Assembly (NCBI GenBank): GCA_022785125.1
Contig: JALFRA010000007.1
Coordinates: 124,001 to 188,000, forward strand
Reading direction: 5' to 3'
DNA from: Clostridiales bacterium
Lineage (GTDB): Bacteria > Bacillota > Clostridia > Oscillospirales > Oscillospiraceae
Length of the DNA stretch: 64,000 bases
In this document: one piece after another, positions 1 through 64,000 of the stretch
How the letters are laid out: the number at the start of each line of letters is the position of its first letter
Numbering within the stretch: position 1 is the first letter of the stretch
The notes under the pieces: generated by a model
Seen by the model: the letters and a program-made list of their open reading frames with translations, nothing else
Databases searched by the model: none
Told to the model about the DNA's origin: nothing
Made by a program: the position numbers and the translations under genes

Positions 1-429
1 GGGCAGACCGCCCGGGAGCTGCTGGACGAGGCCCTCAACCGCAAGACCTTCGCCCTCATCGGGGAGGAGGAGCCCCTGTATGCCGAATTCCCCAACGAGA
101 CCCAGCGGACCTACATCACCCGCCTGGTGGAGGGGGTCTATGACCACGCCCCTGAGCTGGACGAGTATATCTCCAAGTACGCCATCGGCTGGAAGTTCTC
201 CCGTATGAACCGGGTGGCCGTGGCCATCATGCGTGTGGCTATGTATGAGATCCTGTATATGCAGGACATCCCCAACGCCGCCGCCATCAACGAGGCCCTG
301 GAGCTGGTGAAGCACTACGAGGAGCCCGAGGTGGTCTCCTTTGTCAACGGCATTCTGGGCTCCTTCGTCCGGGGGGAGCACATCCCTGACCCGGTGGGCC
401 TGAAGGAGCAGCCGGAGGCGGAGGGCTGA
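1..429 (+). CDS. nusB: Transcription antitermination factor NusB (5' end missing)
   Basis: NusB forms the antitermination complex with NusE (ribosomal protein S10) on boxA RNA during rRNA transcription. The reading frame is open from the first base of the window, so the true start lies upstream; 142 codons are visible, most of a NusB protein. Recognisable parts are the central helix region with MNRVAVAIMRVAMYEILYM and the C-terminal AAINEALELVKHY then FVNGILGSF, the family's most conserved block. Its TGA overlaps the ATG of the next gene (ATGA), indicating translational coupling. A GTG at 127 is inside the conserved fold and is not the start. Confidence 0.93.
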   Translation, partial: GQTARELLDEALNRKTFALIGEEEPLYAEFPNETQRTYITRLVEGVYDHAPELDEYISKYAIGWKFSRMNRVAVAIMRVAMYEILYMQDIPNAAAINEALELVKHYEEPEVVSFVNGILGSFVRGEHIPDPVGLKEQPEAEG

Positions 430-1361
430 TGCGTACCCTGGGCATCGACACCAGCAACTACACCACCTCCGCCGCCGTCTTTGACGGCGAGGGGGGAGAG
501 AACGCCGGCCGCCTGCTGGAGGTGCGCCCCGGCGAACTGGGCCTGCGGCAGAGCGACGCCCTGTTCCAGCACGTCAAGGCCCTGCCTGACCGCTTTGCCC
601 AGCTGAGAGAGGGAGGCTGGCTCGACGGTATTGTTGCCGTGGGCGCTTCCACCCGGCCCCGGGCGGTGGAAGGGTCCTATATGCCCTGCTTCCTGGCGGG
701 GGAGAGCCAGGGCCGTACCCTGGCCGCCGCGTTGAACGTGCCCTTTTTTGCCTGTTCTCATCAGCAGGGCCACATTGCCGCTGCCGCCTGGTCGGCGGGC
801 CGGATGGACCTGTTGGACCGGCCCATGCTGGCCTGGCACCTGTCCGGCGGCACCACCGAGCTGCTCCACGTGGAGCCGGAGGGGGTCAATGTAAAAGCCA
901 CCCTCCTGGGGGGCACCAGCGACATCTCCGCCGGGCAGCTCATTGACCGCACCGGCGTGCTGCTGGGCCTGGATTTCCCGGCGGGCAAGGCGGTGGACCA
1001 GCTGGCGCAGGCGGGGCAGGCCAAGAAATTTACTGTGAAGCTAAATGGCTTTACCTTTTCGCTCTCCGGTATGGAGAATAAGGTCAAGGATATGGCGGAG
1101 CAGGGGGCGGAGAAGGCGGATATCGCCCGCTTTGCCCTGCTGACGGTGGCCGACGTGGTGCGGCGCACCACCCTGGCCGCCCTGAAACAGTATCCCGGCC
1201 TGCCGGTGCTGTGCTCCGGCGGCGTGGCCTCCAACTCCCTGCTGCGGCAGGTGATGGAGCCTCTGGGGGCGGTGTTTGCCCAGCCCCGGTTCTCCACCGA
1301 CAACGCCATGGGCGCCGCTATCCTCACCTGGCGGGCTGTAAAGGCGGGTGAGTTGACATGA
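429..1361 (+). CDS. TsaD/Kae1-like paralogue (M22 glycoprotease family)
   Basis: A 310-residue ASKHA-fold protein of the Kae1/TsaD (Gcp, peptidase M22) family. Visible motifs are the N-terminal nucleotide loop GIDTSNYTTSAAV (residues 5-17), the metal-binding H-x3-H in SHQQGH (near 110-114), LSGGTTELL (about 138) and the C-terminal SGGVASNSLLR (about 263). Canonical TsaD makes the t6A37 modification of tRNA with TsaB/TsaE/TsaC. This copy sits alone in a nusB-xseA context, away from tsaB/tsaE, so it is probably a paralogue rather than the essential TsaD; whether it modifies tRNA is unknown. It overlaps nusB and xseA by a few bases, so is part of one operon. Confidence 0.8.
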   Translation: MRTLGIDTSNYTTSAAVFDGEGGENAGRLLEVRPGELGLRQSDALFQHVKALPDRFAQLREGGWLDGIVAVGASTRPRAVEGSYMPCFLAGESQGRTLAAALNVPFFACSHQQGHIAAAAWSAGRMDLLDRPMLAWHLSGGTTELLHVEPEGVNVKATLLGGTSDISAGQLIDRTGVLLGLDFPAGKAVDQLAQAGQAKKFTVKLNGFTFSLSGMENKVKDMAEQGAEKADIARFALLTVADVVRRTTLAALKQYPGLPVLCSGGVASNSLLRQVMEPLGAVFAQPRFSTDNAMGAAILTWRAVKAGELT

Positions 1362-2545
1362 GCCATATCTACACGGTTTCTCAGGTCAACCAGTATATCA
1401 AATCCCTGCTGGACCGGGACCGGGAGCTGACCGCCCTGTATGTCCGGGGAGAGATCTCCAACTACAAGGCCTATCCCTCGGGCCACCACTATTTTTCCCT
1501 GAAAGATGGGGAGGGGGCCATTCGCTGCGTCATGTTCAAGCGGGAGGCCATGTCTCTCCGGTTCCGGCCGGAAAACGGCATGAAGGTCATTGCCTTCGGC
1601 CGGGTGGCGGTTTTTCCCCGGGACGGGCAGTACCAGCTGTACTGCACCTCCCTGACCCCGGAGGGAGTGGGGGACCTGTATCTGGCCTTTGAACAGCTCA
1701 AACAGAAGCTGTATGCGGAGGGACTGTTTGATCCCTCCCACAAAAAGCCCATCCCCAAATTCCCCAAGCGCATCGCGCTCATCACCTCCTCCGCCGGCGC
1801 GGCGGTGCGGGATATGCTGCGCATCCTGGGGGCCCGGTGGCCTATGGCGGAGGTCTTTCTTCTGCCGGTGCGGGTCCAGGGGACGGAGGCGCCCGGAGAG
1901 ATCTGCGCCGCCATCGCCTGGGCCAACCGGCATCAGGTGGCCGACCTGATCATCACTGGCCGGGGCGGAGGGTCTATGGAGGATCTGTGGGCCTTCAATG
2001 ACGAAAACGTGGCCCGCACCATCTATCACTCGGCTATCCCGGTGATCTCTGCAGTGGGCCATGAGCCTGACGTGACCATTGCTGACTTTGTGGCCGACCT
2101 GCGGGCGGCCACTCCCTCCAACGCCGCCGAGCTGGCGGTGCCCGACCAGAACGAGGTCGCGGTGTGGCTGCGTCAGATGGAGGGGCGGCTGGCCCAGGCC
2201 ATGGGCCGCAAGCTGGAGTCCGCCCGAAAGGATCTGGACAGGGCGGCCCGGTGCCGGGCCCTTCAGGACCCCATGAACTATGTGGACGATAAGCGGATGG
2301 TGTTGGACTACCAGCGGGAGAAGCTGGCGGCGGGGCTGAACGCCGCCCTCAACCGGGAGCGGCAGCGCTTCGGACAGCTGGCCTCCAAGCTGGACGCCCT
2401 CAGCCCCCTGAAGGTATTGGGCCGGGGTTACGCCATCCCCCAAAAGGCGGACGGCGGCGTGGTCCGGTCTGTGAACGACGTGGCCCCCGGCGACGGACTA
2501 AAGCTGCGGGTGGCCGATGGCGAGATATCCTGTCAAGTGGTTTAA
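1358..2545 (+). CDS. xseA: Exodeoxyribonuclease VII large subunit
   Basis: XseA is the catalytic subunit of exonuclease VII, which degrades single-stranded DNA to acid-soluble oligonucleotides. The 395-residue protein has the N-terminal OB-fold (about 1-105; YTVSQVNQYIKSLL, YFSLKD), then the catalytic domain with GRGGGSMEDLWAFNDE (about 201-216) and SAVGHEPDVTIADFVAD (about 230-246), both family signatures, and a coiled-coil C-terminal part that binds the small subunit. The start ATG overlaps the previous stop by 4 nt. The small-subunit gene follows after 30 nt. Confidence 0.97.
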   Translation: MSHIYTVSQVNQYIKSLLDRDRELTALYVRGEISNYKAYPSGHHYFSLKDGEGAIRCVMFKREAMSLRFRPENGMKVIAFGRVAVFPRDGQYQLYCTSLTPEGVGDLYLAFEQLKQKLYAEGLFDPSHKKPIPKFPKRIALITSSAGAAVRDMLRILGARWPMAEVFLLPVRVQGTEAPGEICAAIAWANRHQVADLIITGRGGGSMEDLWAFNDENVARTIYHSAIPVISAVGHEPDVTIADFVADLRAATPSNAAELAVPDQNEVAVWLRQMEGRLAQAMGRKLESARKDLDRAARCRALQDPMNYVDDKRMVLDYQREKLAAGLNAALNRERQRFGQLASKLDALSPLKVLGRGYAIPQKADGGVVRSVNDVAPGDGLKLRVADGEISCQVV

Positions 2546-2575
2546 CTTGACTGCATTTGGAAAGGATTTAAGGAC

Positions 2576-2812
2576 ATGGCGGAAGAAAAACTGACCTTTG
2601 AGCAGGCGATGGGCCGGCTGGAGGAGATCGTAAAGCGGCTGGAGCAGGGGGACGCCCCGCTGGAGGAGGCTCTGTTCCTCTTTGAGGAGGGGACCCGGCT
2701 GCTGGGCGGCTGTTCCGCCCAACTGGACAGTGCCGAACAGAAAGTGCGCAAGCTGCTGGCGGGGCCTGATGGTCAGCCAGTGGAGGCACCCTTTGAGGAG
2801 GGACAGGTATGA
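2576..2812 (+). CDS. xseB: Exodeoxyribonuclease VII small subunit
   Basis: A 78-residue helical protein typical of XseB in length and motif: LTFEQAMGRLEEIVKRLEQG and DAPLEEALFLFEEGTRL. Several copies coat the XseA coiled coil. The start ATG is preceded by AAAGGA about 8 nt upstream. The gene overlaps the ispA start by 4 nt. The xseA-xseB-ispA-dxs order is the usual arrangement in Firmicutes. Confidence 0.96.
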   Translation: MAEEKLTFEQAMGRLEEIVKRLEQGDAPLEEALFLFEEGTRLLGGCSAQLDSAEQKVRKLLAGPDGQPVEAPFEEGQV

Positions 2813-3690
2813 CCGAACAGGAGAGACTGGACAGCCACAGGGCTCAGGCGGAGGAATGGCTGCACCGCTGTTTCCAGGGCCGGGCGCCCCGGGGAGATCT
2901 CTACGACGCCATGTACTACAGTCTGCTGGCGGGCGGCAAGCGGATCCGGCCGGTGCTGCTGCTGGAGAGCTGCCGGCTGTGCGGCGGCGATCCGGAGCAA
3001 GCGCTGCCTTTTGCCGGGGCCATTGAGATGATCCATACTTACTCGCTGATCCATGACGATCTGCCCTGCATGGATGACGACGATTTGCGCCGGGGCCGGC
3101 CTACCAACCACAAGGTCTATGGCGAGGCTACCGCTGTACTGGCTGGAGACGCGCTGCTGACCGCGGCCTTTGAGTGGATGCTGGACCCGTCTGTGACCCT
3201 GCCGCCGGAGCGCGTATTGGAAGCCGCCAGGGTGTTGGCCCAGTCAGCCGGCGCCCAGGGCATGGTAGGCGGCCAGGTGCTGGACATGGCGGGGGAGGGC
3301 CACGCCATGGGCCTTACCGAGGTGGAGGAATTGCAGCGTCTCAAGACTGGCGCCCTCATTCGGGCCGCCGCTGAAATGGGCTGCGTGCTGGCCGGCGGCA
3401 GCGAGGAGCAGCGGAAGGCTGTGTGCCGCTATGCGGAGCGGATCGGACTTGCCTTTCAGATCCAGGACGACATCCTGGATGTGGTGGGTGACGAGGCCAC
3501 CCTGGGCAAGCCGGTGGGCTCCGACGCCAAGAGTGAGAAGAACACCTTCGTGACCTTGAAAGGGCTGGAGGAGTGCCGCCATCTGGTGGAGAAACTGACC
3601 GAGGAGGCTGTGGAAGCCCTGTCCATTTTCGGGGATGAGGGCGAAAGCCTGTGCTGGCTGGCCCGCTCCCTGGCAAGCCGTGAAAAGTGA
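2809..3690 (+). CDS. ispA: Polyprenyl (farnesyl-type) diphosphate synthase
   Basis: Condenses isopentenyl diphosphate with allylic diphosphates to make C15 (possibly C20) prenyl diphosphate, the precursor for undecaprenyl phosphate and quinone tails. The 293-residue protein shows the first aspartate-rich motif DDLPCMDDDDLRRGRPT (about 83-99) and the second, QDDILDVVGD (about 219-228), both needed for Mg-diphosphate binding, plus GGKRIRP near residue 44. It lies between xseB and a PAP2-like gene, with dxs just downstream, so precursor synthesis and chain elongation are co-transcribed. Exact product length cannot be told from sequence. Confidence 0.95.
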   Translation: MTEQERLDSHRAQAEEWLHRCFQGRAPRGDLYDAMYYSLLAGGKRIRPVLLLESCRLCGGDPEQALPFAGAIEMIHTYSLIHDDLPCMDDDDLRRGRPTNHKVYGEATAVLAGDALLTAAFEWMLDPSVTLPPERVLEAARVLAQSAGAQGMVGGQVLDMAGEGHAMGLTEVEELQRLKTGALIRAAAEMGCVLAGGSEEQRKAVCRYAERIGLAFQIQDDILDVVGDEATLGKPVGSDAKSEKNTFVTLKGLEECRHLVEKLTEEAVEALSIFGDEGESLCWLARSLASREK

Positions 3691-3698
3691 GGCGCAAC

Positions 3699-4160
3699 AT
3701 GGGAAACGTAGTAGACTTTTTCACCGGCAATCTGATCCTCAACCTGGCCATCCTGGCCTGGGCCATTGCCCAGGGGCTGAAGATCATCATTACTTTCTGG
3801 ACCAAAAAGAAGCTGGACTGGCACTATCTGGTGGCCAGCGGCGGAATGCCCAGTTCCCACTCCGCTTTCGTGTGTGCCTGCGCTTCGTCGGTGGGCTATA
3901 TGTACGGCTGGGGATCTCCCATGTTCAGCATCGCGGCGGTTTTGGCTATTGTGGTCATGTATGACGCCGCCAATGTCCGCAAAGCGGCGGGGGAACAGGC
4001 CAAGATCCTCAACTACATCATGGACCACTGGACCGAAATGAAGCCGGCCCTCTTCGGCAAGGAGCTGAAAGAACTGTTGGGCCACACGCCCTTCCAGGTC
4101 CTGATGGGTGGTGTGCTGGGCGTGGCGGTGGGTCTGCTGGGCGCCTGGCAGTGGAGCTGA
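3699..4160 (+). CDS. Divergent PAP2 (DUF212) family membrane protein
   Basis: A small membrane protein (153 residues) of the divergent PAP2/acid-phosphatase-like family (B. subtilis YuiD type). SGGMPSSHSAFVCAC (about 47-61) matches the PSxxH lipid-phosphatase motif, and hydrophobic segments lie near residues 8-28, 65-87 and at the C-terminus. I chose ATG 3699 because GAGG lies 6 nt upstream; GTG 3687, overlapping the ispA stop, is the alternative. Its position between ispA and dxs suggests a prenyl-diphosphate or lipid-phosphate substrate, but this is inference. Confidence 0.85.
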   Translation: MGNVVDFFTGNLILNLAILAWAIAQGLKIIITFWTKKKLDWHYLVASGGMPSSHSAFVCACASSVGYMYGWGSPMFSIAAVLAIVVMYDAANVRKAAGEQAKILNYIMDHWTEMKPALFGKELKELLGHTPFQVLMGGVLGVAVGLLGAWQWS

Positions 4161-4199
4161 CAGCTCCGCTGATTTGATCCTTCACCGGGAGGTGTTACC

Positions 4200-6053
4200 A
4201 TTCTTAGTCTGGAGCAATGTTCCAACGATATCAGCGCCCTGACCGACAGTGAGGCGTCTGCGCTCTGCGGTCTGCTGCGGGCCCGCATCCTGGATGTGGT
4301 TTCCCGCACCGGCGGCCATCTGGCCTCCAGTCTGGGGGCGGTAGAGCTGATCGTTGCCATTCATCGCGTATTTGATACCGGCCGGGACCGGCTGGTGTTT
4401 GACGTGGGCCACCAGTGTTATGCCCACAAGATCCTTACCGGCCGCAATGCCGCCATGGAGACCCTGCGCTCCTTCGGCGGGCTGGCCGGCTATCCCAAAC
4501 CCACCGAGAGTGACACCGACGCATTCATCGCCGGTCACGCATCCAACTCGGTGTCAGTGGCCCTCGGAATGGCAAGGGCGAGAACTTTACAGAAAAGTGA
4601 TTACAACGTATTGGCCCTGATTGGTGACGGCGCCCTCACCGGCGGCCTGGCCTATGAGGGCCTGTCTGACGCGGGGGACAGCAAGGAACCCCTCATCGTT
4701 ATTCTCAACGACAACGGGATGTCCATCACCAAGAGCGTGGGCGGCGTGGCCGACCATCTGGCCCGCCAGCGGCTCAAGCCCCAGTATCTCCGCTTCAAGC
4801 GGGGCTATCGGAAGGTGATGGGGGCAACCGCTCTGGGGCGTGGGATCTACAAAGTGACCCACAAGGTCAAGACCGCCATCAAGGAGACCCTGCTGCCCTG
4901 CAGCCTTTTTGAGGATATGGGCTTTACCTACCTGGGGCCGGTGGATGGCCATGATGTGAAGCGGCTGACCCGGCTGCTCAGGTACGCCCGGGACCTGAAG
5001 GGCCCTGTGCTGCTTCATGTGAGAACTGTAAAGGGGAAGGGCTATACCCCTGCGGAGCGCAACCCGGATCAGTTTCATGGTGTGGGCCGCTTCTGTGTGG
5101 AGACCGGCGAGGTGCTGAAGGGCGGCGGTACCAATTTTTCCGCTGTCTTTGGACAGACCCTTTGCAAGATGGCGGAGGAGGACCCCAGGCTGTGCGCCAT
5201 TACCGCCGCCATGCAGGGGGGAACGGGACTCAACACCTTTGCCACCCGATTCCCGGACCGGTTCTTTGACGTAGGTATCGCCGAGGGCCACGCGGTGGCA
5301 ATGTCCGCCGGTATGGCCAAGCAGGGCATGATCCCGGTCTTTGCGGTATATTCCTCCTTCCTTCAGCGGGCCTACGATATGCTGATCCATGACGTGGCCC
5401 TTCAGGGGCTCCATGTGGTCTTTGCCATTGATCGGGCCGGACTGGTGGGAGAGGACGGCGAGACCCACCACGGCGTCTTTGACACCGCCTTTCTGGACAC
5501 GGTGCCCGGCATGACGGTACTGTGCCCCTCCAGCTATGCCGAACTGGAATCTATGCTCCGATATGCCATCTATGAGGTGAAGGGACCGGTGGCGGTCCGC
5601 TACCCCCGGGGGGGTCAGGAGGACTATCAGGAGGATTCCGGGCTGGTCGGCACTGCGGTGCTGCGTACTGGCAAGGATATTACCTTGACAGGCTATGGCA
5701 TTACAGTCAATGCGCTGCTGGACTGTGCCAGGCGGCTGGAGGCCGACGGCATTCAGGCCCAGGTGCTCAAACTCAATACCATTACGCCTCTGGACGGGGC
5801 GCCGGTGGCGGCCTCGGTCATAGAAACCGGGCGGCTGCTGGTGGCAGAGGAAGCTGCCTCGGGCAACTGCGTGGGGCAGCGGCTGGCTGCGAATCTGCTG
5901 GAGCGGGGCGTTGCGGCAAAGGTGGTCATGGTGAATACCGGACCCGACTTTGTTACCCACGGCGCTGTGTCTCAGCTGCGGACCCTGTGCGGTCTGGATG
6001 GAGCGTCCCTGTATCATAAGGCGTTGGAGGTCTGCGGACATGGCAATGGTTAA
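4200..6053 (+). CDS. dxs: 1-deoxy-D-xylulose-5-phosphate synthase, apparent ATT start
   Basis: Thiamine-diphosphate enzyme that condenses pyruvate and glyceraldehyde 3-phosphate, the first step of the MEP isoprenoid pathway. Visible are VSRTGGHLASSLG, DVGHQCYAHK (about 66), the ThDP motif GDGALTGG...LNDNG (about 142-171) and the transketolase C-terminal half. In frame, a TGA ends at 4172 and no ATG, GTG or TTG occurs until GTG 4296, which lies inside the conserved N-terminal helix. GGGAGG at 4187-4192 sits 7 nt before ATT 4200; starting there gives 617 residues, the usual family length. The start codon therefore seems to be ATT. The 3' end overlaps tlyA by 14 nt. Confidence 0.93.
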   Translation: MLSLEQCSNDISALTDSEASALCGLLRARILDVVSRTGGHLASSLGAVELIVAIHRVFDTGRDRLVFDVGHQCYAHKILTGRNAAMETLRSFGGLAGYPKPTESDTDAFIAGHASNSVSVALGMARARTLQKSDYNVLALIGDGALTGGLAYEGLSDAGDSKEPLIVILNDNGMSITKSVGGVADHLARQRLKPQYLRFKRGYRKVMGATALGRGIYKVTHKVKTAIKETLLPCSLFEDMGFTYLGPVDGHDVKRLTRLLRYARDLKGPVLLHVRTVKGKGYTPAERNPDQFHGVGRFCVETGEVLKGGGTNFSAVFGQTLCKMAEEDPRLCAITAAMQGGTGLNTFATRFPDRFFDVGIAEGHAVAMSAGMAKQGMIPVFAVYSSFLQRAYDMLIHDVALQGLHVVFAIDRAGLVGEDGETHHGVFDTAFLDTVPGMTVLCPSSYAELESMLRYAIYEVKGPVAVRYPRGGQEDYQEDSGLVGTAVLRTGKDITLTGYGITVNALLDCARRLEADGIQAQVLKLNTITPLDGAPVAASVIETGRLLVAEEAASGNCVGQRLAANLLERGVAAKVVMVNTGPDFVTHGAVSQLRTLCGLDGASLYHKALEVCGHGNG

Positions 6054-6861
6054 AAAAAGACTGGACGTACTGCTGGTGGAGCGGGGGCTGGCGGAGAGCC
6101 GGCAGCGGGCCCAGGCCATCATTATGAGCGGCCAGGTCTATGTAAAAGAGCAGAAGGTGGACAAGGCCGGGGCCCAGATCCCTGAGGACTCCCCCGTGGA
6201 GGTGAGAGGTCAGACCCTGGCCTATGTGAGCCGGGGCGGCCTGAAGCTGGAGAAGGCGATGAAGACCTTTGAGGGCATTCACCTGGACGGTGCGGTGTGC
6301 GGCGATATCGGCGCTTCCACCGGCGGCTTTACCGACTGTATGCTCCAAAACGGAGCGGTCAAGGTGTACGCCGTGGACGTGGGCTATGGCCAGCTGGCCT
6401 GGTCCCTCCGCAGCGATGAGCGGGTGGTGTGCCTGGAGCGCACCAACGCCCGCTATCTGACCCATGAGCAGATTCCCGATGAGCTGGACTTTGCCAGCGT
6501 GGACGTGTCCTTTATCTCCCTGAAGCTGATCCTGCCAGCCCTCCGGGGCCTGCTCAAGCCGGACGGCCAGGCGGTGTGCCTGGTGAAGCCCCAGTTTGAG
6601 GCGGGACGGGAAAAGGTAGGCAAAAAGGGCGTGGTGCGGGACCCCGCCGTCCACCTGGAAGTGATCCAGCAATTTCTCAAGAATGCCGCCGATGCAGATT
6701 TTGCTGTAAAGGATATGACCTTTTCACCAATCAGAGGACCCGAGGGCAACATTGAGTACCTGGGACACCTGTTGGCCGGGGGAGGCGGAGCCTCCTGGAC
6801 CGGCGATCCGACAGCCCTGGTAGAGGCATCCCACGCGGCCCTGGAAGGAGCTGGACAATGA
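6040..6861 (+). CDS. tlyA: TlyA family S4-domain rRNA 2'-O-methyltransferase
   Basis: A 273-residue protein with an N-terminal S4 RNA-binding domain (KKRLDVLLVERGLAESRQRA, about 4-23) and an FtsJ-like SAM methyltransferase domain (GDIGASTGGFTDCML near 88-102; DFASVDVSFISLKLILP about 152). TlyA methylates 16S and/or 23S rRNA ribose in some bacteria; in Firmicutes its target is poorly defined. Start ATG 6040 is preceded by GGAGG at 6026-6030 and overlaps the end of dxs. nadK follows with a 4-nt overlap. The dxs-tlyA-nadK-argR-recN order is classic for this phylum. Confidence 0.93.
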   Translation: MAMVKKRLDVLLVERGLAESRQRAQAIIMSGQVYVKEQKVDKAGAQIPEDSPVEVRGQTLAYVSRGGLKLEKAMKTFEGIHLDGAVCGDIGASTGGFTDCMLQNGAVKVYAVDVGYGQLAWSLRSDERVVCLERTNARYLTHEQIPDELDFASVDVSFISLKLILPALRGLLKPDGQAVCLVKPQFEAGREKVGKKGVVRDPAVHLEVIQQFLKNAADADFAVKDMTFSPIRGPEGNIEYLGHLLAGGGGASWTGDPTALVEASHAALEGAGQ

Positions 6862-7721
6862 AAGTAGTGTTGAGCCCCAACCCCTATCGGGACCGGGGAT
6901 TGAAGGCCGCCCAGGCGGCGGAAAAGATTCTGAAAGCCGCCGGGGTGGAAACCGCCATCTGTCTGCCTTTTGTGGTGGAGGGGGGGAATATTGAATTTCC
7001 CAAGCACATCCAGTTCAAGCAGACCGAGGAGGAGCTGAAGGATGCGGACATCCTGGTATGCTTTGGCGGAGACGGTACCATCCTCCATGCCGCCAAGGAC
7101 GCCAACCAGTTCCATGTGCCAATCCTGGGCGTTAACCTGGGCAGCGTGGGCTTCATGGCGGAGCTGGAACTGGGGGAGCTGTCCATGCTCTCCAAGCTGC
7201 CCGCCGGAAAATATGCGGTGGAGGACCGCATGATGCTGGATGTGACGGTGCGGCGGGACGGCAAGGTGATCTACTCCGACATCGCCCTTAACGACGCCGC
7301 CCTCACCAAGGGGGCCGTGGCCCGGGTGGTGGATCTGGAGGTGCTGGGGGACAAGACCACCATTACCAGGATGTCTGCCGACGGCGTGGTCATCAGCACC
7401 CCCACCGGCTCCACCGCTTATTCCATGTCGGCGGGGGGCCCTATCGTGGAGCCCACGGCGGAAAACATCATCGTCACGCCGATCTGTCCTCATGCCCTGT
7501 CCGCCCGGTCCTTTGTGCTGGGCCATGAACGGACCGTATCCATCAAGCTGGGCCGGATGGCCCGCAAGACCGCCTTTTTGTCGGTGGATGGGGGCAAAGC
7601 CTTCAAGCTCAATGGCGGCGACGTGGTGGAAGCAAGGATGTCCAAGTCAAAGACCAGACTGGTTCGGGTGACCGGCCGGACATTTTATGAGATTTTGAAT
7701 CAAAAATTGGGAGGTGCGTAA
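6858..7721 (+). CDS. nadK: NAD kinase
   Basis: Phosphorylates NAD+ to NADP+ using ATP or polyphosphate. The 287-residue protein carries the diagnostic GGDGT motif in CFGGDGTILHAAK (about 68-80), GVNLGSVGFMAEL (about 91-103) and the NAD-binding ADGVVISTPTGSTAYSMSAG (about 173-192). Start ATG overlaps the tlyA stop (ATGA), so translation is probably coupled. argR begins 3 nt after its stop. Confidence 0.97.
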   Translation: MKVVLSPNPYRDRGLKAAQAAEKILKAAGVETAICLPFVVEGGNIEFPKHIQFKQTEEELKDADILVCFGGDGTILHAAKDANQFHVPILGVNLGSVGFMAELELGELSMLSKLPAGKYAVEDRMMLDVTVRRDGKVIYSDIALNDAALTKGAVARVVDLEVLGDKTTITRMSADGVVISTPTGSTAYSMSAGGPIVEPTAENIIVTPICPHALSARSFVLGHERTVSIKLGRMARKTAFLSVDGGKAFKLNGGDVVEARMSKSKTRLVRVTGRTFYEILNQKLGGA

Positions 7722-7724
7722 GCC

Positions 7725-8177
7725 ATGAAGGCGAAACGGCAGCAGGAGATTTTGCGGATCATTGCGGAGCAGGATATCGATACCCAGGATCAGCTTCTGA
7801 CAGAGCTGCGGGCCAGGGGGGTGCAGTCCACCCAGGCCACCATTTCCCGGGACATCAAGGAACTCCATCTCATCAAGGAACTGACTGGATATGGGACCTA
7901 TCGTTACGCCGTTTCAGAGCGGAAGGCTTCTCTGAATATCGCGGGACGGCTGCGTACCATCTTCAAGGAGGGCGTCACTTCCTTTGATGTGGCCCAGAAC
8001 ATCGTGGTTTTAAAAACCATGCCCGGCCTGGCCTCGGCGGCCTGCGCCGCCATCGACGGTATGGATATTCCCAGTCTGGTGGGCAGCCTGGCGGGAGACG
8101 ATACCGCTATCCTCATCATGCGTACCAATGAGGACGCTGCCTCCTTCTGCAACGAGATCCACGCCATGCTGAAATGA
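7725..8177 (+). CDS. argR: Arginine repressor ArgR
   Basis: Hexameric arginine-sensing repressor/activator of arginine metabolism. The 150-residue protein has the N-terminal winged helix (QQEILRIIAEQDIDTQDQLL and the recognition part TQATISRDIKELHLIKE, about 36-52) and a C-terminal oligomerisation/arginine domain with IDGMDIPSLVGSLAGDDTAI. GGGAGG lies 8 nt before ATG 7725. The gene is followed by a structured intergenic repeat rather than directly by recN. Confidence 0.96.
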   Translation: MKAKRQQEILRIIAEQDIDTQDQLLTELRARGVQSTQATISRDIKELHLIKELTGYGTYRYAVSERKASLNIAGRLRTIFKEGVTSFDVAQNIVVLKTMPGLASAACAAIDGMDIPSLVGSLAGDDTAILIMRTNEDAASFCNEIHAMLK

Positions 8178-8180
8178 GAC

Positions 8181-8373
8181 TTCAAAAAAGTGACAAAGTC
8201 ACTTTTTTGAGCAGGATGCAGCCCGCTGCGCGCAGAATTTGTCCATCTTTGATGGATAAATTCCACACTTACGGTCTGAGAAGTGTTTTGGCCACGCGTA
8301 TGTCGCGGCCAAAAACGGATTTCGATTTTATTGCGCCGCCTGCGGGCGGCGCAACTCTGCGAGGCTTTTTTAA
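8181..8373. repeat. Structured intergenic repeat, copy A
   Basis: A non-coding segment between argR and recN that recurs, diverged, at 49823-49992. It begins with a perfect 12-bp hairpin with an AAA loop (8183-8209; T-rich 3' arm, so it may also terminate argR transcripts). Then come GCAGCCCGC-T-GCGCGC (8218-8233), an AT-rich hairpin at about 8236-8262 that the other copy lacks, a stem TTTTGGCC/GGCCAAAA around a 13-nt loop (8286-8314), a GC hairpin with a TGCG loop (8333-8352) and a tail ACTCTGCGAGGC (8354-8365). Function unknown; it could be a mobile MITE-like element or a structured RNA. Confidence 0.75.
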
Positions 8374-8403
8374 TCAACGTGCCTTTCTAGGGTGGTGGCC
8401 TAT

Positions 8404-10101
8404 ATGCTTTCTTTGTTGCACATTGAGAATATTGCGGTGATCCAGACGGCGGACATCCAGTTTGACCGGGGATTTAATGTCCTCACCGGTGAGACCGGCG
8501 CGGGCAAATCCATTGTGGTGGACGCCATCGGGGCCATCATCGGGGAGCGTACCAGCCGGGATCTGATCCGTACCGGGGCAAAATCATCCCTGGTCAACGC
8601 GGTGTTTACCGGCCTGCCGGAGCTGGACTGGTTCCGGGAGAACGGCGTAGGCCCCGACGAGGAGGGCAATCTGCTCATCCAGCGGGAGATCCAGCCCGAC
8701 GGGAAAAACATCTGCCGCATCAACGGCCGGCTCATCACCGTCTCCCAACTGCGGCAGCTGGGCCGCTTACTGCTCAATATCCACGGCCAGCACGACGGCC
8801 AGCAGCTGCTGGATGAGCGGTGCCACCTGGATTACCTGGACGGTTTCGGGGAAACAGAGGCGGAGCTGGACGCCTACCGGGTTTGCTATAACAGACTGGC
8901 CGCCCTTCGCCGGGAGATCTCCGCGCTCCAGATGGACGAGGCGGAGAAGGCCCGGCGCATTGACAGCCTGGAATTCCAGATCGGCGAGCTGGAGCGGGCT
9001 GAACTGCGGAGCGGGGAAGAGGAGGAGCTGACGGAGCGGCGGGACCTGCTGCGCAACGCCGGCAAGCTGATGGAGAGCGTGGAAGGCGCCCATTTGGCCC
9101 TGTCCGGCGACGAGGAACGGGAAGGAGCCGCCGCCCTGCTGGGGGAGGCGGAGCAGTCCCTTCATGCCGCCGGCCGCATCAGCACCCAGGCCGCCGAGCT
9201 GCTGGAAAAGCTGGTGGAGGTCCGCTGCGCTGCAGACGATATCGCTGAGCAGATCCGGGATCTGCGGGACGCATTCGACTTTGAACCGGGAGAGCTGGAC
9301 CAGATCGAGAGCCGGCTGGACGTGCTCCACCGGCTGAAGAAGAAGTACGGCGATTCGGTGGACGAGATGCTGGACTATCTGGACCGCTGTAAAAAAGAAC
9401 TGGATGAGATCCAGTTCTCTACCGATACCATTGCCCGGCTGGAGAAGGAGCAGTCCAAGGCCCTGGACGACGCCCGAAAGGCGGCGGAAACCCTCAGTCA
9501 GACCCGAAAGAAGGCGGCCAAGGCGCTGGAACAGCGGATTCAGAGCGAATTGGCCCAGCTGGATATGCCCAAGGTCCGGTTCCAGGTGGAGTTTGGACCC
9601 AAGCCGGGGGAGTTTGCCATGGACGATACCGGCATGGACGAGGTGCAGTTCCTCATGTCCGCCAACGTGGGCGAGGACCTGAAGCCCATCCAGAAGATCG
9701 CCTCCGGCGGTGAGCTGGCCCGCATCATGCTGGCCCTGAAAAACGTGCTGGCGGAAAACGATCAGGTGGGCACTATGGTCTTTGACGAGGTGGATACCGG
9801 CGTGTCCGGACGGGCGGCCCAGAAGGTGGCGGAAAAGCTGGCCGATGTGGCTCACGCCAAGCAGGTACTGTGCGTCACCCATCTGCCTCAGCTGGCTGCC
9901 ATGGCCGACGTCCATTTCTCGGTGGAGAAGGGGGAGCGGGGCGGCCGGACCTACACCCAGGTGGAGCGGCTGACCCGCCAGCGGCGGTGCGAGGAGCTGG
10001 CACGGCTCACCTCCGGCGAGCACATCACCGACGCCACCCTTGGCGCCGCCAGGGAGCTGCTGGACAGTGCGGAAGCCTACAAGAAACTACACAAAAGCTA
10101 G
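8404..10101 (+). CDS. recN: DNA repair protein RecN
   Basis: SMC-like ATPase of double-strand break repair. The 565-residue protein has Walker A GETGAGKS (about 30-37) after FDRGFNVLT, long coiled-coil stretches (about 155-390), the ABC signature SGGELARIMLALK (about 434) and Walker B MVFDEVDTGVSG (about 458). ATG 8404 gives the family-typical N-terminus MLSLLHIENIAVI; GTG codons at 8392 and 8395 are in frame but add only a few residues. It keeps the argR-recN neighbourhood but the repeat element now separates them. Confidence 0.96.
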   Translation: MLSLLHIENIAVIQTADIQFDRGFNVLTGETGAGKSIVVDAIGAIIGERTSRDLIRTGAKSSLVNAVFTGLPELDWFRENGVGPDEEGNLLIQREIQPDGKNICRINGRLITVSQLRQLGRLLLNIHGQHDGQQLLDERCHLDYLDGFGETEAELDAYRVCYNRLAALRREISALQMDEAEKARRIDSLEFQIGELERAELRSGEEEELTERRDLLRNAGKLMESVEGAHLALSGDEEREGAAALLGEAEQSLHAAGRISTQAAELLEKLVEVRCAADDIAEQIRDLRDAFDFEPGELDQIESRLDVLHRLKKKYGDSVDEMLDYLDRCKKELDEIQFSTDTIARLEKEQSKALDDARKAAETLSQTRKKAAKALEQRIQSELAQLDMPKVRFQVEFGPKPGEFAMDDTGMDEVQFLMSANVGEDLKPIQKIASGGELARIMLALKNVLAENDQVGTMVFDEVDTGVSGRAAQKVAEKLADVAHAKQVLCVTHLPQLAAMADVHFSVEKGERGGRTYTQVERLTRQRRCEELARLTSGEHITDATLGAARELLDSAEAYKKLHKS

Positions 10102-10126
10102 ATTTTGTTGAGTACCGCTTTTCTGC

Positions 10127-10155
10127 TTGACAAACGGAGCAAGAGCGATTATAAT
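10127..10155 (+). promoter_or_regulatory. Sigma-A promoter of the tyrS leader
   Basis: TTGACA (10127-10132), a 17-bp spacer and TATAAT (10150-10155): both hexamers match consensus. Transcription would start near 10162, just before the T-box leader. Confidence 0.85.
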
Positions 10156-10164
10156 CCTCATCAA

Positions 10165-10436
10165 TATGACACTGCGATGACAGGGAGAAGTACCAACCCC
10201 CGTCCCGCCCAGAGAGCCCCCGGTTTGGTGAGAGGGGGAGGGGACAGGCTGGGAAATACACTCTGGAGCAGCCGCCTGAACAGGGGAGACCCCCAGTAGG
10301 GCCGTGTCGGGTGCGCCCGTTATCGCGCCGCCGTGTGTTGGCACGGCATAAGGCCGTTTTTGCGAGAAAACGGCGAACCAGAGGTGGTACCGCGTTTTTA
10401 CGCCCTCTGTCCGAATGGACAGAGGGCTTTTTGCAT
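10165..10436 (+). ncRNA. T-box leader, tyrosine-specific
   Basis: A T-box riboswitch that senses uncharged tRNA. The T-box core GAGGTGGTACCGCG is at 10381-10394 and is followed by an intrinsic terminator with an 11-bp stem, CCCTCTGTCC/GGACAGAGGG (about 10401-10433). Stem I shows GGGAGAAGTA (10183-10192), the AGTA-type bulge. The specifier is probably TAC (Tyr) at 10257-10259 within GAAATACA, followed by a purine as usual. The T-box bulge TGGT would pair with ACCA, fitting the A73 discriminator of tRNA-Tyr. Uncharged tRNA-Tyr should favour antitermination into the zinc-ribbon gene and tyrS. Confidence 0.92.
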
Positions 10437-10450
10437 GAAGGGGGGATTTT

Positions 10451-10738
10451 GTGGATCGGAATGTCTGTACCCGCTGCGGCGGGGAGATGGTCCATATTGG
10501 CCAGGAAAAGATCCAGCTGGGGAAGTTCGGATGGCTTACCGGCTCCTGGGGGCATCTTTTGTCGGGCGCTCTTACCGTGGATATCTATTGCTGCCGGGAT
10601 TGCAAGAAGATGGAGTTTTATGCGGTAGAGTCCCCGGAAGAGGAGGCCGCCATCGCGCAAGTGCCCTGCCCCCACTGCGGGGAGCGGCACGACATGGACG
10701 ACGCCAAGTGTCCCCACTGCGGAAAGCGGTTATACTGA
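10451..10738 (+). CDS. Zinc-ribbon protein of unknown function
   Basis: A 95-residue protein with cysteine pairs at 6/9, 48/51, 73/76 and 87/90 (CTRC, CRDC, CPHC, CPHC), so probably two zinc ribbons. The centre is WLTGSWGHLLSGALTVDIY, a mildly hydrophobic stretch. It starts at GTG 10451 behind AAGGGGGGAT and ends 32 nt before tyrS, inside the transcription unit controlled by the tyrosine T-box. I do not recognise a function. Being T-box controlled with tyrS could be simple hitch-hiking. Confidence 0.8.
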   Translation: MDRNVCTRCGGEMVHIGQEKIQLGKFGWLTGSWGHLLSGALTVDIYCCRDCKKMEFYAVESPEEEAAIAQVPCPHCGERHDMDDAKCPHCGKRLY

Positions 10739-10770
10739 TGACGACACCATTGAGATAAAGGAGAATGAAC

Positions 10771-12000
10771 ATGACTTGTTACGAAGAACTGAAGGCCCGC
10801 GGCCTCATTGCCCAGGTCACCAACGAGGAGGAGATCTCCAAGATGATCAACGAGGGTAAGGCCGTCTTTTACATCGGCTTTGACCCCACCGCCGACTCCC
10901 TCCATGTGGGCCACTTCATGGCTCTGTGCCTGATGAAGCGGCTCCAGATGGCGGGCAACCGGCCCATCGCCCTCATCGGCGGCGGCACCGGCATGGTGGG
11001 CGATCCCTCCGGCCGCACCGATATGCGCCAGATGATGACCCCCGAGACTATCCAGCACAACTGCGATTGCTTCAAGAAGCAGATGGAGCGGTTTATTGAG
11101 TTCGGCGAGGGCAAGGCCCAGATGGTGAACAACGCTGAGTGGCTCCTCAAGCTCAACTATGTGGAGCTGCTGCGGGAAGTGGGCGCCTGCTTCTCCGTCA
11201 ACAATATGCTGCGGGCTGAGTGCTACAAGCAGCGCATGGAAAAGGGACTCTCCTTCCTGGAGTTCAACTACATGATCATGCAGTCCTACGACTTCTATCA
11301 CCTGTTCCAGCACTACGGCTGCAATATGCAGTTCGGCGGCGACGACCAGTGGTCCAATATGCTGGGCGGCACCGAGCTCATCCGCCGCAAGCTGGGCAAG
11401 GATGCCCATGCCATGACCATCACCCTGCTGCTCAACTCCGAGGGCAAGAAGATGGGCAAGACCGCCAAGGGCGCCGTGTGGCTGGACCCCAACAAGACCA
11501 GCCCCTACGAGTTCTACCAGTACTGGCGCAACGTGGGCGACAATGACGTGCTCAAGTGCCTGCGGATGCTCACCTTCCTGCCCATCGAACAGATCGACGA
11601 GATGGACAAGTGGGAGGGCAGCCAGCTCAACACCGCCAAGGAGATCCTGGCCTTTGAGCTGACCAAGCTGGTCCACGGCGAAGAGGAGGCCCAAAAGGCT
11701 CAGGACGCTGCCAAGGCCCTGTTTGTGGGCGGCGGCGACATGAGCAACGTGCCCTCCACCGCTCTGGAGGCCGGCGCCCTCACCGACGGCGCCATCGGTA
11801 TCCTGGACCTGATGCTGGCTTGTAAGCTGGCGCCCTCCAAGAAGGAGGCCCGCCGCCTCATCGAGCAGGGTGGCGTGGAGCTGGACGGCCAGAAGGTGAC
11901 CGACGTATACACCGCCGTCACTGCCGACCAGCTCTCCGGCGACGGCGTCATGATCAAGAAGGGCAAGAAGGTCTTCCACCGGGCCTCTCTGCAGGGCTGA
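10771..12000 (+). CDS. tyrS: Tyrosyl-tRNA synthetase
   Basis: Class I aminoacyl-tRNA synthetase charging tRNA-Tyr. The 409-residue protein has [16 protein letters not shown] with the HIGH-type motif (about 44-48), the Rossmann core [17 protein letters not shown], the KMSKS-like KKMGKTAKG (about 226) and a C-terminal S4 RNA-binding domain (about 340-405). ATG 10765 is in frame, but AAAGGAG at 10757-10763 is 7 nt from ATG 10771 and only 1 nt from 10765, so 10771 was chosen. Expression should respond to uncharged tRNA-Tyr through the leader at 10165-10436. Confidence 0.97.
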
Positions 12001-12007
12001 GCGTTCA

Positions 12008-12040
12008 GGGGCTGCCGTCAGTGCGGCAGCCCCTTTCTTA
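12008..12040 (+). terminator. Intrinsic terminator after tyrS
   Basis: Perfect 10-bp stem GGGGCTGCCG/CGGCAGCCCC with loop TCAGTG followed by TTTCTT. Confidence 0.9.
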
Positions 12041-12057
12041 ATTTTACCTGACTTTGG

Positions 12058-12086
12058 TTGCAGGCGGGAAACGGGCATGATACAAT
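12058..12086 (+). promoter_or_regulatory. Promoter of the AI-2E family permease gene
   Basis: TTGCAG (12058-12063), a 17-bp spacer and TACAAT (12081-12086), about 65 nt before the start codon and downstream of the tyrS terminator. Confidence 0.65.
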
Positions 12087-12149
12087 AGGTCTGTTGGAAG
12101 GCTTACCGCCCCGGCAATGTGTGTGGCGGATGCAAAGGAGGAAGGCACT

Positions 12150-13343
12150 GTGCCGGAAAAAGAGGACCAAAAGAACAAGAAGAAATGGTACATCCTGGAT
12201 GGTAGCCATGTGCAGCTGCTCATTGTGTTCATCGTGGCTATATTGTTTTATGTGGGATTGAACCATTTCAATGTGGTAACAGTCCGGATCAATCAGTTTA
12301 TGGGGGTTTTGTCCCCGTTTATCGTGGGCTTTGCCATTGCCTATCTGCTCAACACTCCCATGTGCTTTTTTGAGCGGAAGCTCTTTCCCAATCACCGCTT
12401 CAAGCGTGTTTTGTCCATCCTGCTGGTCTATGTGCTGGCCTTTGCCGTGGTGGCCATCCTGCTGGGTCTCATCGTGCCCCAGGTGGTGCAGAGCGTCAAG
12501 GATCTGGCGGGCAATATGCAGACCTACCTGACCAGCCTGGACCAGATGGTACAGGACCTGACCGAGCAATTTGACCTGGATTCCGACGCCATCAACGATA
12601 TGTTCGGTAATTTCCAGAACATGATCAGCAGCGTGACCGCAAAGGCGGCGGAGGCCCTGCCCCAGCTGCTGGATGTGGGCTTCGCCATCGGAAGCGGCGT
12701 GATCGCGGGCATTACCGCCCTCATTTCCTCCATCTATATGCTGGCGGGAAAGGACCGGCTGGTGCCCCAGCTGAAAAAGCTGCTCTATGCTACGGTATCC
12801 AAGCGCCGCTCTGACCGGCTGCTGGAGATCTGCAGCCACGCCAATCGGGTGTTTGTGGGCTTTATCAACGGCAAGATCATCGACTCCGCCATCATCGGCG
12901 TACTTTGCTTCATCCTGTGCGCCATTTTCCGGATCCCGTACCCCATGCTGGTCAGCGTTACCGTGGGTGTCACCAATATCATTCCCTTCTTCGGTCCCAT
13001 CATCGGCGCCATTCCCTGTCTGTTTATTCTGGTGATCGTGGACCCCTGGGCCGCCCTGCGGTTCTTTGCCCTGGTCATCGGATTGCAGCAGTTTGACGGC
13101 AACATCCTCGGGCCCAAGATCCTGGGCGACAGCACCGGCCTGTCCGCCATCTGGGTGCTGATCTCCATTGTCACCTGCGGCGGCCTGTTCGGTTTCCCCG
13201 GTATGATTTTGGGCGTGCCCACCTTCGCGGTACTCTACGCCCTGGTGCGGGAGTGGGTCAATAACCGCCTGAGAGCCAAAGAGATCGACGGCAACGGCAA
13301 GCCTCTTGAGGAAGCCGCTCAAAGGCCGACATCTGAAGAATAA
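12150..13343 (+). CDS. AI-2E family transporter (PF01594-type permease)
   Basis: A polytopic membrane protein of 397 residues with about eight hydrophobic segments. The conserved C-terminal family region includes TNIIPFFGPIIGAIP and GNILGPKILGDSTGLSAIWV. Members have been linked to autoinducer-2 export or to Na+/H+ antiport; the substrate here is unknown. The start is GTG 12150, 7 nt after a strong AAAGGAGG (12135-12142); an upstream in-frame GTG at 12117 would place the Shine-Dalgarno inside the gene. It is monocistronic between a promoter at 12058 and a terminator at 13401. Confidence 0.9.
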   Translation: MPEKEDQKNKKKWYILDGSHVQLLIVFIVAILFYVGLNHFNVVTVRINQFMGVLSPFIVGFAIAYLLNTPMCFFERKLFPNHRFKRVLSILLVYVLAFAVVAILLGLIVPQVVQSVKDLAGNMQTYLTSLDQMVQDLTEQFDLDSDAINDMFGNFQNMISSVTAKAAEALPQLLDVGFAIGSGVIAGITALISSIYMLAGKDRLVPQLKKLLYATVSKRRSDRLLEICSHANRVFVGFINGKIIDSAIIGVLCFILCAIFRIPYPMLVSVTVGVTNIIPFFGPIIGAIPCLFILVIVDPWAALRFFALVIGLQQFDGNILGPKILGDSTGLSAIWVLISIVTCGGLFGFPGMILGVPTFAVLYALVREWVNNRLRAKEIDGNGKPLEEAAQRPTSEE

Positions 13344-13400
13344 AAAAGGCCGCCTTCCGCTACTCCTGATAAGGCTATCTTGAAGTGTGTTCTCGGATTG

Positions 13401-13434
13401 GGCAGGCAGTGCAGTTGCACTGTCTGCCTTTTCT
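13401..13434 (+). terminator. Intrinsic terminator after the AI-2E permease gene
   Basis: Hairpin GGCAGGCAGTGCA/TGCACTGTCTGCC with a minimal loop, followed by TTTTCT. It marks the left edge of the AT-richer region that starts near 13.45 kb. Confidence 0.75.
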
Positions 13435-13538
13435 GTTGTCTCACTCAAAGAAACCGTGTGGCACAACGACTTATGCGAGAATCAACCTTGCACAAACAGT
13501 ACCTTGTTTGCTTTTTCGCCCATTAATTGCATTTCATA

Positions 13539-13567
13539 TTGACATCGTCTGAAAATATCGTTATACT
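13539..13567 (+). promoter_or_regulatory. Sigma-A promoter of the FmdE/ABC island leader
   Basis: TTGACA (13539-13544), a 17-bp spacer and TATACT (13562-13567). Transcription would start about 10 nt before the structured leader at 13590. Confidence 0.85.
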
Positions 13568-13589
13568 CTCCAAAGAATAACTAAATATG

Positions 13590-13738
13590 TTTCCGAGCCG
13601 TGGAGTCTAAGGCGAATGCTATGACTTGCGGCCTGACTGTCTGTTGACAGTCACTGAGTTATGCCGGAAACAGCATAGCTTTCCGTGTTTGAGAAGGAAA
13701 CAAGACTGCTATGGCCTGCTAAAACTGTAGGTGCATGG
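13590..13738 (+). ncRNA. Structured leader RNA, candidate Moco/Tuco-type riboswitch
   Basis: A non-coding leader just after a consensus promoter. It starts TTTCCGAGCCGTGGAGTCTA, continues AAGGCGAATGCTATGACTTG, then a perfect hairpin TGACTGTC/GACAGTCA (13632-13651), a hairpin TATGC/GCATA whose loop contains GGAAAC (about 13660-13677) and TTTCC/GGAAA (about 13680-13700), ending GGCCTGC. The GGCGAA...ATGACTT blocks and the FmdE plus FecCD-type transporter genes downstream resemble my recollection of molybdenum/tungsten cofactor (Moco) RNAs. I could not align it to a model, so the ligand class is tentative; that it is a structured regulatory RNA is more secure. Confidence 0.5.
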
Positions 13739-13789
13739 TATATTTTTGCTGTCTTGTTTTCAAGGCAGCTTTTTGTTTTAAGTGAAGTT

Positions 13790-14251
13790 GCTATCATTTT
13801 TATACAGCTGATCTCCATTTTGGCTATGGGGATATACTTCACAAAGCCGCCTGTCCCCCTGACTCTGTGGAGGAAATGGACCAAATTCCTCATGGTTCAT
13901 TGGAATGAGGTGGTCACAGACGAGGATACGGTGTATTTCATCGGAAATATTGGCGGTTACTGCACCCCATTTCCAGAGGTGCAGCTGAGTTATCCGGGTA
14001 GGCACAAGCACCTCGCTCGAGGCAACCGCGACACCTGTATTGAAAACCAGCAAATGTATTTTGAAACGGTAACAGACGTTCTCGAAACAGACGATGGAGG
14101 GCGGCACATCACACTTTGTCGCTATCCGATCAACCGTGCTCATCATGGTGATCCGGAACATGGGGCTTTTCGTTCAGACATGAAATTCCTGAAAAACACA
14201 GAGAGTGGAGTGCCTGCTTTCATCCGCTACCGCAGAGAAAACAGAACATAG
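13790..14251 (+). pseudogene. Decayed calcineurin-like metallophosphoesterase
   Basis: Remnant of a metallophosphoesterase. One frame (from about 13798) reads FYTADLHFGYGDI (the D-x-H metal motif) and then DSVEEMDQ. The homology then jumps by one base, at an extra A in GACCAAATTCC (about 13880), to the frame reading FLMVHWNEVVTDEDTVYFIG, then HKHLARGNRDT (degraded GNHD) and GGRHITLCRYPI. The metal-site GNHD is altered to GNRD and no C-terminal GHxH is present. A longer frame from 13685 exists, but its hydrophobic N-terminus comes from reading the leader region out of frame. The relic separates the leader RNA from the methyltransferase gene. Confidence 0.75.
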
Positions 14252-14273
14252 TTTTTAATTGAGGAGGCAGCCT

Positions 14274-14996
14274 ATGCGTATCAAATGGAACAATCAGACT
14301 GTGCGCTGGTTTGAAGATGCCGCAGAATACACCGGGTACAATAAAAAACTGGCACAGATCTTGAAAAAGTATATTCCAGAAGGCGAAACGCTCTGCGATT
14401 TGGGCTGTGGCGCAGGTCTTGTAGATCTAGCTTTGGCGGATCATTGTTCCGCGATCACCTGTGTCGATATTGCCCCGGGCGCGGTTGAGCATGTGCGCCG
14501 CAAGGCTTCAACACAGGGTATCGAAAACATTCATACGTTGTGTATGGATGCAGCGGAATTGACAGGCTCCTGGGACAATGTCATGGCAATTTTCTTTGGC
14601 GGAAGTCAGATTTATGACGACTATTTCCACCTGGCCGGAAAACGGTTTGTTCTAATTACAAACGCTCAATGCAAGGGGAATTTCGGCCCCGAGGGGCATC
14701 AGACGATAAAATGTTTCAATATAGCAACTACAAAAGCCTATCTGGACTCTATTGGCGTAAAGTATGTGCATGAAGCGCTTGTCCTTGAGTATGGGCAGCC
14801 TCTTACAGATATAGAGGATGCCCGTACCTTTGTCCGAACTTATACCCGCCCTATGAGTGATGAAATGCTGGAGGCGTACCTGGAGGAAAAGCTGGAGAAA
14901 ACCGGAGACGAAAAGTGGCCCTATTATCTTCCCAACCGGAAAGAGTTTGGACTGTTTATCATTGAGAGGGATGAAAATGAGAAGCTTCCGGGATGA
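14274..14996 (+). CDS. Class I SAM-dependent methyltransferase
   Basis: A 240-residue Rossmann-fold methyltransferase: SAM motif I is LCDLGCGAGLVDLAL (about 38-52), motif II ITCVDIAPGAVEHVR (about 63-77), followed by a long C-terminal half with no recognised specificity domain. GAGGAGG at 14261-14267 supports ATG 14274. It overlaps the next gene by 20 nt and opens a seven-gene run with an ABC importer, so it may modify the imported compound or a small-molecule ligand. Base composition is more AT-rich than the housekeeping genes around. Substrate unknown. Confidence 0.8.
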   Translation: MRIKWNNQTVRWFEDAAEYTGYNKKLAQILKKYIPEGETLCDLGCGAGLVDLALADHCSAITCVDIAPGAVEHVRRKASTQGIENIHTLCMDAAELTGSWDNVMAIFFGGSQIYDDYFHLAGKRFVLITNAQCKGNFGPEGHQTIKCFNIATTKAYLDSIGVKYVHEALVLEYGQPLTDIEDARTFVRTYTRPMSDEMLEAYLEEKLEKTGDEKWPYYLPNRKEFGLFIIERDENEKLPG

Positions 14997-15549
14997 TGTG
15001 GAACGGGCCGTGGCCTTTCATGGGCACCTCTGTTCCGGACAGTGCCTCGGCGTGAGAATGGCCCACATGGGGCTTCGTCTGCTTGGCCTTGACAACGAGA
15101 CGGATCGAAAAAAGACCATGGTCTTTGTGGAATGCAATCGTTGCCCTGCCGACGCCATCATGATCGCCACCGGCTGCACGGTGGGGAAGCGTACCTATTA
15201 TTGTATGGACATGGGCAAGACAGCGGCTACGTTTGTCAATCTGGAGACCAAGAAAGCGGTCCGTGTGGTCCGAAACGCACACCGTCATCCGCCTGAAGGG
15301 GAAGATCTGCTGGACTTTTACGAAACGCTGTCCGAGGAGGGCTGGCTGGAAGCACAGGAAGTCACTGTCGAACTGAAAGCCGGCGATATGCCCGGACCTC
15401 CCATGGAGATCGTCACCTGTGCCCGGTGCGGCGAGGAGGTCACGGATGGCCGTCATGTGGAAGTGGCAGGCGTCTCCCTCTGCCGCAGCTGCGCGGGGAG
15501 GCGCTATTACCGGGAAGCCGCTGCTGATCGGGAGTGTGGGAAGGGATGA
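14977..15549 (+). CDS. FmdE family protein with C-terminal zinc finger
   Basis: A 190-residue member of the FmdE family, named after formylmethanofuran dehydrogenase subunit E of molybdenum/tungsten enzymes of methanogens. FHGHLCSGQCLGVRMA (residues 14-29) and ECNRCPADAIMIATGCTVGK (about 51-70) are the conserved metal-site motifs. A treble-clef zinc finger follows (CARC about 148-151, CRSC about 169-172). ATG 14971 is in frame, but GAGAGGG at 14964-14970 favours ATG 14977. In bacteria such proteins occur beside ABC metal/cofactor importers without formylmethanofuran dehydrogenase, and their role is not established. Confidence 0.88.
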   Translation: MRSFRDDVERAVAFHGHLCSGQCLGVRMAHMGLRLLGLDNETDRKKTMVFVECNRCPADAIMIATGCTVGKRTYYCMDMGKTAATFVNLETKKAVRVVRNAHRHPPEGEDLLDFYETLSEEGWLEAQEVTVELKAGDMPGPPMEIVTCARCGEEVTDGRHVEVAGVSLCRSCAGRRYYREAAADRECGKG

Positions 15550-16616
15550 CAGAGAAGAAAAAGCTCCCATTCGGCACCGTGATCGTCATTCTGGTGGCCG
15601 CGCTGATCCTTGCCTGTATTCTGTCCACCACACTGGGGCGCTACCCAATCTCCATACGGGAGCTGGGGGGCATCACCTGGGATCAGGTGATGAAGCTGGT
15701 GGAGCAGTTGGGTCAGCGATTGGGGTTGGATGTGTCAGGACTCAGGCCGGAGCCTTTCTGGACGGCGACCCAGGAGGCACTGTTTTTGAAATACCGTGTA
15801 CCTCGTATTGCCATTGCCTGTATGGTGGGCTGCAGCCTGTCTACCGCCGGCGCATGCTATCAGGGGGTGTTCCAGAACCCCATGGCAGCGCCCGACATCC
15901 TGGGAGCCTCCTCCGGAGCCGCGCTCGGCGCGTCGCTGGCCATCATTCTGGGCTATATGAACGCTGTCATCGGCGGTATGGCCTTTGTATTCAGCCTGGC
16001 CACCGTAGCCCTGGTCATCCTTGTGGGCAATCGGGCCCGAGGGAACCGGGTGGTGGGCCTGATCCTGTCGGGCGTCATGATCAGCTCGCTGGTGTCTTCC
16101 TGTACCTCCTTTATTAAGCTGATCGCAGACACCGAAGAGCAGCTCCCGGCCATCACCTATTGGCTCATGGGCAGTTTCAACGGCGCCAGGTCAGAGGATA
16201 TCCTGTTTGCAGCCATCCCAATGGCTATCGGCCTGATCCCGATTTTCATTCTGCGCTGGCGGATCAATGTCCTGTCTCTTGGTGATGACGAGGCCCAGAC
16301 GCTCGGGATCAACGCAAGACGCCTGCGCATGATTATTATCGTCTGCTCCGCCCTGATCACAGCGGCCAGCGTGGCTGTCAGCGGTATTATTGGCTGGGTG
16401 GGACTGGTGATCCCACACATGGTGCGGAGGGTCGTCGGGAATGACTACAAAAAGCTCATTCCCGCGACGATGCTCTTCGGGGCCATCTTCATGCTGCTGG
16501 TTGACAACATCTGCCGCAATGTGTGGGCCACCGATCTGCCCATCGGTATTCTCACTTCCTTTGTAGGCGCGCCATTCTTCGTTTATCTGATTATAAAGGA
16601 GGGCGACCAGCTGTGA
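15546..16616 (+). CDS. FecCD-type ABC importer permease
   Basis: A 356-residue permease of the iron-siderophore/cobalamin/haem (BtuC/FecCD) family with about ten membrane segments. Family motifs include LKYRVPRIAIACMVG, GACYQGVFQNPMAAPDILGA (about 103-122), GIIGWVGLVIPHMVRR (about 280) and a C-terminal PIGILTSFVGAPFFVYLI. ATG 15546 overlaps the FmdE stop (ATGA) and the 3' end overlaps the ATPase start (GTGA), so the proteins are translationally coupled. The substrate may be a metal chelate, molybdate/tungstate or a corrinoid; the sequence alone does not decide. Confidence 0.93.
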   Translation: MTEKKKLPFGTVIVILVAALILACILSTTLGRYPISIRELGGITWDQVMKLVEQLGQRLGLDVSGLRPEPFWTATQEALFLKYRVPRIAIACMVGCSLSTAGACYQGVFQNPMAAPDILGASSGAALGASLAIILGYMNAVIGGMAFVFSLATVALVILVGNRARGNRVVGLILSGVMISSLVSSCTSFIKLIADTEEQLPAITYWLMGSFNGARSEDILFAAIPMAIGLIPIFILRWRINVLSLGDDEAQTLGINARRLRMIIIVCSALITAASVAVSGIIGWVGLVIPHMVRRVVGNDYKKLIPATMLFGAIFMLLVDNICRNVWATDLPIGILTSFVGAPFFVYLIIKEGDQL

Positions 16617-17389
16617 TACTGAACGTAGCGCATCTGGACTTCTCCTTTGGAAAGCGCCAGGTATTAAAGGACATCAGCTTCGAGGTCAGCAGCGGCCAGT
16701 TTCTGTCCATTCTTGGCCCCAACGGTGTGGGCAAGAGCACCCTGTTCCGCTGTATTCTGAATCTTCTTTCTCCCAGCGCCGGTACCATCACCGTGGATGG
16801 GGAGCAGGTGTCCGGAATGACCGCCCAGAAGTTGGCAAAGCTCATTGCCTATATCCCGCAATTCCACAGCCCTGCCTTTAATTTTTCCGTTCTGGACATG
16901 GTGCTCATGGGAACGGCCGCTCAGGTCAGTTCTCTGTCCTCTCCGGGTAAAGAGCAGCAGGACCGGGCGAGAAGCGCCTTGGCGCGACTCCAGATCGAAC
17001 ATTTGGCGGAACACCCCTATGGGTTCTGCTCCGGCGGCGAAAAGCAGCTTTGCCTGTTGGCCAGGGCTATTGCCCAGCAGGCAAAGATTTTGGTTATGGA
17101 CGAGCCCTCAGCCAGTCTGGATTTCGGCAACCGCATCCGGGTCATGCAGACAGTCCGAAGCCTGGTGGCAGATGGGTATGCGGTGGTGCAGACCACCCAT
17201 GACCCGGAGCAGGCCTATTTGTATTCCGACCAGATCCTTGCGCTCCATAATGGACAGGTATTGGCCTGGGGTACGCCAAAGGAGGTGATGACGGCATCCC
17301 TGATGTCGAAGCTATACGGCATTCCTGTGGAGGTGTACAGTATGCACGATGATGGTGTGCGTGTGTGTCTGCCTGCCCAGTCTGTGTAA
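16613..17389 (+). CDS. ABC transporter ATPase (FecE/BtuD type)
   Basis: The 258-residue nucleotide-binding subunit for the preceding permease. Walker A GPNGVGKST (about 34-42), Q-loop AYIPQFHS (about 80), signature SGGEKQLCLLARA (about 139-151) and Walker B ILVMDEPSASLD (about 158-169), then the H-loop TTHDPEQA. Start GTG 16613 overlaps the permease stop, with GGAGGG at 16599-16604 placed for it. Confidence 0.94.
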   Translation: MILNVAHLDFSFGKRQVLKDISFEVSSGQFLSILGPNGVGKSTLFRCILNLLSPSAGTITVDGEQVSGMTAQKLAKLIAYIPQFHSPAFNFSVLDMVLMGTAAQVSSLSSPGKEQQDRARSALARLQIEHLAEHPYGFCSGGEKQLCLLARAIAQQAKILVMDEPSASLDFGNRIRVMQTVRSLVADGYAVVQTTHDPEQAYLYSDQILALHNGQVLAWGTPKEVMTASLMSKLYGIPVEVYSMHDDGVRVCLPAQSV

Positions 17390-17457
17390 CAGACTCTGCT
17401 TATTTTAGTAGACAAACCCATTTACATAAATCAATCAAAAAAGCGAGGTAAGATCCG

Positions 17458-18594
17458 ATGAAACACATCAAGGAACTGATCGCCATGCTGCTTGCTCTGA
17501 GCCTGCTCTGTTCTCTGGCTGCCTGCGGCAACCAGAACAGCACCAGCAGCAATCAGCCCCAGCAGTCGTCTCAGCAGCAGCCGACTGAGTCCGTGGAACC
17601 CGTGAAGGAGGGTTTCCAGCCTTATACGTTTATTGACGACCTCGGTCATGAGATCGAGATCAATGAGGAGATCACAGCCATCGTGCCCTCAGGCCAGCTC
17701 GCTCAGGTCATTCTGCTGGGCATCGCGCCCGATCTGATGGTGGGCCTGGGCGGCCAGATGAGTGACAATATGGCCGAGTACATCCCCGACTATGACCGGC
17801 TGTCCCAGCTGACCTATTTCGGAACCGTTCTGGGCGCCGCCGATCTGGATGTGGAGGCTCTGGCCTCCACCAACGCGCAGCTGGTCATTGATGTGGGCTA
17901 TACCAAGACCGGTTACGAGGAAGAGCTGGCCACCACGCAGGAGCTGACCGGCATCACCTGCGTCTTCATTGAGGCCAAACTGGACGATTACGGCGAGGCG
18001 ATCCGCAAGCTGGGGCAGCTGTTGGGCCGTGAGGAAAAGGCTGAAGAAATGGCTGTTTGGTGTGAAGAGGTCTATGACCGTGCTTTGGATATCATGGAAC
18101 AGGTGGGCGACAATAAGGTCAACGGTATTTACGCTCTGGGCGACGGCGGCCTGAATGTGATCGCGGAGAGCCAGTCTCAGGCCGAGGTCATCAACCTGGT
18201 ATTCAACAACCTGGCCGTGATCGAAAACGCCAGCGGCAAAGGCTCGGGCAACCCTGTCAACATCGAGCAGATCGCTCTGTGGAACCCCGACTTCGTGATC
18301 TTTGGCGCCGGCAGCATTTACGACACCGTCGCGGAGGATGCCGCATGGAGCCAGATCAGCGCCATCGCAAACGGCAAATATGTGGAATCACCGGAATCCC
18401 CGCACAACTGGACAGCTGCGCCTCCCGCCTGCCAGCGTTATCTGGCGCTGCTGTGGCTGCCCAGCATTCTCTATCCCGAGTACTGCGACTATGACCTGCA
18501 GGAGGAGGTCACCGAGTATTATGAGCTGTTCTACGGCGTGACCCTTACCGATGAACAGTATGCCGCTCTGACTGCAAACGCATTCTTCAAATGA
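17458..18594 (+). CDS. ABC substrate-binding lipoprotein (FecB/BtuF-like)
   Basis: The extracellular binding lipoprotein of the importer, 378 residues. The signal peptide ends in the lipobox LAAC with Cys23 as lipidation site, followed by a Ser/Gln/Asn-rich linker (about 25-45) and the periplasmic-binding domain beginning YTFIDDLGHEIEI, a class III binding-protein pattern. It contains SGQLAQVILLGIAPDLMVGL. AAGCGAGGT at 17442-17450 is 7 nt before ATG. The NTPase start codon overlaps its stop. The ligand is unknown. Confidence 0.9.
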   Translation: MKHIKELIAMLLALSLLCSLAACGNQNSTSSNQPQQSSQQQPTESVEPVKEGFQPYTFIDDLGHEIEINEEITAIVPSGQLAQVILLGIAPDLMVGLGGQMSDNMAEYIPDYDRLSQLTYFGTVLGAADLDVEALASTNAQLVIDVGYTKTGYEEELATTQELTGITCVFIEAKLDDYGEAIRKLGQLLGREEKAEEMAVWCEEVYDRALDIMEQVGDNKVNGIYALGDGGLNVIAESQSQAEVINLVFNNLAVIENASGKGSGNPVNIEQIALWNPDFVIFGAGSIYDTVAEDAAWSQISAIANGKYVESPESPHNWTAAPPACQRYLALLWLPSILYPEYCDYDLQEEVTEYYELFYGVTLTDEQYAALTANAFFK

Positions 18595-19133
18595 TGCATA
18601 CTCTGATCGTCGGAGAACGAGGCGTGGGCAAGAGCACCCTCATAAACAGGGTGCTGGAAGCCTGCGGCAGGCCTGTGTACGGCTTTGAGACGAAGAAAGA
18701 GGACTCCCTCGCAGACGAATTGCGGGGGAGCCCCATCTATATCTATGAGGCGCGGCGTGAGCGCAGACGTACGGAGGAAAATCTGGTAGGCTACTGCAAA
18801 AATCACCGCTTTGACGCTGCCGCCGAGGTTTTTGACCGTTTTTCGCCCAAGCTGCGTGAACCTGTGCAGAAAGGCGGCATTGTGCTGCTGGACGAGCTGG
18901 GGTTTATGGAGTCCCGGGCGGAAAAGTTCTGTGCCGCTGTGCTGGACTTGCTTGACGGCCAGGTTCCGGTGATCGCAGCTGTAAAAACCAAGGACACTCC
19001 GTTTTTGGAGGCGGTGCGCTTCCACCCCAGGGCAAAATGCTTTTATATCACCGAAGAAAACCGTGACAGGCTGTTCCCGCAGGTTTTGGATTTTGTGCGC
19101 CAGCAGCTTGACGGAGAGGATAAGATGGTATGA
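18591..19133 (+). CDS. THEP1-like nucleoside-triphosphatase
   Basis: A 180-residue P-loop protein: Walker A VGERGVGKSTLINRVL (about 6-21) and Walker B-like IVLLDELGFMES (about 98-109), matching the DE-x-GxME pattern of the NTPase_1/THEP1 family. C-terminal QVLDFVRQQL is family-like. THEP1 proteins hydrolyse nucleoside triphosphates in vitro; their physiological role is unclear and they can sit near cofactor genes such as mobB. ATG overlaps the lipoprotein stop by 4 nt and its own stop overlaps the next start, so it belongs to the same operon. Confidence 0.78.
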   Translation: MMHTLIVGERGVGKSTLINRVLEACGRPVYGFETKKEDSLADELRGSPIYIYEARRERRRTEENLVGYCKNHRFDAAAEVFDRFSPKLREPVQKGGIVLLDELGFMESRAEKFCAAVLDLLDGQVPVIAAVKTKDTPFLEAVRFHPRAKCFYITEENRDRLFPQVLDFVRQQLDGEDKMV

Positions 19134-19684
19134 GTAACAAGACTTTGATTATTAACGGCTCTCCCCGTCCCGCCGGCAATACAGCATATCTCATCGACAT
19201 CCTGCGCAAACACTTGAAGGGCGAGGTCATCGAGATCTCCGCCTTCCGCTCCGGCATCGCCCCCTGTGTGGACTGCCGCGGATGCTGGGAAACTGCCAAG
19301 TGTGTGGTGAAAGACAGGATGCAGGTCATCTATGATGACGATTTTGACAATATCGTCATTGCCTCTCCGGTGTATTACGGCACGCTGCCTGGCTCCGTTT
19401 TGAGCCTTATGAGTCGCCTGCAGCCCTGGCACGCGGCGATGTTCTTCCTGAAACAGCCATTGGAGCAGAGGCCTAAAAAGTCCGCGGCGATCCTCACCGC
19501 CGGCGGCAAGGGCAATCAGGCCAACGCAAACCACCACCTCAGTGCTTTTTTCCGCATGGTCAATGCCCAGGGGTTCCTGGAGCATACGGCCTGCTCGCCG
19601 AATACCGACACCGTTCCTGCCCAGGAGGACGAGCAGGCGGTTGCCGCTGTGATTGAAATCGCAAATTGGGTGAACGGCGACTGA
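19130..19684 (+). CDS. Flavodoxin-fold NAD(P)H-dependent FMN reductase
   Basis: A 184-residue flavoprotein of the NADPH-dependent FMN reductase/iron-sulfur flavoprotein-like group. INGSPRPAGNTAYLIDIL (residues 8-25) is the FMN phosphate loop, CVDCRGCW (about 46-53) a clustered cysteine motif, and SPVYYGTLPGSVLSLMSRLQ (about 80-99) the second flavin-binding segment. It is the last gene of the island operon and could reduce the imported metal chelate or cofactor. Three cysteines in CxxCxxC suggest, without proving, an Fe-S site. Confidence 0.87.
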   Translation: MSNKTLIINGSPRPAGNTAYLIDILRKHLKGEVIEISAFRSGIAPCVDCRGCWETAKCVVKDRMQVIYDDDFDNIVIASPVYYGTLPGSVLSLMSRLQPWHAAMFFLKQPLEQRPKKSAAILTAGGKGNQANANHHLSAFFRMVNAQGFLEHTACSPNTDTVPAQEDEQAVAAVIEIANWVNGD

Positions 19685-19724
19685 GCAGGGATGTTTTTTA
19701 AATCAGAAATTTGGTTTATCATCA

Positions 19725-19756
19725 AACACGGCGGCTGATTCAGCTGCCGTGTTCTT
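19725..19756 (+). terminator. Terminator of the FmdE/ABC operon
   Basis: Interrupted hairpin AACACGGC-GCTG/CAGC-GCCGTGTT followed by CTTGTCT. It closes the seven-gene unit. Confidence 0.7.
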
Positions 19757-19998
19757 GTCTGACTGTGTTCTGTGTCTCTTTATGTTCCTATTTTGCCCCC
19801 TATATGACAGAAACCCAGCTCGTGCTTGACGCATAAGCCGGGTTTCTCGACAACCAAATAGCCGCAAGCCACTTCATGGCTTGCGGCTATTTCCCTATTT
19901 TTCTTTGGGGTGACACCCCAGGGCCTCTCTCAATCTGTCATTCTGGGGTTAATTTTAATATGTCCTTATACGGAGCAGCCCCGGGCGGGCTTTTTCTG
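19757..19998. other. Hairpin-rich intergenic stretch at the island's right edge
   Basis: No gene seen. It holds a loose hairpin GAAACCC/GGGTTTC (19810-19846), a perfect 16-bp hairpin AAATAGCCGCAAGCCA with loop CTTCA (19856-19892) that has T/A tracts on both sides and could terminate in either direction, and a short inverted repeat TGGGGTGACACCCCA (about 19906-19921). The convergent operons on either side end here. Confidence 0.65.
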
Positions 19999-20766
19999 TT
20001 ATAAAAGAGTGGCCTGGACCAGATCGGTCATGGAATAGAGACCAGGACACTCCACACCGGCGAGAAATCGGGCCGCCCGGATGGCGCCGGAGGCAAAGAC
20101 CTCCCGGCTCATGGCGGAGTGGCTCAGGGTGATGACCTCATTCTCACCGGCAAAGATCACGTCGTGATCTCCCACGATGCCGCCGCCCCGGACGGAGCAG
20201 ATGCCGATCTCCTCCTTGGCTCTGGCCTTGCGGACGCTGTGGCGGTCGCACACATAGTCGGGCTGGCAGGGAAGGGCGGCCGCAGCAGCGTCAGCCAGCA
20301 TGAGGGCGGTGCCGCTGGGGGCGTCCACCTTTTTATTATGGTGCTTTTCCACGATCTCGATATCGTAATCCGCTCCCAGAGCCGCGGCGGCCTGGCGTAC
20401 CAGGGCCAGCAGCACGTTGACCCCCAGTGACATATTGGCGGAGCGGAACACGGGGATGACCCGTGCCGCCTGGTCAATGGCGGCCAGCTGTTCCTCCGAG
20501 TAGCCGGTGGTGGCCAGCACCGCCGGGATGTTCCGCTGCATACAGAAGTCCAGCAGGGCGGGCAGGGCGGCAGGGGAGGAGAAGTCGATGAGGGCGTCGG
20601 CCTGCCCCCGGAATTCGGCGGGGGAGGAGAACACGGGGAAGTCCCGGTCACCAGTCCCCAGCAGGTCAAATCCGGCGGCGATCTCCAGGTCGGGCTGGGC
20701 GGCGCACAGATGTTCCACCGCCCGGCCCATCCGGCCGTTGCAGCCGGAGAGGATCAAACGAAGCAT
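19999..20766 (-). CDS. dapB: 4-hydroxy-tetrahydrodipicolinate reductase
   Basis: Reduces the DapA product to tetrahydrodipicolinate in lysine and diaminopimelate synthesis. The 255-residue protein has the nucleotide loop LILSGCNGRMGRAVEHL (about 3-19) and the catalytic/substrate motif EKHHNKKVDAPSGTAL (about 145-160). ATG at 20766 was chosen because it gives the family N-terminus MLRLILSG and has GGAAAGGA upstream; longer in-frame starts would run into dapA. It is the last gene of the leftward asd-dapA-dapB operon. Confidence 0.95.
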   Translation of the reverse strand: MLRLILSGCNGRMGRAVEHLCAAQPDLEIAAGFDLLGTGDRDFPVFSSPAEFRGQADALIDFSSPAALPALLDFCMQRNIPAVLATTGYSEEQLAAIDQAARVIPVFRSANMSLGVNVLLALVRQAAAALGADYDIEIVEKHHNKKVDAPSGTALMLADAAAAALPCQPDYVCDRHSVRKARAKEEIGICSVRGGGIVGDHDVIFAGENEVITLSHSAMSREVFASGAIRAARFLAGVECPGLYSMTDLVQATLL

Positions 20767-20789
20767 TTCCAACATCCTTTCCCGGTGGC

Positions 20790-21683
20790 TCAGGCGGAGA
20801 GCAGGCCCACCTTGACCATAGACTGACGGAGGGTCTCCAGCGGTCCGTCGCTCATATCGCACAGAGGCAGGCGCAGGGAGCCGATGTCATAGCCCGCCAG
20901 ATTCATGGCGGCCTTGATGGGAATGGGGTTGACCTCCAGGAAGAGGGCGTCGATGAAGTCCATGTAGCCCAGCTGAAGGGCGGCCGCCTCATCGAACTTG
21001 CCCTCCAGGCACAGGTGGGTCATCCGGATCATGACCTCGGGGGCAAGATTGGCCACCACCGAGATCACGCCCTTGGCCCCCAGGCTCATCATGGGCACCA
21101 CCTGGTCGTCGTTGCCCGACCAGACGTAGAAGTCGTCACCGCAGATAGCCAGGGTATGGGCCAGCAGAGAGAAGTTGCCGCTGGCCTCCTTGACGCCGTT
21201 GATGTTTGGGTGCTGGGAGAGTACCTTGTAGGTTTCGGCTGTGAAGGAAACGCCGGTCCGGGAGGGCACATTATAGAGGATGATGGGCAGATCCACCCGG
21301 TCGGCGATGTATTCGTAGTGCTTGATGAGGCCGGTTTGAGACGCCTTGTTGTAGTAGGGGGTGACGTGCAGCAGGGCGTCGGCGCCGGAGTCCTGGGCGT
21401 GCTGGGACAGGTAGACGGCTGCGGAAGTGTCGTTGCTGCCCGCGCCGGCGATGACCTTGACCCGGCCATTCACCCGCTTGACACAGTATTCCACGGCGGC
21501 AATGTGTTCCCGGATGGTCAGGGTGGAACACTCGCCGGTGGTGCCGCAGACGCAGATGGCGTCCAGGCCCCGCTCGATCTGCTCGTCAATGATCTTTCCG
21601 AACAGATCGTAGTTGATGGCACCGCTGTGGTCAAAAGGGGTGATAATGGCGGAGCAGGCTCCGGTAAAAACAGGCTCTCTCAT
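20790..21683 (-). CDS. dapA: 4-hydroxy-tetrahydrodipicolinate synthase
   Basis: Class I aldolase-like enzyme condensing pyruvate with aspartate semialdehyde. The 297-residue protein shows CVCGTTGECSTLT (about 43-55), VIAGAGSNDTSAAV (about 77), PYYNKASQTGLIKHYEYIAD (about 108-127), LYNVPSRTGV (about 136) and the Schiff-base lysine in GVKEASGN (about 161). AGGAGG lies 9 nt before ATG 21683. It sits between asd and dapB under the lysine riboswitch. Confidence 0.96.
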   Translation of the reverse strand: MREPVFTGACSAIITPFDHSGAINYDLFGKIIDEQIERGLDAICVCGTTGECSTLTIREHIAAVEYCVKRVNGRVKVIAGAGSNDTSAAVYLSQHAQDSGADALLHVTPYYNKASQTGLIKHYEYIADRVDLPIILYNVPSRTGVSFTAETYKVLSQHPNINGVKEASGNFSLLAHTLAICGDDFYVWSGNDDQVVPMMSLGAKGVISVVANLAPEVMIRMTHLCLEGKFDEAAALQLGYMDFIDALFLEVNPIPIKAAMNLAGYDIGSLRLPLCDMSDGPLETLRQSMVKVGLLSA

Positions 21684-21689
21684 ATAGGG

Positions 21690-22775
21690 TTACCTCCTTG
21701 AAATGTAACCCTCCGCGCACAGAAGTTCGGCAAGAAGGACTGCGCCGCCCGCGGCGCCGCGAAGGGTATTGTGGGACAGGCAGACGAACTTATAGTCATA
21801 CTGCGTGTCGGGACGCAGACGGCCAATGCAGACCGCCATGCCGCCCTCGGTCATCCGGTCCAGCCGGGTCTGAGGGCGGTCGGGCTCCTCAAAGTAGTGC
21901 AAAAACTGCTTGGGCGCGGAGGGCAGGGCCAGCTCCTGGGCACGGCCCTTGTAATTTGCCCAGATCTCTTTCATCTCCTCCATGGAGGGTTTGTTCTCAA
22001 AGCGTGCGAACACAGCGGCCATATGGCCGTTGGACGCGGGTACCCGCAGACACTGGGCGGTGATGGAGGGGGACTGGGCGTTGACGATGACCCCGTTCTC
22101 CACCTTGCCCCACAGCTTCAGGGGCTCCTGCTCGCTCTTCTCCTCCTCGCCGCCGATGTAGGGGATCACATTGTCCACCATCTCAGGCCAGGTGTCGAAG
22201 GTCTTACCCGCGCCGGAAATCGCCTGATAGGTGCAGACCAGCACCTGGTTCAGGCCGAAGCCGCGCAGGGGGTGCAGGGCGGGAACATAGCTCTGGAGGG
22301 AGCAGTTGGACTTAACGGCAATGAACCCGCGCTCCACCCCCAGTCGCTTTCGCTGGGCCTCGATGACTTTGATATGCTCGGGATTGATCTCCGGCACCAC
22401 CATGGGCACGTCGCTCGTCCAGCGGTGAGCGGAGTTGTTGGAGACCACGGGGCACTCGTGCTTGGCGTAAGCCTCCTCCAGAGCCTGGATCTCTTCCTTC
22501 TTCATATCCACGGCGGAAAAGACAAAATCCACCTGGGAGGCAATGGCCTCGATATCGGCCTGGGCGTTCATGACCACCATCTTCCTGGCCTCTTCGGGCA
22601 TGGGATTCTCCAGAGCCCAGCGGGAACCGATGGCCTCCTCATAGGTCTTGCCGGCGGAGCGACTGCTGGCCGCGATGACGGTGAGCTGGAACCAGGGGTG
22701 ATTCTCCAGCAGGGAAACGAAACGCTGGCCCACCATACCGGTGCCGCCGATGACGCCTACTTTGTATTTTTCCAT
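21690..22775 (-). CDS. asd: Aspartate-semialdehyde dehydrogenase
   Basis: Makes aspartate semialdehyde, the branch point to lysine/diaminopimelate, threonine and methionine. The 361-residue protein starts YKVGVIGGTGMVGQRFVSLL (NADP-binding) and has the catalytic cysteine in KSNCSLQSYVPAL (about 158-170); AGKTFDTWPEM and SDVPMVVPEIN suggest the longer archaeal/fungal-like Asd subgroup. The ATG encoding MEKYKVG (22775) lies 7 nt after GGAGGT; an upstream ATG abuts the Shine-Dalgarno. First gene of the lysine operon. Confidence 0.95.
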   Translation of the reverse strand: MEKYKVGVIGGTGMVGQRFVSLLENHPWFQLTVIAASSRSAGKTYEEAIGSRWALENPMPEEARKMVVMNAQADIEAIASQVDFVFSAVDMKKEEIQALEEAYAKHECPVVSNNSAHRWTSDVPMVVPEINPEHIKVIEAQRKRLGVERGFIAVKSNCSLQSYVPALHPLRGFGLNQVLVCTYQAISGAGKTFDTWPEMVDNVIPYIGGEEEKSEQEPLKLWGKVENGVIVNAQSPSITAQCLRVPASNGHMAAVFARFENKPSMEEMKEIWANYKGRAQELALPSAPKQFLHYFEEPDRPQTRLDRMTEGGMAVCIGRLRPDTQYDYKFVCLSHNTLRGAAGGAVLLAELLCAEGYISRR

Positions 22776-22852
22776 GACCATACCTCCGTTGCTTAAATCT
22801 TATTCCAACACCGGCCTGTCTCAGACCGGAAACTGATGGCGAAAAGAAAAAG

Positions 22853-22884
22853 AAAATCAGCAGTTTACAGAACTGCTGATTTTG
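22853..22884 (-). terminator. Lysine riboswitch terminator
   Basis: Hairpin AAAATCAGCAGTT/AACTGCTGATTTT; read leftward it is followed by a T-rich run (CTTTTTCTTTTC). It lies between the L-box aptamer and asd and is the likely expression platform. Confidence 0.75.
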
Positions 22885-22911
22885 TACTATAATGACAGGG
22901 ACAGTGCGTCC

Positions 22912-23112
22912 CCGACCATACCAGACAAAAGCAGACAGCACTCCGCCGCAGCTGCGGCGACAGTCGAACGGATCTTATCCGGGCGACCAGGCAAACGCAC
23001 CACCGGGAGCGTCCCTTCGGCGGCCTCCCCTTTCACGCGGTTCACCGGGCCCGGCGCCCTCACCACGCTACTCCTGAAGAGCCGCGCCTCTATCCTGCAA
23101 ATGTAATTTCGC
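22912..23112 (-). ncRNA. Lysine riboswitch (L-box)
   Basis: Read on the minus strand, this leader contains the conserved L-box elements in order: ATAGAGGCGCGGCTCTTCAG, AGTAGCGTGGTGAGG, GGTGAACCGCGTGAAAGG, GGAGGCCGCCGAAGGGAC, GCCTGGTCGCCCGG and GGCGGAGTGCTGTCTGC. It follows a minus-strand promoter and precedes a terminator hairpin and asd-dapA-dapB, so high lysine should stop transcription of the whole lysine/diaminopimelate operon. Confidence 0.92.
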
Positions 23113-23127
23113 TATTTAGTTTGCAAA

Positions 23128-23157
23128 ATTGTACCACAAGTTCTGGCAAAGTGTCAA
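23128..23157 (-). promoter_or_regulatory. Promoter of the lysine operon
   Basis: On the minus strand TTGACA (23157-23152), an 18-bp spacer and TACAAT (23133-23128); the transcript would begin near 23121, just before the L-box. Confidence 0.8.
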
Positions 23158-23183
23158 CGAAAGCGAGATGGGATTTCCGCCAA

Positions 23184-24884
23184 ATGAAAACAGGAAAGAT
23201 GAAAAAAATTGTGCAGATTGCAGCTCTGGCCCTGGCTATCGCCCTTCCGCTGAGCCAGGCGCCGGCCTCCGCCGCCTCAGTGGCGGTGGACCCCACCATC
23301 AAGGTGGGCCTCTTTTACGGCTCCAACGCTCTGCCCGGGGCCAACCTGCTCAACGATGTGGGCAGCGGCTACCGGCTGGGCTACTATGACGACAACCGGG
23401 TCTTTCAGCAGCTGGCCGCCACCAGTGAGACCGCCATCTCGGTGGTCAAGGCCCAGAATGTCTATTATGGCACCGTGGGCAAATGGGCGGGCTACTACGA
23501 CACCATTACCTCCGATATTGCCGTGGGCTGCTGGCATCTGAAGCTGCCCGGCAGCTACAGCTCGTACGATGAGGCCGCTGCAGCAGCTTCCGCTCAGTCC
23601 GGCGGCTTTGTGGCCTGGATCGACGGGGAGTGGCAGGCCAAAGTGGGTGCCTATCTGGACAAGGAATCCGCCCAGGCGGCTCAGACCGAACTGGGTTTGA
23701 CCGATGCCGAGATCGTGGGTACCTCCAGCGCCGGGGTATCGGTGGTCAAGACGGGCACCGGCCAGATCCTCTTCCAGTTTGACAGCGCCACCAAGTGTCT
23801 GGGCATCAAGCCCGGCCTGGACGACAGCGTCAAGACCGAGACCATCTTCCGGGGCAACACCTATTACGGCGGCTTCCAATACCAGCGGACCGGCGGCGGC
23901 AACCTGACGGTGAGCAACGTCATCGGTCTGGAGGATTATGTACAGGGGGTCATCGTCCGGGAGATGAGCTCCTCCTGGCCTCTGGAGGCCCTGAAGGCCC
24001 AGGCGGTGTGTGCCCGTACCTATGCTTACCGCAACTATACCGCCAGCAAGCACAAGAGCCAGGGCTTTGATATCTGCAATTCCATCCACTGTCAGGCCTA
24101 TATGGGGATGGACGCGGTGACGGCCTCCAGCAGCAAGGCGGTGGAGCAGACCTATGGCGAATACGCCTGGTACAACGGCTCCCTCATTGAGGCGGTCTAT
24201 TCCTCCCATGACGGCGGCGCCACTGAGAGTGCCGTCAACGTGTGGGGCAGCAATGTGGCCTATCTGGTGGGCAAGTACGACCCCTATGAGGCGTCAGTGG
24301 CCAGCAAGGTCCCCAATTACAACTGGACGGTGACCTATACGGCCCAGGAGCTCACCGATCTGCTCAACTCCAAGGGCTACACCAACTCGGGCATCGTGGA
24401 TTTCCGGGTCACCAAGACAAGTCCCACCGGCAACGCCATCGAGATCACCTTCACCGACTCCTCCGGCAGGACCTGGAGCAAGATCCGGGACGACTGCCGT
24501 ACCTTCCTGGGGCTGCGGAGCATCCATTACACCGTGTCCAGCTCCGCCGGCAGCGGTTCGTCCGGCGGGGGAGGGGGCTACACGGTGAACGGGAATGGTA
24601 CTCTCGGCAGCCTGGACGAGGCCTATGCCATCGACGGCAGCGGCTCCACCTCCAAGCTGGGCAGCGACGTGTACATCATTGACGGCGGCGGCCAGGTGAC
24701 CCAGGCCACCCCCTCCGGCGGCAGCGGCGGAGACGGCTCCGCCGTGTTTACCATCACCGGCTCCGGCTGGGGCCACAACGTGGGCATGAGCCAGTGGGGC
24801 GCTTATGCCATGGCCCAGCAGGGCCATACTTATCAGGATATCCTGAACTTCTACTATACTGGAATAGAGGTGCGCAAGCCATAA
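23184..24884 (+). CDS. SpoIID/LytB domain secreted protein
   Basis: A 566-residue exported protein of the SpoIID family, lytic transglycosylases that cut peptidoglycan, best known from forespore engulfment. It has a signal peptide ([14 protein letters not shown], about 17-30), a SPOR-like middle region (about 140-190), the SpoIID domain with [19 protein letters not shown] and [17 protein letters not shown] (about 248-285), and the C-terminal [19 protein letters not shown] (about 528-546). A Gly/Ser insert (about 455-475) interrupts the domain. ATG 23184 was chosen; ATG 23199, with AGGAAAG just before, is as likely. Could be SpoIID itself or a paralogue. Confidence 0.87.
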
Positions 24885-25906
24885 AGACGTCTGATTTTGA
24901 CTTTTACCTGCCGGAGGAGCTGATCGCTCAGACTCCTCTGGAGAAGCGGGACTCCTCCCGGCTGCTGGTGCTGGACAAGCATACCGGCGAAACGAAACAT
25001 ATGCACTTTTTCGATCTGCCCACTCTGCTGAGACCGGGAGACTGCCTGGTGCTCAACGACTCCCGGGTGCTGCCCGCCCGGCTCATCGGCCACCGGGAGC
25101 CCGGCGGGGGAGCGGTGGAGGTGCTGCTGCTCATCGACCGGGGCAATAAGACCTGGGAGTGCCTGGTGCGGCCCGGCCGTAAGATGAAACCTGGTACCCG
25201 GGTGTCCTTCGGCGAGGGTCAGCTCACCGCCGAGGTCACCGAGGTGCTGGAGGGGGGCAACCGGCTGGTCCGCTTCGATTACGAGGGCATTTTCCTGGAA
25301 AAGCTGGAGCAGCTGGGCAAAATGCCTCTGCCTCCTTATATTAAGGCCGAACTTCAGGACCCGGAGCGGTACCAGACCGTCTACTCCCGGGAGGTGGGCT
25401 CCGCCGCCGCTCCCACCGCCGGTCTCCACTTCACCAAGGAGCTGCTCAAGCAGGTGGAGGACATGGGCGTGCGTCTGGCCTATGTGACCCTCCATGTGGG
25501 TCTGGGCACCTTCCGCCCGGTGAAGGAGGAGGACATCCTGGACCATGAGATGCACTCTGAGTACTGCATGATCTCCGCCGAGACCGCCGAGACCATCAAC
25601 CGGACCAAGGCCGAGGGAGGCCGGGTGATCTGCGTGGGCACCACCTCCTGCCGCACCATTGAGAGCTGGGCGGCGGAGGACGGGACCCTGAAGGAGAGCG
25701 CCGGATGGACCAATATCTTCATCTATCCCGGCTACAAATTCAAAGCGCTGGATTGCCTCATCACCAACTTCCATCTGCCGGAATCCACCCTCATCATGCT
25801 GGTGTCCGCTCTGGCGGGCCGGGAGCACATCCTGGCCGCCTACAAAGAGGCGGTGGAGCAGAAATACCGCTTCTTCTCCTTCGGAGACGCCATGTTCATT
25901 TGCTGA
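24881..25906 (+). CDS. queA: tRNA preQ1(34) S-adenosylmethionine ribosyltransferase-isomerase, apparent ATA start
   Basis: QueA transfers and isomerises the ribosyl moiety of SAM onto preQ1 in tRNA, forming epoxyqueuosine. With initiation at ATA 24881 the protein begins (M)[20 protein letters not shown], the canonical QueA N-terminus, and is 341 residues long. AGAGGTG at 24866-24872 lies 8 nt upstream, and the ATA overlaps the previous gene's TAA (ATAA). The nearest in-frame ATG upstream, at 24794, would add 29 non-homologous residues read out of frame through the SpoIID gene, and none lies downstream before residue 40. tgt, acting one step earlier, is at 31 kb. Confidence 0.94.
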
Positions 25907-25913
25907 AACAGCC

Positions 25914-25943
25914 AAAGGCCTGCCGTTACGGCAGGCCTTTTTT
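25914..25943. terminator. Bidirectional terminator between queA and the glycosyltransferase gene
   Basis: AAAGGCCTGCCG/CGGCAGGCCTTT with loop TTA, T-tract to the right and A-tract to the left, serving two convergent genes. Confidence 0.88.
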
Positions 25944-27015
25944 ACATCCTGCCCAGCAGCTCCACGTTGCCCACCAGCCGGGGATCGGCAGGGGAGAGGG
26001 CCAGGGCCTTTTGTGCCTCCTCCCGCGCGGGGGAGATGCGGCCGGTGCGGAAATAGGCCTGACACCGCAGGTCATGGGGGAGCGGACCCCAGGCCTCTGC
26101 CTCGCAGATGTAGGTATCGGGGCGGACGGTGATGGACAGGGCCATTCCGGTAAAGTAGAGCACACCATCCCAGTTTTCCTGCTGGTAGCAGAGCGTGGCC
26201 AGGTCCATCCAGGGCTCCCGCAGGTGGGGGGCCTCGGCGGCGGCCCGGAAGAACCAGCCTCTGGCCTGTGCGGGGTCCCCCTTTTGTATGTAGGACTTGG
26301 CGATGTACCGCATGGAGGCCGCCCGCTCATCCTTCCAGGTGGCAGTGGGCATGGACAGATGCCGCTGGAGGGTGGCAATGCAGTCGTCCCACCGGCCATG
26401 GAAGAAATACTCCCGGCCCAGATAGTGGGCGTTTCGGTCGTTCTCCGGTTCCTCCTGTACCGACAGTTCCAGCAGAGGAAGGTACTGGCCCCGGGATTTG
26501 GAGGGGTCAGGGTGGTGGTCCAGCTGCACCCCCGCCGCCGTTACCATGGGGCCGGGCCGGCCGGAGCCCTCCCAGCGCAGGATCTCATGGACCGGGTGGA
26601 CCCACCGGTAACCGTGGCGGCGGTGGATCTTTTCATACCAGAATACCACGCCCTCGGCCCCATCGGGCCGGAAAGACCAGGTATAGCGATACCGGGCCTG
26701 ACCTGCTTCTGGGGTCCAGGCCGCTTCCAGGGCCGCCCGCCAGCCGGGATGGAACACCTCGTCCAGGTCGGTACACACGCAGATATCCGCATCCTCATCC
26801 ACCAGTTCCAGAGAACGGTTGCGGGCGGTGTCGAACCGCCAGGGGACGATGGCCTCCACGGTGACAGCGGCCCCCCGGGCCTCCAAACGGGCCACGGTGT
26901 CGTCAGTGGAGCCGGTGTCCAGCACCACCACCTGGTCGGCCTCCGACATGGAGTCCATCCAGCGGTCCACAAATTGAGCCTCGTTTTTACAGATGGCATA
27001 AACTACGATCTTTAT
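25942..27015 (-). CDS. GT2-like glycosyltransferase with TPR-like C-terminus, apparent ATA start
   Basis: A 357-residue GT-A fold glycosyltransferase. Initiating at ATA 27015 gives (M)KIVVYAICKNEAQFVDRWMD, the normal first strand; then VVVLDTGSTDDTVARLEA (about 30-47), ARNRSLE and the DxD motif CTDLDEVFHPGW (about 82-93). The C-terminal half has helical TPR-like repeats (about 220-350). In frame, a TGA lies 18 nt before the ATA with no ATG/GTG/TTG between; GTG 26970 would delete the conserved strand. AAAGGAGG lies 9 nt upstream. It follows a collagen-like protein gene on the same strand and may glycosylate its repeats, as in BclA-type exosporium operons. Confidence 0.85.
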   Translation of the reverse strand: MKIVVYAICKNEAQFVDRWMDSMSEADQVVVLDTGSTDDTVARLEARGAAVTVEAIVPWRFDTARNRSLELVDEDADICVCTDLDEVFHPGWRAALEAAWTPEAGQARYRYTWSFRPDGAEGVVFWYEKIHRRHGYRWVHPVHEILRWEGSGRPGPMVTAAGVQLDHHPDPSKSRGQYLPLLELSVQEEPENDRNAHYLGREYFFHGRWDDCIATLQRHLSMPTATWKDERAASMRYIAKSYIQKGDPAQARGWFFRAAAEAPHLREPWMDLATLCYQQENWDGVLYFTGMALSITVRPDTYICEAEAWGPLPHDLRCQAYFRTGRISPAREEAQKALALSPADPRLVGNVELLGRM

Positions 27016-27038
27016 GAGGGGTTCCTCCTTTCACAGAA

Positions 27039-27072
27039 CGGGAGGGGGGCAAGCAGCCCCCCTCCCGCGGGA
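27039..27072 (-). other. Hairpin between collagen-like and glycosyltransferase genes
   Basis: GGGAGGGGGG/CCCCCCTCCC with loop CAAGCAG. There is no T-tract on the minus strand, so it may stabilise the 3' end or attenuate rather than fully terminate. Confidence 0.5.
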
Positions 27073-27690
27073 TCAGGATTCCATCAGACCGGCGGCCTTC
27101 AGGTTTTGAATGATCTGGTTGACGGTGTTGATGACGGTGGGCAGACTGGCATTGCTTTGCAGGGCGGTGACCGCGGCAGCCGCATTCGTCTCGCCGGCAG
27201 GGCCGGTGGGCCCAGTAGGGCCGGCAACCCCGGCAGGGCCGGTGGGGCCAGTGGGTCCGGCAGAGCCGGCAGTACCCGCTGTACCAGCAGGGCCGGTGGG
27301 TCCGGTAGGGCCGGCAGCGCCATCAGGGCCGGGGATGCCCTGAGGCCCGGTGGGACCGGTAGCGCCGTCAGGTCCGGGAATACCCTGGGGACCGGTGGGC
27401 CCGGTCATGCCTGCCGCGCCGGTGGGGCCAGTGGGTCCGGGGGTGGCAGGTCCGGTGGGTCCGGTGGGACCGGCAGGGCCAGTGGGACCAGTAGCGCCCG
27501 CAGCGCCGGAACCGGCAGGGCCAGTGGGACCGGTAGCGCCCGCCGGGCCGGTCGCTCCGGTAGGTCCGGTGGGACCAGGCACGGGGCAGGGAGGGGGACA
27601 GGGCGGCGGGCAGCAGCCCGGCGGACAGCAGCAGGCGGCGCCCTCCTGTTTCCGTCTCCACTCCCGATCAGAGGGAAGATAATGGTTCAT
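27073..27690 (-). CDS. Collagen-like repeat surface protein
   Basis: A 205-residue protein: a short N-terminus with a Cys/Pro-rich patch ([17 protein letters not shown], about 20-36), about 40 Gly-X-Y triplets rich in GPTGPTG, GATGPAG and GIPGPDG (about 38-165), and a C-terminal non-repetitive domain ending [20 protein letters not shown]. Such proteins form trimeric filaments on spore or cell surfaces. AAAGGAG is 7 nt before ATG 27690. A sequence CATAGGCT at 27742-27735 (minus) resembles a sigma-K/E -10 box, hinting at mother-cell expression. The glycosyltransferase gene lies just downstream. The DNA is a GC-rich imperfect tandem repeat. Confidence 0.9.
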
Positions 27691-27802
27691 ATTGTACTCC
27701 TTTATCCGCTTGGCTTGTGGCTGTGCCACATGACAGCCTATGCGATTGCCTGCCGGAAGGTGCGCTGCCCAAAGACCTAGCAAAAAAGTAGGAAAACGGG
27801 GT

Positions 27803-27831
27803 TGACAAGACTAACTCCACCTGATATAGTT
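27803..27831 (+). promoter_or_regulatory. Sigma-A promoter of the thioredoxin operon
   Basis: TTGACA, a 17-bp spacer and TATAGT, about 95 nt before the thioredoxin start. The transcript has a long AT-rich untranslated leader (about 27840-27905) in which I recognise no named element. Confidence 0.8.
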
Positions 27832-27923
27832 AAACCATAAAATGAAACAAATAAAGTTACAGTTAGAAGTATATAATATCGTCAGGCGATTGCCGGTCAT
27901 TTTCAATGGAAAGGACGATGGAT

Positions 27924-28238
27924 ATGACTCCCATTACCATTACCAAAGACAATTTTGAAGAAGTGGTGCTTCGTTCCGATAAGCCGGTTCTGGTGGACTT
28001 CTGGGCCCCCTGGTGCGGCTACTGCCGCCGGATCAGCCCGGTGCTGGACCAGATCGCCCAGCAGTTTGACGGCCAGCTGGTGGTGGGCAAGATCAACATC
28101 GACGAGGAGCCCGGTCTGGAAGAGCAGTTTGAGGTAGAGGTCATTCCCACCCTGTTCCTCTTCAAAAACGGGGAGACGGGGGAGCCCATCGTGAACCCCG
28201 GTTCCAAGGCTCAGATCATTGAGTGGATGGGACTGTAA
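27924..28238 (+). CDS. trxA: Thioredoxin with CGYC active site
   Basis: A 104-residue thioredoxin: LVDFWAPWCGYCRRISPVLD (about 22-41) and the cis-Pro motif EVIPTLFLFKNGE (about 67-79). The active site is WCGYC instead of WCGPC; a Tyr in place of Pro normally changes redox potential. Three in-frame ATGs exist (27906, 27918, 27924); GGAAAGGA at 27908-27915 favours 27924. The next gene is its likely partner, thioredoxin reductase, 15 nt downstream. Confidence 0.92.
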   Translation: MTPITITKDNFEEVVLRSDKPVLVDFWAPWCGYCRRISPVLDQIAQQFDGQLVVGKINIDEEPGLEEQFEVEVIPTLFLFKNGETGEPIVNPGSKAQIIEWMGL

Positions 28239-28253
28239 AAGGAGGCGGACGGC

Positions 28254-29171
28254 ATGGCGCATTATGAAATTCTCATCATAGGGGGCGGCCCCGCCGGCTA
28301 CACAGCGGCCCTGTATGCCGCCCGCAGCGGCCGCAAGACGGCGGTGGTGGAGAAGCTGTCCCCCGGCGGCCAGATGGCCACCACCTCGGTCATTGACAAC
28401 TACCCCGGCTTCCCTGACGGGGTGGACGGCTTCGAATTGGGGGAAAAGATGGAGCAGCAAGCCCGGAAATACGGGGCGGAGACCATCTACGCCGAGGTCA
28501 CCGGGGTCGATCTGACTGACAGCCCCAAGGTGCTCCGCACCAGCGAGGGGGAACTGACCGCCGATGCGGTGGTCCTTTCTACCGGGGCCTACCCCAGAGA
28601 ACTGGGCCTGCCCGGCGAGAGCGAGCTGCGGGGGAGAGGGATCGCCTACTGTGCCGCCTGCGACGGCATGATGTACCGGGGCAAGGTGGTGGCAGTAAAC
28701 GGCGGCGGCAACACCGCTGTGGAGGACGCCCTCTACCTGTCCAAGCTGTGCAAAAAGGTCTATCTGATCCACCGGCGGGACAGTCTGCGGGCCTCGGCGG
28801 TGTACCACAAGGCCCTGGAGGAGGCGGGAGTGGAGATCCTTTGGAACACCCGTGTGACAGATCTGCGCAAGGAGAAGCACCTGACAGGTGTTGCGCTGGA
28901 GAACGTGGTCACCGGCGAGAAAAGCGAACTTGCCTGCGACGGCCTCTTCGTGGCGGTGGGCCGGGTGCCCGACACCGCCCTCTTTGCCGGACAGGTGGAG
29001 ACCGACGGGGCGGGCTATCTGGTAGCGGACGAGAGCTGCCGTACCAGCGTACCCGGTGTGTTTGCCGCTGGGGACGTGCGTGCCAAGGCCCTGCGGCAGG
29101 TCATCACCGCCGCCGCCGACGGCGCCAACGCCGCCCACTGGGCGGAGGACTATCTGCTCAAACGCGTATAA
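28254..29171 (+). CDS. trxB: Thioredoxin reductase (FAD/NAD(P)-dependent)
   Basis: A 305-residue flavoprotein that reduces thioredoxin. FAD loop IIGGGPAGYTAALYAARSG (about 6-24), redox disulfide CAACDG (Cys133/Cys136), NAD(P) loop AVNGGGNTAVEDALYL (about 147) and C-terminal GVFAAGDVRAKALRQVITAA (about 266-285). GGAGG is 8 nt before ATG. Most relatives have CATCDG or CAVCDG, so Ala here is a mild variant. In operon with trxA and a CcdA-TlpA fusion, so it should power both cytosolic and extracytoplasmic thiol reduction. Confidence 0.95.
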   Translation: MAHYEILIIGGGPAGYTAALYAARSGRKTAVVEKLSPGGQMATTSVIDNYPGFPDGVDGFELGEKMEQQARKYGAETIYAEVTGVDLTDSPKVLRTSEGELTADAVVLSTGAYPRELGLPGESELRGRGIAYCAACDGMMYRGKVVAVNGGGNTAVEDALYLSKLCKKVYLIHRRDSLRASAVYHKALEEAGVEILWNTRVTDLRKEKHLTGVALENVVTGEKSELACDGLFVAVGRVPDTALFAGQVETDGAGYLVADESCRTSVPGVFAAGDVRAKALRQVITAAADGANAAHWAEDYLLKRV

Positions 29172-29187
29172 AGGAGAATTCCATTCC

Positions 29188-29622
29188 ATGAATGGTCTAT
29201 TCTGTGTGGCGGTCCACGCCCTGATCTATCTGGATAAACGGGGATGTCTGCTCTCCAGCGAGGAGCTTGCGGCCAACATCTGCACCAACCCGGCTCGGGT
29301 CCGCAAGGTGATGGCCAAGCTGAAAAAGGCGGGGCTGGTGACCACCCGTACCGGCACCGACGGCGGCTATCAGCTGGTGGCCGACCCTGCCAGGCTCACC
29401 CTGGATACGGTAGCCGACGCCCTGGAGGTTCGGTTCGTGGAGCCTGCCTGGCACAGCGGCGGGGGTTTGGACTGCGGATGTATGGTGGCCTCCGGCATGG
29501 CCGGGGTGATGGACCATCTGTTTGACGATCTGGACCGGCGCTGCCGGACCCAGCTGGCTGGGCTGACCCTGGCCGACCTGGAGACACAACTGGAATCCAT
29601 ACAAAAAGGAGAACACCTATGA
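29188..29622 (+). CDS. Rrf2 family transcriptional regulator
   Basis: A 144-residue winged-helix regulator of the Rrf2 (IscR/NsrR) family: SSEELAANICTNPARVRKVM (HTH, about 25-44), KKAGLVTTRTGTDGGYQL (about 47-64, wing with the family's GxxGGYxL). Cysteines near 95-97 (DCGC) could bind a metal or Fe-S cluster, but the typical three-Cys spacing is not obvious. AAAGGAG lies 10 nt before ATG 29188. Located in the thioredoxin operon, it likely senses redox state and controls this unit. Confidence 0.87.
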   Translation: MNGLFCVAVHALIYLDKRGCLLSSEELAANICTNPARVRKVMAKLKKAGLVTTRTGTDGGYQLVADPARLTLDTVADALEVRFVEPAWHSGGGLDCGCMVASGMAGVMDHLFDDLDRRCRTQLAGLTLADLETQLESIQKGEHL

Positions 29623-30917
29623 ATTTACAGCTTGAGACCGGTGTACCGGTACTCACCGTCTTTGTGCAGGGCCTGCTCAGCTTCTTTTCTCCCTGCGTGC
29701 TCCCTCTTGTACCCTTGTATGTAAGCTATCTGGCGGGAGGCGCCCGGACCGTGGATGAGAAGGGCAACATCCGCTATCCCAGAGGCAAGGTGCTGATCAA
29801 TACCCTGTTCTTTGTCATCGGCGTCAGCTTCGCTTTCTTTGTGCTGGGGCTGGGCTTTACCGCTGCGGGCCGCTTCTTCAGCGGCAATCAGACCCTGTTT
29901 GCCCGCATCAGCGGCATCGTTATGATCCTCTTCGGCGTCTATCAGTTCGGCTTCTTTGGTAAGGCCGCCGCTCTGGAGACCGAGCACCGGCTGCCCTTCC
30001 GGTTGGACCGGTGGGCCATGAACCCCCTGGTGGCTCTGGTGCTGGGCTTTACCTTCAGCTTTGCCTGGACTCCCTGCGTGGGTCCCACCCTGGGCAGTGT
30101 GCTGTTGATGGCATCCTCCGCCGCCAGCGCGAGTAAGGGCTTTTTGCTCATCGCCGTTTACACCGCGGGCTTTGTGATCCCCTTCCTGGCGGTGGGTATT
30201 TTCACCGGCACGGTGCTCAACTTCTTCAGGACCCACCAGAAGGTGGTCAAGTATACCGGCAAGGTGGGGGCGGCTCTGCTGGTCCTGATGGGTATTATGA
30301 CCTTCACCGGCTTTATGAACGGCATCACCGGCTATCTGTCCGGCATCGGCGGCGGGGCCGGCGTAACCGGGACGCCCACCCAGAGCGAAAGCGTCTCTCC
30401 CGCGCCGGAGGCCACCCGGAGCCCGGAGCCCGCGGAGAGTGCCTCGCCGGAGCCGTCTGCTGAGCCTACCCCAAAGCCTGAGATCGCCGCCCCCGACTTT
30501 ACCCTTACCGATCAGTACGGCAACACCCATACTCTGTCCGACTACCAGGGCAAGACGGTGTTCCTCAACTTCTGGGCCACCTGGTGCGGCCCCTGCAAGA
30601 GCGAGATGCCCGACATCCAGAAGCTATATGAGAGTTATGGAGAAAACGGCGAGGATCTGGTGGTGCTGGCCGTGGCCAATCCCGGTGGACAGGACGTGTC
30701 CCAGGAGGAGATGGAGCAGTTCCTGGAGGACAACGGCTACACCTTCCCGGTGCTCATGGATACCACCGGCACGACCCTGGCCAATTACGGCATTGCCGCC
30801 TTTCCGACTACCTTTATGATCGACGCCAAGGGCAACGTGTACGGCTATGTGCCGGGCGCTATGACGGCGTCCATCATGGAGTCGGTGGTGCAGCAGACCA
30901 TGGACAGCGTAAAATAA
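29619..30917 (+). CDS. CcdA-TlpA fusion (transmembrane thiol reductase with thioredoxin domain)
   Basis: A 432-residue fusion. The N-terminal half (about 1-235) is a CcdA membrane domain with six hydrophobic segments and paired cysteines in FFSPCVLPLVPLYVSYLAGG (about 18-37) and FAWTPCVGPTLGSV (about 148-161). A Pro/Glu/Ser linker (about 250-285) leads to a TlpA-like thioredoxin domain with FWATWCGPCKSEMPDI (about 318-333). CcdA carries electrons from cytosolic thioredoxin to extracytoplasmic TlpA partners; here both are one chain. ATG overlaps the rrf2 stop. Fits transfer of reductant from the trxA/trxB pair across the membrane. Confidence 0.93.
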   Translation: MNLQLETGVPVLTVFVQGLLSFFSPCVLPLVPLYVSYLAGGARTVDEKGNIRYPRGKVLINTLFFVIGVSFAFFVLGLGFTAAGRFFSGNQTLFARISGIVMILFGVYQFGFFGKAAALETEHRLPFRLDRWAMNPLVALVLGFTFSFAWTPCVGPTLGSVLLMASSAASASKGFLLIAVYTAGFVIPFLAVGIFTGTVLNFFRTHQKVVKYTGKVGAALLVLMGIMTFTGFMNGITGYLSGIGGGAGVTGTPTQSESVSPAPEATRSPEPAESASPEPSAEPTPKPEIAAPDFTLTDQYGNTHTLSDYQGKTVFLNFWATWCGPCKSEMPDIQKLYESYGENGEDLVVLAVANPGGQDVSQEEMEQFLEDNGYTFPVLMDTTGTTLANYGIAAFPTTFMIDAKGNVYGYVPGAMTASIMESVVQQTMDSVK

Positions 30918-30923
30918 TGAGGG

Positions 30924-30951
30924 AAGAGCGGCGCATGGCGCCGCTCTTTCT
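30924..30951 (+). terminator. Terminator of the thioredoxin/CcdA operon
   Basis: AAGAGCGGCGC/GCGCCGCTCTT with loop ATG and a TTTCT tail. Confidence 0.85.
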
Positions 30952-30963
30952 GGCTTTGGGGCG

Positions 30964-30992
30964 TTGTCATTTTACTTGCTTTCTGGTATGAT
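30964..30992 (+). promoter_or_regulatory. Promoter of tgt
   Basis: TTGTCA, a 17-bp spacer and TATGAT, about 32 nt before the GTG start of tgt. Confidence 0.7.
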
Positions 30993-31023
30993 AATAGCAC
31001 TTGCAAAATAAAGGGGTTTTATT

Positions 31024-32154
31024 GTGTTTGAAGTGATCAAAACCGAGGGCAGAGCCCGACGGGGCGTGTTTACCTGCGCCCACGGTACGGTGCAAACGCC
31101 GGTTTTTATGAATGTAGGCACCCAGGGGGCCATCAAGGGGGCCCTGTCCGCCTTTGACTTGAAGGACATCGGCTGTCAGGTGGAGCTGTCCAACACCTAT
31201 CACCTCCATCTGCGTCCCGGCGACCAGGTGGTGCGCCAGATGGGCGGCCTTCACACGTTTATGCGGTGGGACGGGCCCATCCTCACCGACTCCGGCGGAT
31301 TCCAGGTATTTTCGCTGTCCGGCCTGCGGAAAATCAAGGAGGAGGGTGTCACCTTCGCCTCCCATATCGACGGCCACCGCATCTTTATGGGGCCTGAGGA
31401 GTCCATGCAGATCCAGTCCAACCTGGGCAGCGACATCGCCATGGCCTTCGACGAGTGCGTGGAGAACCCGGCCACCTATGAGTACGCCAAGGCCTCCTGT
31501 GAGCGCACTCTGCGCTGGCTCCAGCGGTGCAAGGCAGAGCACGACCGGCTCAATGCTCTGCCCGACACGGTGAATCCTCATCAGATGCTCTTCGGCATCA
31601 ACCAGGGCGCCACCTTCCCTGATCTGCGGGTGTGGCACATGAAGGAGACCGCCAAGATCGACTGCGAGGGCTACGCCATCGGCGGCCTGGCGGTGGGGGA
31701 GCCCACCCAGGTGATGTACGACATCATTGACGCGGTGGAGCCCCATATGCCGGCGGACAAGCCCCGGTATCTGATGGGTGTGGGCACCCCCTCCAACATC
31801 ATTGAGGCGGTGGCCCGGGGCGTGGACTTCTTCGACTGCGTCATGCCCGCCCGCAACGCCCGCCATGCCAAGCTGTTTACCTGGTCGGGGGCCATGAACA
31901 TCCGCAACGAGAAGTACAAGACCGACGAGCGGCCCATTGACTCCGACTGCGACTGCCCGGTGTGCCGCAACTTCTCCCGGGCCTATCTGCGCCACCTCTT
32001 CGTGGCGGAGGAGATGCTGGCTATGCGTCTGGCTGTCATGCACAACCTTTACTTCTATAATAAGCTGGCCCAGCGTATCCGGGATGCCCTGGACGCCGGT
32101 CAATTTGCGGCCTTCCGGGCGGAGTACTCTGAGAAGCTGGCCGGAAGAATCTAA
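31024..32154 (+). CDS. tgt: Queuine tRNA-ribosyltransferase (bacterial Tgt)
   Basis: Exchanges guanine 34 of GUN-anticodon tRNAs for preQ1. The 376-residue protein has the catalytic Asp in TDSGGFQVFSL (Asp89), the nucleophilic Asp in FDCVMPARNARHA (Asp271) and the zinc site CDCPVC (309/311/314 pattern) near the C-terminus. It starts at GTG 31024, giving the family N-terminus MFEVIKTEGRARRGVF. Together with queA at 24.9 kb it gives the last tRNA-level steps to epoxyqueuosine; preQ1 synthesis genes are not in the window. Confidence 0.97.
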   Translation: MFEVIKTEGRARRGVFTCAHGTVQTPVFMNVGTQGAIKGALSAFDLKDIGCQVELSNTYHLHLRPGDQVVRQMGGLHTFMRWDGPILTDSGGFQVFSLSGLRKIKEEGVTFASHIDGHRIFMGPEESMQIQSNLGSDIAMAFDECVENPATYEYAKASCERTLRWLQRCKAEHDRLNALPDTVNPHQMLFGINQGATFPDLRVWHMKETAKIDCEGYAIGGLAVGEPTQVMYDIIDAVEPHMPADKPRYLMGVGTPSNIIEAVARGVDFFDCVMPARNARHAKLFTWSGAMNIRNEKYKTDERPIDSDCDCPVCRNFSRAYLRHLFVAEEMLAMRLAVMHNLYFYNKLAQRIRDALDAGQFAAFRAEYSEKLAGRI

Positions 32155-32183
32155 AACAAATTGTGAATCATGGCGAAAAACAC

Positions 32184-32212
32184 TTGTCAAAACTTGCAAA
32201 TGGTTATATAAT
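32184..32212 (+). promoter_or_regulatory. Promoter of yajC
   Basis: TTGTCA, a 17-bp spacer and TATAAT (32207-32212), 50 nt upstream of the TTG start. Confidence 0.8.
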
Positions 32213-32261
32213 GTCCCATTGATGACGCATAGCGTCAAAGTTGAAATCGGAGGGGATTGTA

Positions 32262-32642
32262 TTGACAGCACAGGTTGCCAACGCAATGTTGTCCAGTGCC
32301 GGTGCAGATGCTGCCGGAGCAGGTAGTATGTTGGGGATGATCATCCCGCTGGTACTGCTCATCGCGGTGTTTTACTTCATGCTGATCCGGCCGGAGAACA
32401 AGAAGAAGAAGGCTGCTGCCAAGATGCGTTCCGAACTGGCTGTGGGTGATCAGATCACCACCATCGGCGGTATCGTAGGCACCATCTGCGCGGTGAAGGA
32501 GAACACCATCGTGATCGAGACCAGCTCTGACCGCGTGCGCATGGAGTTCACCAAGTGGGCTGTGTCCACCCGCGGCACTCAGACCACTGAGGACGGCGTC
32601 AGCGAGACCAAGGAAAAGAAGGACGCCAAGGACAAGAAGTAA
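32262..32642 (+). CDS. yajC: Preprotein translocase subunit YajC
   Basis: Small accessory subunit of the Sec/SecDF translocase, 126 residues: one membrane segment (MLGMIIPLVLLIAVFYFMLI, about 23-42), RPENKKKKAAAKMRSELAVG immediately after, and the domain DQITTIGGIVGTI. A charged Lys/Glu/Asp tail follows. TTG 32262 lies 7 nt after CGGAGGGG (32248-32255); TTG 32241 lies before that Shine-Dalgarno and is less likely. The tgt-yajC order is widely conserved. Confidence 0.93.
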   Translation: MTAQVANAMLSSAGADAAGAGSMLGMIIPLVLLIAVFYFMLIRPENKKKKAAAKMRSELAVGDQITTIGGIVGTICAVKENTIVIETSSDRVRMEFTKWAVSTRGTQTTEDGVSETKEKKDAKDKK

Positions 32643-32644
32643 TA

Positions 32645-32702
32645 AGAAACGCCCTCCCGGCATAGGTTTCATCAGGAACCTGTGGTAAGGGAGGGTGTTT
32701 TT
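32645..32702 (+). terminator. yajC terminator whose 3' arm is the next gene's Shine-Dalgarno
   Basis: An extended hairpin: outer 11-bp stem AACGCCCTCCC/GGGAGGGTGTT (32648-32658 with 32689-32699), inner 8-bp stem CATAGGTT/AACCTGTG, and a T5 tract. GGGAGGG (32689-32695) is also the best-placed Shine-Dalgarno for ATG 32703, which directly follows the T-tract. Read-through transcripts would have the ribosome site buried in the stem. Confidence 0.8.
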
Positions 32703-33128
32703 ATGGGTAAAAAGGAGGAGGACCAGGGCGCAAAGCTGCTGCGCTGCGCTTTGGGGATCCTGCTGGGAGGCCTGTTGGCCCTGGGCGTCTGTATGCTGTT
32801 TCTGCTGGGGGCGTCGGTGGCCATCTCCGGCGGGCTGCTGGACATGGACCTGACGTATCAAATCACCATCGTGGGCTGCGTGCTGGGCGGCTTCTGCGGC
32901 GCCCTGCTGGCGGTGAGCCGCTGCGGCGGGGGATTGGCCGCCGGATTGCTCACCGGAGGCGTGCTTTTCCTGCTGGTGCTTACGTTAGGAGCCCTGTGTT
33001 TCCGGGATGTATCCCTGGAGTCGGGAGGCATCGGCCTGCTGTGCGGGTCCCTGTGCGGCGGGGCCGCCGCCGGTCTGCTGGGGAGCGGCAATCGAGGGAG
33101 CAAACGGAAAAAACGCAGAAAGCGTTGA
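32703..33128 (+). CDS. TIGR04086-like four-helix membrane protein
   Basis: A 141-residue integral membrane protein with four hydrophobic segments (about 16-42, 52-72, 80-99, 106-128) and a strongly basic tail (KRKKRRKR). The pattern and its place between yajC and the SCIFF peptide gene match the TIGR04086 family of Clostridia, function unknown. ATG 32703 is preceded by GGGAGGG, which is part of a terminator stem. Its association with scfA/scfB suggests, but does not show, a role in SCIFF handling. Confidence 0.8.
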   Translation: MGKKEEDQGAKLLRCALGILLGGLLALGVCMLFLLGASVAISGGLLDMDLTYQITIVGCVLGGFCGALLAVSRCGGGLAAGLLTGGVLFLLVLTLGALCFRDVSLESGGIGLLCGSLCGGAAAGLLGSGNRGSKRKKRRKR

Positions 33129-33153
33129 AATCCGCCGCCGGGTATGGTACAAT
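33125..33153 (+). promoter_or_regulatory. Promoter of the SCIFF peptide gene
   Basis: TTGAAA, a 17-bp spacer and TACAAT (33148-33153), 33 nt before ATG 33187; its -35 overlaps the stop codon of the preceding gene. Confidence 0.75.
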
Positions 33154-33186
33154 ACTCTAAAGTCTCTATTTGGGAGGGAAATCAGA

Positions 33187-33327
33187 ATGAAGCATATCAA
33201 GACGCTCAACGGCGCTACTCTGAAGAAGAGCGCCGCCCACGGCGGCTGCGGCGAGTGCCAGACCTCCTGCCAGTCCGCCTGTAAGACCTCTTGCACCGTG
33301 GCCAACCAGAAGTGCGAGAACCGGTAA
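33187..33327 (+). CDS. scfA: SCIFF ribosomal peptide precursor
   Basis: A 46-residue precursor peptide: MKHIKTLNGATLKKSAA leader followed by a core with six cysteines in CGECQTSC, SACKTSC and NQKC, the 'six Cys in forty-five' signature. Radical SAM enzyme ScfB forms a thioether cross-link on such peptides in Clostridia. GGGAGG lies about 8 nt before ATG. The mature product's function is unknown although the gene is nearly universal in the class. Confidence 0.96.
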   Translation: MKHIKTLNGATLKKSAAHGGCGECQTSCQSACKTSCTVANQKCENR

Positions 33328-33340
33328 CAAACAACAGGGC

Positions 33341-33368
33341 AAGGGTGGGCGAGTAGGCCCACCCTTTT
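33341..33368 (+). terminator. Terminator/attenuator between scfA and scfB
   Basis: AAGGGTGGGC/GGCCCACCCTT-type hairpin with loop GAGTA and TTTTCC tail, 29 nt before the scfB start. Partial read-through would give much more peptide than maturase transcript. Confidence 0.78.
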
Positions 33369-33396
33369 CCATGCCCTGAGGAAGGAACAAAAATTT

Positions 33397-34776
33397 ATGG
33401 TACATACCTTTCAGTGTCTCGGCGTACGCATCGCCGTTGACGTGAACAGCGGCGCCGTCCACGTTCTGGACGAGCTGACCCATGACCTGCTCACCGCTCT
33501 GGCGGAGCGGGAGGAGAACGGGGAGAGCCTGGACGGGGCCCTGCCCGAGTCTCTGGCTGCCGCCCTGCCTCAGTATGATCCCGCTGCCCTGGCCGAGGCC
33601 TGGGAGGAGCTGCGGGAGCTGAAAAAGGAGGGCCTGCTCTTCGAGGACGACGACTACATCGACCGGGACAAGGCTGCCTCCATGCAGCAGCAGGCCCTGG
33701 TGAAGGCCCTGTGCCTCCATGTCTCCCACGACTGCAACCTGCGGTGCAAGTACTGCTTTGCCTCCACCGGTGACTTCGGCACCGGCAAGCGCATGACCAT
33801 GGACATCGAAACCGCCAAAAAGGCCATTGACTTTGTGGTGGCCAAGTCAGGTAACCGCCGCAACATCGAGGTGGACTTCTTTGGCGGCGAGCCTCTGATG
33901 GCCATGGACACCGTCAAGGCCACCGTGGAGTACGCCCGGTCCATTGAGAAGGAGCATGACAAGTGCTTCCGCTTCACCATGACCACCAACGGTGTGCTGC
34001 TGAACGACGAGAACATCGAGTACATCAACCGGGAGATGTCCAACGCGGTGCTGTCCCTGGACGGCCGCAAGGAGGTCAACGACGATCTGCGGCCCACCAT
34101 CAACGGCAAGGGCTCCTACGACGTGATCGTGCCCAAGTTCAAGAAGCTCATCGCCGGACGGGGCACCAAGGACTACTATCTGCGGGGCACCTTCACCCGC
34201 TTCCACAAGGACTTCGCCGAGGATGTGAAGGAGCTGGCCGCCATCGGTAAAAACGTGTCGGTGGAGCCGGTGGTAGGGAAGGAGACCGACCCCTACGCCA
34301 TTCAGGAGTCCGATCTGCCTGAGCTGAAGGCGGAGTACGAGCGCCTGGCTGAGTATCTGAAGGACCACCGGGAGACCAACTTCTTCCACTTTAACGTGGA
34401 CCTTCAGCAGGGCCCCTGCGTCATCAAGCGGCTGCGGGGCTGCGGCGCCGGCTGCGAATATGTGGCCATCACCCCCGACGGTGACATCTACCCCTGTCAC
34501 CAGTTTGTGGGCAACGAGGAGTACAAGCTGGGCAGCGTAAAGGACGGCACCTTTGACAACAGCCTGTCCAGCCGGTTTGCCGGTCTCAACGTCTATACCC
34601 GGGAGGAGTGCGCCCACTGCTGGGCCCGGTTCTACTGCTCCGGCGGCTGCTCCGCCTCCAACCTGCTTGTCGGCGGCGACATAAAGCACCCCCACAAGGT
34701 GGGCTGTGAGCTGGAGCGTAAGCGTCTGGAGTGCGCCATCGCCCTCAAGGCCATCGATGCCGGCATGGCCGATTAA
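33397..34776 (+). CDS. scfB: SCIFF thioether cross-link-forming radical SAM maturase
   Basis: A 459-residue SPASM-type radical SAM enzyme. The N-terminal part (about 1-90) is a RiPP recognition-like domain, followed by the radical SAM motif CNLRCKYCF (about 113-121), FFGGEPLMA, and auxiliary cluster cysteines in the SPASM region (CGAGCEY, CHQF, CAHCWARFYCSGGCSASN, about 348-431). It installs Cys-to-Thr/other thioethers on ScfA. It is separated from scfA by a hairpin terminator and has its own weak ribosome site (GAGGAA). Confidence 0.96.
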   Translation: MVHTFQCLGVRIAVDVNSGAVHVLDELTHDLLTALAEREENGESLDGALPESLAAALPQYDPAALAEAWEELRELKKEGLLFEDDDYIDRDKAASMQQQALVKALCLHVSHDCNLRCKYCFASTGDFGTGKRMTMDIETAKKAIDFVVAKSGNRRNIEVDFFGGEPLMAMDTVKATVEYARSIEKEHDKCFRFTMTTNGVLLNDENIEYINREMSNAVLSLDGRKEVNDDLRPTINGKGSYDVIVPKFKKLIAGRGTKDYYLRGTFTRFHKDFAEDVKELAAIGKNVSVEPVVGKETDPYAIQESDLPELKAEYERLAEYLKDHRETNFFHFNVDLQQGPCVIKRLRGCGAGCEYVAITPDGDIYPCHQFVGNEEYKLGSVKDGTFDNSLSSRFAGLNVYTREECAHCWARFYCSGGCSASNLLVGGDIKHPHKVGCELERKRLECAIALKAIDAGMAD

Positions 34777-34828
34777 GGGGTATACAAAACGTAATTATAC
34801 AATTTGTAATCATTGTAATCAGCGCAGA

Positions 34829-34876
34829 AAGCCCTGCTGTTTAAGGCGGAAACCCTTGAGCGGCAGGGCTTTTCTC
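34829..34876 (+). terminator. Terminator after scfB
   Basis: AAGCCCTGC/GCAGGGCTT stem enclosing an inner loop, followed by TTCTCTGTT. Confidence 0.7.
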
Positions 34877-35119
34877 TGTTTCTTCCGAGGCGCAGGCAAA
34901 ATGGGGACCTGTTGCTTGCTCCGGAAGCGGGAAGGACGGATAAGGCGGTGTGGCAAGGGTTTTCCCCTGTCGCAAAAAGAGCCCATTTTCCTAGGTTAAT
35001 TTGTAGAAAAGGGGCTGCTGCCAGCCTTGATGGTGCCTTTGAGGTCACTGGTAGACATAATACGATTTACATAAGTATTCGGCATAATCGACAAAAATGA
35101 CTTTTTTTCTTGCCGCGTC
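34877..35119. other. Intergenic stretch without recognised genes
   Basis: No supportable gene. It is more AT-rich at its right end and carries a purine/pyrimidine-rich patch but no clear hairpin or repeat that I could name. Confidence 0.5.
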
Positions 35120-35148
35120 TTGCACAAAGCCCCAGGTTAAGCTATGAT
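35120..35148 (+). promoter_or_regulatory. Promoter of the SpoIIM-like/xerD unit
   Basis: TTGCAC (35120-35125), a 17-bp spacer and TATGAT (35143-35148). Confidence 0.65.
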
Positions 35149-35220
35149 GATACCAAGAAATGAACAAGCAGGTCTGATTTACCGGCTTGGCGCATAGGCT
35201 TCTGGTGGGAGGTGAAGCCT

Positions 35221-35853
35221 TTGCGCAGGACCATTGTGGCCGCCTGGAACGTGCCCAGGGACGGGATCGTCCCGGCATTGATCATCCTGTCGGCTTGTTT
35301 TTTGGCCGGAGGACTGACAGGCTGTCTTCTGGCCGCCCAAGTGGGCGGCGCGGGTGAAGCCAGTCTGAATCAGTACCTGGAGGCCTTCCTGCTGACCGCG
35401 CAGGAGGGCGCCGTGGATGTCCCCGCCCTGTGGGCGCAGATTTGGGACACGCTGCGCTGGCCGCTTTTCGCTCTGCTGCTGGGATTCACCGCGATAGGGC
35501 TGCTGGGGCTGCCGGTGCTCTTTGCCCTGCGGGGGTTTTTGCTGGCCTTTTCCATCGCCTCCTTTGTGCGGGCCTTCGGCGGCGCCGGCTGGCTGCTGGC
35601 CTGCCTGGTGTTCGGCCTTGGCGGGGTGCTGTCTCTGCCCGCCCTTTTTGTGTTGGGGGTGCAGAGTATCCTGTCCGCCCGGGCCCTGGCCGCCCGGGTC
35701 CGGGGCGAGGGAAAGGGCAGAGTCCTGTGGGGCCGGGACTGTCTGGTCCGATGTGCGCTGTGTCTCGGCGCTGTTTGTGTGTGTATTTTGCTGGAGCGGA
35801 CGGTGACGCCCGCTCTGCTTTCCGGCGCGGCAGGCGCTCTTTTGAACCGATAG
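35221..35853 (+). CDS. SpoIIM-like (stage II sporulation protein M) membrane protein
   Basis: A protein of about 210 residues with five or six hydrophobic segments, an extracytoplasmic loop after the first helix (about 38-70) and FALLLGFTAIGLLGLPVLFA. The layout matches SpoIIM, part of the engulfment complex with SpoIID and SpoIIP. TTG 35221 sits 8 nt after GGGAGG (35207-35212); the alternative GTG 35212 overlaps that Shine-Dalgarno. It precedes xerD by 25 nt, a common neighbourhood for spoIIM in Clostridia. Confidence 0.78.
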   Translation: MRRTIVAAWNVPRDGIVPALIILSACFLAGGLTGCLLAAQVGGAGEASLNQYLEAFLLTAQEGAVDVPALWAQIWDTLRWPLFALLLGFTAIGLLGLPVLFALRGFLLAFSIASFVRAFGGAGWLLACLVFGLGGVLSLPALFVLGVQSILSARALAARVRGEGKGRVLWGRDCLVRCALCLGAVCVCILLERTVTPALLSGAAGALLNR

Positions 35854-35878
35854 AGAGAAACGGGAAGGTGTTGGAAGG

Positions 35879-36757
35879 ATGGAGTACCTGAGTGGATACG
35901 AACGATTTCTGACCGAAGAAAAAAAGGCGTCCCCCAACACGCTGAGCTCCTATCTGCGTGATGTGCGCCAGTACATGGACTGGTTGGGGGAGGAAGGGAT
36001 CTCTCCCGCCCAGGCCGTCCATGCTGATGTGGAGGCCTATACCCGCAGCATGACCGCCCGGGGCAAGTCCGCAGCCACCGTGACCCGGTGTCAGGCCTCC
36101 CTCAAGTCCTTCTACTCCTGGATGATGGAGGCTGGCCAGATCAGTGAGAATCCCGCCCGGGGCCTGTCTCAGACCAAGGTGGAGCGTAAGCTGCCCCACA
36201 TCCTTACCTCCCGGGAGGTGGAGCTCTTTCTGGAGCAGCCCGACCCCTCCGATGCCAAGGGCTGCCGGGACAAGGCCATGCTGGAGCTGCTCTACGCCAC
36301 CGGAATCCGGGTCAGCGAGCTCATTGGCCTGGATCTGGACAACATCAACCTGTCCGCCGGGTTCATCCGGTGCGCCAACCGGGGGAAGGAGCGGATCATC
36401 CCCCTGTACCAGGCGGCGGTGCGGGCCTTGCAAAACTATCTGGACCGGGTCCGGCCCCAGATGGTGGAGCATCCTGATGAGAAGGCCCTCTTCGTCAATA
36501 TGAGCGGGGAGCGGATGAGCCGCCAGGGGTTCTGGAAGATCATCAAGCACTACCAGGAGAAGGCGGGTATCCAGAAGGATATCACCCCCCACACCCTCCG
36601 CCACTCCTTTGCCGCCCATCTGCTGGAAAACGGCGCCGACCTCCATTCCATTCAGGAGATGCTGGGCCACGCCGATATCTCTTCCACCCAGATCTACACC
36701 CAGGTGGTCAGCCAGAAGCTGAAGGACGTGTACAACAAAGCCCATCCCAGAGCGTAA
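35879..36757 (+). CDS. xerD: Site-specific tyrosine recombinase XerD
   Basis: Resolves chromosome dimers at dif with its XerC/H partner. The 292-residue protein has a SAM-like N-terminal DNA-binding domain (about 3-88; LTEEKKASPNTLSSYLRDVR) and the catalytic domain with ATGIRVSELIGL (Arg about 142), HTLRHSFAAHLL (His/Arg about 238), LGHADISSTQIYT (His about 263, catalytic Tyr about 272). Length and lack of any phage context favour a housekeeping XerD over an integrase. Confidence 0.93.
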   Translation: MEYLSGYERFLTEEKKASPNTLSSYLRDVRQYMDWLGEEGISPAQAVHADVEAYTRSMTARGKSAATVTRCQASLKSFYSWMMEAGQISENPARGLSQTKVERKLPHILTSREVELFLEQPDPSDAKGCRDKAMLELLYATGIRVSELIGLDLDNINLSAGFIRCANRGKERIIPLYQAAVRALQNYLDRVRPQMVEHPDEKALFVNMSGERMSRQGFWKIIKHYQEKAGIQKDITPHTLRHSFAAHLLENGADLHSIQEMLGHADISSTQIYTQVVSQKLKDVYNKAHPRA

Positions 36758-36761
36758 ATTA

Positions 36762-36796
36762 AACCGGCCGCGGAAGAAACCGCGGCCGGTTTTTTG
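36762..36796 (+). terminator. Terminator after xerD
   Basis: Perfect 12-bp stem AACCGGCCGCGG/CCGCGGCCGGTT, loop AAGAAA, T tail. Confidence 0.92.
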
Positions 36797-36821
36797 CGTC
36801 CCATGGCGGAACAATTCCTCC

Positions 36822-36850
36822 TTGCGCCCGTTCTGTGGCCGTGATACAAT
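36822..36850 (+). promoter_or_regulatory. Promoter of the ruv operon
   Basis: TTGCGC, a 17-bp spacer and TACAAT, about 38 nt before the ruvC start. Confidence 0.65.
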
Positions 36851-36886
36851 ATTCTCTGTATGGAAAACAGGGAGGAAACCGACGCT

Positions 36887-37417
36887 ATGCTGATTTTAGG
36901 CATCGACCCCGGCTTCGCCATCGTGGGCTTCGGCCTGGTGGAGGCAGCGGGGGGGAGGGCCCGGCTGGTCCAGTGCGGGGCCATCACCACCCCGGCGGGG
37001 GAGGCCCTGCCCGCCCGGCTCCTCCAGATCTCCAATGACATGGACCTGCTGCTGGAACAATTCAAGCCGGAGGCCATGGCCATCGAGGAGCTCTTCTTCA
37101 ACAACAACATCACCACCGGCATCGGCGTGGCCCAGGCCCGGGGGGTGCTGCTGCTGGCGGCGGAGCGGCGCCAGGTGCCCATTTACGAATATACCCCCAG
37201 CCAGGTGAAGCGGGCGGTGGTGGGCTACGGCAAGGCGGAGAAACGGCAGGTCATGGACATGACAAAGCGGCTTTTGAACCTGAAAGCCGTCCCCAAGCCG
37301 GACGACGCCGCCGATGCGGTGGCTATCGCTCTGTGCCACGCCCGCTCGTACACCTCCCGGCTCCAGAGCCCCGACGCCAACCGGCCGGGCAGCGGCCGGT
37401 ATGAGGCACGCCGTTAG
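36887..37417 (+). CDS. ruvC: Holliday junction resolvase RuvC
   Basis: A 176-residue endonuclease that cuts Holliday junctions. Catalytic acidic residues are visible in LILGIDPGFAIVGFG (Asp7), AIEELFFNNN (Glu near 67) and the C-terminal KPDDAADAVAIALCHA (about 138-153). ATG 36887 gives the family N-terminus; GGGAGG lies 11 nt upstream. An earlier ATG at 36860 would add nine residues. ruvA and ruvB follow. Confidence 0.96.
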   Translation: MLILGIDPGFAIVGFGLVEAAGGRARLVQCGAITTPAGEALPARLLQISNDMDLLLEQFKPEAMAIEELFFNNNITTGIGVAQARGVLLLAAERRQVPIYEYTPSQVKRAVVGYGKAEKRQVMDMTKRLLNLKAVPKPDDAADAVAIALCHARSYTSRLQSPDANRPGSGRYEARR

Positions 37418-37429
37418 GAGTTTATGATT

Positions 37430-38035
37430 ATGTTTTATTATGTAAAAGGAACCGTGGCCCACACCGCCCCCTATCTGGCGGTCATTGACTGCGGCGGGGT
37501 GGGCTACGCCTGCCGCACCACCAACAATACCCTGGCCCGGCTGAAAAAAGGGGAGAGCGCCAAGCTGTTCACCCACCTGAACGTCCGGGAGGACGCCATG
37601 GAGCTGTACGGCTTTGCCACGGAGAACGAGCTCAACTGCTTTCAGCTCTTGATCTCGGTATCCGGCGTGGGACCCAAGGCGGCATTGTCCATCCTGTCCT
37701 CCGCCACCCCCGAGTCCCTGGCCATGAGCATCATCACCGGGGATGAGAAGGCCCTGACCGTGGCCCAGGGTATCGGCAAGAAGATCGCCCAGCGCATCAT
37801 CCTGGAGCTGAAGGATAAGCTGGCCAAGGGCCAGATCAGCCCGGGCGGCGAGAGCTACGGCGGCACCGGGGTCACGGTGATCCCGGAGAACAAGTCCTCC
37901 GAGGCGGCTGCTGCTCTGGCGGTGCTGGGCTACTCCCAGACCGAGATCGGCATGGCCCTGAAGGGCATCGACGTGGACACCCTCAGCCTGGAGGACATCA
38001 TCAAGCAGGCACTCAAGAAAATGATGAAGGGGTAA
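37430..38035 (+). CDS. ruvA: Holliday junction branch-migration subunit RuvA
   Basis: A 201-residue tetrameric junction-binding protein: N-terminal OB domain (YYVKGTVAHTAPYLAVIDC), two HhH motifs (FQLLISVSGVGPKAALSIL about 71-89; LTVAQGIGKKIAQRIILEL about 106-124) and a C-terminal RuvB-contacting domain (AAAALAVLGYSQTEI). ATG 37430 is 9 nt after AGGAG; ATG 37424 is only 3 nt after it. Confidence 0.95.
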   Translation: MFYYVKGTVAHTAPYLAVIDCGGVGYACRTTNNTLARLKKGESAKLFTHLNVREDAMELYGFATENELNCFQLLISVSGVGPKAALSILSSATPESLAMSIITGDEKALTVAQGIGKKIAQRIILELKDKLAKGQISPGGESYGGTGVTVIPENKSSEAAAALAVLGYSQTEIGMALKGIDVDTLSLEDIIKQALKKMMKG

Positions 38036-38057
38036 TCCCCCGGAAGGAGGAACCACC

Positions 38058-38396
38058 ATGGCCAAACTGGAACGGGATCTGACCGGCAGTTTTGACGGAC
38101 TGCTGGACTATCTGCACGACGGGATTTTGAACGGAAGCTCCTCCGCCAGCTGGGAGGACAGCAGCGACTACCACAGCGGCTCCTTCCGGGTGGCCGTTCG
38201 GGTATATGAGCGGTACAGCTTCATGGGGGGCAACCGGGTGAGCCTCAACCTGACCCTGGTGGGCAACGGCCCCCATCTGTTCCTGTCCGCCATCACCTCC
38301 GGCGGCAGTCAGGCCATGCTGTTCAAGATCAACACCCTGGGGGAGGGCGCCTTCCTGGATAAGGTGGAGGAACTGTTGGACCAGTGGTGCGGATAA
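38058..38396 (+). CDS. Small uncharacterised protein (DUF6054-like) in the ruv operon
   Basis: A 112-residue soluble protein without signal or membrane segment; FDGLLDYLHDGILNGSSSAS and GSQAMLFKINTLGEGAFL are its best-defined parts. AAGGAGG lies 9 nt before ATG. It is wedged between ruvA and ruvB, 22 nt after the former and 12 nt before the latter, so it is co-transcribed with the branch-migration genes. It resembles the DUF6054 family as I recall it; function unknown. Confidence 0.75.
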   Translation: MAKLERDLTGSFDGLLDYLHDGILNGSSSASWEDSSDYHSGSFRVAVRVYERYSFMGGNRVSLNLTLVGNGPHLFLSAITSGGSQAMLFKINTLGEGAFLDKVEELLDQWCG

Positions 38397-38408
38397 GGAA
38401 GTGAGACT

Positions 38409-39464
38409 TTGAGCATTGCATTTTCTGAAGACGGATTTGAGACCGAGGAGCCTCTGGTGACCACATCCCTCACCCGGGATGACGAGAACGAGGGCTCTCT
38501 GCGGCCCAAGACCTTAAACGAATACATCGGCCAGGCCAAGGCCAAGGGCAACCTGGAGGTGTTTATCCAGGCCGCCAAGATGCGCAGCGAGCCGTTGGAC
38601 CATGTGCTGCTCCACGGCCCCCCGGGCCTGGGCAAGACCACCCTCAGCAACATCATTGCCAACGAGATGGGGGTCAATATCCGCATCACCTCCGGCCCGG
38701 CCATTGAAAAGCCCGGCGATCTGGCGGCTCTGCTCACCAATCTGGCGGAAAACGACATTCTGTTCGTGGATGAGATCCACCGGCTCAACCGGTCGGTGGA
38801 GGAGATTTTGTACCCCGCCATGGAGGACTTTGCCATCGATATCATCATTGGCAAGGGGCCGTCGGCCAACTCCATCCGGCTGGACCTGCCCAAGTTCACC
38901 CTCATTGGAGCCACCACCCGAGCGGGCCAGCTGTCCGCCCCTCTGCGGGACCGGTTTGGCGTGACCCTGCGGCTGGAGCTGTACACCCCGGAGGAGCTGG
39001 CCCTCATTGTCACCCGGTCGGCGGGCATTCTGGATGTGCCCATCGAGGCCGATGGCGCCATGGAGATCGCCAAGCGCAGCCGGGGTACCCCCCGTATTGC
39101 CAACCGGATGCTGCGCCGGGTGCGTGACTTTGCCCAGGTGAAGGCAGGGGGCGTCATCACCCGGGAGGTGGCCGACGTGGCCCTGTCCGCCCTGGAGGTG
39201 GACCACCTGGGGCTGGACGCCATCGACCGGCGGATGTTAGGCTCCATCATCGAGCACTACGGCGGCGGTCCGGTGGGTCTGGAGACCCTGGCGGCCACCA
39301 TCAACGAGGAGGCCGTCACACTGGAGGACGTGTACGAGCCCTATCTGATGCAGATGGGCTTCCTCACCCGCACGCCCAGAGGGCGGTGTGTCACCCGGCG
39401 GGCCTACGAGCACCTGGGCCTGGCCGTCCCCGGCGGGGTGGGGATGGAGCAGCTGAGCTTTTAA
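38409..39464 (+). CDS. ruvB: Holliday junction branch-migration ATPase RuvB
   Basis: A 351-residue AAA+ motor: [20 protein letters not shown], Walker [21 protein letters not shown] (about 71-90), Walker [13 protein letters not shown] (about 117-128), sensor [20 protein letters not shown], and the C-terminal winged helix ending [14 protein letters not shown]. The start is TTG 38409 behind GGAAGTGA. Confidence 0.97.
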
Positions 39465-39529
39465 AAGTAGACACAAACTTTAACACATCCTTTTCATTGG
39501 ATGATTTTGGTAGAAAGAGGTAATCTAGC

Positions 39530-40885
39530 ATGGGTAAACTGTTTGGAACCGATGGTATCCGCGGCGTGGTCAACGCCGGTCTGGACGCGGAACTGGCCTA
39601 TGATGTGGGCGTGGCGGCGGCCTATGTGCTGGCCCAGGCAAAAGGGGAGGGGCGTCCCCGGTTCGCCATCGGCAAGGACACCCGCATCTCCTCCGACCTG
39701 CTGGAGGGTGCGCTGATGGCGGGCCTGTGCTCCGCCGGCGCCGACGTGCTCCACCTGGGCGTGATCCCCACTCCCGGCGTGGCCTGGGTAACGGTGGACA
39801 GCGGCTGTGACGCCGGTATCGTCATCTCCGCCTCCCACAACCCCTTCGAGCACAACGGCATCAAGATCTTCAACGGCCAGGGCTTCAAGCTGTCTGACGA
39901 GCTGGAGGGCAAGATCGAGGACATCATTCTCAACAAGGTTCCCGTACCACGCAAGACCGGCGGCGACATCGGCCGGGTGGTCTATGCCGACCAGAAGGAG
40001 AGCCAGGATTATATCGACCACCTGGTGTCCACCATTGACTCCGACCTGTCCGGCCTGAAGATCCTGGTGGACTGCGCCAACGGCGCCTCCTCCGCCACCG
40101 CCGGACGGCTCTTCGATTCCTTCCCCGACCTGCACACCGATATCATCAATGCCGATCCCGACGGCGTGAACATCAACAACGGCTGCGGCTCTACCCATCT
40201 GGACAGCCTGAAGGCCATGGTCACCGCCGGCAAGTACGACCTGGGCATCGCCTTTGACGGCGACGCCGACCGCTGCCTTATGGTGGACGAGACCGGCGAG
40301 GAGATCGACGGCGATCAGGTCATCGCTGCCTGCGGCCTGGAGCTGCTGGAGCAGGGCAAACTGCCCGGCAACGCGATCGTGGGTACCGTCATGAGCAACC
40401 TGGGCCTGCACGTCTTCTGCCGGGAGCACAACATGGAGCTGTTCTGCACCGCCGTGGGCGACCGGAACGTGCTGGAGAAGATGGAGGAGGAAGGCTGGGT
40501 CCTGGGCGGCGAGCAGTCCGGCCACACCATCTTCCGAAAATACGCCACCACCGGCGACGGTCAGCTCACCGCTGTACAGTTCCTGGCTCTGCTGCGCCGC
40601 TCCGGCAAGAAGGCCTCCCAGCTGGTGGAGGGGTGCAAGCGATATCCCCAGACCCTCATCAACGTGCCGGTGGCCGACAATGCCGCCAAAGAGGCCATCA
40701 TGAACGACGCCTCCATTATGGACGCCGTGGCCCAGCAGGAGAAGCTGCTGGCGGGCACCGGCCGGGTTTTGGTCCGTCCTTCGGGCACCGAGGCCCTGGT
40801 GCGGGTGATGGTGGAGGCCCAGAGCCAGGAGGATGCAGAGAAAGTTGCACAGCTCTTGGCAAATGTCATAAAAAATCGGGGCTGA
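39530..40885 (+). CDS. glmM: Phosphoglucosamine mutase
   Basis: Interconverts glucosamine 6- and 1-phosphate for UDP-GlcNAc and hence peptidoglycan. The 451-residue protein begins MGKLFGTDGIRGVVNAGLD, carries the phosphoserine loop ISASHNPFEHNGIK (Ser about 101), the metal loop FDGDADRCLMVDE (about 242-254), the sugar loop GGEQSGHTIF (about 324) and the C-terminal phosphate-binding VRPSGTEALVRVMVE. AGAGGTAA is 9 nt before ATG. Confidence 0.97.
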   Translation: MGKLFGTDGIRGVVNAGLDAELAYDVGVAAAYVLAQAKGEGRPRFAIGKDTRISSDLLEGALMAGLCSAGADVLHLGVIPTPGVAWVTVDSGCDAGIVISASHNPFEHNGIKIFNGQGFKLSDELEGKIEDIILNKVPVPRKTGGDIGRVVYADQKESQDYIDHLVSTIDSDLSGLKILVDCANGASSATAGRLFDSFPDLHTDIINADPDGVNINNGCGSTHLDSLKAMVTAGKYDLGIAFDGDADRCLMVDETGEEIDGDQVIAACGLELLEQGKLPGNAIVGTVMSNLGLHVFCREHNMELFCTAVGDRNVLEKMEEEGWVLGGEQSGHTIFRKYATTGDGQLTAVQFLALLRRSGKKASQLVEGCKRYPQTLINVPVADNAAKEAIMNDASIMDAVAQQEKLLAGTGRVLVRPSGTEALVRVMVEAQSQEDAEKVAQLLANVIKNRG

Positions 40886-40909
40886 AACCGAAATATTTCT
40901 GGCAAACAC

Positions 40910-40939
40910 TTGACAAATTCAGGCATCAACGCTTATAAT
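40910..40939 (+). promoter_or_regulatory. Promoter of the SigH-like gene
   Basis: TTGACA, an 18-bp spacer and TATAAT, about 18 nt before the start codon. Confidence 0.75.
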
Positions 40940-40956
40940 GTGCAAGGAGAAACGGC

Positions 40957-41592
40957 ATGAAAGAGGACCATTTCCAACCGCAGGAACCCAGCGATGAGGC
41001 CCTGTGCGCCCTGGTCGCTTCCGGTGACCGTCAGGCCGAAGAGGACCTGGTAGTGCGCTATAACCGCCTGGTCCGCATCTGCGCCCGGCCCTATTTTCTG
41101 GCCGGCGGAGACAGCGAGGACCTGATCCAGGAGGGAATGGTGGGGCTGCTGGCCGCCATCCGGGAATATGACCCGGAAAAGGCCGCCGCCTTCCGCACCT
41201 ATGCGGAGGTGTGCATCAAAAACCGTCTGTTCTCCGTTATCAAAGCAGCAGCAAGAGATAAGCACATACCGCTGAACAACTCCGTCTCGTTCGGAACCCC
41301 TCTTTTTAGTGGGAACGGCGATCCATTGGCGTTCAGCCCGCCCGACGGACAGGGAACGGATCCGGAGGAGATCTTCCTCAGCCGGGAATCCTTCCGGGAA
41401 CGTCTGGAGGCGCTGATCGGTCAGCTGTCCGGCTTCGAGGCAAGCGTACTTCGGTTGTATCTGAACGGTCTGTCCTACTCCGAGATTGCAGCCGAGGTAA
41501 ACAAGTCCCCCAAATCGGTGGACAACGCGGTGCAGCGTATCCGGCGCAAGCTGGCGCAGCAAACTTCTTCCGGCGACATCAGCAAAGGCTGA
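40957..41592 (+). CDS. RNA polymerase sigma factor, SigH-like
   Basis: A 211-residue sigma-70 family protein aligned in pattern with B. subtilis SigH: DEALCALVASGDRQAEEDLV, region 2 with DLIQEGMVGLLAAIREYD (about 49-66) and FRTYAEVCIKNRLFSVIKAA (about 73-92), KHIPLNNSVSF, and region 4 LSYSEIAAEVNKSPKSVDNA (about 171-190) followed by VQRIRRKL. SigH drives early sporulation genes. AAGGAG is 8 nt before ATG. Symbol withheld because other 'stationary-phase' sigma factors have similar length. Confidence 0.88.
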   Translation: MKEDHFQPQEPSDEALCALVASGDRQAEEDLVVRYNRLVRICARPYFLAGGDSEDLIQEGMVGLLAAIREYDPEKAAAFRTYAEVCIKNRLFSVIKAAARDKHIPLNNSVSFGTPLFSGNGDPLAFSPPDGQGTDPEEIFLSRESFRERLEALIGQLSGFEASVLRLYLNGLSYSEIAAEVNKSPKSVDNAVQRIRRKLAQQTSSGDISKG

Positions 41593-41663
41593 TCGCAATA
41601 TTACACTGACCCAGCACATGGATCATCCGGACCTGGGCAAAGAAGCAAAGAGAGGGTAACATC

Positions 41664-41945
41664 ATGTACGAAGACAAGACTCTGGTATGTAAGGAATGTG
41701 GCCAGGAGTTCGTGTTCACCGCCGGTGAGCAGGAGTTCTACGCCGAGCGCGGCTTCCAGAACGAGCCCCAGCGCTGCAAGAGCTGCCGTGACGCCCGCAA
41801 GGCTGCCTCCCGCGGCCCCCGCGAGTACTTCACCGCTACCTGCGCTGCCTGCGGGGGCGAGGCCAAGGTGCCCTTCGAGCCCAAGTCCGACCGTCCTGTT
41901 TATTGCAGCGACTGCTTCGCCCGTATGCGCGGCGAGCAGAACTAA
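41664..41945 (+). CDS. Small zinc-ribbon protein (zf-trcl type)
   Basis: A 93-residue protein: N-terminal treble-clef-like ribbon CKECGQEFVFTAGEQEFYAE...CKSCRDARK (CxxC about 10-13 and 38-41) and a second CAACGGEAKVPFEP...CSDCF pair. Such proteins are common and short in Clostridia and are probably zinc- and nucleic-acid-binding, but no function is established. It has AGAGGGTAA before ATG and a terminator after it. Confidence 0.85.
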   Translation: MYEDKTLVCKECGQEFVFTAGEQEFYAERGFQNEPQRCKSCRDARKAASRGPREYFTATCAACGGEAKVPFEPKSDRPVYCSDCFARMRGEQN

Positions 41946-41956
41946 TCTGCATACCC

Positions 41957-41987
41957 AAAAGGCCGTCCCGTTCGGGGCGGCCTTTTT
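41957..41987 (+). terminator. Terminator after the zinc-ribbon gene
   Basis: AAAAGGCCGTCCCG/CGGGGCGGCCTTTTT with a TT(C) loop, one mismatch/wobble pair. Confidence 0.88.
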
Positions 41988-42011
41988 CTGCTTTATTGTA
42001 TAAATTTATCA

Positions 42012-42040
42012 TTGACAAGCACCTTTTTGCTCCTTATAAT
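42012..42040 (+). promoter_or_regulatory. Promoter of the LRR/SLH surface protein gene
   Basis: TTGACA (42012-42017), a 17-bp spacer and TATAAT (42035-42040): consensus in both hexamers, suggesting strong vegetative expression. Confidence 0.88.
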
Positions 42041-42097
42041 AGTTCAGTATTTTATAGTAAATTAGTAGGAAATAAATGTATGATTTAGGAGCAACAT

Positions 42098-45000
42098 ATG
42101 AATCCAAAGATGAAAAAGCTGCCCGTCATGCTGACCACCATCGCCCTTGCGGGCCAGCTCGCGCTGCCCGCCGCTGCGCTTGCAGCGGTTCAGCCCCGCA
42201 GCTATGAGGGCAGTATCAACATTACCGACGTCTTTCACGACCGGAACCTCCAGGCCTGGCTGCTGAACGGCAGCAATCTGGGCGGCGCGGGCGCCGACGG
42301 CGTTCTGACAGAGGAGGAGCGGCTTGCCGTGACCCAGCTGGACCTGTCCGGACTGGGTCTGACCAGCCTGGAGGGCTTGGGCGCGTTTCCCAATCTCCAG
42401 GCCCTGAATTGCACCAACAACAACCTGACGGAGCTGGACGTGTCCCAGAATCCCGCGCTGACCCGGCTTTCCTGCGGCTATAACCGGCTGACTGCCCTGG
42501 ATGTGTCCCACAATCCGGCGCTGGAGTACCTCAACTGCAACTTCAACCGCATCAGCCGCCTGGACCTCAGCGGCCACAGCAAGCTGGTCTCCCTGTACTG
42601 TGAGATGAACCAGATGGGGTCTTTGACCCTGACCGGCTGTACCGGGCTCAAGGTCCTCTATTGCCGGAACAACCAGCTGGAGGAGCTGCTGCTCACCGAG
42701 AGTACCAAGCTGGAGTTTATCGAGACCTTTGACAACCGGCTCACCTCCATCGACGTGAGTATGCTGTCCAACCTCCAGTTCCTCCACATCGACCACAACC
42801 GCCTGACTACGCTGGACATGAGCCACAACACCAAGCTGGAGGGCGGCGGCTTTGTGGCCCGAAACAACTTTATGGAGGAGATCAAGCTGCCCGTTCAGCC
42901 CGGTCTGACGGTCTACCTGGATGACTACGAGGAGCAGGACCCCATTGAGGGATACGACCGGGCGGCCTGGTTCCTGGACCCTGATTTCCGGACTCCCGCT
43001 CCGGCGGAGCTGGAGGCGGCAGGGCAGACCCTGTACAGCCAGCGCATCGCCAACCGCTACACCATCTATTTCTCCTCCAACGGCGGCAACGGCTCTCTGT
43101 CCAACCTGTCCGCCCGGTGGGATACTCCGGTGCGGCTGCCCGAGAGCACCTTCCGGCGCAGCGGCTACACCTTTGCATCGTGGAACACCCAGCCCAGAGG
43201 GGATGGTAAGACCTATGAGAATGGGGCACAGGTGACCAACCTGGCCGGCGAAAAGACCGATGGGGACCGGATCACCCTCTATGCCCAGTGGACGCCCAAC
43301 CAGTATACCATTCAGCTGGACCCCAACGGGGGAGAGGGTGAGGTCCAGACCCAGAGCGCCGTCTACGGCCAGACGGTGAACCTGATGGCCAACCCCTTTA
43401 CCAAGGAGGGCAAGGAGTTTGCCGGTTGGGCCACTGCCTCCAATGGGGGTGTGCGCTACGGAGACCAGGCCCCGGTCCAGAGCCTGACCGCTGAGGCAGG
43501 CGGCACGGTGACCCTCTATGCCGTGTGGCGCACCCCCATCAGCGAGATCCAGAAGCCCTATCTGGACCGGCTGGACGGCATCTTCCAGGGCTATACCCAG
43601 GGCGACTACACCACCCAGGACTGGAGCACCCTGTCCGGCGCCTATACAGCGGCTGTGAACCAGATCCAGGGGACCGAATCCACCGTGACCATGGACCGGG
43701 CCGTGTCCAACGCGCAGACTGCCATGGCTGCCGTTCCCACCCTGGCGGACCGGGTAGAGGAGATCACCCAGTCCTGGACGGAGGACCACACCACCGCCCT
43801 GAACAGCGTGTCCGCCGGTCTGCTCACCGAGTCCAATGCCGGTGGTACCGCCGGACTGGCCCAGGCGGCCCTGGCCGATCTGGCCCAGGACCGGCTGGAG
43901 ACCCGCACCACCCTGACCGGCCAGGCCGACCGCCAGCTGGTGGTGGGCAAGGCCGCCCAGCAGCTCCAGACCAAGGCGGATGGCCTGATGACGCTGGTCC
44001 AGGCCGCCCAGTGGGTGGAGGGGCTGGAGGGCCTCACCACCCAGCCCATGGAGCAGGTTCAGGAGGAGCACATTGCCCAGTATCAGGACGCCATCACCCA
44101 TTACCAGGCCCTGGACGCCGCGTGGAAGGCCTGCATCAGCCCCAGCGTACCGGATGAGCTGGAGGGACGGCAGGAGCTGGCCGCGGAAAAGCGGGCCCAG
44201 GCCCAGGCCCTTCAGGAGAAGTATGACCGCCTGGATCAGAGCCACTACTCCGCCGAAGGGCAGGCGGCCCTGACCCGCGCCCTGAACAACGGCCTGGCGG
44301 CCATCCGTGCCGCCGGTGACCTGGATCAGGTCCGTCAGGCCGGAACCCTGGCCTGGAACGAGATGAGTCAGGTGCCCACCATCGACGAAAAACCCGTCAC
44401 GCCCCCTGAAGGCGGCGGCTCCGGCGGTGGTTCCGGCGGCGGCGGCTCCGGTGGTGGTTCCGGCGGCGGCGGCTCCGGTGGTGGCTCCGGCGGCGGCGGC
44501 TCCGGTGGTGGCTCCGGCGGCGGCGGCTCCGGTGGTGGCTCCGGCGGCGGCAGCATCGGCGGCGGTTCCGGCGGAGGGGGAGCAGGGGAGACCCAGAAGC
44601 CTACGGAGACACCCGGGACCACCGTGACCGACAAAAAGACCGGCGCCACCGCCCAGGTGACCACCGGGACCGACGGCAAGGTGACCGCCCAGGTCACCGT
44701 TCCCTCCGGCGTGGCCCACGCCACCCTCCGCATCCCCTGCACCGGCGGCACCGGCACTGTGGCGGTGCGGGTACTGGCCGACGGGACCCGGAAAGTCCTG
44801 CCCCGTTCGGTGTATCAGGACGGCGCGCTGACCGTGCGTGTGGACGGCTCCTGCACCATCGAGCTGGTGGATGGCAGCAAGCAGTTTGCCGATGTGTCTG
44901 ACCGGGACTGGTTTGCCGACTCCGTTCAGTTTACCGCCAGCCGGGAGCTGTTCTCCGGCGTGGGCGGCGGTAAGTTTGCTCCCGCCGGTACCATGACCCG

Positions 45001-45424
45001 CTCCATGCTGGTCACTGTGCTTCATCGGCTGGAGGGCAGCCCCGCCCCCGCCTCCAGCGGCAGCTTCCAGGATGTGCCCGGAGACGCCTGGTACAGCGAC
45101 GCGGCCAACTGGGCGGCGGAGCAGAACATCGCCGGAGGCACCGCCCAGGGCCGCTTCGACCCCGATGCGCCCCTCACCCGGGAGACCCTGGCCGTCATGC
45201 TCTACCGCGCCGCCGGCAGCCCCGCCTCCTCCGGCAATGGGCTGGACAGCTTCCGGGACGGAGCTCAGACCTCCTCCTGGGCCAGAGAGGCCATGGAGTG
45301 GGCCTGCGCCAGCGGTATCCTCACCGGTGACGGCAACGGGAGCCTGCGGCCCCAGGCCGACATCACCCGGGCCGAGGTAGCCGCCATGCTCACCCGGTTC
45401 GTGACCAACACCACAATGGCATAA
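42098..45424 (+). CDS. LRR, InlB-repeat and SLH domain surface protein
   Basis: A 1108-residue exported protein. Signal peptide (about 1-30, ALPAAALAA); leucine-rich repeats of the LxxLxCxxNxLTxLDVS type (about 80-255); two Flg_new/InlB B-repeats (YTIYFSSNGGNGSLSNLSAR at about 324 and QYTIQLDPNGGEGEVQTQSA at about 402); a helical FIVAR-like region (about 480-755); a Gly/Ser linker built of nine-residue units GGGGSGGGS (about 770-828); a small beta domain; and three SLH domains (about 928-1100; FADVSDRDWFADSVQF, FQDVPGDAWYSDAANW). The SLH triplet anchors it to the cell-wall polymer; the LRR and InlB parts suggest ligand or host binding. ATG has AGGAG 8 nt upstream. Confidence 0.93.
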   Translation: MNPKMKKLPVMLTTIALAGQLALPAAALAAVQPRSYEGSINITDVFHDRNLQAWLLNGSNLGGAGADGVLTEEERLAVTQLDLSGLGLTSLEGLGAFPNLQALNCTNNNLTELDVSQNPALTRLSCGYNRLTALDVSHNPALEYLNCNFNRISRLDLSGHSKLVSLYCEMNQMGSLTLTGCTGLKVLYCRNNQLEELLLTESTKLEFIETFDNRLTSIDVSMLSNLQFLHIDHNRLTTLDMSHNTKLEGGGFVARNNFMEEIKLPVQPGLTVYLDDYEEQDPIEGYDRAAWFLDPDFRTPAPAELEAAGQTLYSQRIANRYTIYFSSNGGNGSLSNLSARWDTPVRLPESTFRRSGYTFASWNTQPRGDGKTYENGAQVTNLAGEKTDGDRITLYAQWTPNQYTIQLDPNGGEGEVQTQSAVYGQTVNLMANPFTKEGKEFAGWATASNGGVRYGDQAPVQSLTAEAGGTVTLYAVWRTPISEIQKPYLDRLDGIFQGYTQGDYTTQDWSTLSGAYTAAVNQIQGTESTVTMDRAVSNAQTAMAAVPTLADRVEEITQSWTEDHTTALNSVSAGLLTESNAGGTAGLAQAALADLAQDRLETRTTLTGQADRQLVVGKAAQQLQTKADGLMTLVQAAQWVEGLEGLTTQPMEQVQEEHIAQYQDAITHYQALDAAWKACISPSVPDELEGRQELAAEKRAQAQALQEKYDRLDQSHYSAEGQAALTRALNNGLAAIRAAGDLDQVRQAGTLAWNEMSQVPTIDEKPVTPPEGGGSGGGSGGGGSGGGSGGGGSGGGSGGGGSGGGSGGGGSGGGSGGGSIGGGSGGGGAGETQKPTETPGTTVTDKKTGATAQVTTGTDGKVTAQVTVPSGVAHATLRIPCTGGTGTVAVRVLADGTRKVLPRSVYQDGALTVRVDGSCTIELVDGSKQFADVSDRDWFADSVQFTASRELFSGVGGGKFAPAGTMTRSMLVTVLHRLEGSPAPASSGSFQDVPGDAWYSDAANWAAEQNIAGGTAQGRFDPDAPLTRETLAVMLYRAAGSPASSGNGLDSFRDGAQTSSWAREAMEWACASGILTGDGNGSLRPQADITRAEVAAMLTRFVTNTTMA
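44411..44585 (+). repeat. Tandem 27-nt repeat encoding the Gly/Ser linker
   Basis: About five to six imperfect 27-nt units of GGC/GGT and TCC codons, coding for GGGGSGGGS. Within the SLH gene; copy number is likely variable. Confidence 0.85.
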
Positions 45425-45430
45425 CAGCAG

Positions 45431-45464
45431 CGGCCCGGATGGAATCCCATCCGGGCCGTTTTGT
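45431..45464 (+). terminator. Terminator after the LRR/SLH gene
   Basis: CGGCCCGGATGG/CCATCCGGGCCG stem with short loop and TTTTG. Confidence 0.88.
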
Positions 45465-45492
45465 ATCATGGGGGAGAGGGGGCGCATAGGAT
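45463..45492 (+). promoter_or_regulatory. Candidate sporulation (sigma-E/K-like) promoter of cotJ genes
   Basis: CATAGGAT at 45485-45492 fits the CATAnnnT -10 shared by sigma-E and sigma-K; GTATCAT about 15 nt upstream is a weak -35. Known cotJ operons are sigma-E dependent. Match by eye only. Confidence 0.35.
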
Positions 45493-45544
45493 GGTGTGGA
45501 CGGGGCTCCCGTCCCGTCCCAATCCATAGGAGGAGGGACACCCC

Positions 45545-46015
45545 TTGTATCCCGAGAACAACCCTCAGAACATTCCCGGCATCTGTGACGACAGCTGCGG
45601 CACGCTCCCTGAGTGCGCCCCCCTGGCCGTCCCCTATGTGCCGTTTCAGCAGAATAACCCCAAGCGTTACTCCCAGCAGGAGGCCCTGGCCAACGGCACC
45701 CTGTTTCCCGGCCTGAACCTGCCCTTCCATATCAAGGCGGAGGCGGTGAAGGTGCTGGGCACCCAGCTGGCCGAGCTCCAGGCTCTGGAGTTCATGCTGC
45801 TGGAGCTGGGCCTCTACCTGGACACCCACCAGGACGACACCGAGGCCTTCCAGCTCTTCCAGAAGTACACCGCCCTGGAGGCAGAGGCCCGCAAGCGCTA
45901 CGAGGCCCAGCACGGTCCCCTGACCCAGAGTGCCGCTGCCAACGCGGAGAGCTGGGCCGCCTGGCTGGAGGGCGACTGGCCCTGGCACTACAATCCGGAA
46001 GGAGGGGCCAAGTAA
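45545..46015 (+). CDS. CotJA-CotJB fused spore coat protein
   Basis: A 156-residue protein joining two normally separate coat proteins. Residues about 25-65 match CotJA (LAVPYVPFQ, ALANGTLFPGLNLPF) and residues about 70-150 match CotJB (LQALEFMLLELGLYLDTHQD, EAFQLFQKY, ending WPWHYNP). The CotJA part is short. It starts at TTG 45545 behind GGAGGAGGG and its stop overlaps cotJC (TAATG). CotJ proteins assemble in the inner spore coat with the manganese catalase. Confidence 0.88.
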   Translation: MYPENNPQNIPGICDDSCGTLPECAPLAVPYVPFQQNNPKRYSQQEALANGTLFPGLNLPFHIKAEAVKVLGTQLAELQALEFMLLELGLYLDTHQDDTEAFQLFQKYTALEAEARKRYEAQHGPLTQSAAANAESWAAWLEGDWPWHYNPEGGAK

Positions 46016-46620
46016 TGTTCCAATATGAGAAAAAGCTCCAATACCCCGTGCGCATCAAGACCCCCAACCCCAAGCTGGCCGCCTGGGTCATCAGCCAGTA
46101 CGGCGGACCTGACGGCGAGCTGGGCGCCTCTCTGCGCTATCTGTCCCAGCGGTACGCCATGCCCTATCCAGAGCTCAAGGGCCTGCTCACCGACATCGGT
46201 ACCGAAGAGCTGGGCCACCTGGAAATGATCGGGGCCATCGTCCATCAGCTCACCCGGGGACTGACCCAGGAGCAGCTGAAGGAGGGCGGCTTCGCTCCCT
46301 ATTTTGTGGACCACACCACCGGCATCTATCCCACCGCCGCCTCCGGCGCTCCCTGGAACGCCGCCGGCATCGGCGTCAAGGGGGATGTGATCGCCGACCT
46401 CACCGAGGATATGGCCGCCGAGCAGAAAGCCCGGGTCACCTATGACAACATCCTGCGCCTCAGCGACGACCCCGATGTCAGCGACGTGATCCGCTTCCTG
46501 CGGGAGCGGGAGATCGTCCACTTCCAGCGTTTCGGCGAGGCGGTGCGCCTGGCCAAGGAGAAGATGGACCGGAAGAACGTCTACTTCACCAACCCCGCCT
46601 TCGACACTGCCAAAAAGTAA
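46015..46620 (+). CDS. cotJC: CotJC manganese catalase family spore coat protein
   Basis: A 201-residue four-helix di-manganese catalase homologue. YEKKLQYPVRIKTPNPKLA opens the family signature; glutamates and histidines for the metal pair lie in IGTEELGHLEMIGAIVHQL (about 61-79) and in AEQKARVTYDNIL and REREIVHFQRFGEA (about 160-175). It is thought to protect the spore from peroxide. The gene overlaps the CotJA-CotJB fusion by 1 nt and is followed by a terminator. Confidence 0.94.
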   Translation: MFQYEKKLQYPVRIKTPNPKLAAWVISQYGGPDGELGASLRYLSQRYAMPYPELKGLLTDIGTEELGHLEMIGAIVHQLTRGLTQEQLKEGGFAPYFVDHTTGIYPTAASGAPWNAAGIGVKGDVIADLTEDMAAEQKARVTYDNILRLSDDPDVSDVIRFLREREIVHFQRFGEAVRLAKEKMDRKNVYFTNPAFDTAKK

Positions 46621-46622
46621 GC

Positions 46623-46653
46623 AAAAAGGCCGCCCTAATCGGGCGGCCTTTTC
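46623..46653. terminator. Bidirectional terminator after cotJC
   Basis: AAAAAGGCCGCCC/GGGCGGCCTTTT hairpin with loop TAATC, between convergent genes. Confidence 0.88.
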
Positions 46654-46660
46654 ATGCCGG

Positions 46661-47113
46661 TCAGGAGAGCTTCACTTTTGCCACAATGACCTTCACAGGC
46701 TCGGGGGACTCCAGGGCCACACGGGGGGCGTGGAGATCCTGGGGCCAGACGATGTAGAAGGTGCCGAGCCGGACGGTGAGGGTGTCCCAGTCGGTGGTGA
46801 AGAACTGGATATCAGGGGTATACTCGCTGAGCTGCGTCAGAGGCGCGTCGGGCAGGGAGTAGCCCATACCCTCGGTGCCGGACACCACATACTGAATATC
46901 GGCGTAGTCCCGGTGGCACTCCAGCTTGCAGTCGGCGGGGAGTTTGGTATCCACGTCGAACCGGGTGGCGTACACATTGTCGCCGTCGATGTCCACCCGC
47001 TGGCCGGGCGTCAGGCTGTCCGGGTCCACCTGAGCCAGCCACTCCAGAGCCTGCCGGAACCGCTGGCCCAGACCGTAATACAGAGAAGCGTTTTTCATTT
47101 TATCAATGACCAT
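46661..47113 (-). CDS. YhcH/YjgK/YiaL family protein
   Basis: A 150-residue cupin-like protein of the DUF386 family (YhcH/YjgK/YiaL; also called beta-galactosidase subunit beta). CHRDYADIQYVVSGTEGMGY (about 78-97) and VWPQDLHAPRVAL (about 127-139) with His and Glu metal ligands are characteristic. Members are sugar-related anomerases or isomerases; the substrate is not given by sequence. ATG 47113 is 7 nt after GGAGGTG; a longer frame reaches 47143. The gene is alone, opposite cwlD. Confidence 0.88.
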   Translation of the reverse strand: MVIDKMKNASLYYGLGQRFRQALEWLAQVDPDSLTPGQRVDIDGDNVYATRFDVDTKLPADCKLECHRDYADIQYVVSGTEGMGYSLPDAPLTQLSEYTPDIQFFTTDWDTLTVRLGTFYIVWPQDLHAPRVALESPEPVKVIVAKVKLS

Positions 47114-47177
47114 TGCTCTCACCTCCATGGTTGCTGCTTCCATCTTATCGCCTCACCGCCAAAAAGGCAACAGAAAT

Positions 47178-47207
47178 TTGGACAAGCAGGGGCGGACGTG
47201 GTACAAT
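47178..47207 (+). promoter_or_regulatory. Promoter of cwlD
   Basis: TTGGAC, an 18-bp spacer and TACAAT; weak -35. Confidence 0.5.
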
Positions 47208-47269
47208 AATGTCTAACTGTACCCGCCGCCGCATATCCTTCCTTGATCGATGAAAAGGGGGAGTGCGGC

Positions 47270-47977
47270 ATGAAGCGGATCGGACAGTGGGCCCTGCTGT
47301 GGGTGCTGGCTCTGGCCACCGCCGGTTATCTGGTGTTCTGGCCGGGCGGGGCGGTACAGACCGTGGGGCCTATGGACAGCGGACGGCCCGTTCTGGTGCT
47401 GGACGCAGGTCACGGCGGGGAGGACGGGGGCGCGGTGTCTCTCACCGGCGTACCGGAGAGCCAGATCAATCTGGCCATCGTCCGGAAGCTGGACCTGCTG
47501 CTGGGACTGTGCGGCCAATCGCCGGTGGTGCTGCGGCAGGAGGACGTGTCCCTCCACGACCCGTCGGCGGATACATTAAGAGAGAAGAAGGTCTCCGACC
47601 TGAAAAACCGGGTGGCAATGGTGGAGGGGACGGAAAACGGGGTGCTGCTGAGCATCCATCAGAATATGTTCACCAACGCCAGGTACCACGGGGCACAGGT
47701 CTTTTTCGCCCCCACCCAGGGGAGCCAGGAGTTCGCCGTCCACACCCAGGAGGTGCTGCGGCAGACGGTGGACCAAACCAATGAGCGCCAGGCCAAGCCC
47801 ATCCCGGACACGGTCTACCTCATGAACCATATCACACGCCCCGCCATTCTGGTGGAGTGCGGCTTTCTGTCCAACCCGGAGGAGGAGGGCAAGCTGCGCT
47901 CGGAGGGCTATCAGCTCCAGCTGGCCGCCGCCCTCACCGGGGCGTGGCTGCAATATGAAGCGAATTTCACAACCTAG
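47270..47977 (+). CDS. N-acetylmuramoyl-L-alanine amidase, CwlD-like
   Basis: A 235-residue exported amidase_3 zinc enzyme that cuts the muramic acid-peptide bond. Signal anchor (about 5-24), LDAGHGGEDGG (about 43-53, zinc His), Glu in ESQINLAIVRKL, HQNMFTNARYHGAQVFF (about 130-146) and VECGFLSNPEEE (about 200). Size and domain match CwlD, needed for spore cortex muramic lactam. GGGGGAG sits 7 nt before ATG 47270. Confidence 0.9.
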   Translation: MKRIGQWALLWVLALATAGYLVFWPGGAVQTVGPMDSGRPVLVLDAGHGGEDGGAVSLTGVPESQINLAIVRKLDLLLGLCGQSPVVLRQEDVSLHDPSADTLREKKVSDLKNRVAMVEGTENGVLLSIHQNMFTNARYHGAQVFFAPTQGSQEFAVHTQEVLRQTVDQTNERQAKPIPDTVYLMNHITRPAILVECGFLSNPEEEGKLRSEGYQLQLAAALTGAWLQYEANFTT

Positions 47978-48090
47978 GGTCGGGGCGTTGGGGACGCCGC
48001 CCCCTACAGACCCATACCAAACATGATCCCGCAGGGGCGGGGTTTATCCCCGCCCGCAGGAACATCACACCACAAAAGAAGGGGAGGATC
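47978..48090. repeat. GC-rich interspersed repeat fragment
   Basis: Non-coding, with two palindromic blocks: GGGGCG...CGCCCC (GGCGTTGGGGACGCC) and GGGGCGGGGTTTATCCCCGC (about 48034-48053). This pattern, with a GGGGCGGGTTTATACCCGCC-type core, looks like a repeat family common in Clostridia genomes, as I recall; only one copy is in the window. Confidence 0.45.
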
Positions 48091-48098
48091 ATCCACCC

Positions 48099-49463
48099 AT
48101 GAAAGCCAAGACCATGTTTTACTGTACCGAATGCGGCAACGAGCTGCCCAAGTGGGCGGGCCAGTGCCCCGCCTGCAAGGCGTGGAACACCATCGTGGAG
48201 CAGCCCACCGAGAGCAAACGGAAAAGCTCTGCGGCCGCCGCCACGGCGGTGGAGCGGCAGGGGAGGTCCAAACCCCGGCTGATGGACGAAGTGGAGACCA
48301 CCCGGGAGCTGCGGTTCCAGACCGGCATGAACGAGCTGGACCGGGTGCTGGGAGGCGGCGCCGTCCAGGGCTCCCTGGTGCTGGTGGGCGGCGCGCCGGG
48401 CATCGGCAAGTCCACCCTCATGCTCCAGATCTGCCAGAATTTATGCCGGTTTGCCAAGGTGCTCTATGTCTCCGGCGAGGAGTCCGAGCGGCAGATCAAG
48501 CTGCGGGCCGAGCGGCTGGGGGTGAGCGGCCAGCAGCTCTACCTGCTGGCTGAAACCAGCATGGACGACGTGGCCGAGGCGGTGACCACCCTCCAGCCCG
48601 ATGTGCTCATCGTGGACTCCATCCAGACCATGTACAACGGGGAGCTGTCCGCCGCCCCCGGCAGCATCGGTCAGGTGAAGGACTGCACCATGGCCCTGAT
48701 GAACCTGGCCAAGGGCCGGGGGGTGACGGTGTTTGTCATCGGCCACGTCAACAAGGAGGGCTCCATCGCCGGACCCAAGGTGCTGGAGCACATGGTGGAC
48801 TGCGTGCTCTACTTTGAGGGCGAGCAGCAGAACTCCTACCGCATCCTGCGGGCGGCCAAAAACCGCTTCGGCGCCACCAACGAGATCGGCGTGTTCGAAA
48901 TGGCCGACTCCGGCCTTACCGAGGTGCCCAATCCCTCGGAAATGCTGCTGTCCGGCCGGCCCCAGGACACCCCCGGCACCTGCGTCACCTGCGTGATGGA
49001 GGGGGTGCGGCCGGTGCTGGCGGAGGTCCAGGCCCTGCTGGCCCCCACCAGCTTCAACGTGCCCCGGCGCACCTGCAACGGCTTCGACTTCAACCGGGCC
49101 AACCTGCTGCTGGCGGTGCTGGAGAAGCGGGGCGGGCTGATGGTCAGCTCCTGCGACGCCTACATCAACGTCATCGGCGGCCTCAATCTGGACGAGCCCG
49201 CCGCAGACCTGGCCATGGTGGTGGCTCTGGCCTCCTCCTTCCGGGACCGTCCGGTGCCCGGCGACCTGGCCGCCATCGGGGAGGTGGGCCTCACCGGCGA
49301 GCTGCGGTCGGTGAACGCCCTGGGCCAGCGGCTCAGCGAGGTCCACCGGCTGGGCTTCACCAAATGCCTGGTGCCCCAGCGCACCGGGGCCAAGCTGGAG
49401 GTCCCAGACGGGCTCCAGCTCATCAAGGTCCGCAACATCCGGGAGGCCCTGGCCTTTTTATAA
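48099..49463 (+). CDS. radA: DNA repair protein RadA
   Basis: A 454-residue RecA-like branch migration protein: N-terminal zinc finger CTECGNELPKWAGQCPAC (Cys9-Cys26), Walker A VGGAPGIGKSTLMLQ (about 94-108), RadA motif KNRFG (about 254), and a Lon-like C-terminal domain (LDEPAADLAMVVALASSFRD). AGGGGAGGA precedes ATG 48099. RadA helps recombination intermediates mature; in spore formers it is part of a common Clp/CtsR neighbourhood, not seen here. Confidence 0.96.
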   Translation: MKAKTMFYCTECGNELPKWAGQCPACKAWNTIVEQPTESKRKSSAAAATAVERQGRSKPRLMDEVETTRELRFQTGMNELDRVLGGGAVQGSLVLVGGAPGIGKSTLMLQICQNLCRFAKVLYVSGEESERQIKLRAERLGVSGQQLYLLAETSMDDVAEAVTTLQPDVLIVDSIQTMYNGELSAAPGSIGQVKDCTMALMNLAKGRGVTVFVIGHVNKEGSIAGPKVLEHMVDCVLYFEGEQQNSYRILRAAKNRFGATNEIGVFEMADSGLTEVPNPSEMLLSGRPQDTPGTCVTCVMEGVRPVLAEVQALLAPTSFNVPRRTCNGFDFNRANLLLAVLEKRGGLMVSSCDAYINVIGGLNLDEPAADLAMVVALASSFRDRPVPGDLAAIGEVGLTGELRSVNALGQRLSEVHRLGFTKCLVPQRTGAKLEVPDGLQLIKVRNIREALAFL

Positions 49464-49508
49464 GGTAGGGGAGCCGCCCAGAAATTTTGGATAAAAATCA
49501 AGTCTCTC

Positions 49509-49537
49509 TTGCAAAAAGGGAGAAAATCGGATATACT
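49509..49537 (+). promoter_or_regulatory. Promoter of the DUF1858 gene
   Basis: TTGCAA, a 17-bp spacer and TATACT, 34 nt before ATG 49572. Confidence 0.75.
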
Positions 49538-49571
49538 ACCCATATCCTAGAAATTTGGAGGTATTCCCTTT

Positions 49572-49778
49572 ATGGCTCAGATCACCAAAGATACCATCAT
49601 CGGCGATATCCTGGACATCGCTCCCGAGACCGCTCCCATCTTCCTGTCCATCGGTATGCACTGCCTGGGCTGCCCCTCTTCCCGCGGCGAGACCGTGGAG
49701 GAGGCCTGCATGGTCCACGGCGTGGATGTGGACGAGCTGCTGGCCAAGATCAACGCCAGCGTGGGCGCGGCTCAGTAA
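49572..49778 (+). CDS. DUF1858 domain protein
   Basis: A 68-residue protein that is entirely a DUF1858 domain: ITKDTIIGDILDIAPETAPI, FLSIGMHCLGCPSSRGETVE and DVDELLAKINASV. Members carry a conserved CxxC-like pair (HCLGC) and are often found alone or fused to hybrid-cluster and electron-transfer proteins. GGAGG is 11 nt before ATG. It is followed by a terminator-like hairpin and the structured repeat. Confidence 0.9.
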   Translation: MAQITKDTIIGDILDIAPETAPIFLSIGMHCLGCPSSRGETVEEACMVHGVDVDELLAKINASVGAAQ

Positions 49779-49786
49779 CAATTGTA

Positions 49787-49816
49787 AAAAAGGAGCGGTC
49801 AGACCGCTCCTTTTTT
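49787..49816 (+). terminator. Terminator hairpin, left flank of repeat copy B
   Basis: AAAAAAGGAGCGGT/ACCGCTCCTTTTTT with loop CAG. Nearly identical to the hairpin at 50000-50030. Confidence 0.85.
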
Positions 49817-49822
49817 GAAAGC

Positions 49823-49992
49823 TTCGAAAAACCGGCAAAGCCGCTTTTTCGAGAAGGCTGCAGCCCGCCGCGCGCGGACAGAGTCCACCCTTGCGGGCTG
49901 AGCAGTGTTTTCGTCCACGCACTTGTCGCGGCCGAAAACAGATTTGGACTTTTTTCACGCCTGCGGGCGCGAACTCTGCGAGGCTCTTTTGA
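49823..49992. repeat. Structured intergenic repeat, copy B
   Basis: Second copy of the element at 8181-8373. The first hairpin keeps the AAA loop but has different stem bases (TCGAAAAACCGGC/GCCGCTTTTTCGA, 49824-49852). GCAGCCCGC-C-GCGCGC (49860-49875), the stem TTTTCG(T)CC/GG(C)CGAAAA around loop ACGCACTTGTCGC (49908-49938), a shorter CGCC/GGCG hairpin with the same TGCG loop, and the ACTCTGCGAGGC tail (49973-49984) are in the same order as copy A. It lacks the AT-rich insert of copy A. Confidence 0.75.
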
Positions 49993-49999
49993 CAAACTG

Positions 50000-50030
50000 A
50001 AAAAAGGAGCGGTTCCACCGCTCCTTTTTT
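50000..50030 (+). terminator. Terminator hairpin, right flank of repeat copy B
   Basis: AAAAAAGGAGCGGT/ACCGCTCCTTTTTT with loop TCC; differs from 49787-49816 only in the loop. Confidence 0.85.
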
Positions 50031-50046
50031 CGTAGGAGGTGAAGGG

Positions 50047-50760
50047 ATGCGTCCCATGGAACTGACTCCCCGGCTGCGCTCGGTGGCTCAGCTGGTGCCC
50101 CAGGGGGCCAAATTTGCCGACATCGGCACCGACCACGCCTATCTGCCGGTGTGGCTCCTTCAGCGGGGGATCATTACAGAGGCCCTGGCCTGCGACCTGC
50201 GGCAGGGGCCCCTGGACCGTGCCCGGGCCACGGCGGAGAAATACGGCCTGACGGAGCAGATGGACTTCCGGCTGTGTGACGGCCTGGCGGGGGTGCGCCC
50301 CGGCGAGGCCGACACCATCGCCATCGCCGGCATGGGGGGCGAGACCATCGCCGCCATCCTGTCCGCCGCGCCCTGGACGTGGCGGGAGGACTGTCTGCTG
50401 CTGCTCCAGCCCATGAGCGCCCAGCCCCAGCTGCGGCTGTGGCTCCAGGAGCACGGCTACACCATTGCCCGGGAAATCCTGACCCGGGAAGGGGATACCA
50501 TTTATACGACCTTCCAGGTAAAGGCCGGGCCCATGCCGGAACTCACCGCCGGTGAGCTGTGGGCGGGCCGGCAGAGCAGGGGGGAGGCTGACCCGCTGCG
50601 CAGAGAATACTTAAACCGGCTCATTGACCAGACCGGCCGGGCGGTGGAGGGGCTGCGCCGCTCCACCCGGAGCGCCGACGCCGGACGTCTGGAGGACATG
50701 GAGCGGGCCCACCGGGACCTGCTGGAACTGCGAGAGGAGTGGCTGTCATGGCAACCGTAA
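50047..50760 (+). CDS. trmK: tRNA (adenine(22)-N1)-methyltransferase TrmK
   Basis: A 237-residue class I SAM methyltransferase for m1A22 in tRNA. MELTPRLRSVAQLVP, ADIGTDHAYLPVWL (about 24-37), ACDLRQGPLDRA (about 48) and the catalytic-region IAIAGMGGETIAAIL (about 94-108) match the family; a helical C-terminal part (about 165-237) binds tRNA. AGGAGGTG is 5 nt before ATG 50047; ATG 50056 is also possible. The Nif3-like gene overlaps its end, a very common pairing in Firmicutes. Confidence 0.93.
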   Translation: MRPMELTPRLRSVAQLVPQGAKFADIGTDHAYLPVWLLQRGIITEALACDLRQGPLDRARATAEKYGLTEQMDFRLCDGLAGVRPGEADTIAIAGMGGETIAAILSAAPWTWREDCLLLLQPMSAQPQLRLWLQEHGYTIAREILTREGDTIYTTFQVKAGPMPELTAGELWAGRQSRGEADPLRREYLNRLIDQTGRAVEGLRRSTRSADAGRLEDMERAHRDLLELREEWLSWQP

Positions 50761-51545
50761 GAGAGATCTATCAGTATCTGGATGGGCTGGCCCCTTTTTC
50801 CCTCCAGATGGACTTTGACAACGCGGGCTTTCTGGTGGGCCGGGGGGACCGGCAGGTGGACAAGGTGCTGGTGAGCCTGGACATCACCGAAGAGGTGGTG
50901 GCCGAGGCCGCCCAGCTGGGGTGTCAGCTCATCGTGTCCCACCATCCGGTGATCTTCCGCCCCGCCAAGTCGGTGACCGACGCCACCCCCGATGGGCGCA
51001 TTCTGCTCTCCCTGGTGGAGCATAACATCGCCGCCGTGTGCGCCCACACCAACCTGGACGCGGTGTGGGGCGGAGTGAACGACATCCTGGCCCGCAAGCT
51101 GGACCTCACCAACGTGGAGCCTCTGAAGCAGGACGGCGTGGACGCCGCCGGTCGTCCCTACGGCATCGGCCGGGTGGGCAACACCGCCGGGGTGCCCATG
51201 TACGCCCCCGCCTTTGCCGCTTTCGTCAAGGAGGCCCTGGGGGCCAACGGAGTGCGCTTTGTGGACGCCCGCCGTCCGGTAAGGCGGGTGGCCGTGGGGG
51301 GCGGCGCCTGCGCCGACCTGCTCAAGGACGCCCTGGCCCTGGGCTGCGACACCTTCGTCACCGCCGACGTGAAGTACAACGGCTTCCTGGATGCCAAGGC
51401 AATGGGGGTCAACCTTATCGATGCCGGACACTATCCCACCGAGCAGGTGGTGGTGCCTGTGCTGGTCAAGTGGCTGGCCGAGGGCTTTGCCAAGGTGGAG
51501 GTGCTCACCACCCAGACCCATAAAGAGGTGTTTTCCTACCTGTGA
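50748..51545 (+). CDS. Nif3-like dinuclear metal center hexameric protein
   Basis: A 265-residue protein of the NIF3/YqfO family: YLDGLAPFSLQMDFDNAGFL, IVSHHPVIF (His pair about 66-67), CAHTNLDAVWGGVNDILA and C-terminal VTADVKYNGFLDAKAMGVNL with DAGHYPTE (metal ligands). Often annotated as GTP cyclohydrolase I type 2, without firm support. GAGAGGAG is 8 nt before ATG 50748, inside the end of trmK. Confidence 0.93.
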   Translation: MATVREIYQYLDGLAPFSLQMDFDNAGFLVGRGDRQVDKVLVSLDITEEVVAEAAQLGCQLIVSHHPVIFRPAKSVTDATPDGRILLSLVEHNIAAVCAHTNLDAVWGGVNDILARKLDLTNVEPLKQDGVDAAGRPYGIGRVGNTAGVPMYAPAFAAFVKEALGANGVRFVDARRPVRRVAVGGGACADLLKDALALGCDTFVTADVKYNGFLDAKAMGVNLIDAGHYPTEQVVVPVLVKWLAEGFAKVEVLTTQTHKEVFSYL

Positions 51546-51549
51546 GGGC

Positions 51550-51578
51550 TTGTCAAGCACTCAAAAAAGTGATAAACT
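51550..51578 (+). promoter_or_regulatory. Promoter of yebC
   Basis: TTGTCA, a 17-bp spacer and TAAACT, 39 nt before the start codon. Confidence 0.55.
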
Positions 51579-51616
51579 AGTTGCGCTGATTTTCGACGAG
51601 AAGGGAACGAGTACCA

Positions 51617-52345
51617 ATGTCAGGACATTCCAAGTGGCATAATATTCAGAAGACCAAGGGCGCGGCCGACGCCAAGCGCTCCCAGATCTTCACCAAGATC
51701 GCCCGCGAGATGATCGTGGCCGTCAAGACCGGCGGCAGCGGCGACCCCAACAATAACTCCCGCCTGGCTACCGTTATCGCCAAGGCCAAGGCGGCCAATA
51801 TGCCCAACGACAACATCAAGCGCACCATCGACAAGGCTCTGGGCTCCGGCAACACCGACAGCTACGAGAACGTGGTGTACGAGGGCTACGGCCCCTCCGG
51901 CGTGGCCGTCATCGTGGACGCCCTCACCGATAACCGCAACCGCACCGCTCCCGAGGTCCGTCACCTGCTGGACAAGTACGGCAAGGGCCTGGGCGCCACC
52001 GGCTGCGTGTCCTGGTCCTTCGACCGCAAGGGCGTGATCGTCATTGAGAAGGAAGACCTGGACGAGGACACCGTCATGATGGACGCCCTGGACTGCGGCG
52101 CCGACGACATGCAGGTGGAGGACGAGGTCTTTGAGGTCTACACCGATCCCGACGCCTTCGGCGCCGTGGTGGCCGCCATGGAGGAGAAGGGCTACACCTT
52201 CGTCCAGGCCGCCGTGGAGATGGTGCCTCAGAACTACGTCAAGCTGGAGAGCGAAGAGGACATCAAGAACATGGAGAAGCTCATCGACCTGCTGGAAGAG
52301 AACGACGACGTCCAGAACGTCTGGCACAACTGGGATCAGGACTGA
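51617..52345 (+). CDS. yebC: YebC/PmpR family protein
   Basis: A 242-residue protein of the YebC/PmpR family: MSGHSKWHNIQKTKGAADAK, IAKAKAANMPNDNIKRTIDK (about 54-73), YEGYGPSGVAVIVDALTDNR (about 91-110). Some members act as transcription regulators; others relieve ribosome stalling at proline-rich motifs. Three-domain layout is complete. Confidence 0.95.
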   Translation: MSGHSKWHNIQKTKGAADAKRSQIFTKIAREMIVAVKTGGSGDPNNNSRLATVIAKAKAANMPNDNIKRTIDKALGSGNTDSYENVVYEGYGPSGVAVIVDALTDNRNRTAPEVRHLLDKYGKGLGATGCVSWSFDRKGVIVIEKEDLDEDTVMMDALDCGADDMQVEDEVFEVYTDPDAFGAVVAAMEEKGYTFVQAAVEMVPQNYVKLESEEDIKNMEKLIDLLEENDDVQNVWHNWDQD

Positions 52346-52357
52346 TTCATCTGACAG

Positions 52358-52396
52358 AAAACACCCTGTCCGCATCTGCGGACAGGGTGTTTTTGC
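52358..52396. terminator. Bidirectional terminator between yebC and the SLH gene
   Basis: AACACCCTGTCCGCA/TGCGGACAGGGTGTT with T-tract to the right and A-tract to the left; convergent genes on both sides. Confidence 0.9.
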
Positions 52397-52401
52397 GTCA
52401 A

Positions 52402-55400
52402 TTACCAGGAAAAGACCTTCTGCTCCACGCTCCGGTGAAGGAGGGAGACCATCTGGGCACGGGTGCAGACCAGCTCGGGGCTGAAGCTGCCGCCGCCGGT
52501 GCCCTGGGTAACGCCGTGCTCCACGGCCCAGTTCACCGCACCGGCATAGTAGCTGCCGTTGTCCACGTCAGAGAAGGCGGCTGCCTTCCCGGCGGCAGGA
52601 GAACCGGCGGCCCGGTGGAGAAAAGCCACCGTCTGGGACCGGGTCACCTCAGCGTCAGGGCTGAAGGTATTGGCTCCAGTTCCGCCGGTAATGCCCTGTT
52701 CCACCGCCCAGCACACCGCGTCATAGTAGAAGTCGTTGGCCCCCACGTCCCGGAAGGGGAGCGTCCGGTTCTTGGGCGCGGGGGAGCCTGCCGCCCGCCA
52801 CAGGAAGGTGACGGCCTGGGCACGGGTGCAGTGGGCGTCGGGGGCAAAGCGGTTTTGATCGGCCCCCTGGGTCACGTTCTCCTTCACCGCCCACCGGACC
52901 GCCTCGTAATAGTAGTCGGTCTTGGACACGTCCCGGAAGGAAACTTCCTTCTCAACGGTGGGCTGCTCCGGGGTGGGAGCGGGGTTGTCCGGAGTTTTCT
53001 CCTTGAATGCGGCGGTGATCTTCACAGGGGAGGCAGGCATGGTAAAGGTATACTGGGTGGGACTCTTTTCGGTCACCTTCACCGTCTTTCCCGCCCGGTC
53101 CTGGATTTGCAGCTCCTGCAGGGCATAGCCCTCATCGGGTTTGACGGTAACGGTGACGGTCCTGCCCCGTGGGGCGCGAAGGGCGCTGAGCTTGAGCGTT
53201 CCGTGGGGCACGGTTCCCGCGTTGACGGGATAATAGGCCGTTTGAGGGACGGAAGGGTCCTGCTGCCCGGGGATTTCCGGGCTGTGCCCGGCCTGGGCGG
53301 AAATGTATGCGATGGTCTTGTCCGCGTCCGCCTTGCTGGGAGCGGCAGAGGCGCCGGACCAGCGGGGGATATGGGGGTTCTCCCCCTCACTTTTCCAGGT
53401 TACGCCGTCGTGCTTGACCGCGTTGGGGGCGTTCACCCCGGCAGCGGCAGCCTTGCCGCCGGTGATATCGCCGCTCTTGGGGAAGGCGGCGGCTCCGCCC
53501 TGGAGGTAGGCCTTGGCGGCAGAGACCGTGCCGGTGCCGCTGACGGCGTCGCCGCCCCGGTCAAAGGTCCCGTCACCTCCCACGGCCAGCAGGGTACCGC
53601 TGCCGGCAATGGCGCCGTTCTCCAGCAGGACGGCCGTGCCGCCCACCGAGGTGGCGGCCTGCATCCCGCCGCCGTATACCGCCAGCAGGGCATCGTCGGC
53701 CAGGGTCAGGGTACCGCCGGTGACGGAAAGGCCGGTCTGACCGGCGTAGCTTCTGCCGGTGAGGGGATCAGTGCCGGTGGGGGCCTCGTCGCCTTTGATA
53801 AAGACCTGTCCCTTCACCGTCACGTCGCCCAGCACCGCCACCACCGGCTGGGTATTCTTCCGGGCCTGGCTGCCGTTGGCGATGAAATTGGTATTGGAGT
53901 AGATGGCGGCGTTCTCCAGCACCGCGCCGCCCATGAGCCGCAGCTGTCCGTTGATGGAGGCGCCGGTGAGGAATTTACCGTGGTAGGAATCGTAATTCAT
54001 GGAGAAAGTACCGCCCTGCTCCACCTGGATCACGCCCTGGACGGCGGAGTCCTGGAGGGTCAGTTTGCCGCCGGATTGCACCACCATCTTCACGCTGCTG
54101 AGCACATCCATATTCACCAAGGTCAGGTCGCACCCGGCGGGGATGAGCAGGGTCTGGACCGGCTCCTGGCCGTTGGGCAGGGCATAACCCAGCTTGCCGT
54201 AGGTGCCGCTGGTGTGGGAGCCGAACCAGGCCTTGATCTGCGCGGGGACGGTTACCGTCTCGTTCTCGCCTCCGAAGTCCCGGATGGCCCAGGGCACCAT
54301 GTCATACAGATATTTACCGTCCTGGGCCTGGGTAGCATGGTCCAGAGTCAGCCGGTCCACCAGTTTCTCATCCCCACTGTACACCAGGAAGGGGAGGGAG
54401 TTGCTGACGGCTTTCCGGCCCTGGTCGTCGGTGATGGTGACCGAAATCTGGTACTCTCCCTTCATTGCAGGCGTACCGGACAGGGTGAGGGCGCTGTCCA
54501 GAGTGGAGTACACCCCCGTCATGCCGCTGCCCTGGGGGGAGATCTCCACGGCGCTCTGGTCCCGGCGGACGGTGACGCCGCTCTTGTGGAGGGGGAGCCA
54601 GTCGCTGTCGGTAGGGGCGGCGTCCTTGTTCGTCAGGGCACACTGTACCTCCACGCTGCTGTTCTTGTTCACCGTCACGGTGGAGGTGGCGCCGGTGACG
54701 GCGTCGTAGCCCTTCTGATCCACCAGGGCAGGCTCAAAGGAGCCCACCAGACGGACATGCAGGGTCTGTTCGCCGCCGGGCTGGGGCGTCTCATCTCCCA
54801 CCACCTCCGCCCGGTAGGCTCCTTCCTCAAGGGTGATCTTCAGCCGCAGATCTTGGTACTGGCTGCTGGAGATGGTAAGGATATCTCCCGAATGGAGGAC
54901 GGGATTCATGGCGTCAAAGTAGATGGCTGATTCAGCGGCGTCCAGATAATAGGTGGGGCCGTTGAGCAGCGGCTTGTAGCTTACCGGCCTCAGCTCCACC
55001 GGCTGCTGATCGGAGGAGACACACCGGATGGCGGTAATACCGTCCACATAGCGGTCCAGGCCGGTAATGGTCAGCTTCAGATAGACAGACAGCACCCGCT
55101 CCAGAGATGCGGCAGCACCCGCCGGGTCCCGCTGCTCAGTGGAGGAGCCTGCATCGGCAGCGGAAATTACCGTTACCTTTTGATTGCGGACATCCAGCTT
55201 CAGGTGCAGATCCTCATAACCCTCGGCCTGGATGGTGCATTTCACCGTGTCCGGGAGATTGGGGGGCAGCATAATGCGTCCGTCGCTGGACAGGCGCACA
55301 TAGGTGCCGCTTTTCATGGAGAGAGAGCTGCCGCCCTCCTGATAGGGGACACCGTCCACGGACAAAGTCTGGATCTTGTCGATCCAGGCGGAGTTTTGGA

Positions 55401-55569
55401 ACCCAAAATCCAGATATACGGCCTTACTGAAAAAATTGGTGCTCACCGTCTCCACGGGGACGGGGGGCTGGATACCTGCGGCCCATGCCCGAAGGGGCAG
55501 CAAGGTAAACAGCATGGCCAGGGACAGAGCCAGCGACAGCAGCCGTGTCCTCTGTTTGGTGATTTGCAT
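52402..55569 (-). CDS. SLH domain surface protein with DUF1533-like and beta-helix regions
   Basis: A 1055-residue exported protein. Signal peptide MQITKQRTRLLSLALSLAML then LLPLRAWA (about 1-30); two DUF1533-like modules (about 40-130 and 165-250); an Ig-like stretch (about 270-400); a repetitive beta-helix-like region with GGTLTLADDALLAVYGGG (about 450-690); a bacterial repeat (YTFTMPASPVKITAAF, about 860); and three C-terminal SLH domains (FRDVSKTDYYYEAVRWAVKE, FRDVGANDFYYDAVCWAVEQ, FSDVDNGSYYAGAVNWAVEH). AAAGGAG is 11 nt before ATG 55569. It shares its anchoring mode with the LRR/SLH protein at 42 kb but no other domain. Confidence 0.9.
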   Translation of the reverse strand: MQITKQRTRLLSLALSLAMLFTLLPLRAWAAGIQPPVPVETVSTNFFSKAVYLDFGFQNSAWIDKIQTLSVDGVPYQEGGSSLSMKSGTYVRLSSDGRIMLPPNLPDTVKCTIQAEGYEDLHLKLDVRNQKVTVISAADAGSSTEQRDPAGAAASLERVLSVYLKLTITGLDRYVDGITAIRCVSSDQQPVELRPVSYKPLLNGPTYYLDAAESAIYFDAMNPVLHSGDILTISSSQYQDLRLKITLEEGAYRAEVVGDETPQPGGEQTLHVRLVGSFEPALVDQKGYDAVTGATSTVTVNKNSSVEVQCALTNKDAAPTDSDWLPLHKSGVTVRRDQSAVEISPQGSGMTGVYSTLDSALTLSGTPAMKGEYQISVTITDDQGRKAVSNSLPFLVYSGDEKLVDRLTLDHATQAQDGKYLYDMVPWAIRDFGGENETVTVPAQIKAWFGSHTSGTYGKLGYALPNGQEPVQTLLIPAGCDLTLVNMDVLSSVKMVVQSGGKLTLQDSAVQGVIQVEQGGTFSMNYDSYHGKFLTGASINGQLRLMGGAVLENAAIYSNTNFIANGSQARKNTQPVVAVLGDVTVKGQVFIKGDEAPTGTDPLTGRSYAGQTGLSVTGGTLTLADDALLAVYGGGMQAATSVGGTAVLLENGAIAGSGTLLAVGGDGTFDRGGDAVSGTGTVSAAKAYLQGGAAAFPKSGDITGGKAAAAGVNAPNAVKHDGVTWKSEGENPHIPRWSGASAAPSKADADKTIAYISAQAGHSPEIPGQQDPSVPQTAYYPVNAGTVPHGTLKLSALRAPRGRTVTVTVKPDEGYALQELQIQDRAGKTVKVTEKSPTQYTFTMPASPVKITAAFKEKTPDNPAPTPEQPTVEKEVSFRDVSKTDYYYEAVRWAVKENVTQGADQNRFAPDAHCTRAQAVTFLWRAAGSPAPKNRTLPFRDVGANDFYYDAVCWAVEQGITGGTGANTFSPDAEVTRSQTVAFLHRAAGSPAAGKAAAFSDVDNGSYYAGAVNWAVEHGVTQGTGGGSFSPELVCTRAQMVSLLHRSVEQKVFSW

Positions 55570-55718
55570 GGCGTTGTATTCTCCTTTCGATGTTCTGATG
55601 AGATGCGGCACTCCCCCCCACCACAGAGCTCTCTGGTTAGCATAAACTAACTTATGGTTCAAAAAAAGGCAACGACCGGAGACAGCCGCTGCGGCGGAGG
55701 GGTAGGACGGACAGGTCC

Positions 55719-55747
55719 AGTATATAAACCGGAAGGGGCCCTGTCAA
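55719..55747 (-). promoter_or_regulatory. Promoter of the beta-helix SLH gene
   Basis: Minus strand TTGACA, a 17-bp spacer and TATACT, about 150 nt before the start, leaving a long leader. Confidence 0.85.
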
Positions 55748-55752
55748 CCAAC

Positions 55753-55768
55753 CTTAAGAATTCTTAAG
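55753..55768. promoter_or_regulatory. Perfect palindrome just upstream of the SLH promoter
   Basis: CTTAAGAATTCTTAAG, a perfect 16-bp palindrome within the wider imperfect CCAACCTTAAGAA/TTCTTAAGATTGG, lying 5 bp upstream of the -35 (minus strand). A likely operator or activator site; the binding protein is unknown. It lacks a T-tract, so it is a poor terminator. Confidence 0.6.
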
Positions 55769-55792
55769 ATTGGCGGCAGGGCCGGGAGTTCT

Positions 55793-56425
55793 CTATGGGA
55801 TGTATTCAAAGTGGCGGCAGAGCCATTTGCCCGCCTTGCTGCCCAGCACCAGGGCGATGGGCAGGGGAATGGCCGCAAAGAGCAGCAAAAAGACCAGCGG
55901 ATTCCAGGCGGCAGCAAACAGCATGGCGGAATAATCAGAAAAATATTCCAGCAAAAAGACGTAAAACCGGAACATGAAATAGACCGCCCACACCATGCAG
56001 AAGGCCTCCACCTGGGAACTGTTCGTTCCGGTGTGGACCCGGTCGGACTCCGGGATGGGACGGCCCTTGACCTCCCGCTCCAGCAGGGCGGCGTAATCCT
56101 CCAGGCCGCTGGCCTGGGCGGTGTCGGTGAAGCGCAGCTTGTCGTAGGCGTCTATGGCCGCCTGGAGCCGCTGCCGGAGGGAAAAGGCCGCCCCGGAGGC
56201 GTTCTTCTGAAAATCCTCCATCATGGCGCGGATCTCCTCCAGAGTGAAGCCCGCCTTCCGCAGGGTGGAGATGGCTTTCAGCCGGTCCACGTGGGCAGGG
56301 GAGAAGTCCAGCCAGGTCCGTCCGCCCCGGCGCTGGGCCAGGGGAACCACCAGTTTTTCCTGCACATAGAACCGCACCGCCCGCTCTGTCAGACCGGTCT
56401 GGGCGCATACTTCCTTCATTTTCAT
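55793..56425 (-). CDS. MerR family regulator with C-terminal membrane segments
   Basis: A 210-residue protein: MerR N-terminal winged helix (MKMKEVCAQTGLTERAVRFY, AISTLRKAGFTLEEIRAMME, about 1-75), a helical effector-type region (about 80-130), then two hydrophobic segments (about 138-160 and 172-195), so it may be membrane-anchored. GGAGGG is close before ATG 56425. Its promoter has the 19-bp spacer typical of MerR targets. The ligand is unknown; a membrane-tethered MerR could sense envelope or lipophilic signals. Confidence 0.85.
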   Translation of the reverse strand: MKMKEVCAQTGLTERAVRFYVQEKLVVPLAQRRGGRTWLDFSPAHVDRLKAISTLRKAGFTLEEIRAMMEDFQKNASGAAFSLRQRLQAAIDAYDKLRFTDTAQASGLEDYAALLEREVKGRPIPESDRVHTGTNSSQVEAFCMVWAVYFMFRFYVFLLEYFSDYSAMLFAAAWNPLVFLLLFAAIPLPIALVLGSKAGKWLCRHFEYIP

Positions 56426-56450
56426 GGGCCATCCCTCCTTGGGTAAGGAC

Positions 56451-56481
56451 AGTTTACCATCTGACGTAAGGGAAGAGTCAA
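56451..56481 (-). promoter_or_regulatory. MerR-type promoter with 19-bp spacer
   Basis: Minus strand TTGACT, a 19-bp spacer containing CTTACGTCAG, and TAAACT. Overlong spacers are re-aligned by MerR proteins on DNA, so this promoter is probably autoregulated. Confidence 0.65.
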
Positions 56482-56533
56482 GGGATTTTGCAAAAAAAGA
56501 TGGACCGGAGCTGCACGCTCCGGTCCATCATAT

Positions 56534-56998
56534 CTGCAAGTAAGCCTGTAAGCCGGGTTCTGTCCTTTAAGACAGCCATCTATCTCGACGCACCGTTGCC
56601 GGTACGCTCAAGCCGCCTCCCCGGGACGGCCGGGCCGGCCTGTTGTCCCTCCACGGCGTTGCTCCGGATAGAGTTTACAGCGATGGACTGTTCCCAGCCA
56701 TCGGGTGAGCTCTTACCTCGCCTTTCCACCCTTACCTCGTCGGCGCAAGCTTCAGATCACTCGCTTCCCCGCAAAGCGGCAAAGCTCGCCCCTTTCGCTG
56801 CGCCTCCTCTCCCCACGAAAGCAAACGCTTTCGCGGGGGCCCCATTAGAGGGGAACCAAGGCGGTATATCTCTGTTGCACTTTTCCTAGGGTCGCCCCCG
56901 GCGGGTGTTACCCGTTATCCTTGCCCTATGGAGCCCGGACTTTCCTCACCCACGGGCCTTTCGCCCCGCAGGCGCGGCTGTCCAGCTTGCTTGCCCGA
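56534..56998 (-). ncRNA. rnpB: RNase P RNA, bacterial type A
   Basis: The catalytic RNA of RNase P. Read on the minus strand it has the 5' P4 region GAGGAAAGTCCGGGCTCCAT, the conserved AGGGTGAAA-like CGGGTAACACCCGCC block, and near the 3' end ACAGAACCCGGCTTACAGGC, which are the universal core segments. The whole length is about 465 nt by promoter and end placement; the exact ends are estimated. The gene is divergent from murD. No protein frame in this stretch is real. Confidence 0.95.
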
Positions 56999-57000
56999 CT

Positions 57001-57029
57001 ATTTTACGCTATCTTGCCCGGATTGTCAA
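57001..57029 (-). promoter_or_regulatory. Promoter of rnpB
   Basis: Minus strand TTGACA, a 17-bp spacer and TAAAAT, placing the transcript start at about 56994-56998. Confidence 0.8.
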
Positions 57030-57047
57030 ATCAAAAGCGCTCAGCGT

Positions 57048-57076
57048 TTGCATTTTCTCTTCAGGTGGGATATAAT
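57048..57076 (+). promoter_or_regulatory. Promoter of murD
   Basis: TTGCAT (57048-57053), a 17-bp spacer and TATAAT (57071-57076), 35 nt before the start codon. Confidence 0.8.
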
Positions 57077-57110
57077 AAATTGGTTAAACTATGAAAAGGG
57101 AGGAACTGTT

Positions 57111-58502
57111 ATGAAGCGTTCCACCATACAGGAATATCTGGCGGGGCTGAAGGGCAAGCGGGTGGCCGTCATTGGCATCGGCGTGTCCAACACCCCACTG
57201 ATCAAAATGCTGCTGCGGGCGGGCGTGAAGGTCACCGCCTGCGACAAAAAGCCCATGAGCGCCTTCGCCGGTCTGGCCGAGGAGCTGGAGAGCCTGGGCG
57301 CCACCCTGAAGCTGGGGGAGGACTACCTGGAGGACCTGGACTTTGAGGTCATCTTCCGCACACCCGGTATGCGGCCCGACCTGCCTCAGCTGGTGGCCGC
57401 CCAGCAGAAGGGGGCCATCCTCACCTCTGAGATGGAGGTCTTTTTCCAGGTCTGCCCCTGCCGCACCATCGCCGTCACCGGCAGCGACGGGAAAACCACC
57501 ACCACCACCATCATCGCAGAGCTGCTCAAGGCGGCGGGGGAGACCGTCTATGTGGGCGGCAACATCGGCAAGCCCCTGCTGCCCGACGTGGACGGCATGG
57601 AACCGGGGGACATCGCTGTGCTGGAGCTGTCCTCCTTCCAGCTGATGACCATGGACCGGAGCCCCAACATCGCCGTGGTCACCAACCTGGCCCCCAACCA
57701 CCTGGACGTCCACAAGTCCATGGAGGAGTACATTGAGGCCAAGGAGAACATCTTCCTCCACCAGAGCGAACAGGATCTGCTGGTGGTCAACGCCGACAAC
57801 GAGATCACCCACGGCTTTGCCGGGGAGGCCCAGGGCCGGGTGGCCATGTTCAGCCGCCTGTCCGAGCCCGCCCGGGGGGCTTTCCTGCGGGACGGGGTAA
57901 TCTGGGTTCGCAACGAGATGCACGAGCGCCCGGTGCTGCCGGTCAGTGACATCCTGCTCCCCGGCACCCACAACGTAGAGAACTATATGGCGGCCATCAC
58001 CGCCCTGGACGGCCTGGTGCCCGATCCGGTGGTGCGGGACTTCGCCCAGAAGTTTGCCGGAGTGGAGCACCGCATTGAGCTGGTGCGCACCCTGAACGGC
58101 GTGAAGTACTACAACGACTCCATTGCCTCCAGCCCCTCCCGCACCATTGCCGGCCTGCGCTCCTTCCACCAGAAGGTGATCCTCATCGCCGGCGGCTACG
58201 ACAAGCACATCCCCTTCGACGTGCTGGGCCCTGAGATCATCGGCCATGTAAAGGAATTGTTCCTCACAGGTGATACCGCGGAGAAGATCCGCGCCGCCGT
58301 GGAGAACTGCCCTGATTATCTCCCCGCCGCCCTGCCCATCACCGTCATCGACGGCTTTGAGCAGGCGGTACTGGCCGCCCACAAGGCTGCCAAACCCGGT
58401 GACGTGGTGATCCTGTCTCCCGCCTGCGCCTCCTTTGACAAGTTCAAGAACTTTATGGAGCGGGGCGCCGCCTTCAAGAAGATCATTTACGGATTGTCAT
58501 AA
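57111..58502 (+). CDS. murD: UDP-N-acetylmuramoylalanine-D-glutamate ligase
   Basis: Adds D-glutamate to UDP-MurNAc-L-Ala in peptidoglycan synthesis. The 463-residue protein shows VAVIGIGVSNTPLIKMLLRA (about 18-37), the ATP loop TGSDGKTTTTTIIAELL (about 122-138), NLAPNHLDVHKSMEEYIEAK (about 199), GVEHRIELVRTLNGVKYYND and SPACASFDKFKNFMERG near the C-terminus. ATG 57111 lies 7 nt after GGGAGG; the longer upstream frame overlaps rnpB and is not coding. Unusual in being alone and not in the usual mra/dcw cluster. Confidence 0.95.
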   Translation: MKRSTIQEYLAGLKGKRVAVIGIGVSNTPLIKMLLRAGVKVTACDKKPMSAFAGLAEELESLGATLKLGEDYLEDLDFEVIFRTPGMRPDLPQLVAAQQKGAILTSEMEVFFQVCPCRTIAVTGSDGKTTTTTIIAELLKAAGETVYVGGNIGKPLLPDVDGMEPGDIAVLELSSFQLMTMDRSPNIAVVTNLAPNHLDVHKSMEEYIEAKENIFLHQSEQDLLVVNADNEITHGFAGEAQGRVAMFSRLSEPARGAFLRDGVIWVRNEMHERPVLPVSDILLPGTHNVENYMAAITALDGLVPDPVVRDFAQKFAGVEHRIELVRTLNGVKYYNDSIASSPSRTIAGLRSFHQKVILIAGGYDKHIPFDVLGPEIIGHVKELFLTGDTAEKIRAAVENCPDYLPAALPITVIDGFEQAVLAAHKAAKPGDVVILSPACASFDKFKNFMERGAAFKKIIYGLS

Positions 58503-58527
58503 ATAGCCTCATAAGGAGGAGTTACAT

Positions 58528-59547
58528 TTGGATATGAAAACTGTGCTGGAGACCCTGTGCGGCCGCACGGCGCCCTCCGGCTTTGAGACCCCGGCGGCCC
58601 AGGCCGCCCAGGCCCTGCTGGCTCCCCTGGTGGACGAGACCAGCATCGACCGCATGGGCAACCTGATGGGTGTGCGCCGCTGCGGCAAACCGGACGCCGG
58701 GAAGATCCTGCTGGACGCCCATCTGGATGAGATCGGCCTCATCGTCACCGGGGCGGAGGAGGGTTACCTCCGGTTCCGCACCATCGGCGGGGTGGACCCC
58801 CGGATGCTGCCCGGCCGGGAAGTGACCATCCTGACCCAGCCCCCCATGGTGGGTATGGTGGCCAGCCCCGGCCCCGAGCAGGACGACGAGAGCAAGTCCG
58901 TGCCCATCCCTGAACTGGTGATAGACGCCGGTCTGACCCAGGAGCAGGCGGAACAGCTGGTGGGCACCCCCATGGTGTACCGGGGCTCCTGCTTCCCTCT
59001 GGGGGAGGACCAGATGTGCGGCAAGGCCATGGACGACCGGTCCTGCTTCGCCATTCTGCTGCGCTGCATGGAGCTGCTGAAGGACAAGGAACTGGACATG
59101 GACGTGTACGTCATGGGCTCCACCCGGGAGGAGGTCTCCGGTGTGGGCGCCACCGTGGGCACCTGGGCGGTACAGCCCGACTGCTGCATCGCCGTGGACG
59201 TGACTCACGGCCGCACCCCCGACGGCCCCGCCGACAAGACCTTCGTGCTGGGCGGCGGCCCCGCCATCGGTGTGGGTCCCAACATGGCCCGCTGGATGAC
59301 CCAAAGGCTGCTGGATAAGGCACAGGAAAGGGAAATTCCTTTCCAGCAGGAGGTCATGAGCGGCCACACCGGCACCAACGGCTGGGAGATGCAGATCAGC
59401 CGGGAGGGCGTTGCCACGGCGGTGCTGTCCCTGCCCCTGAAATATATGCACAGCCCCATTGAGGTGCTGTCGCTCACCGATCTGGAGCACACCGCGGCCC
59501 TGCTGGCCGCCTTTGTGGAGGATCTGGGAAAGGAGGGGCAGCTGTGA
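58528..59547 (+). CDS. M42 family metallopeptidase, copy 1
   Basis: A 339-residue aminopeptidase of the M42/TET (glutamyl aminopeptidase/endoglucanase-like) family: GRTAPSGFETPAAQAAQALL, ILLDAHLDEIGLIVT (His about 69), AMDDRSCFAILLRCMEL (Asp about 170), STREEVSGVGATVGTWAV (Glu about 200) and HTGTNGWEMQISREGVATAV (about 280). Starts at TTG 58528, 8 nt after AAGGAGG; ATG 58534 is an alternative. First of three tandem paralogues. Confidence 0.9.
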   Translation: MDMKTVLETLCGRTAPSGFETPAAQAAQALLAPLVDETSIDRMGNLMGVRRCGKPDAGKILLDAHLDEIGLIVTGAEEGYLRFRTIGGVDPRMLPGREVTILTQPPMVGMVASPGPEQDDESKSVPIPELVIDAGLTQEQAEQLVGTPMVYRGSCFPLGEDQMCGKAMDDRSCFAILLRCMELLKDKELDMDVYVMGSTREEVSGVGATVGTWAVQPDCCIAVDVTHGRTPDGPADKTFVLGGGPAIGVGPNMARWMTQRLLDKAQEREIPFQQEVMSGHTGTNGWEMQISREGVATAVLSLPLKYMHSPIEVLSLTDLEHTAALLAAFVEDLGKEGQL

Positions 59548-60569
59548 AGGAACTGCTGAGAAAACTGTGTACCCTGCCCGGCGTGTCCAGCTGGGAGGAC
59601 CAGGTGCGGGACTGCGTGATGGAGGTGGCCGGTCAGTACGCCACCGAGCTGCGGGTGGACGCCATGGGCAACGTGATCGCCTTCAAGGAGGGCGCCAAGG
59701 CCACCGGCAACAAGCTGCTGCTCACCGCCCACATGGACGAGGTGGGCCTGATGGTGCGCGCCATCACCGACGAGGGGTACCTGAAATTCGACACGGTGGG
59801 CCACATGGACCGCCGGGTACTGCTGGGCAAGCGGGTGCTGGTTGGGCCCAAGCTGCTGCCCGCCGTGGTGGGTCTGAAGGCCTACCATCTGGTGAGCCGG
59901 GACGAGGAGAAGAACGTCCCCAAGCTGGACGAATTCTACCTGGACATTGGGGCCAGGAGCAAGGAAGAGGCGGAAAAGCTGGTCCGTCTGGGGGACGTGG
60001 CCGCCTTTGACAGCACCCCTGAGCTTTTTGGGAACGGCCTGCTGAAGGGCCGGGCCCTGGATAGCCGCATCGGCTGCGCCGTGCTGCTGTGGCTTATGCG
60101 GGAGGAGCTGCCCATGGACTGCACCTTCGTGTTCACCGCCCAGCAGGAGGTGGGAGCAAGAGGTGCCTTCGGCGCCGCCTTCTCGGTACAGCCGGAGATC
60201 GCTCTGGTGCTGGAGGGGGCTCCCGCCGCCGATCTGGCCGGGGTGCCCGCCCACAAAAAGGCCTGCGCCCTGGGCAGGGGCGCGGTGCTCCCCATCATGG
60301 ACAAGGGCGTTATCGTGGACCGGAAGCTCTTTGAGACCCTGCGGAAGCTGGCGGAGGAACAGAACATCCCCTGGCAGCTCCGGGAGGCCACCACCGGCTC
60401 CGGCGACGCCATGGCGGTCCAGCGGGCCGCTTCCGGCGTGCGTACGGCGGTGATCGCCGCCCCCGTGCGCTACCCCCATACCCCCGCCACCCTGGCCAGC
60501 GCTGAGGATATCGAGGCCATGCTCCAGCTGACCCGGGCATTCATCAACCATCTGTCCAAGGAGGACTGA
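59544..60569 (+). CDS. M42 family metallopeptidase, copy 2
   Basis: A 341-residue M42 aminopeptidase: LCTLPGVSSWEDQVRDCVME, LLLTAHMDEVGLMVRAIT (His about 59), LKGRALDSRIGCAVLLWLM (Asp about 171) and VFTAQQEVGARGAFGAAFSV (Glu about 200). The start GTG overlaps the previous TGA (GTGA). It is more divergent from copies 1 and 3 than a recent duplication would be, so the trio probably has distinct substrate or assembly roles. Confidence 0.9.
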   Translation: MKELLRKLCTLPGVSSWEDQVRDCVMEVAGQYATELRVDAMGNVIAFKEGAKATGNKLLLTAHMDEVGLMVRAITDEGYLKFDTVGHMDRRVLLGKRVLVGPKLLPAVVGLKAYHLVSRDEEKNVPKLDEFYLDIGARSKEEAEKLVRLGDVAAFDSTPELFGNGLLKGRALDSRIGCAVLLWLMREELPMDCTFVFTAQQEVGARGAFGAAFSVQPEIALVLEGAPAADLAGVPAHKKACALGRGAVLPIMDKGVIVDRKLFETLRKLAEEQNIPWQLREATTGSGDAMAVQRAASGVRTAVIAAPVRYPHTPATLASAEDIEAMLQLTRAFINHLSKED

Positions 60570-60573
60570 CCAT

Positions 60574-61572
60574 ATGGATATGTTAGAGATCATGCAGGCA
60601 CTCAACGCCTGCCACGGCCCCTCCGGCAACGAGGGCCAGGTGGCTGCCGCCATCCGGACCCTGGCCGCCCCCTATGTGGACGAGATCACCACCGACGCTC
60701 TGGGCAACCTGATCTGCCACAAGCAGGGCACCGGCCCCCGGGTGATGTTTGCCGCCCACATGGACTCCATCGGCTTCATCATCACCCACATCGACGAGAA
60801 TGGCTACCTGCGCTTCGGCCAGGTGGGCGGCCTGTCCGCCCACGATCTGCCCGGCACTCCCGTCCGGTTCCGCAACGGCACCCGGGGCGTGGTGGCGGTC
60901 CAGGGAAAGGTGGAGCCCAAGGACTGGAAACTGGATCACCTTTACATTGATATCGGCGCCAAGGATCAGGCCGAGGCCAAGACCATGGTGCAGGTGGGGG
61001 ATACCGCCGTATTTGACACCACGCCCTTTGTCAGCGGCCGCAAGCTGTTTTCCCCCTATCTGGACGACCGCATTGCCTGCGCCATCCTGCTCTCCGCCAT
61101 GGAGCGCATCAAGCGTGCCGACAACGACCTGTACTTTGTCTTTACCGTTCAGGAAGAGGTGGGTCTGCGGGGCGCCCGCACCGCCGCCTACGGCATCGCC
61201 CCTGACTACGGCATCGCCGTGGACGTGACCGACTCCGACGACATCCCCGACGCTCCCCACGAGTGCTCCAGCGTGGCGGGGAAGGGCGCCGCCATCAAAG
61301 TGATGGACAGCTCGGTCATCTGCCACCCGGCGGTGGTGAAAACCCTGGAGGATCTGGCACAGGCAAGGAATATTCCTTACCAGCGTGACATCCTCCGCTT
61401 CGGCGGTACCGACGCCGGCGCCATCCATCAGAGCCGCTCCGGCGTGTACACCGGCGGCATCTCGGTGGCCACCCGGTACGTCCACACCCCCATGGAGGTG
61501 GCCGACCTGGACGACATCGAGGCCTGCGTGGCCCTGACCGCCGCCTTCGCTCAGGCCAAGCTGGAGGCGTAA
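60574..61572 (+). CDS. M42 family metallopeptidase, copy 3
   Basis: A 332-residue M42 aminopeptidase: LNACHGPSGNEGQVAAAIRT, VMFAAHMDSIGFIITHI (His about 62), SPYLDDRIACAILLSAME (Asp about 166), FTVQEEVGLRGARTAAYG (Glu about 195) and FGGTDAGAIHQSRSGVYTGG (about 274). AAGGAGG is 9 nt before ATG. Downstream there is a strong hairpin without T-tract (TGGCGGGACGT/ACGTCCCGCCA, 61585-61612) before the next gene. Aminopeptidases of this family form dodecameric tetrahedral particles. Confidence 0.9.
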   Translation: MDMLEIMQALNACHGPSGNEGQVAAAIRTLAAPYVDEITTDALGNLICHKQGTGPRVMFAAHMDSIGFIITHIDENGYLRFGQVGGLSAHDLPGTPVRFRNGTRGVVAVQGKVEPKDWKLDHLYIDIGAKDQAEAKTMVQVGDTAVFDTTPFVSGRKLFSPYLDDRIACAILLSAMERIKRADNDLYFVFTVQEEVGLRGARTAAYGIAPDYGIAVDVTDSDDIPDAPHECSSVAGKGAAIKVMDSSVICHPAVVKTLEDLAQARNIPYQRDILRFGGTDAGAIHQSRSGVYTGGISVATRYVHTPMEVADLDDIEACVALTAAFAQAKLEA

Positions 61573-61584
61573 TTTCTCTGAAAA

Positions 61585-61612
61585 TGGCGGGACGTCTCCG
61601 ACGTCCCGCCAA
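61585..61612. other. Strong hairpin after the M42 trio
   Basis: TGGCGGGACGT/ACGTCCCGCCA around CTCCG, 11-bp perfect. No T-tract, so processing site or partial terminator. Confidence 0.55.
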
Positions 61613-61651
61613 ACCCACAAACCATAGATAGAACAGGATGGATCAAGGAAA

Positions 61652-62899
61652 ATGTCTTTACAGATCAGCGACAAAGTAAAAGCCCTGGCGGCGCAGGCCC
61701 AGGCCGACCTGGCGGAGCAGTTCGCCCGCATCGACGCCATCGCCGAGGAGAACACCCAGAAGGTGCTCTCCGCCTTCCAGAAGCACCGGGTGGCGGAAGC
61801 CCACTTCGCCGGCACCACCGGCTACGGCTACGACGATCTGGGCCGGGATACCCTGGACCTGATCTTCGCCGACCTCTTCCACACCGAGGACGCCCTAGTG
61901 CGTGTGCAGTTCGTCAACGGCACCCACGCCATCTCCTGCGCCCTCTTCGGGGCCCTCAAGCCCGGCGACATTCTGGTGTCCGCCGTGGGCGCCCCCTACG
62001 ACACCATGCTGGGTGTCATCGGCGTGGTGGACAAGGGACCCGGTTCCCTGAAGAGCTACGGCATCGAGTATAGGCAAGTAGATCTGGTTGACAATGCCCC
62101 CGACCCGGTGGGGTTGGCGGAGGCTGTACGCGACCCCCGGGTGAAGGCGGTGCTCATCCAGCGCTCCCGCGGCTACGCCACCCGTGCCTCGCTATCGGTG
62201 GCCGAGATCGGCGCGCTGGCCAAGGTGGTCAAGGACAATAACCCGGGCGCCGCCGTGCTGGTAGACAACTGCTACGGCGAGTTCGTGGAGACCATCGAGC
62301 CCACCCAGGTGGGGGCCGATCTGGTGGTGGGCTCCCTCATCAAGAACCCGGGCGGCGGTCTGGCCCCCACCGGCGGCTACATCGCCGGACGGCACGACCT
62401 CATTGAGGGGGCCGCCATGCGGCTCACCACCCCCGGCATCGGCAAGGAGTGCGGCTCCACCTTTGGGGCCAACCGCAGCCTCTATCAAGGACTTTTCCTT
62501 GCCCCCCACACCACCGCCCAGGCCGTCAAGACCGCCGTCTTTGCCGCCCGGATCATGGAGCTGCTGGGCTACCAGGTGGAGCCCGCCTCCGACGCGGTGC
62601 GCCACGACATCATCCAGATGGTCCACTTCGGCTCTCCCGAGCCTCTGAAAAAGTTCTGCAAGGGCATCCAGTTTGGCGCTCCGGTGGACTCCTACGTCAC
62701 CCCCGAGCCCTGGGATATGCCGGGCTACGACTGCCCGGTCATTATGGCCGCCGGCGCCTTCATCCAGGGCGCTTCCATTGAGCTGTCCTGCGACGCCCCC
62801 ATGCGGGAGCCTTACACCGCCTACTTCCAGGGCGGACTCACCTATGAGAGCGGCAAGGCCGGCGTTATGCTGGCGGTGGAGGAGCTGCTCAAGGATTAA
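61652..62899 (+). CDS. Methionine gamma-lyase family / aluminium resistance PLP protein
   Basis: A 415-residue PLP enzyme of the fold-type I group often called aluminium resistance protein or Met_gamma_lyase (YnbB-like). FAGTTGYGYDDLGRDTLDLI, RVQFVNGTHAISCALFGALK (about 89-108), AVLVDNCYGEF and the lysine-containing VGSLIKNPGGGLAPTGGY (about 225-242) are visible. Substrate unproven. It normally sits near miaA/hfq/glnR; none of those is here. ATG has a weak AAGGAA ribosome site. Confidence 0.87.
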   Translation: MSLQISDKVKALAAQAQADLAEQFARIDAIAEENTQKVLSAFQKHRVAEAHFAGTTGYGYDDLGRDTLDLIFADLFHTEDALVRVQFVNGTHAISCALFGALKPGDILVSAVGAPYDTMLGVIGVVDKGPGSLKSYGIEYRQVDLVDNAPDPVGLAEAVRDPRVKAVLIQRSRGYATRASLSVAEIGALAKVVKDNNPGAAVLVDNCYGEFVETIEPTQVGADLVVGSLIKNPGGGLAPTGGYIAGRHDLIEGAAMRLTTPGIGKECGSTFGANRSLYQGLFLAPHTTAQAVKTAVFAARIMELLGYQVEPASDAVRHDIIQMVHFGSPEPLKKFCKGIQFGAPVDSYVTPEPWDMPGYDCPVIMAAGAFIQGASIELSCDAPMREPYTAYFQGGLTYESGKAGVMLAVEELLKD

Positions 62900-62949
62900 G
62901 GCATAGGACGAACCGGCCCCCGCATAGCCTGCCCTGTGGGGGTGAGGCC

Positions 62950-63627
62950 ATGAAACGGTCCTTGCGGATGTGGTCCCCCCGCCGCAGAATCCATGTCCGG
63001 CGGCGGGGAAGAGGCCTGCTGCTGGCGGCTGCGGTGGGGATCGGTCTGGCGCTGCTGGTGATCTGGCTGCTGGACGCCGCTCTGCGGCCCGCCGTCACCA
63101 CCCTGGCTACCGTTCAGGCGCAGAATAAGATCACCGGCATCGTCAACGATGCGGTGACTGCCACCCTGGCCGACCAGGGGGTGGCCTATGCCGACCTGGT
63201 GACGGTGGAGCGGGACGAGAGCGGCAAGGTGTCCCTGCTGGCGGTGGACTCTGTCAAGCTGAATACCTTGCGTACGCAGATCCTGCAAGAGGTTCTGGAG
63301 CAGGTAGAGGGACTGGACGCCCAGGAGCTGGGGGTGCCGCTGGGCAGCCTCACCGGCTTCTCCACCGCCTCCGACTGGGGGCCCATGCTGCCGGTGGGCG
63401 TACAGGCGGCGGCGGTGCCACGGGCGGAGTTCTCCAACCAGTTTACCGCCCAGGGCATCAACCAGACCCTGCACCAGATCATGCTGGACATCACGGTGGA
63501 GGTCACCCTCCTCATCCCCGGCGGACGGGCGGAGACGAAGGTCACTGCCCAGGTGTGCGTGGCCGAGACTCTGCTGGTGGGGGAGGTACCCGACACCTAT
63601 CTGGGGCTGCCCGCTGCCGGTTCGTAA
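62950..63627 (+). CDS. yunB: Sporulation protein YunB
   Basis: A 225-residue protein with an N-terminal basic stretch and one membrane helix (about 27-46), then an extracytoplasmic domain with NDAVTATLADQGVAYADLVT (about 60-79), DSVKLNTLRTQILQEV and IPLGSLTGFSTASDWGPMLP-like VPLGSLTGFSTASDWGPMLP (about 131-150) and NQTLHQIMLDITVEVTLLIP (about 170-189). YunB is a mother-cell sporulation protein of unclear role. Some caution: it could be a relative. GGGGGTGAGG precedes ATG. Confidence 0.85.
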   Translation: MKRSLRMWSPRRRIHVRRRGRGLLLAAAVGIGLALLVIWLLDAALRPAVTTLATVQAQNKITGIVNDAVTATLADQGVAYADLVTVERDESGKVSLLAVDSVKLNTLRTQILQEVLEQVEGLDAQELGVPLGSLTGFSTASDWGPMLPVGVQAAAVPRAEFSNQFTAQGINQTLHQIMLDITVEVTLLIPGGRAETKVTAQVCVAETLLVGEVPDTYLGLPAAGS

Positions 63628-63693
63628 GAAAAGCGTAAGACACGCCCTCTTTTTTCTGTGATATTATGTGTTCAGAAAAAAGGAGGCGGTCTT

Positions 63694-64000
63694 ATGGAAA
63701 CCCTGCTGTGGTATCTGGAGATCACACTGGACTATTTGAAGCAGATGCTGCCCTGTATGGCCATAGCCGCGGGCTGTTTTCTGGCCCTGCTGCATCACAG
63801 AAGGCGGGGGCTGTACCGCCGGGGGCTGCAAAGCGGCGTGGTGCGGGAGATCGGCCTCTTTGTATTTGTGCTCTTCTGCGCCGGGCTGGCGGCCCTGACG
63901 GTGTTCCCGTCCAACTTCTGGACGGTATCCCACTGGCAGGAGGCCTTTCAGGGGCTGCGGCCCTTTTTCCCCATCACGCCCCTGAGCCAGTCGGTGGGGT
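63694..64000 (+). CDS. VanZ-like membrane protein (3' end missing)
   Basis: The visible 102 codons, from ATG 63694 (AGGAGG 8 nt upstream), encode two membrane segments (about 17-33 and 52-69) with RRRGLYRRGLQSGVVREIGL between them and AALTVFPSNFW after. The arrangement resembles VanZ family proteins. The gene runs off the window end. Confidence 0.6.
   Translation, partial: METLLWYLEITLDYLKQMLPCMAIAAGCFLALLHHRRRGLYRRGLQSGVVREIGLFVFVLFCAGLAALTVFPSNFWTVSHWQEAFQGLRPFFPITPLSQSVG

Follow-up and report, generated by a model that had tools for sequence, protein, structure and literature searches.

We find that a folded intergenic element, present twice in the window (the whole 64,000-nucleotide stretch of DNA that was analysed), belongs to a dispersed family that we judge to be probably a non-autonomous, MITE-like element moved by IS1182-family transposases, which duplicates the terminators it inserts at and whose hairpins are kept as DNA palindromes. 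A preliminary description of this DNA had proposed a dispersed family with paired stems and no Rfam counterpart; all of this stands, but its nature as a mobile element was unforeseen. The features of the two window copies are as follows.

8178..8374, + strand: copy A, whole element, between argR and recN; its right end has decayed and a target duplication was not found
8182..8210, + strand: H1 of copy A, the 13-bp hairpin at the 5′ terminus, with an AAA loop and an outer arm that overlaps the left-end motif
8218..8276, + strand: P2 region of copy A, GCAGCCCGC...TTACGGTCTG, with inner hairpin GAATTTGTCCATC/GATGGATAAATTC
8275..8369, + strand: conserved core of copy A, modelled as R1 (98.6 bits)
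49786..49816, no strand assigned: left copy of the duplicated terminator palindrome of copy B; a single hairpin in empty-site relatives
49817..49999, + strand: copy B, end to end; right end CTTTTGACAAACTG
49897..49988, + strand: conserved core of copy B (R1 73.4 bits); H4 with one A.C mismatch
50000..50030, no strand assigned: right copy of the duplicated terminator palindrome of copy B; its loop is TTCCA, that of the left copy TCAGA

Copy A begins at about 8178, directly past an argR-like stop codon, and ends at about 8374. Its core consists, in order, of TGAGAAGTG, the H3 stem with a GC-N3-TGTC loop, a linker, H4 with a TGCG loop and a AACTCTGCGAGGC tail. Direct reading of the sequence confirms that copies A and B share one set of blocks in the same order and on the same strand. 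As DNA, copy A folds far better than chance (z = −7.84; 0 of 200 shuffles as good).

The covariance model and family search that had been proposed as a check were run with R1, a model of the element's 3′ half (H3 and H4 with their flanks) built from nine copies. In the source genome (2.97 Mb, 43 contigs), where a DNA search with copy A as query gave many further places, R1 gives 24 matches at E ≤ 1.1e-12, both window copies included, and thus a dispersed family rather than a mere pair; the next match has E = 1.1e-3, and 22 of the 24 remaining listed matches overlap the strong copies, on the opposite strand. Several of these copies lie at contig ends, where near-identical repeats are expected to be found. 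The core was found in 60 of 101 sampled genomes of the GTDB family, the source genome included (E ≤ 0.01; 59 of 100 genera; a few matches weak), three of which hold at least 41 scored candidates each. An order-level sample gave R1 matches at E ≤ 1e-4 in 24 of 197 genomes, 12 in the family and 12 across five other families, with the strongest matches outside the family coming from one genus. Scanning named genomes for the core pattern returned at least 118 stretches; among the matches listed (80 of them) the hosts are mainly Flavonifractor, Pseudoflavonifractor, Intestinimonas, Oscillibacter, Sporobacter, Evtepia and other Oscillospiraceae or Clostridia. We presume chance to be behind the matches in Mycolicibacterium, Hoylesella and a Phycisphaerales MAG. 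Ten stretches on viral contigs in IMG/VR (L346-L355) also have the core pattern, being either phage-borne or host contamination.

Comparison of the window stretches with Rfam at gathering score gave no match to the element, and a low-threshold comparison of copy A and three other loci gave just weak, unrelated matches, in agreement with the earlier view that no named family fits. Elsewhere in the window Rfam identifies a T-box leader (10168-10410, +), a molybdenum cofactor riboswitch (13579-13715, +) and a lysine riboswitch (22928-23100, −). The RNase P RNA of the window (56533-56993, −) is about 460 nt long, compared with about 345-360 in many genomes of the family and more than 500 in some relatives, so that the window copy has an insertion or expansion.

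Copies A and B each lie 3′ of one gene and before another on the same strand, as had been described, but this does not extend to the family at large. Five copies of the source genome (L009, L011, L012, L019 and L025) are by eye beside the start of an opposite-strand gene, and neighbour orientations at 40 loci are mixed (17/11/7/5 by a crude open-frame count). Gene orientation was dropped as a functional clue, the open-frame method being too crude.

The preliminary description had named a match to a known transposon end as an outcome that would speak against it. Related genomes contain IS1182-family insertion sequences whose ends do match those of the element, CAGNCTGTCRAAAA, and which likewise abut hairpins; the ends of the element also come with target duplications. 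Full copies carry terminal inverted repeats, CAGNSTGTCRA... and ...TTTTTYGACAGNCTG, which are decayed in copy A; the left end is recognisable in 34 of 80 copies. Between duplications the element spans about 180-270 bp, too short for a transposase gene, so that it can at most be a derivative of an IS1182-family element. Multiple short dispersed copies, non-coding to judge by their length and with terminal inverted repeats, are what is expected of a MITE.

Duplications were scored on 80 R1 matches (the source genome, 20 places each in genomes G064 and G066, and others from the top of the list), which is not a random sample; five with too little flank were dropped. Thirty-six of the remaining 75 copies lie between direct duplications (score ≥16), compared with a null, pairing the left flank of one copy with the right flank of another (n = 400), whose median is 8.5 and 95% point 11.5; its 99% point of 64 probably comes from two copies in one locus (L123). 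The other 39, copy A included, have no duplication at this threshold, L079, L023 and L081 among them looking duplicated by eye, and the duplication of L022, one of the 36, belongs to a surrounding element. Duplications flank 19 of the 20 fetched copies in G064 and five of the 20 fetched places in G066, plus a neighbouring copy (L123b), two of these lying off convincing palindromes.

The duplicated sequence differs from site to site (for example AAACGCCGGGGATACCCCGGCGTTT); what recurs is a palindrome. One or both copies of the duplication fall on a palindrome of stem score ≥8 in 33 of the 36 cases, the exceptions being L076, L127 and L136, and in 31 the limits of duplication and palindrome lie within 3 nt of each other on at least one side (L136, with its weak palindrome, is counted here). 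Aligned duplications are 16-50 bp long, mostly 20-40, and their correlation with palindrome length is just 0.50, some alignments overrunning into the element ends. IS1182 elements in ISfinder have a wide range of target lengths. Directly outside the left end, a palindrome of score ≥8 is found in 33 of the 34 copies whose left end is recognisable, compared with a median of 4 and 95% and 99% points of 6 and 9 in 400 random 45-mers. At two contig ends of the source genome (the right end of C20, L015, and the start of C10, L018) the same terminator, AAGCGGAGCGCAGTC..., accompanies elements that belong to two subtypes, a picture that two insertions into a single bidirectional terminator, leaving three copies of it, would give. 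In L082, L084 and L089 an H4 tail motif (CTCTGCGAGGC-like) is repeated directly downstream of the core.

Empty sites are available for copy B, whose two flanking terminator palindromes, 31 bp each, were absent from the preliminary description. A query spanning site B matched 18 of 20 same-genus genomes, one of them (G114) solely through elements elsewhere, leaving the site itself matched in 17 of 20, the source genome included. It is filled there and in the sister genome G022, whose element is 97% identical. Twelve genomes give split matches that overlap by 30-39 bp in the subject, an overlap that corresponds to the single terminator present twice in the query; in three others (G101, G113 and G118) both flanks match without overlap. 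Of 12 loci that were read, ten are empty and carry one hairpin each. In G022 both hairpin loops are TCAGA; its two hairpins do not differ from one another, nor from the hairpin at the empty site of G106 and G108. Judged from these sequences, site B thus shows an insertion with duplication of the hairpin.

As to the mover, a transposase gene in G066 (L145) belongs to the IS1182 family (NF033551, 385.9 bits, cut-off 270); the ends of its element read CAGACTGTCGAARAA, and the same palindrome flanks both, with the loop inverted on one side. With two differences allowed, the ends are common to L145 and four further IS1182-type elements (L174, L175, L177 and L178), and eight of these ten ends abut a palindrome of score ≥9. 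The two flanking hairpins are the same in L145 alone; they differ in L175 and L177, which duplication alone does not explain, and L174 and L178 have a clear hairpin on one side only. From the shared ends we infer that the element is moved in trans by an IS1182-family transposase. Close homologues of the L145 protein (E ≤ 1e-50) occur in 4 of the 101 family genomes, against 60 for the element, and most carriers therefore have no L145-type transposase; old MITEs would look so, and other movers are possible. A DDE_Tnp_1_6 search found genes in three of 12 carrier genomes and one gene in the source genome (contig 37, L043). The latter was rejected as the mover since its ends differ and it scores 131.8 bits against the IS1182 cut-off of 270; it is a different IS1182-like gene with ends TGACATTAAGGTCAAAAGGG, adjoining by eye an open frame resembling a conjugation coupling protein.

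A search of 17 IS1182 or transposase-gene loci, some of which overlap, did not find the core (no R1 match better than E = 0.67), and its origin as a leftover of such an insertion sequence was rejected on this count. In the L040 region one copy sits inside an element that lacks the core but has the same ends, and whose hairpin is doubled. The core is therefore not needed for mobility and is cargo or an aid rather than a requirement. This nested arrangement lies in the source genome at C12:137200-137520 (L022, L040), the outer element being placed between two copies of the hairpin AACCGGCGGGCTGCG....

Across the 80 R1 matches (75 distinct) 95.3% of cells pair, compared with 80.1% in shuffles, and 19 of 23 pairs have changes on both sides. 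That the stems change in sequence yet keep pairing, as first claimed, holds well: 268 cells are changed on both sides, compared with 65.6 in shuffled alignments and 12-45 in slid structures, and the covariation score is 0.442 against 0.156 when shuffled. Because the structure guided the alignment and the sequences share ancestry, the size of this excess matters more than any probability; covariation nonetheless supports the helices, as it would those of a structured RNA. Details of the fold needed revision. The hairpin described as having a 13-nt loop is present, but it has a stem of 13 bp, in which an internal A.C mismatch is frequent, and a loop that in most copies measures 7 nt (C-N3-TGT); the first stems do keep pairing, but that of copy B has one mismatch. 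Upstream, a search that disfavoured mismatches found a P2 stem of at least 6 bp in 63 of the 80 copies; its arms take several unrelated sequences, and some of these assignments are perhaps chance. The same search did not find the outer P2 stem in copy A. Two further pairings were dropped: a pseudoknot CACTT/AAGTG seen by eye in type-a copies, because many G064 copies have CACTA with AAGAG, and a closing pair between 5′ TGCAG and 3′ CTGCG, because changes in the former are not accompanied by changes in the latter (e.g. L010, L090).

H1 varies from copy to copy. Among 40 copies with the same 5′ arm, the other arm is mismatched (TTCGA) in 28, matched (TGAGA) in 10 and unclassified in two, and the switch splits copies with identical cores (L112 from L110, L111 and L113; L018 from L016). 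Loops are inverted in L113, L145 and, by eye, L081. H1 is short or very long in eight G064 copies (L103, L106, L111-L113, L116, L117 and L121), the long form being a near-perfect extension of both arms even among copies with identical or near-identical cores. In the accessible text of PMC8794818, stem extension and inverted loops are footprints of template switching. Arm toggling, inverted loops and long symmetrical H1 extensions would all suit passive hairpins, that is, palindromes made by template switching around a functionless core, with the loops alike through subfamily ancestry and through retrieval by a model biased to conserved letters. We regard this as unlikely on account of the core. 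In 30 non-redundant copies, retrieved with R1 and hence favouring conserved letters, mean column identity is 0.91 for the TGAGAAGTG block, 0.91 and 0.93 for the loops and 0.89 for the tail, against 0.84 for the H3 stem and 0.71 for the H4 stem, whereas under pure neglect loops would be expected to decay no more slowly than stems. Such decay is seen in the linker (0.68). This pattern points to the loops being read by something, and we prefer the view that it would be folded DNA that is recognised during mobilisation.

The same conservation of loops and unpaired blocks beside variable stems, together with the strong covariation and the IS1182 loci without a core (so that the element is not simply a shortened insertion sequence), can also be taken to indicate a structured non-coding RNA family, either a gene or a 3′-UTR element, kept for its RNA fold and with the transposon ends as a mere vehicle. 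Here the kind of base pairs is informative. In H3 and H4, omitting one column pair that is often A.C mismatched, G-T makes up 8 of 1582 standard pairs (0.5%), and A-C mispairs number 14. In RNase P, our only RNA control (from 18 genera of the family, using 18 of the 30 loci fetched and an RNAalifold structure prediction), G-U accounts for 209 of 1702 pairs (12.3%), against 22 A-C. The difference persists at varying pairs (0.6% in the element, 7.0% in RNase P) and in subsets below 85% identity (1.1% and 12.1%; 30 and 16 rows), and the P2 stems, from a search that penalised mismatches, have 5 G-T and 8 A-C in 504 pairs. Thus, an RNA-like tolerance of G-U, as judged against RNase P, is not seen. 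A low number of G-U pairs may also be a feature of very stable RNA hairpins. In the accessible text of PMC6993869, RNAs and single-stranded DNA viruses are reported to differ in the same way. Copies moreover occur in both gene contexts (by eye and from the crude count), and copy B speaks against strong host constraint on the core: its H4 has an A.C mismatch at a position that is paired in the G022 copy, and its DNA fold is unremarkable, little better than shuffles (z = −1.32; 18 of 200 as good). We consider a family kept for its RNA fold to be improbable. Selection on folded RNA or DNA had been left as alternatives; that pairing is kept is upheld, but the near absence of G-U, no commoner than A-C, makes it lean to DNA. 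Taken with the toggling of H1 arms, it suggests that the hairpins are better explained by maintenance as DNA palindromes than by a folded RNA.

We therefore return to the mobile element that duplicates terminators and propose how it may work. An element of about 180-270 bp would be moved in trans by IS1182-family DDE transposases acting through its ends, CAGNCTGTCRAAAAAG. The target would be the palindrome of an intrinsic terminator, most likely extruded as a hairpin or cruciform, and the two strands would be joined at opposite feet of the stem-loop, with repair then copying the whole terminator, so that duplication and hairpin would be equally long and neither neighbouring gene would be left without a terminator. 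The interior, comprising the 5′ terminal hairpin and two or three more with conserved loops, would be kept as DNA palindromes, with template switching re-matching the hairpin arms, and the conserved loops suggest a reader of the folded DNA during mobilisation. More tentatively, insertion might be silent by design, the cut at opposite feet of a cruciform handing terminators to the neighbours, with an interior read as folded DNA and a covariation that arises at the DNA level; we hold this stronger form to be possible, though doubtful. If it were true, covariation alone would misfile the element as a new RNA class of gut Oscillospiraceae.

At site A the history appears less simple. The query matched 19 of 20 same-genus genomes. 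Among 12 loci read, those of the source genome, G101 and G113 are occupied, by elements whose subtypes visibly differ; in G110 a remnant some 38 bp long is left, and the remaining eight have no element; the differing subtypes and the remnant suggest that the argR-recN spacer has probably been hit more than once. A hairpin present at this site in G106, G108 and G115 is absent from the source genome, so copy A may have replaced its target, much as IS1272 and TnSha1 of the IS1182 family, in the accessible text of PMC5678879 and PMC4923244, insert at hairpins, several of which are confirmed terminators, and remove these wholly or partly without duplication. As an account of the family, however, such replacement, with twin terminators that are independent or arise by later tandem duplication, is very improbable, being contradicted, for copies with duplications, by the single hairpin in empty site-B relatives, the identical twins of G022 and the doubling in almost every fetched G064 copy; it may hold for some without them, such as copy A.

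Duplication of a whole hairpin is drawn in the accessible text of PMC5678879 only as a hypothetical pathway b, and the copies described here provide natural examples, with empty sites, of this branch of the IS1272 model. They suggest a route by which a genome could gain dozens of copies without its genes being stripped of terminators. Among the top-listed papers of the open-licence literature we found no report of this element family, nor of whole-hairpin duplication beyond the proposed pathway, which is weak evidence of absence, and a limited search of work on prokaryotic MITEs found none of stem covariation across genera.

Set against the accessible descriptions of IS1272 and TnSha1, the element shares an IS1182-family transposase (here the putative mover), hairpin targets chosen by structure rather than sequence and a variable target length. 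It differs from them in that the whole hairpin is duplicated and in that, unlike these coding elements, it is non-coding with a multi-hairpin core. Like QMITE2 and BOX/RUP/SPRITE, as far as the accessible text of PMC10969869 describes them, it is short, non-coding, intergenic and strongly folding, with terminal inverted repeats, many copies and target duplications; those of QMITE2 are 7-9 bp, whereas here they are mostly 20-40 bp and set by the terminator palindrome. For RNA discovery the family is a warning that covarying stems, even when shared by many genera, can be part of a DNA transposon; weighing G-U against A-C is a cheap test that may separate the two. The element resembles the structured RNA families of Rfam in its ordered hairpins, conserved loops and covarying stems, and differs from them in having no gathering-score match in the window and almost no G-U pairs.
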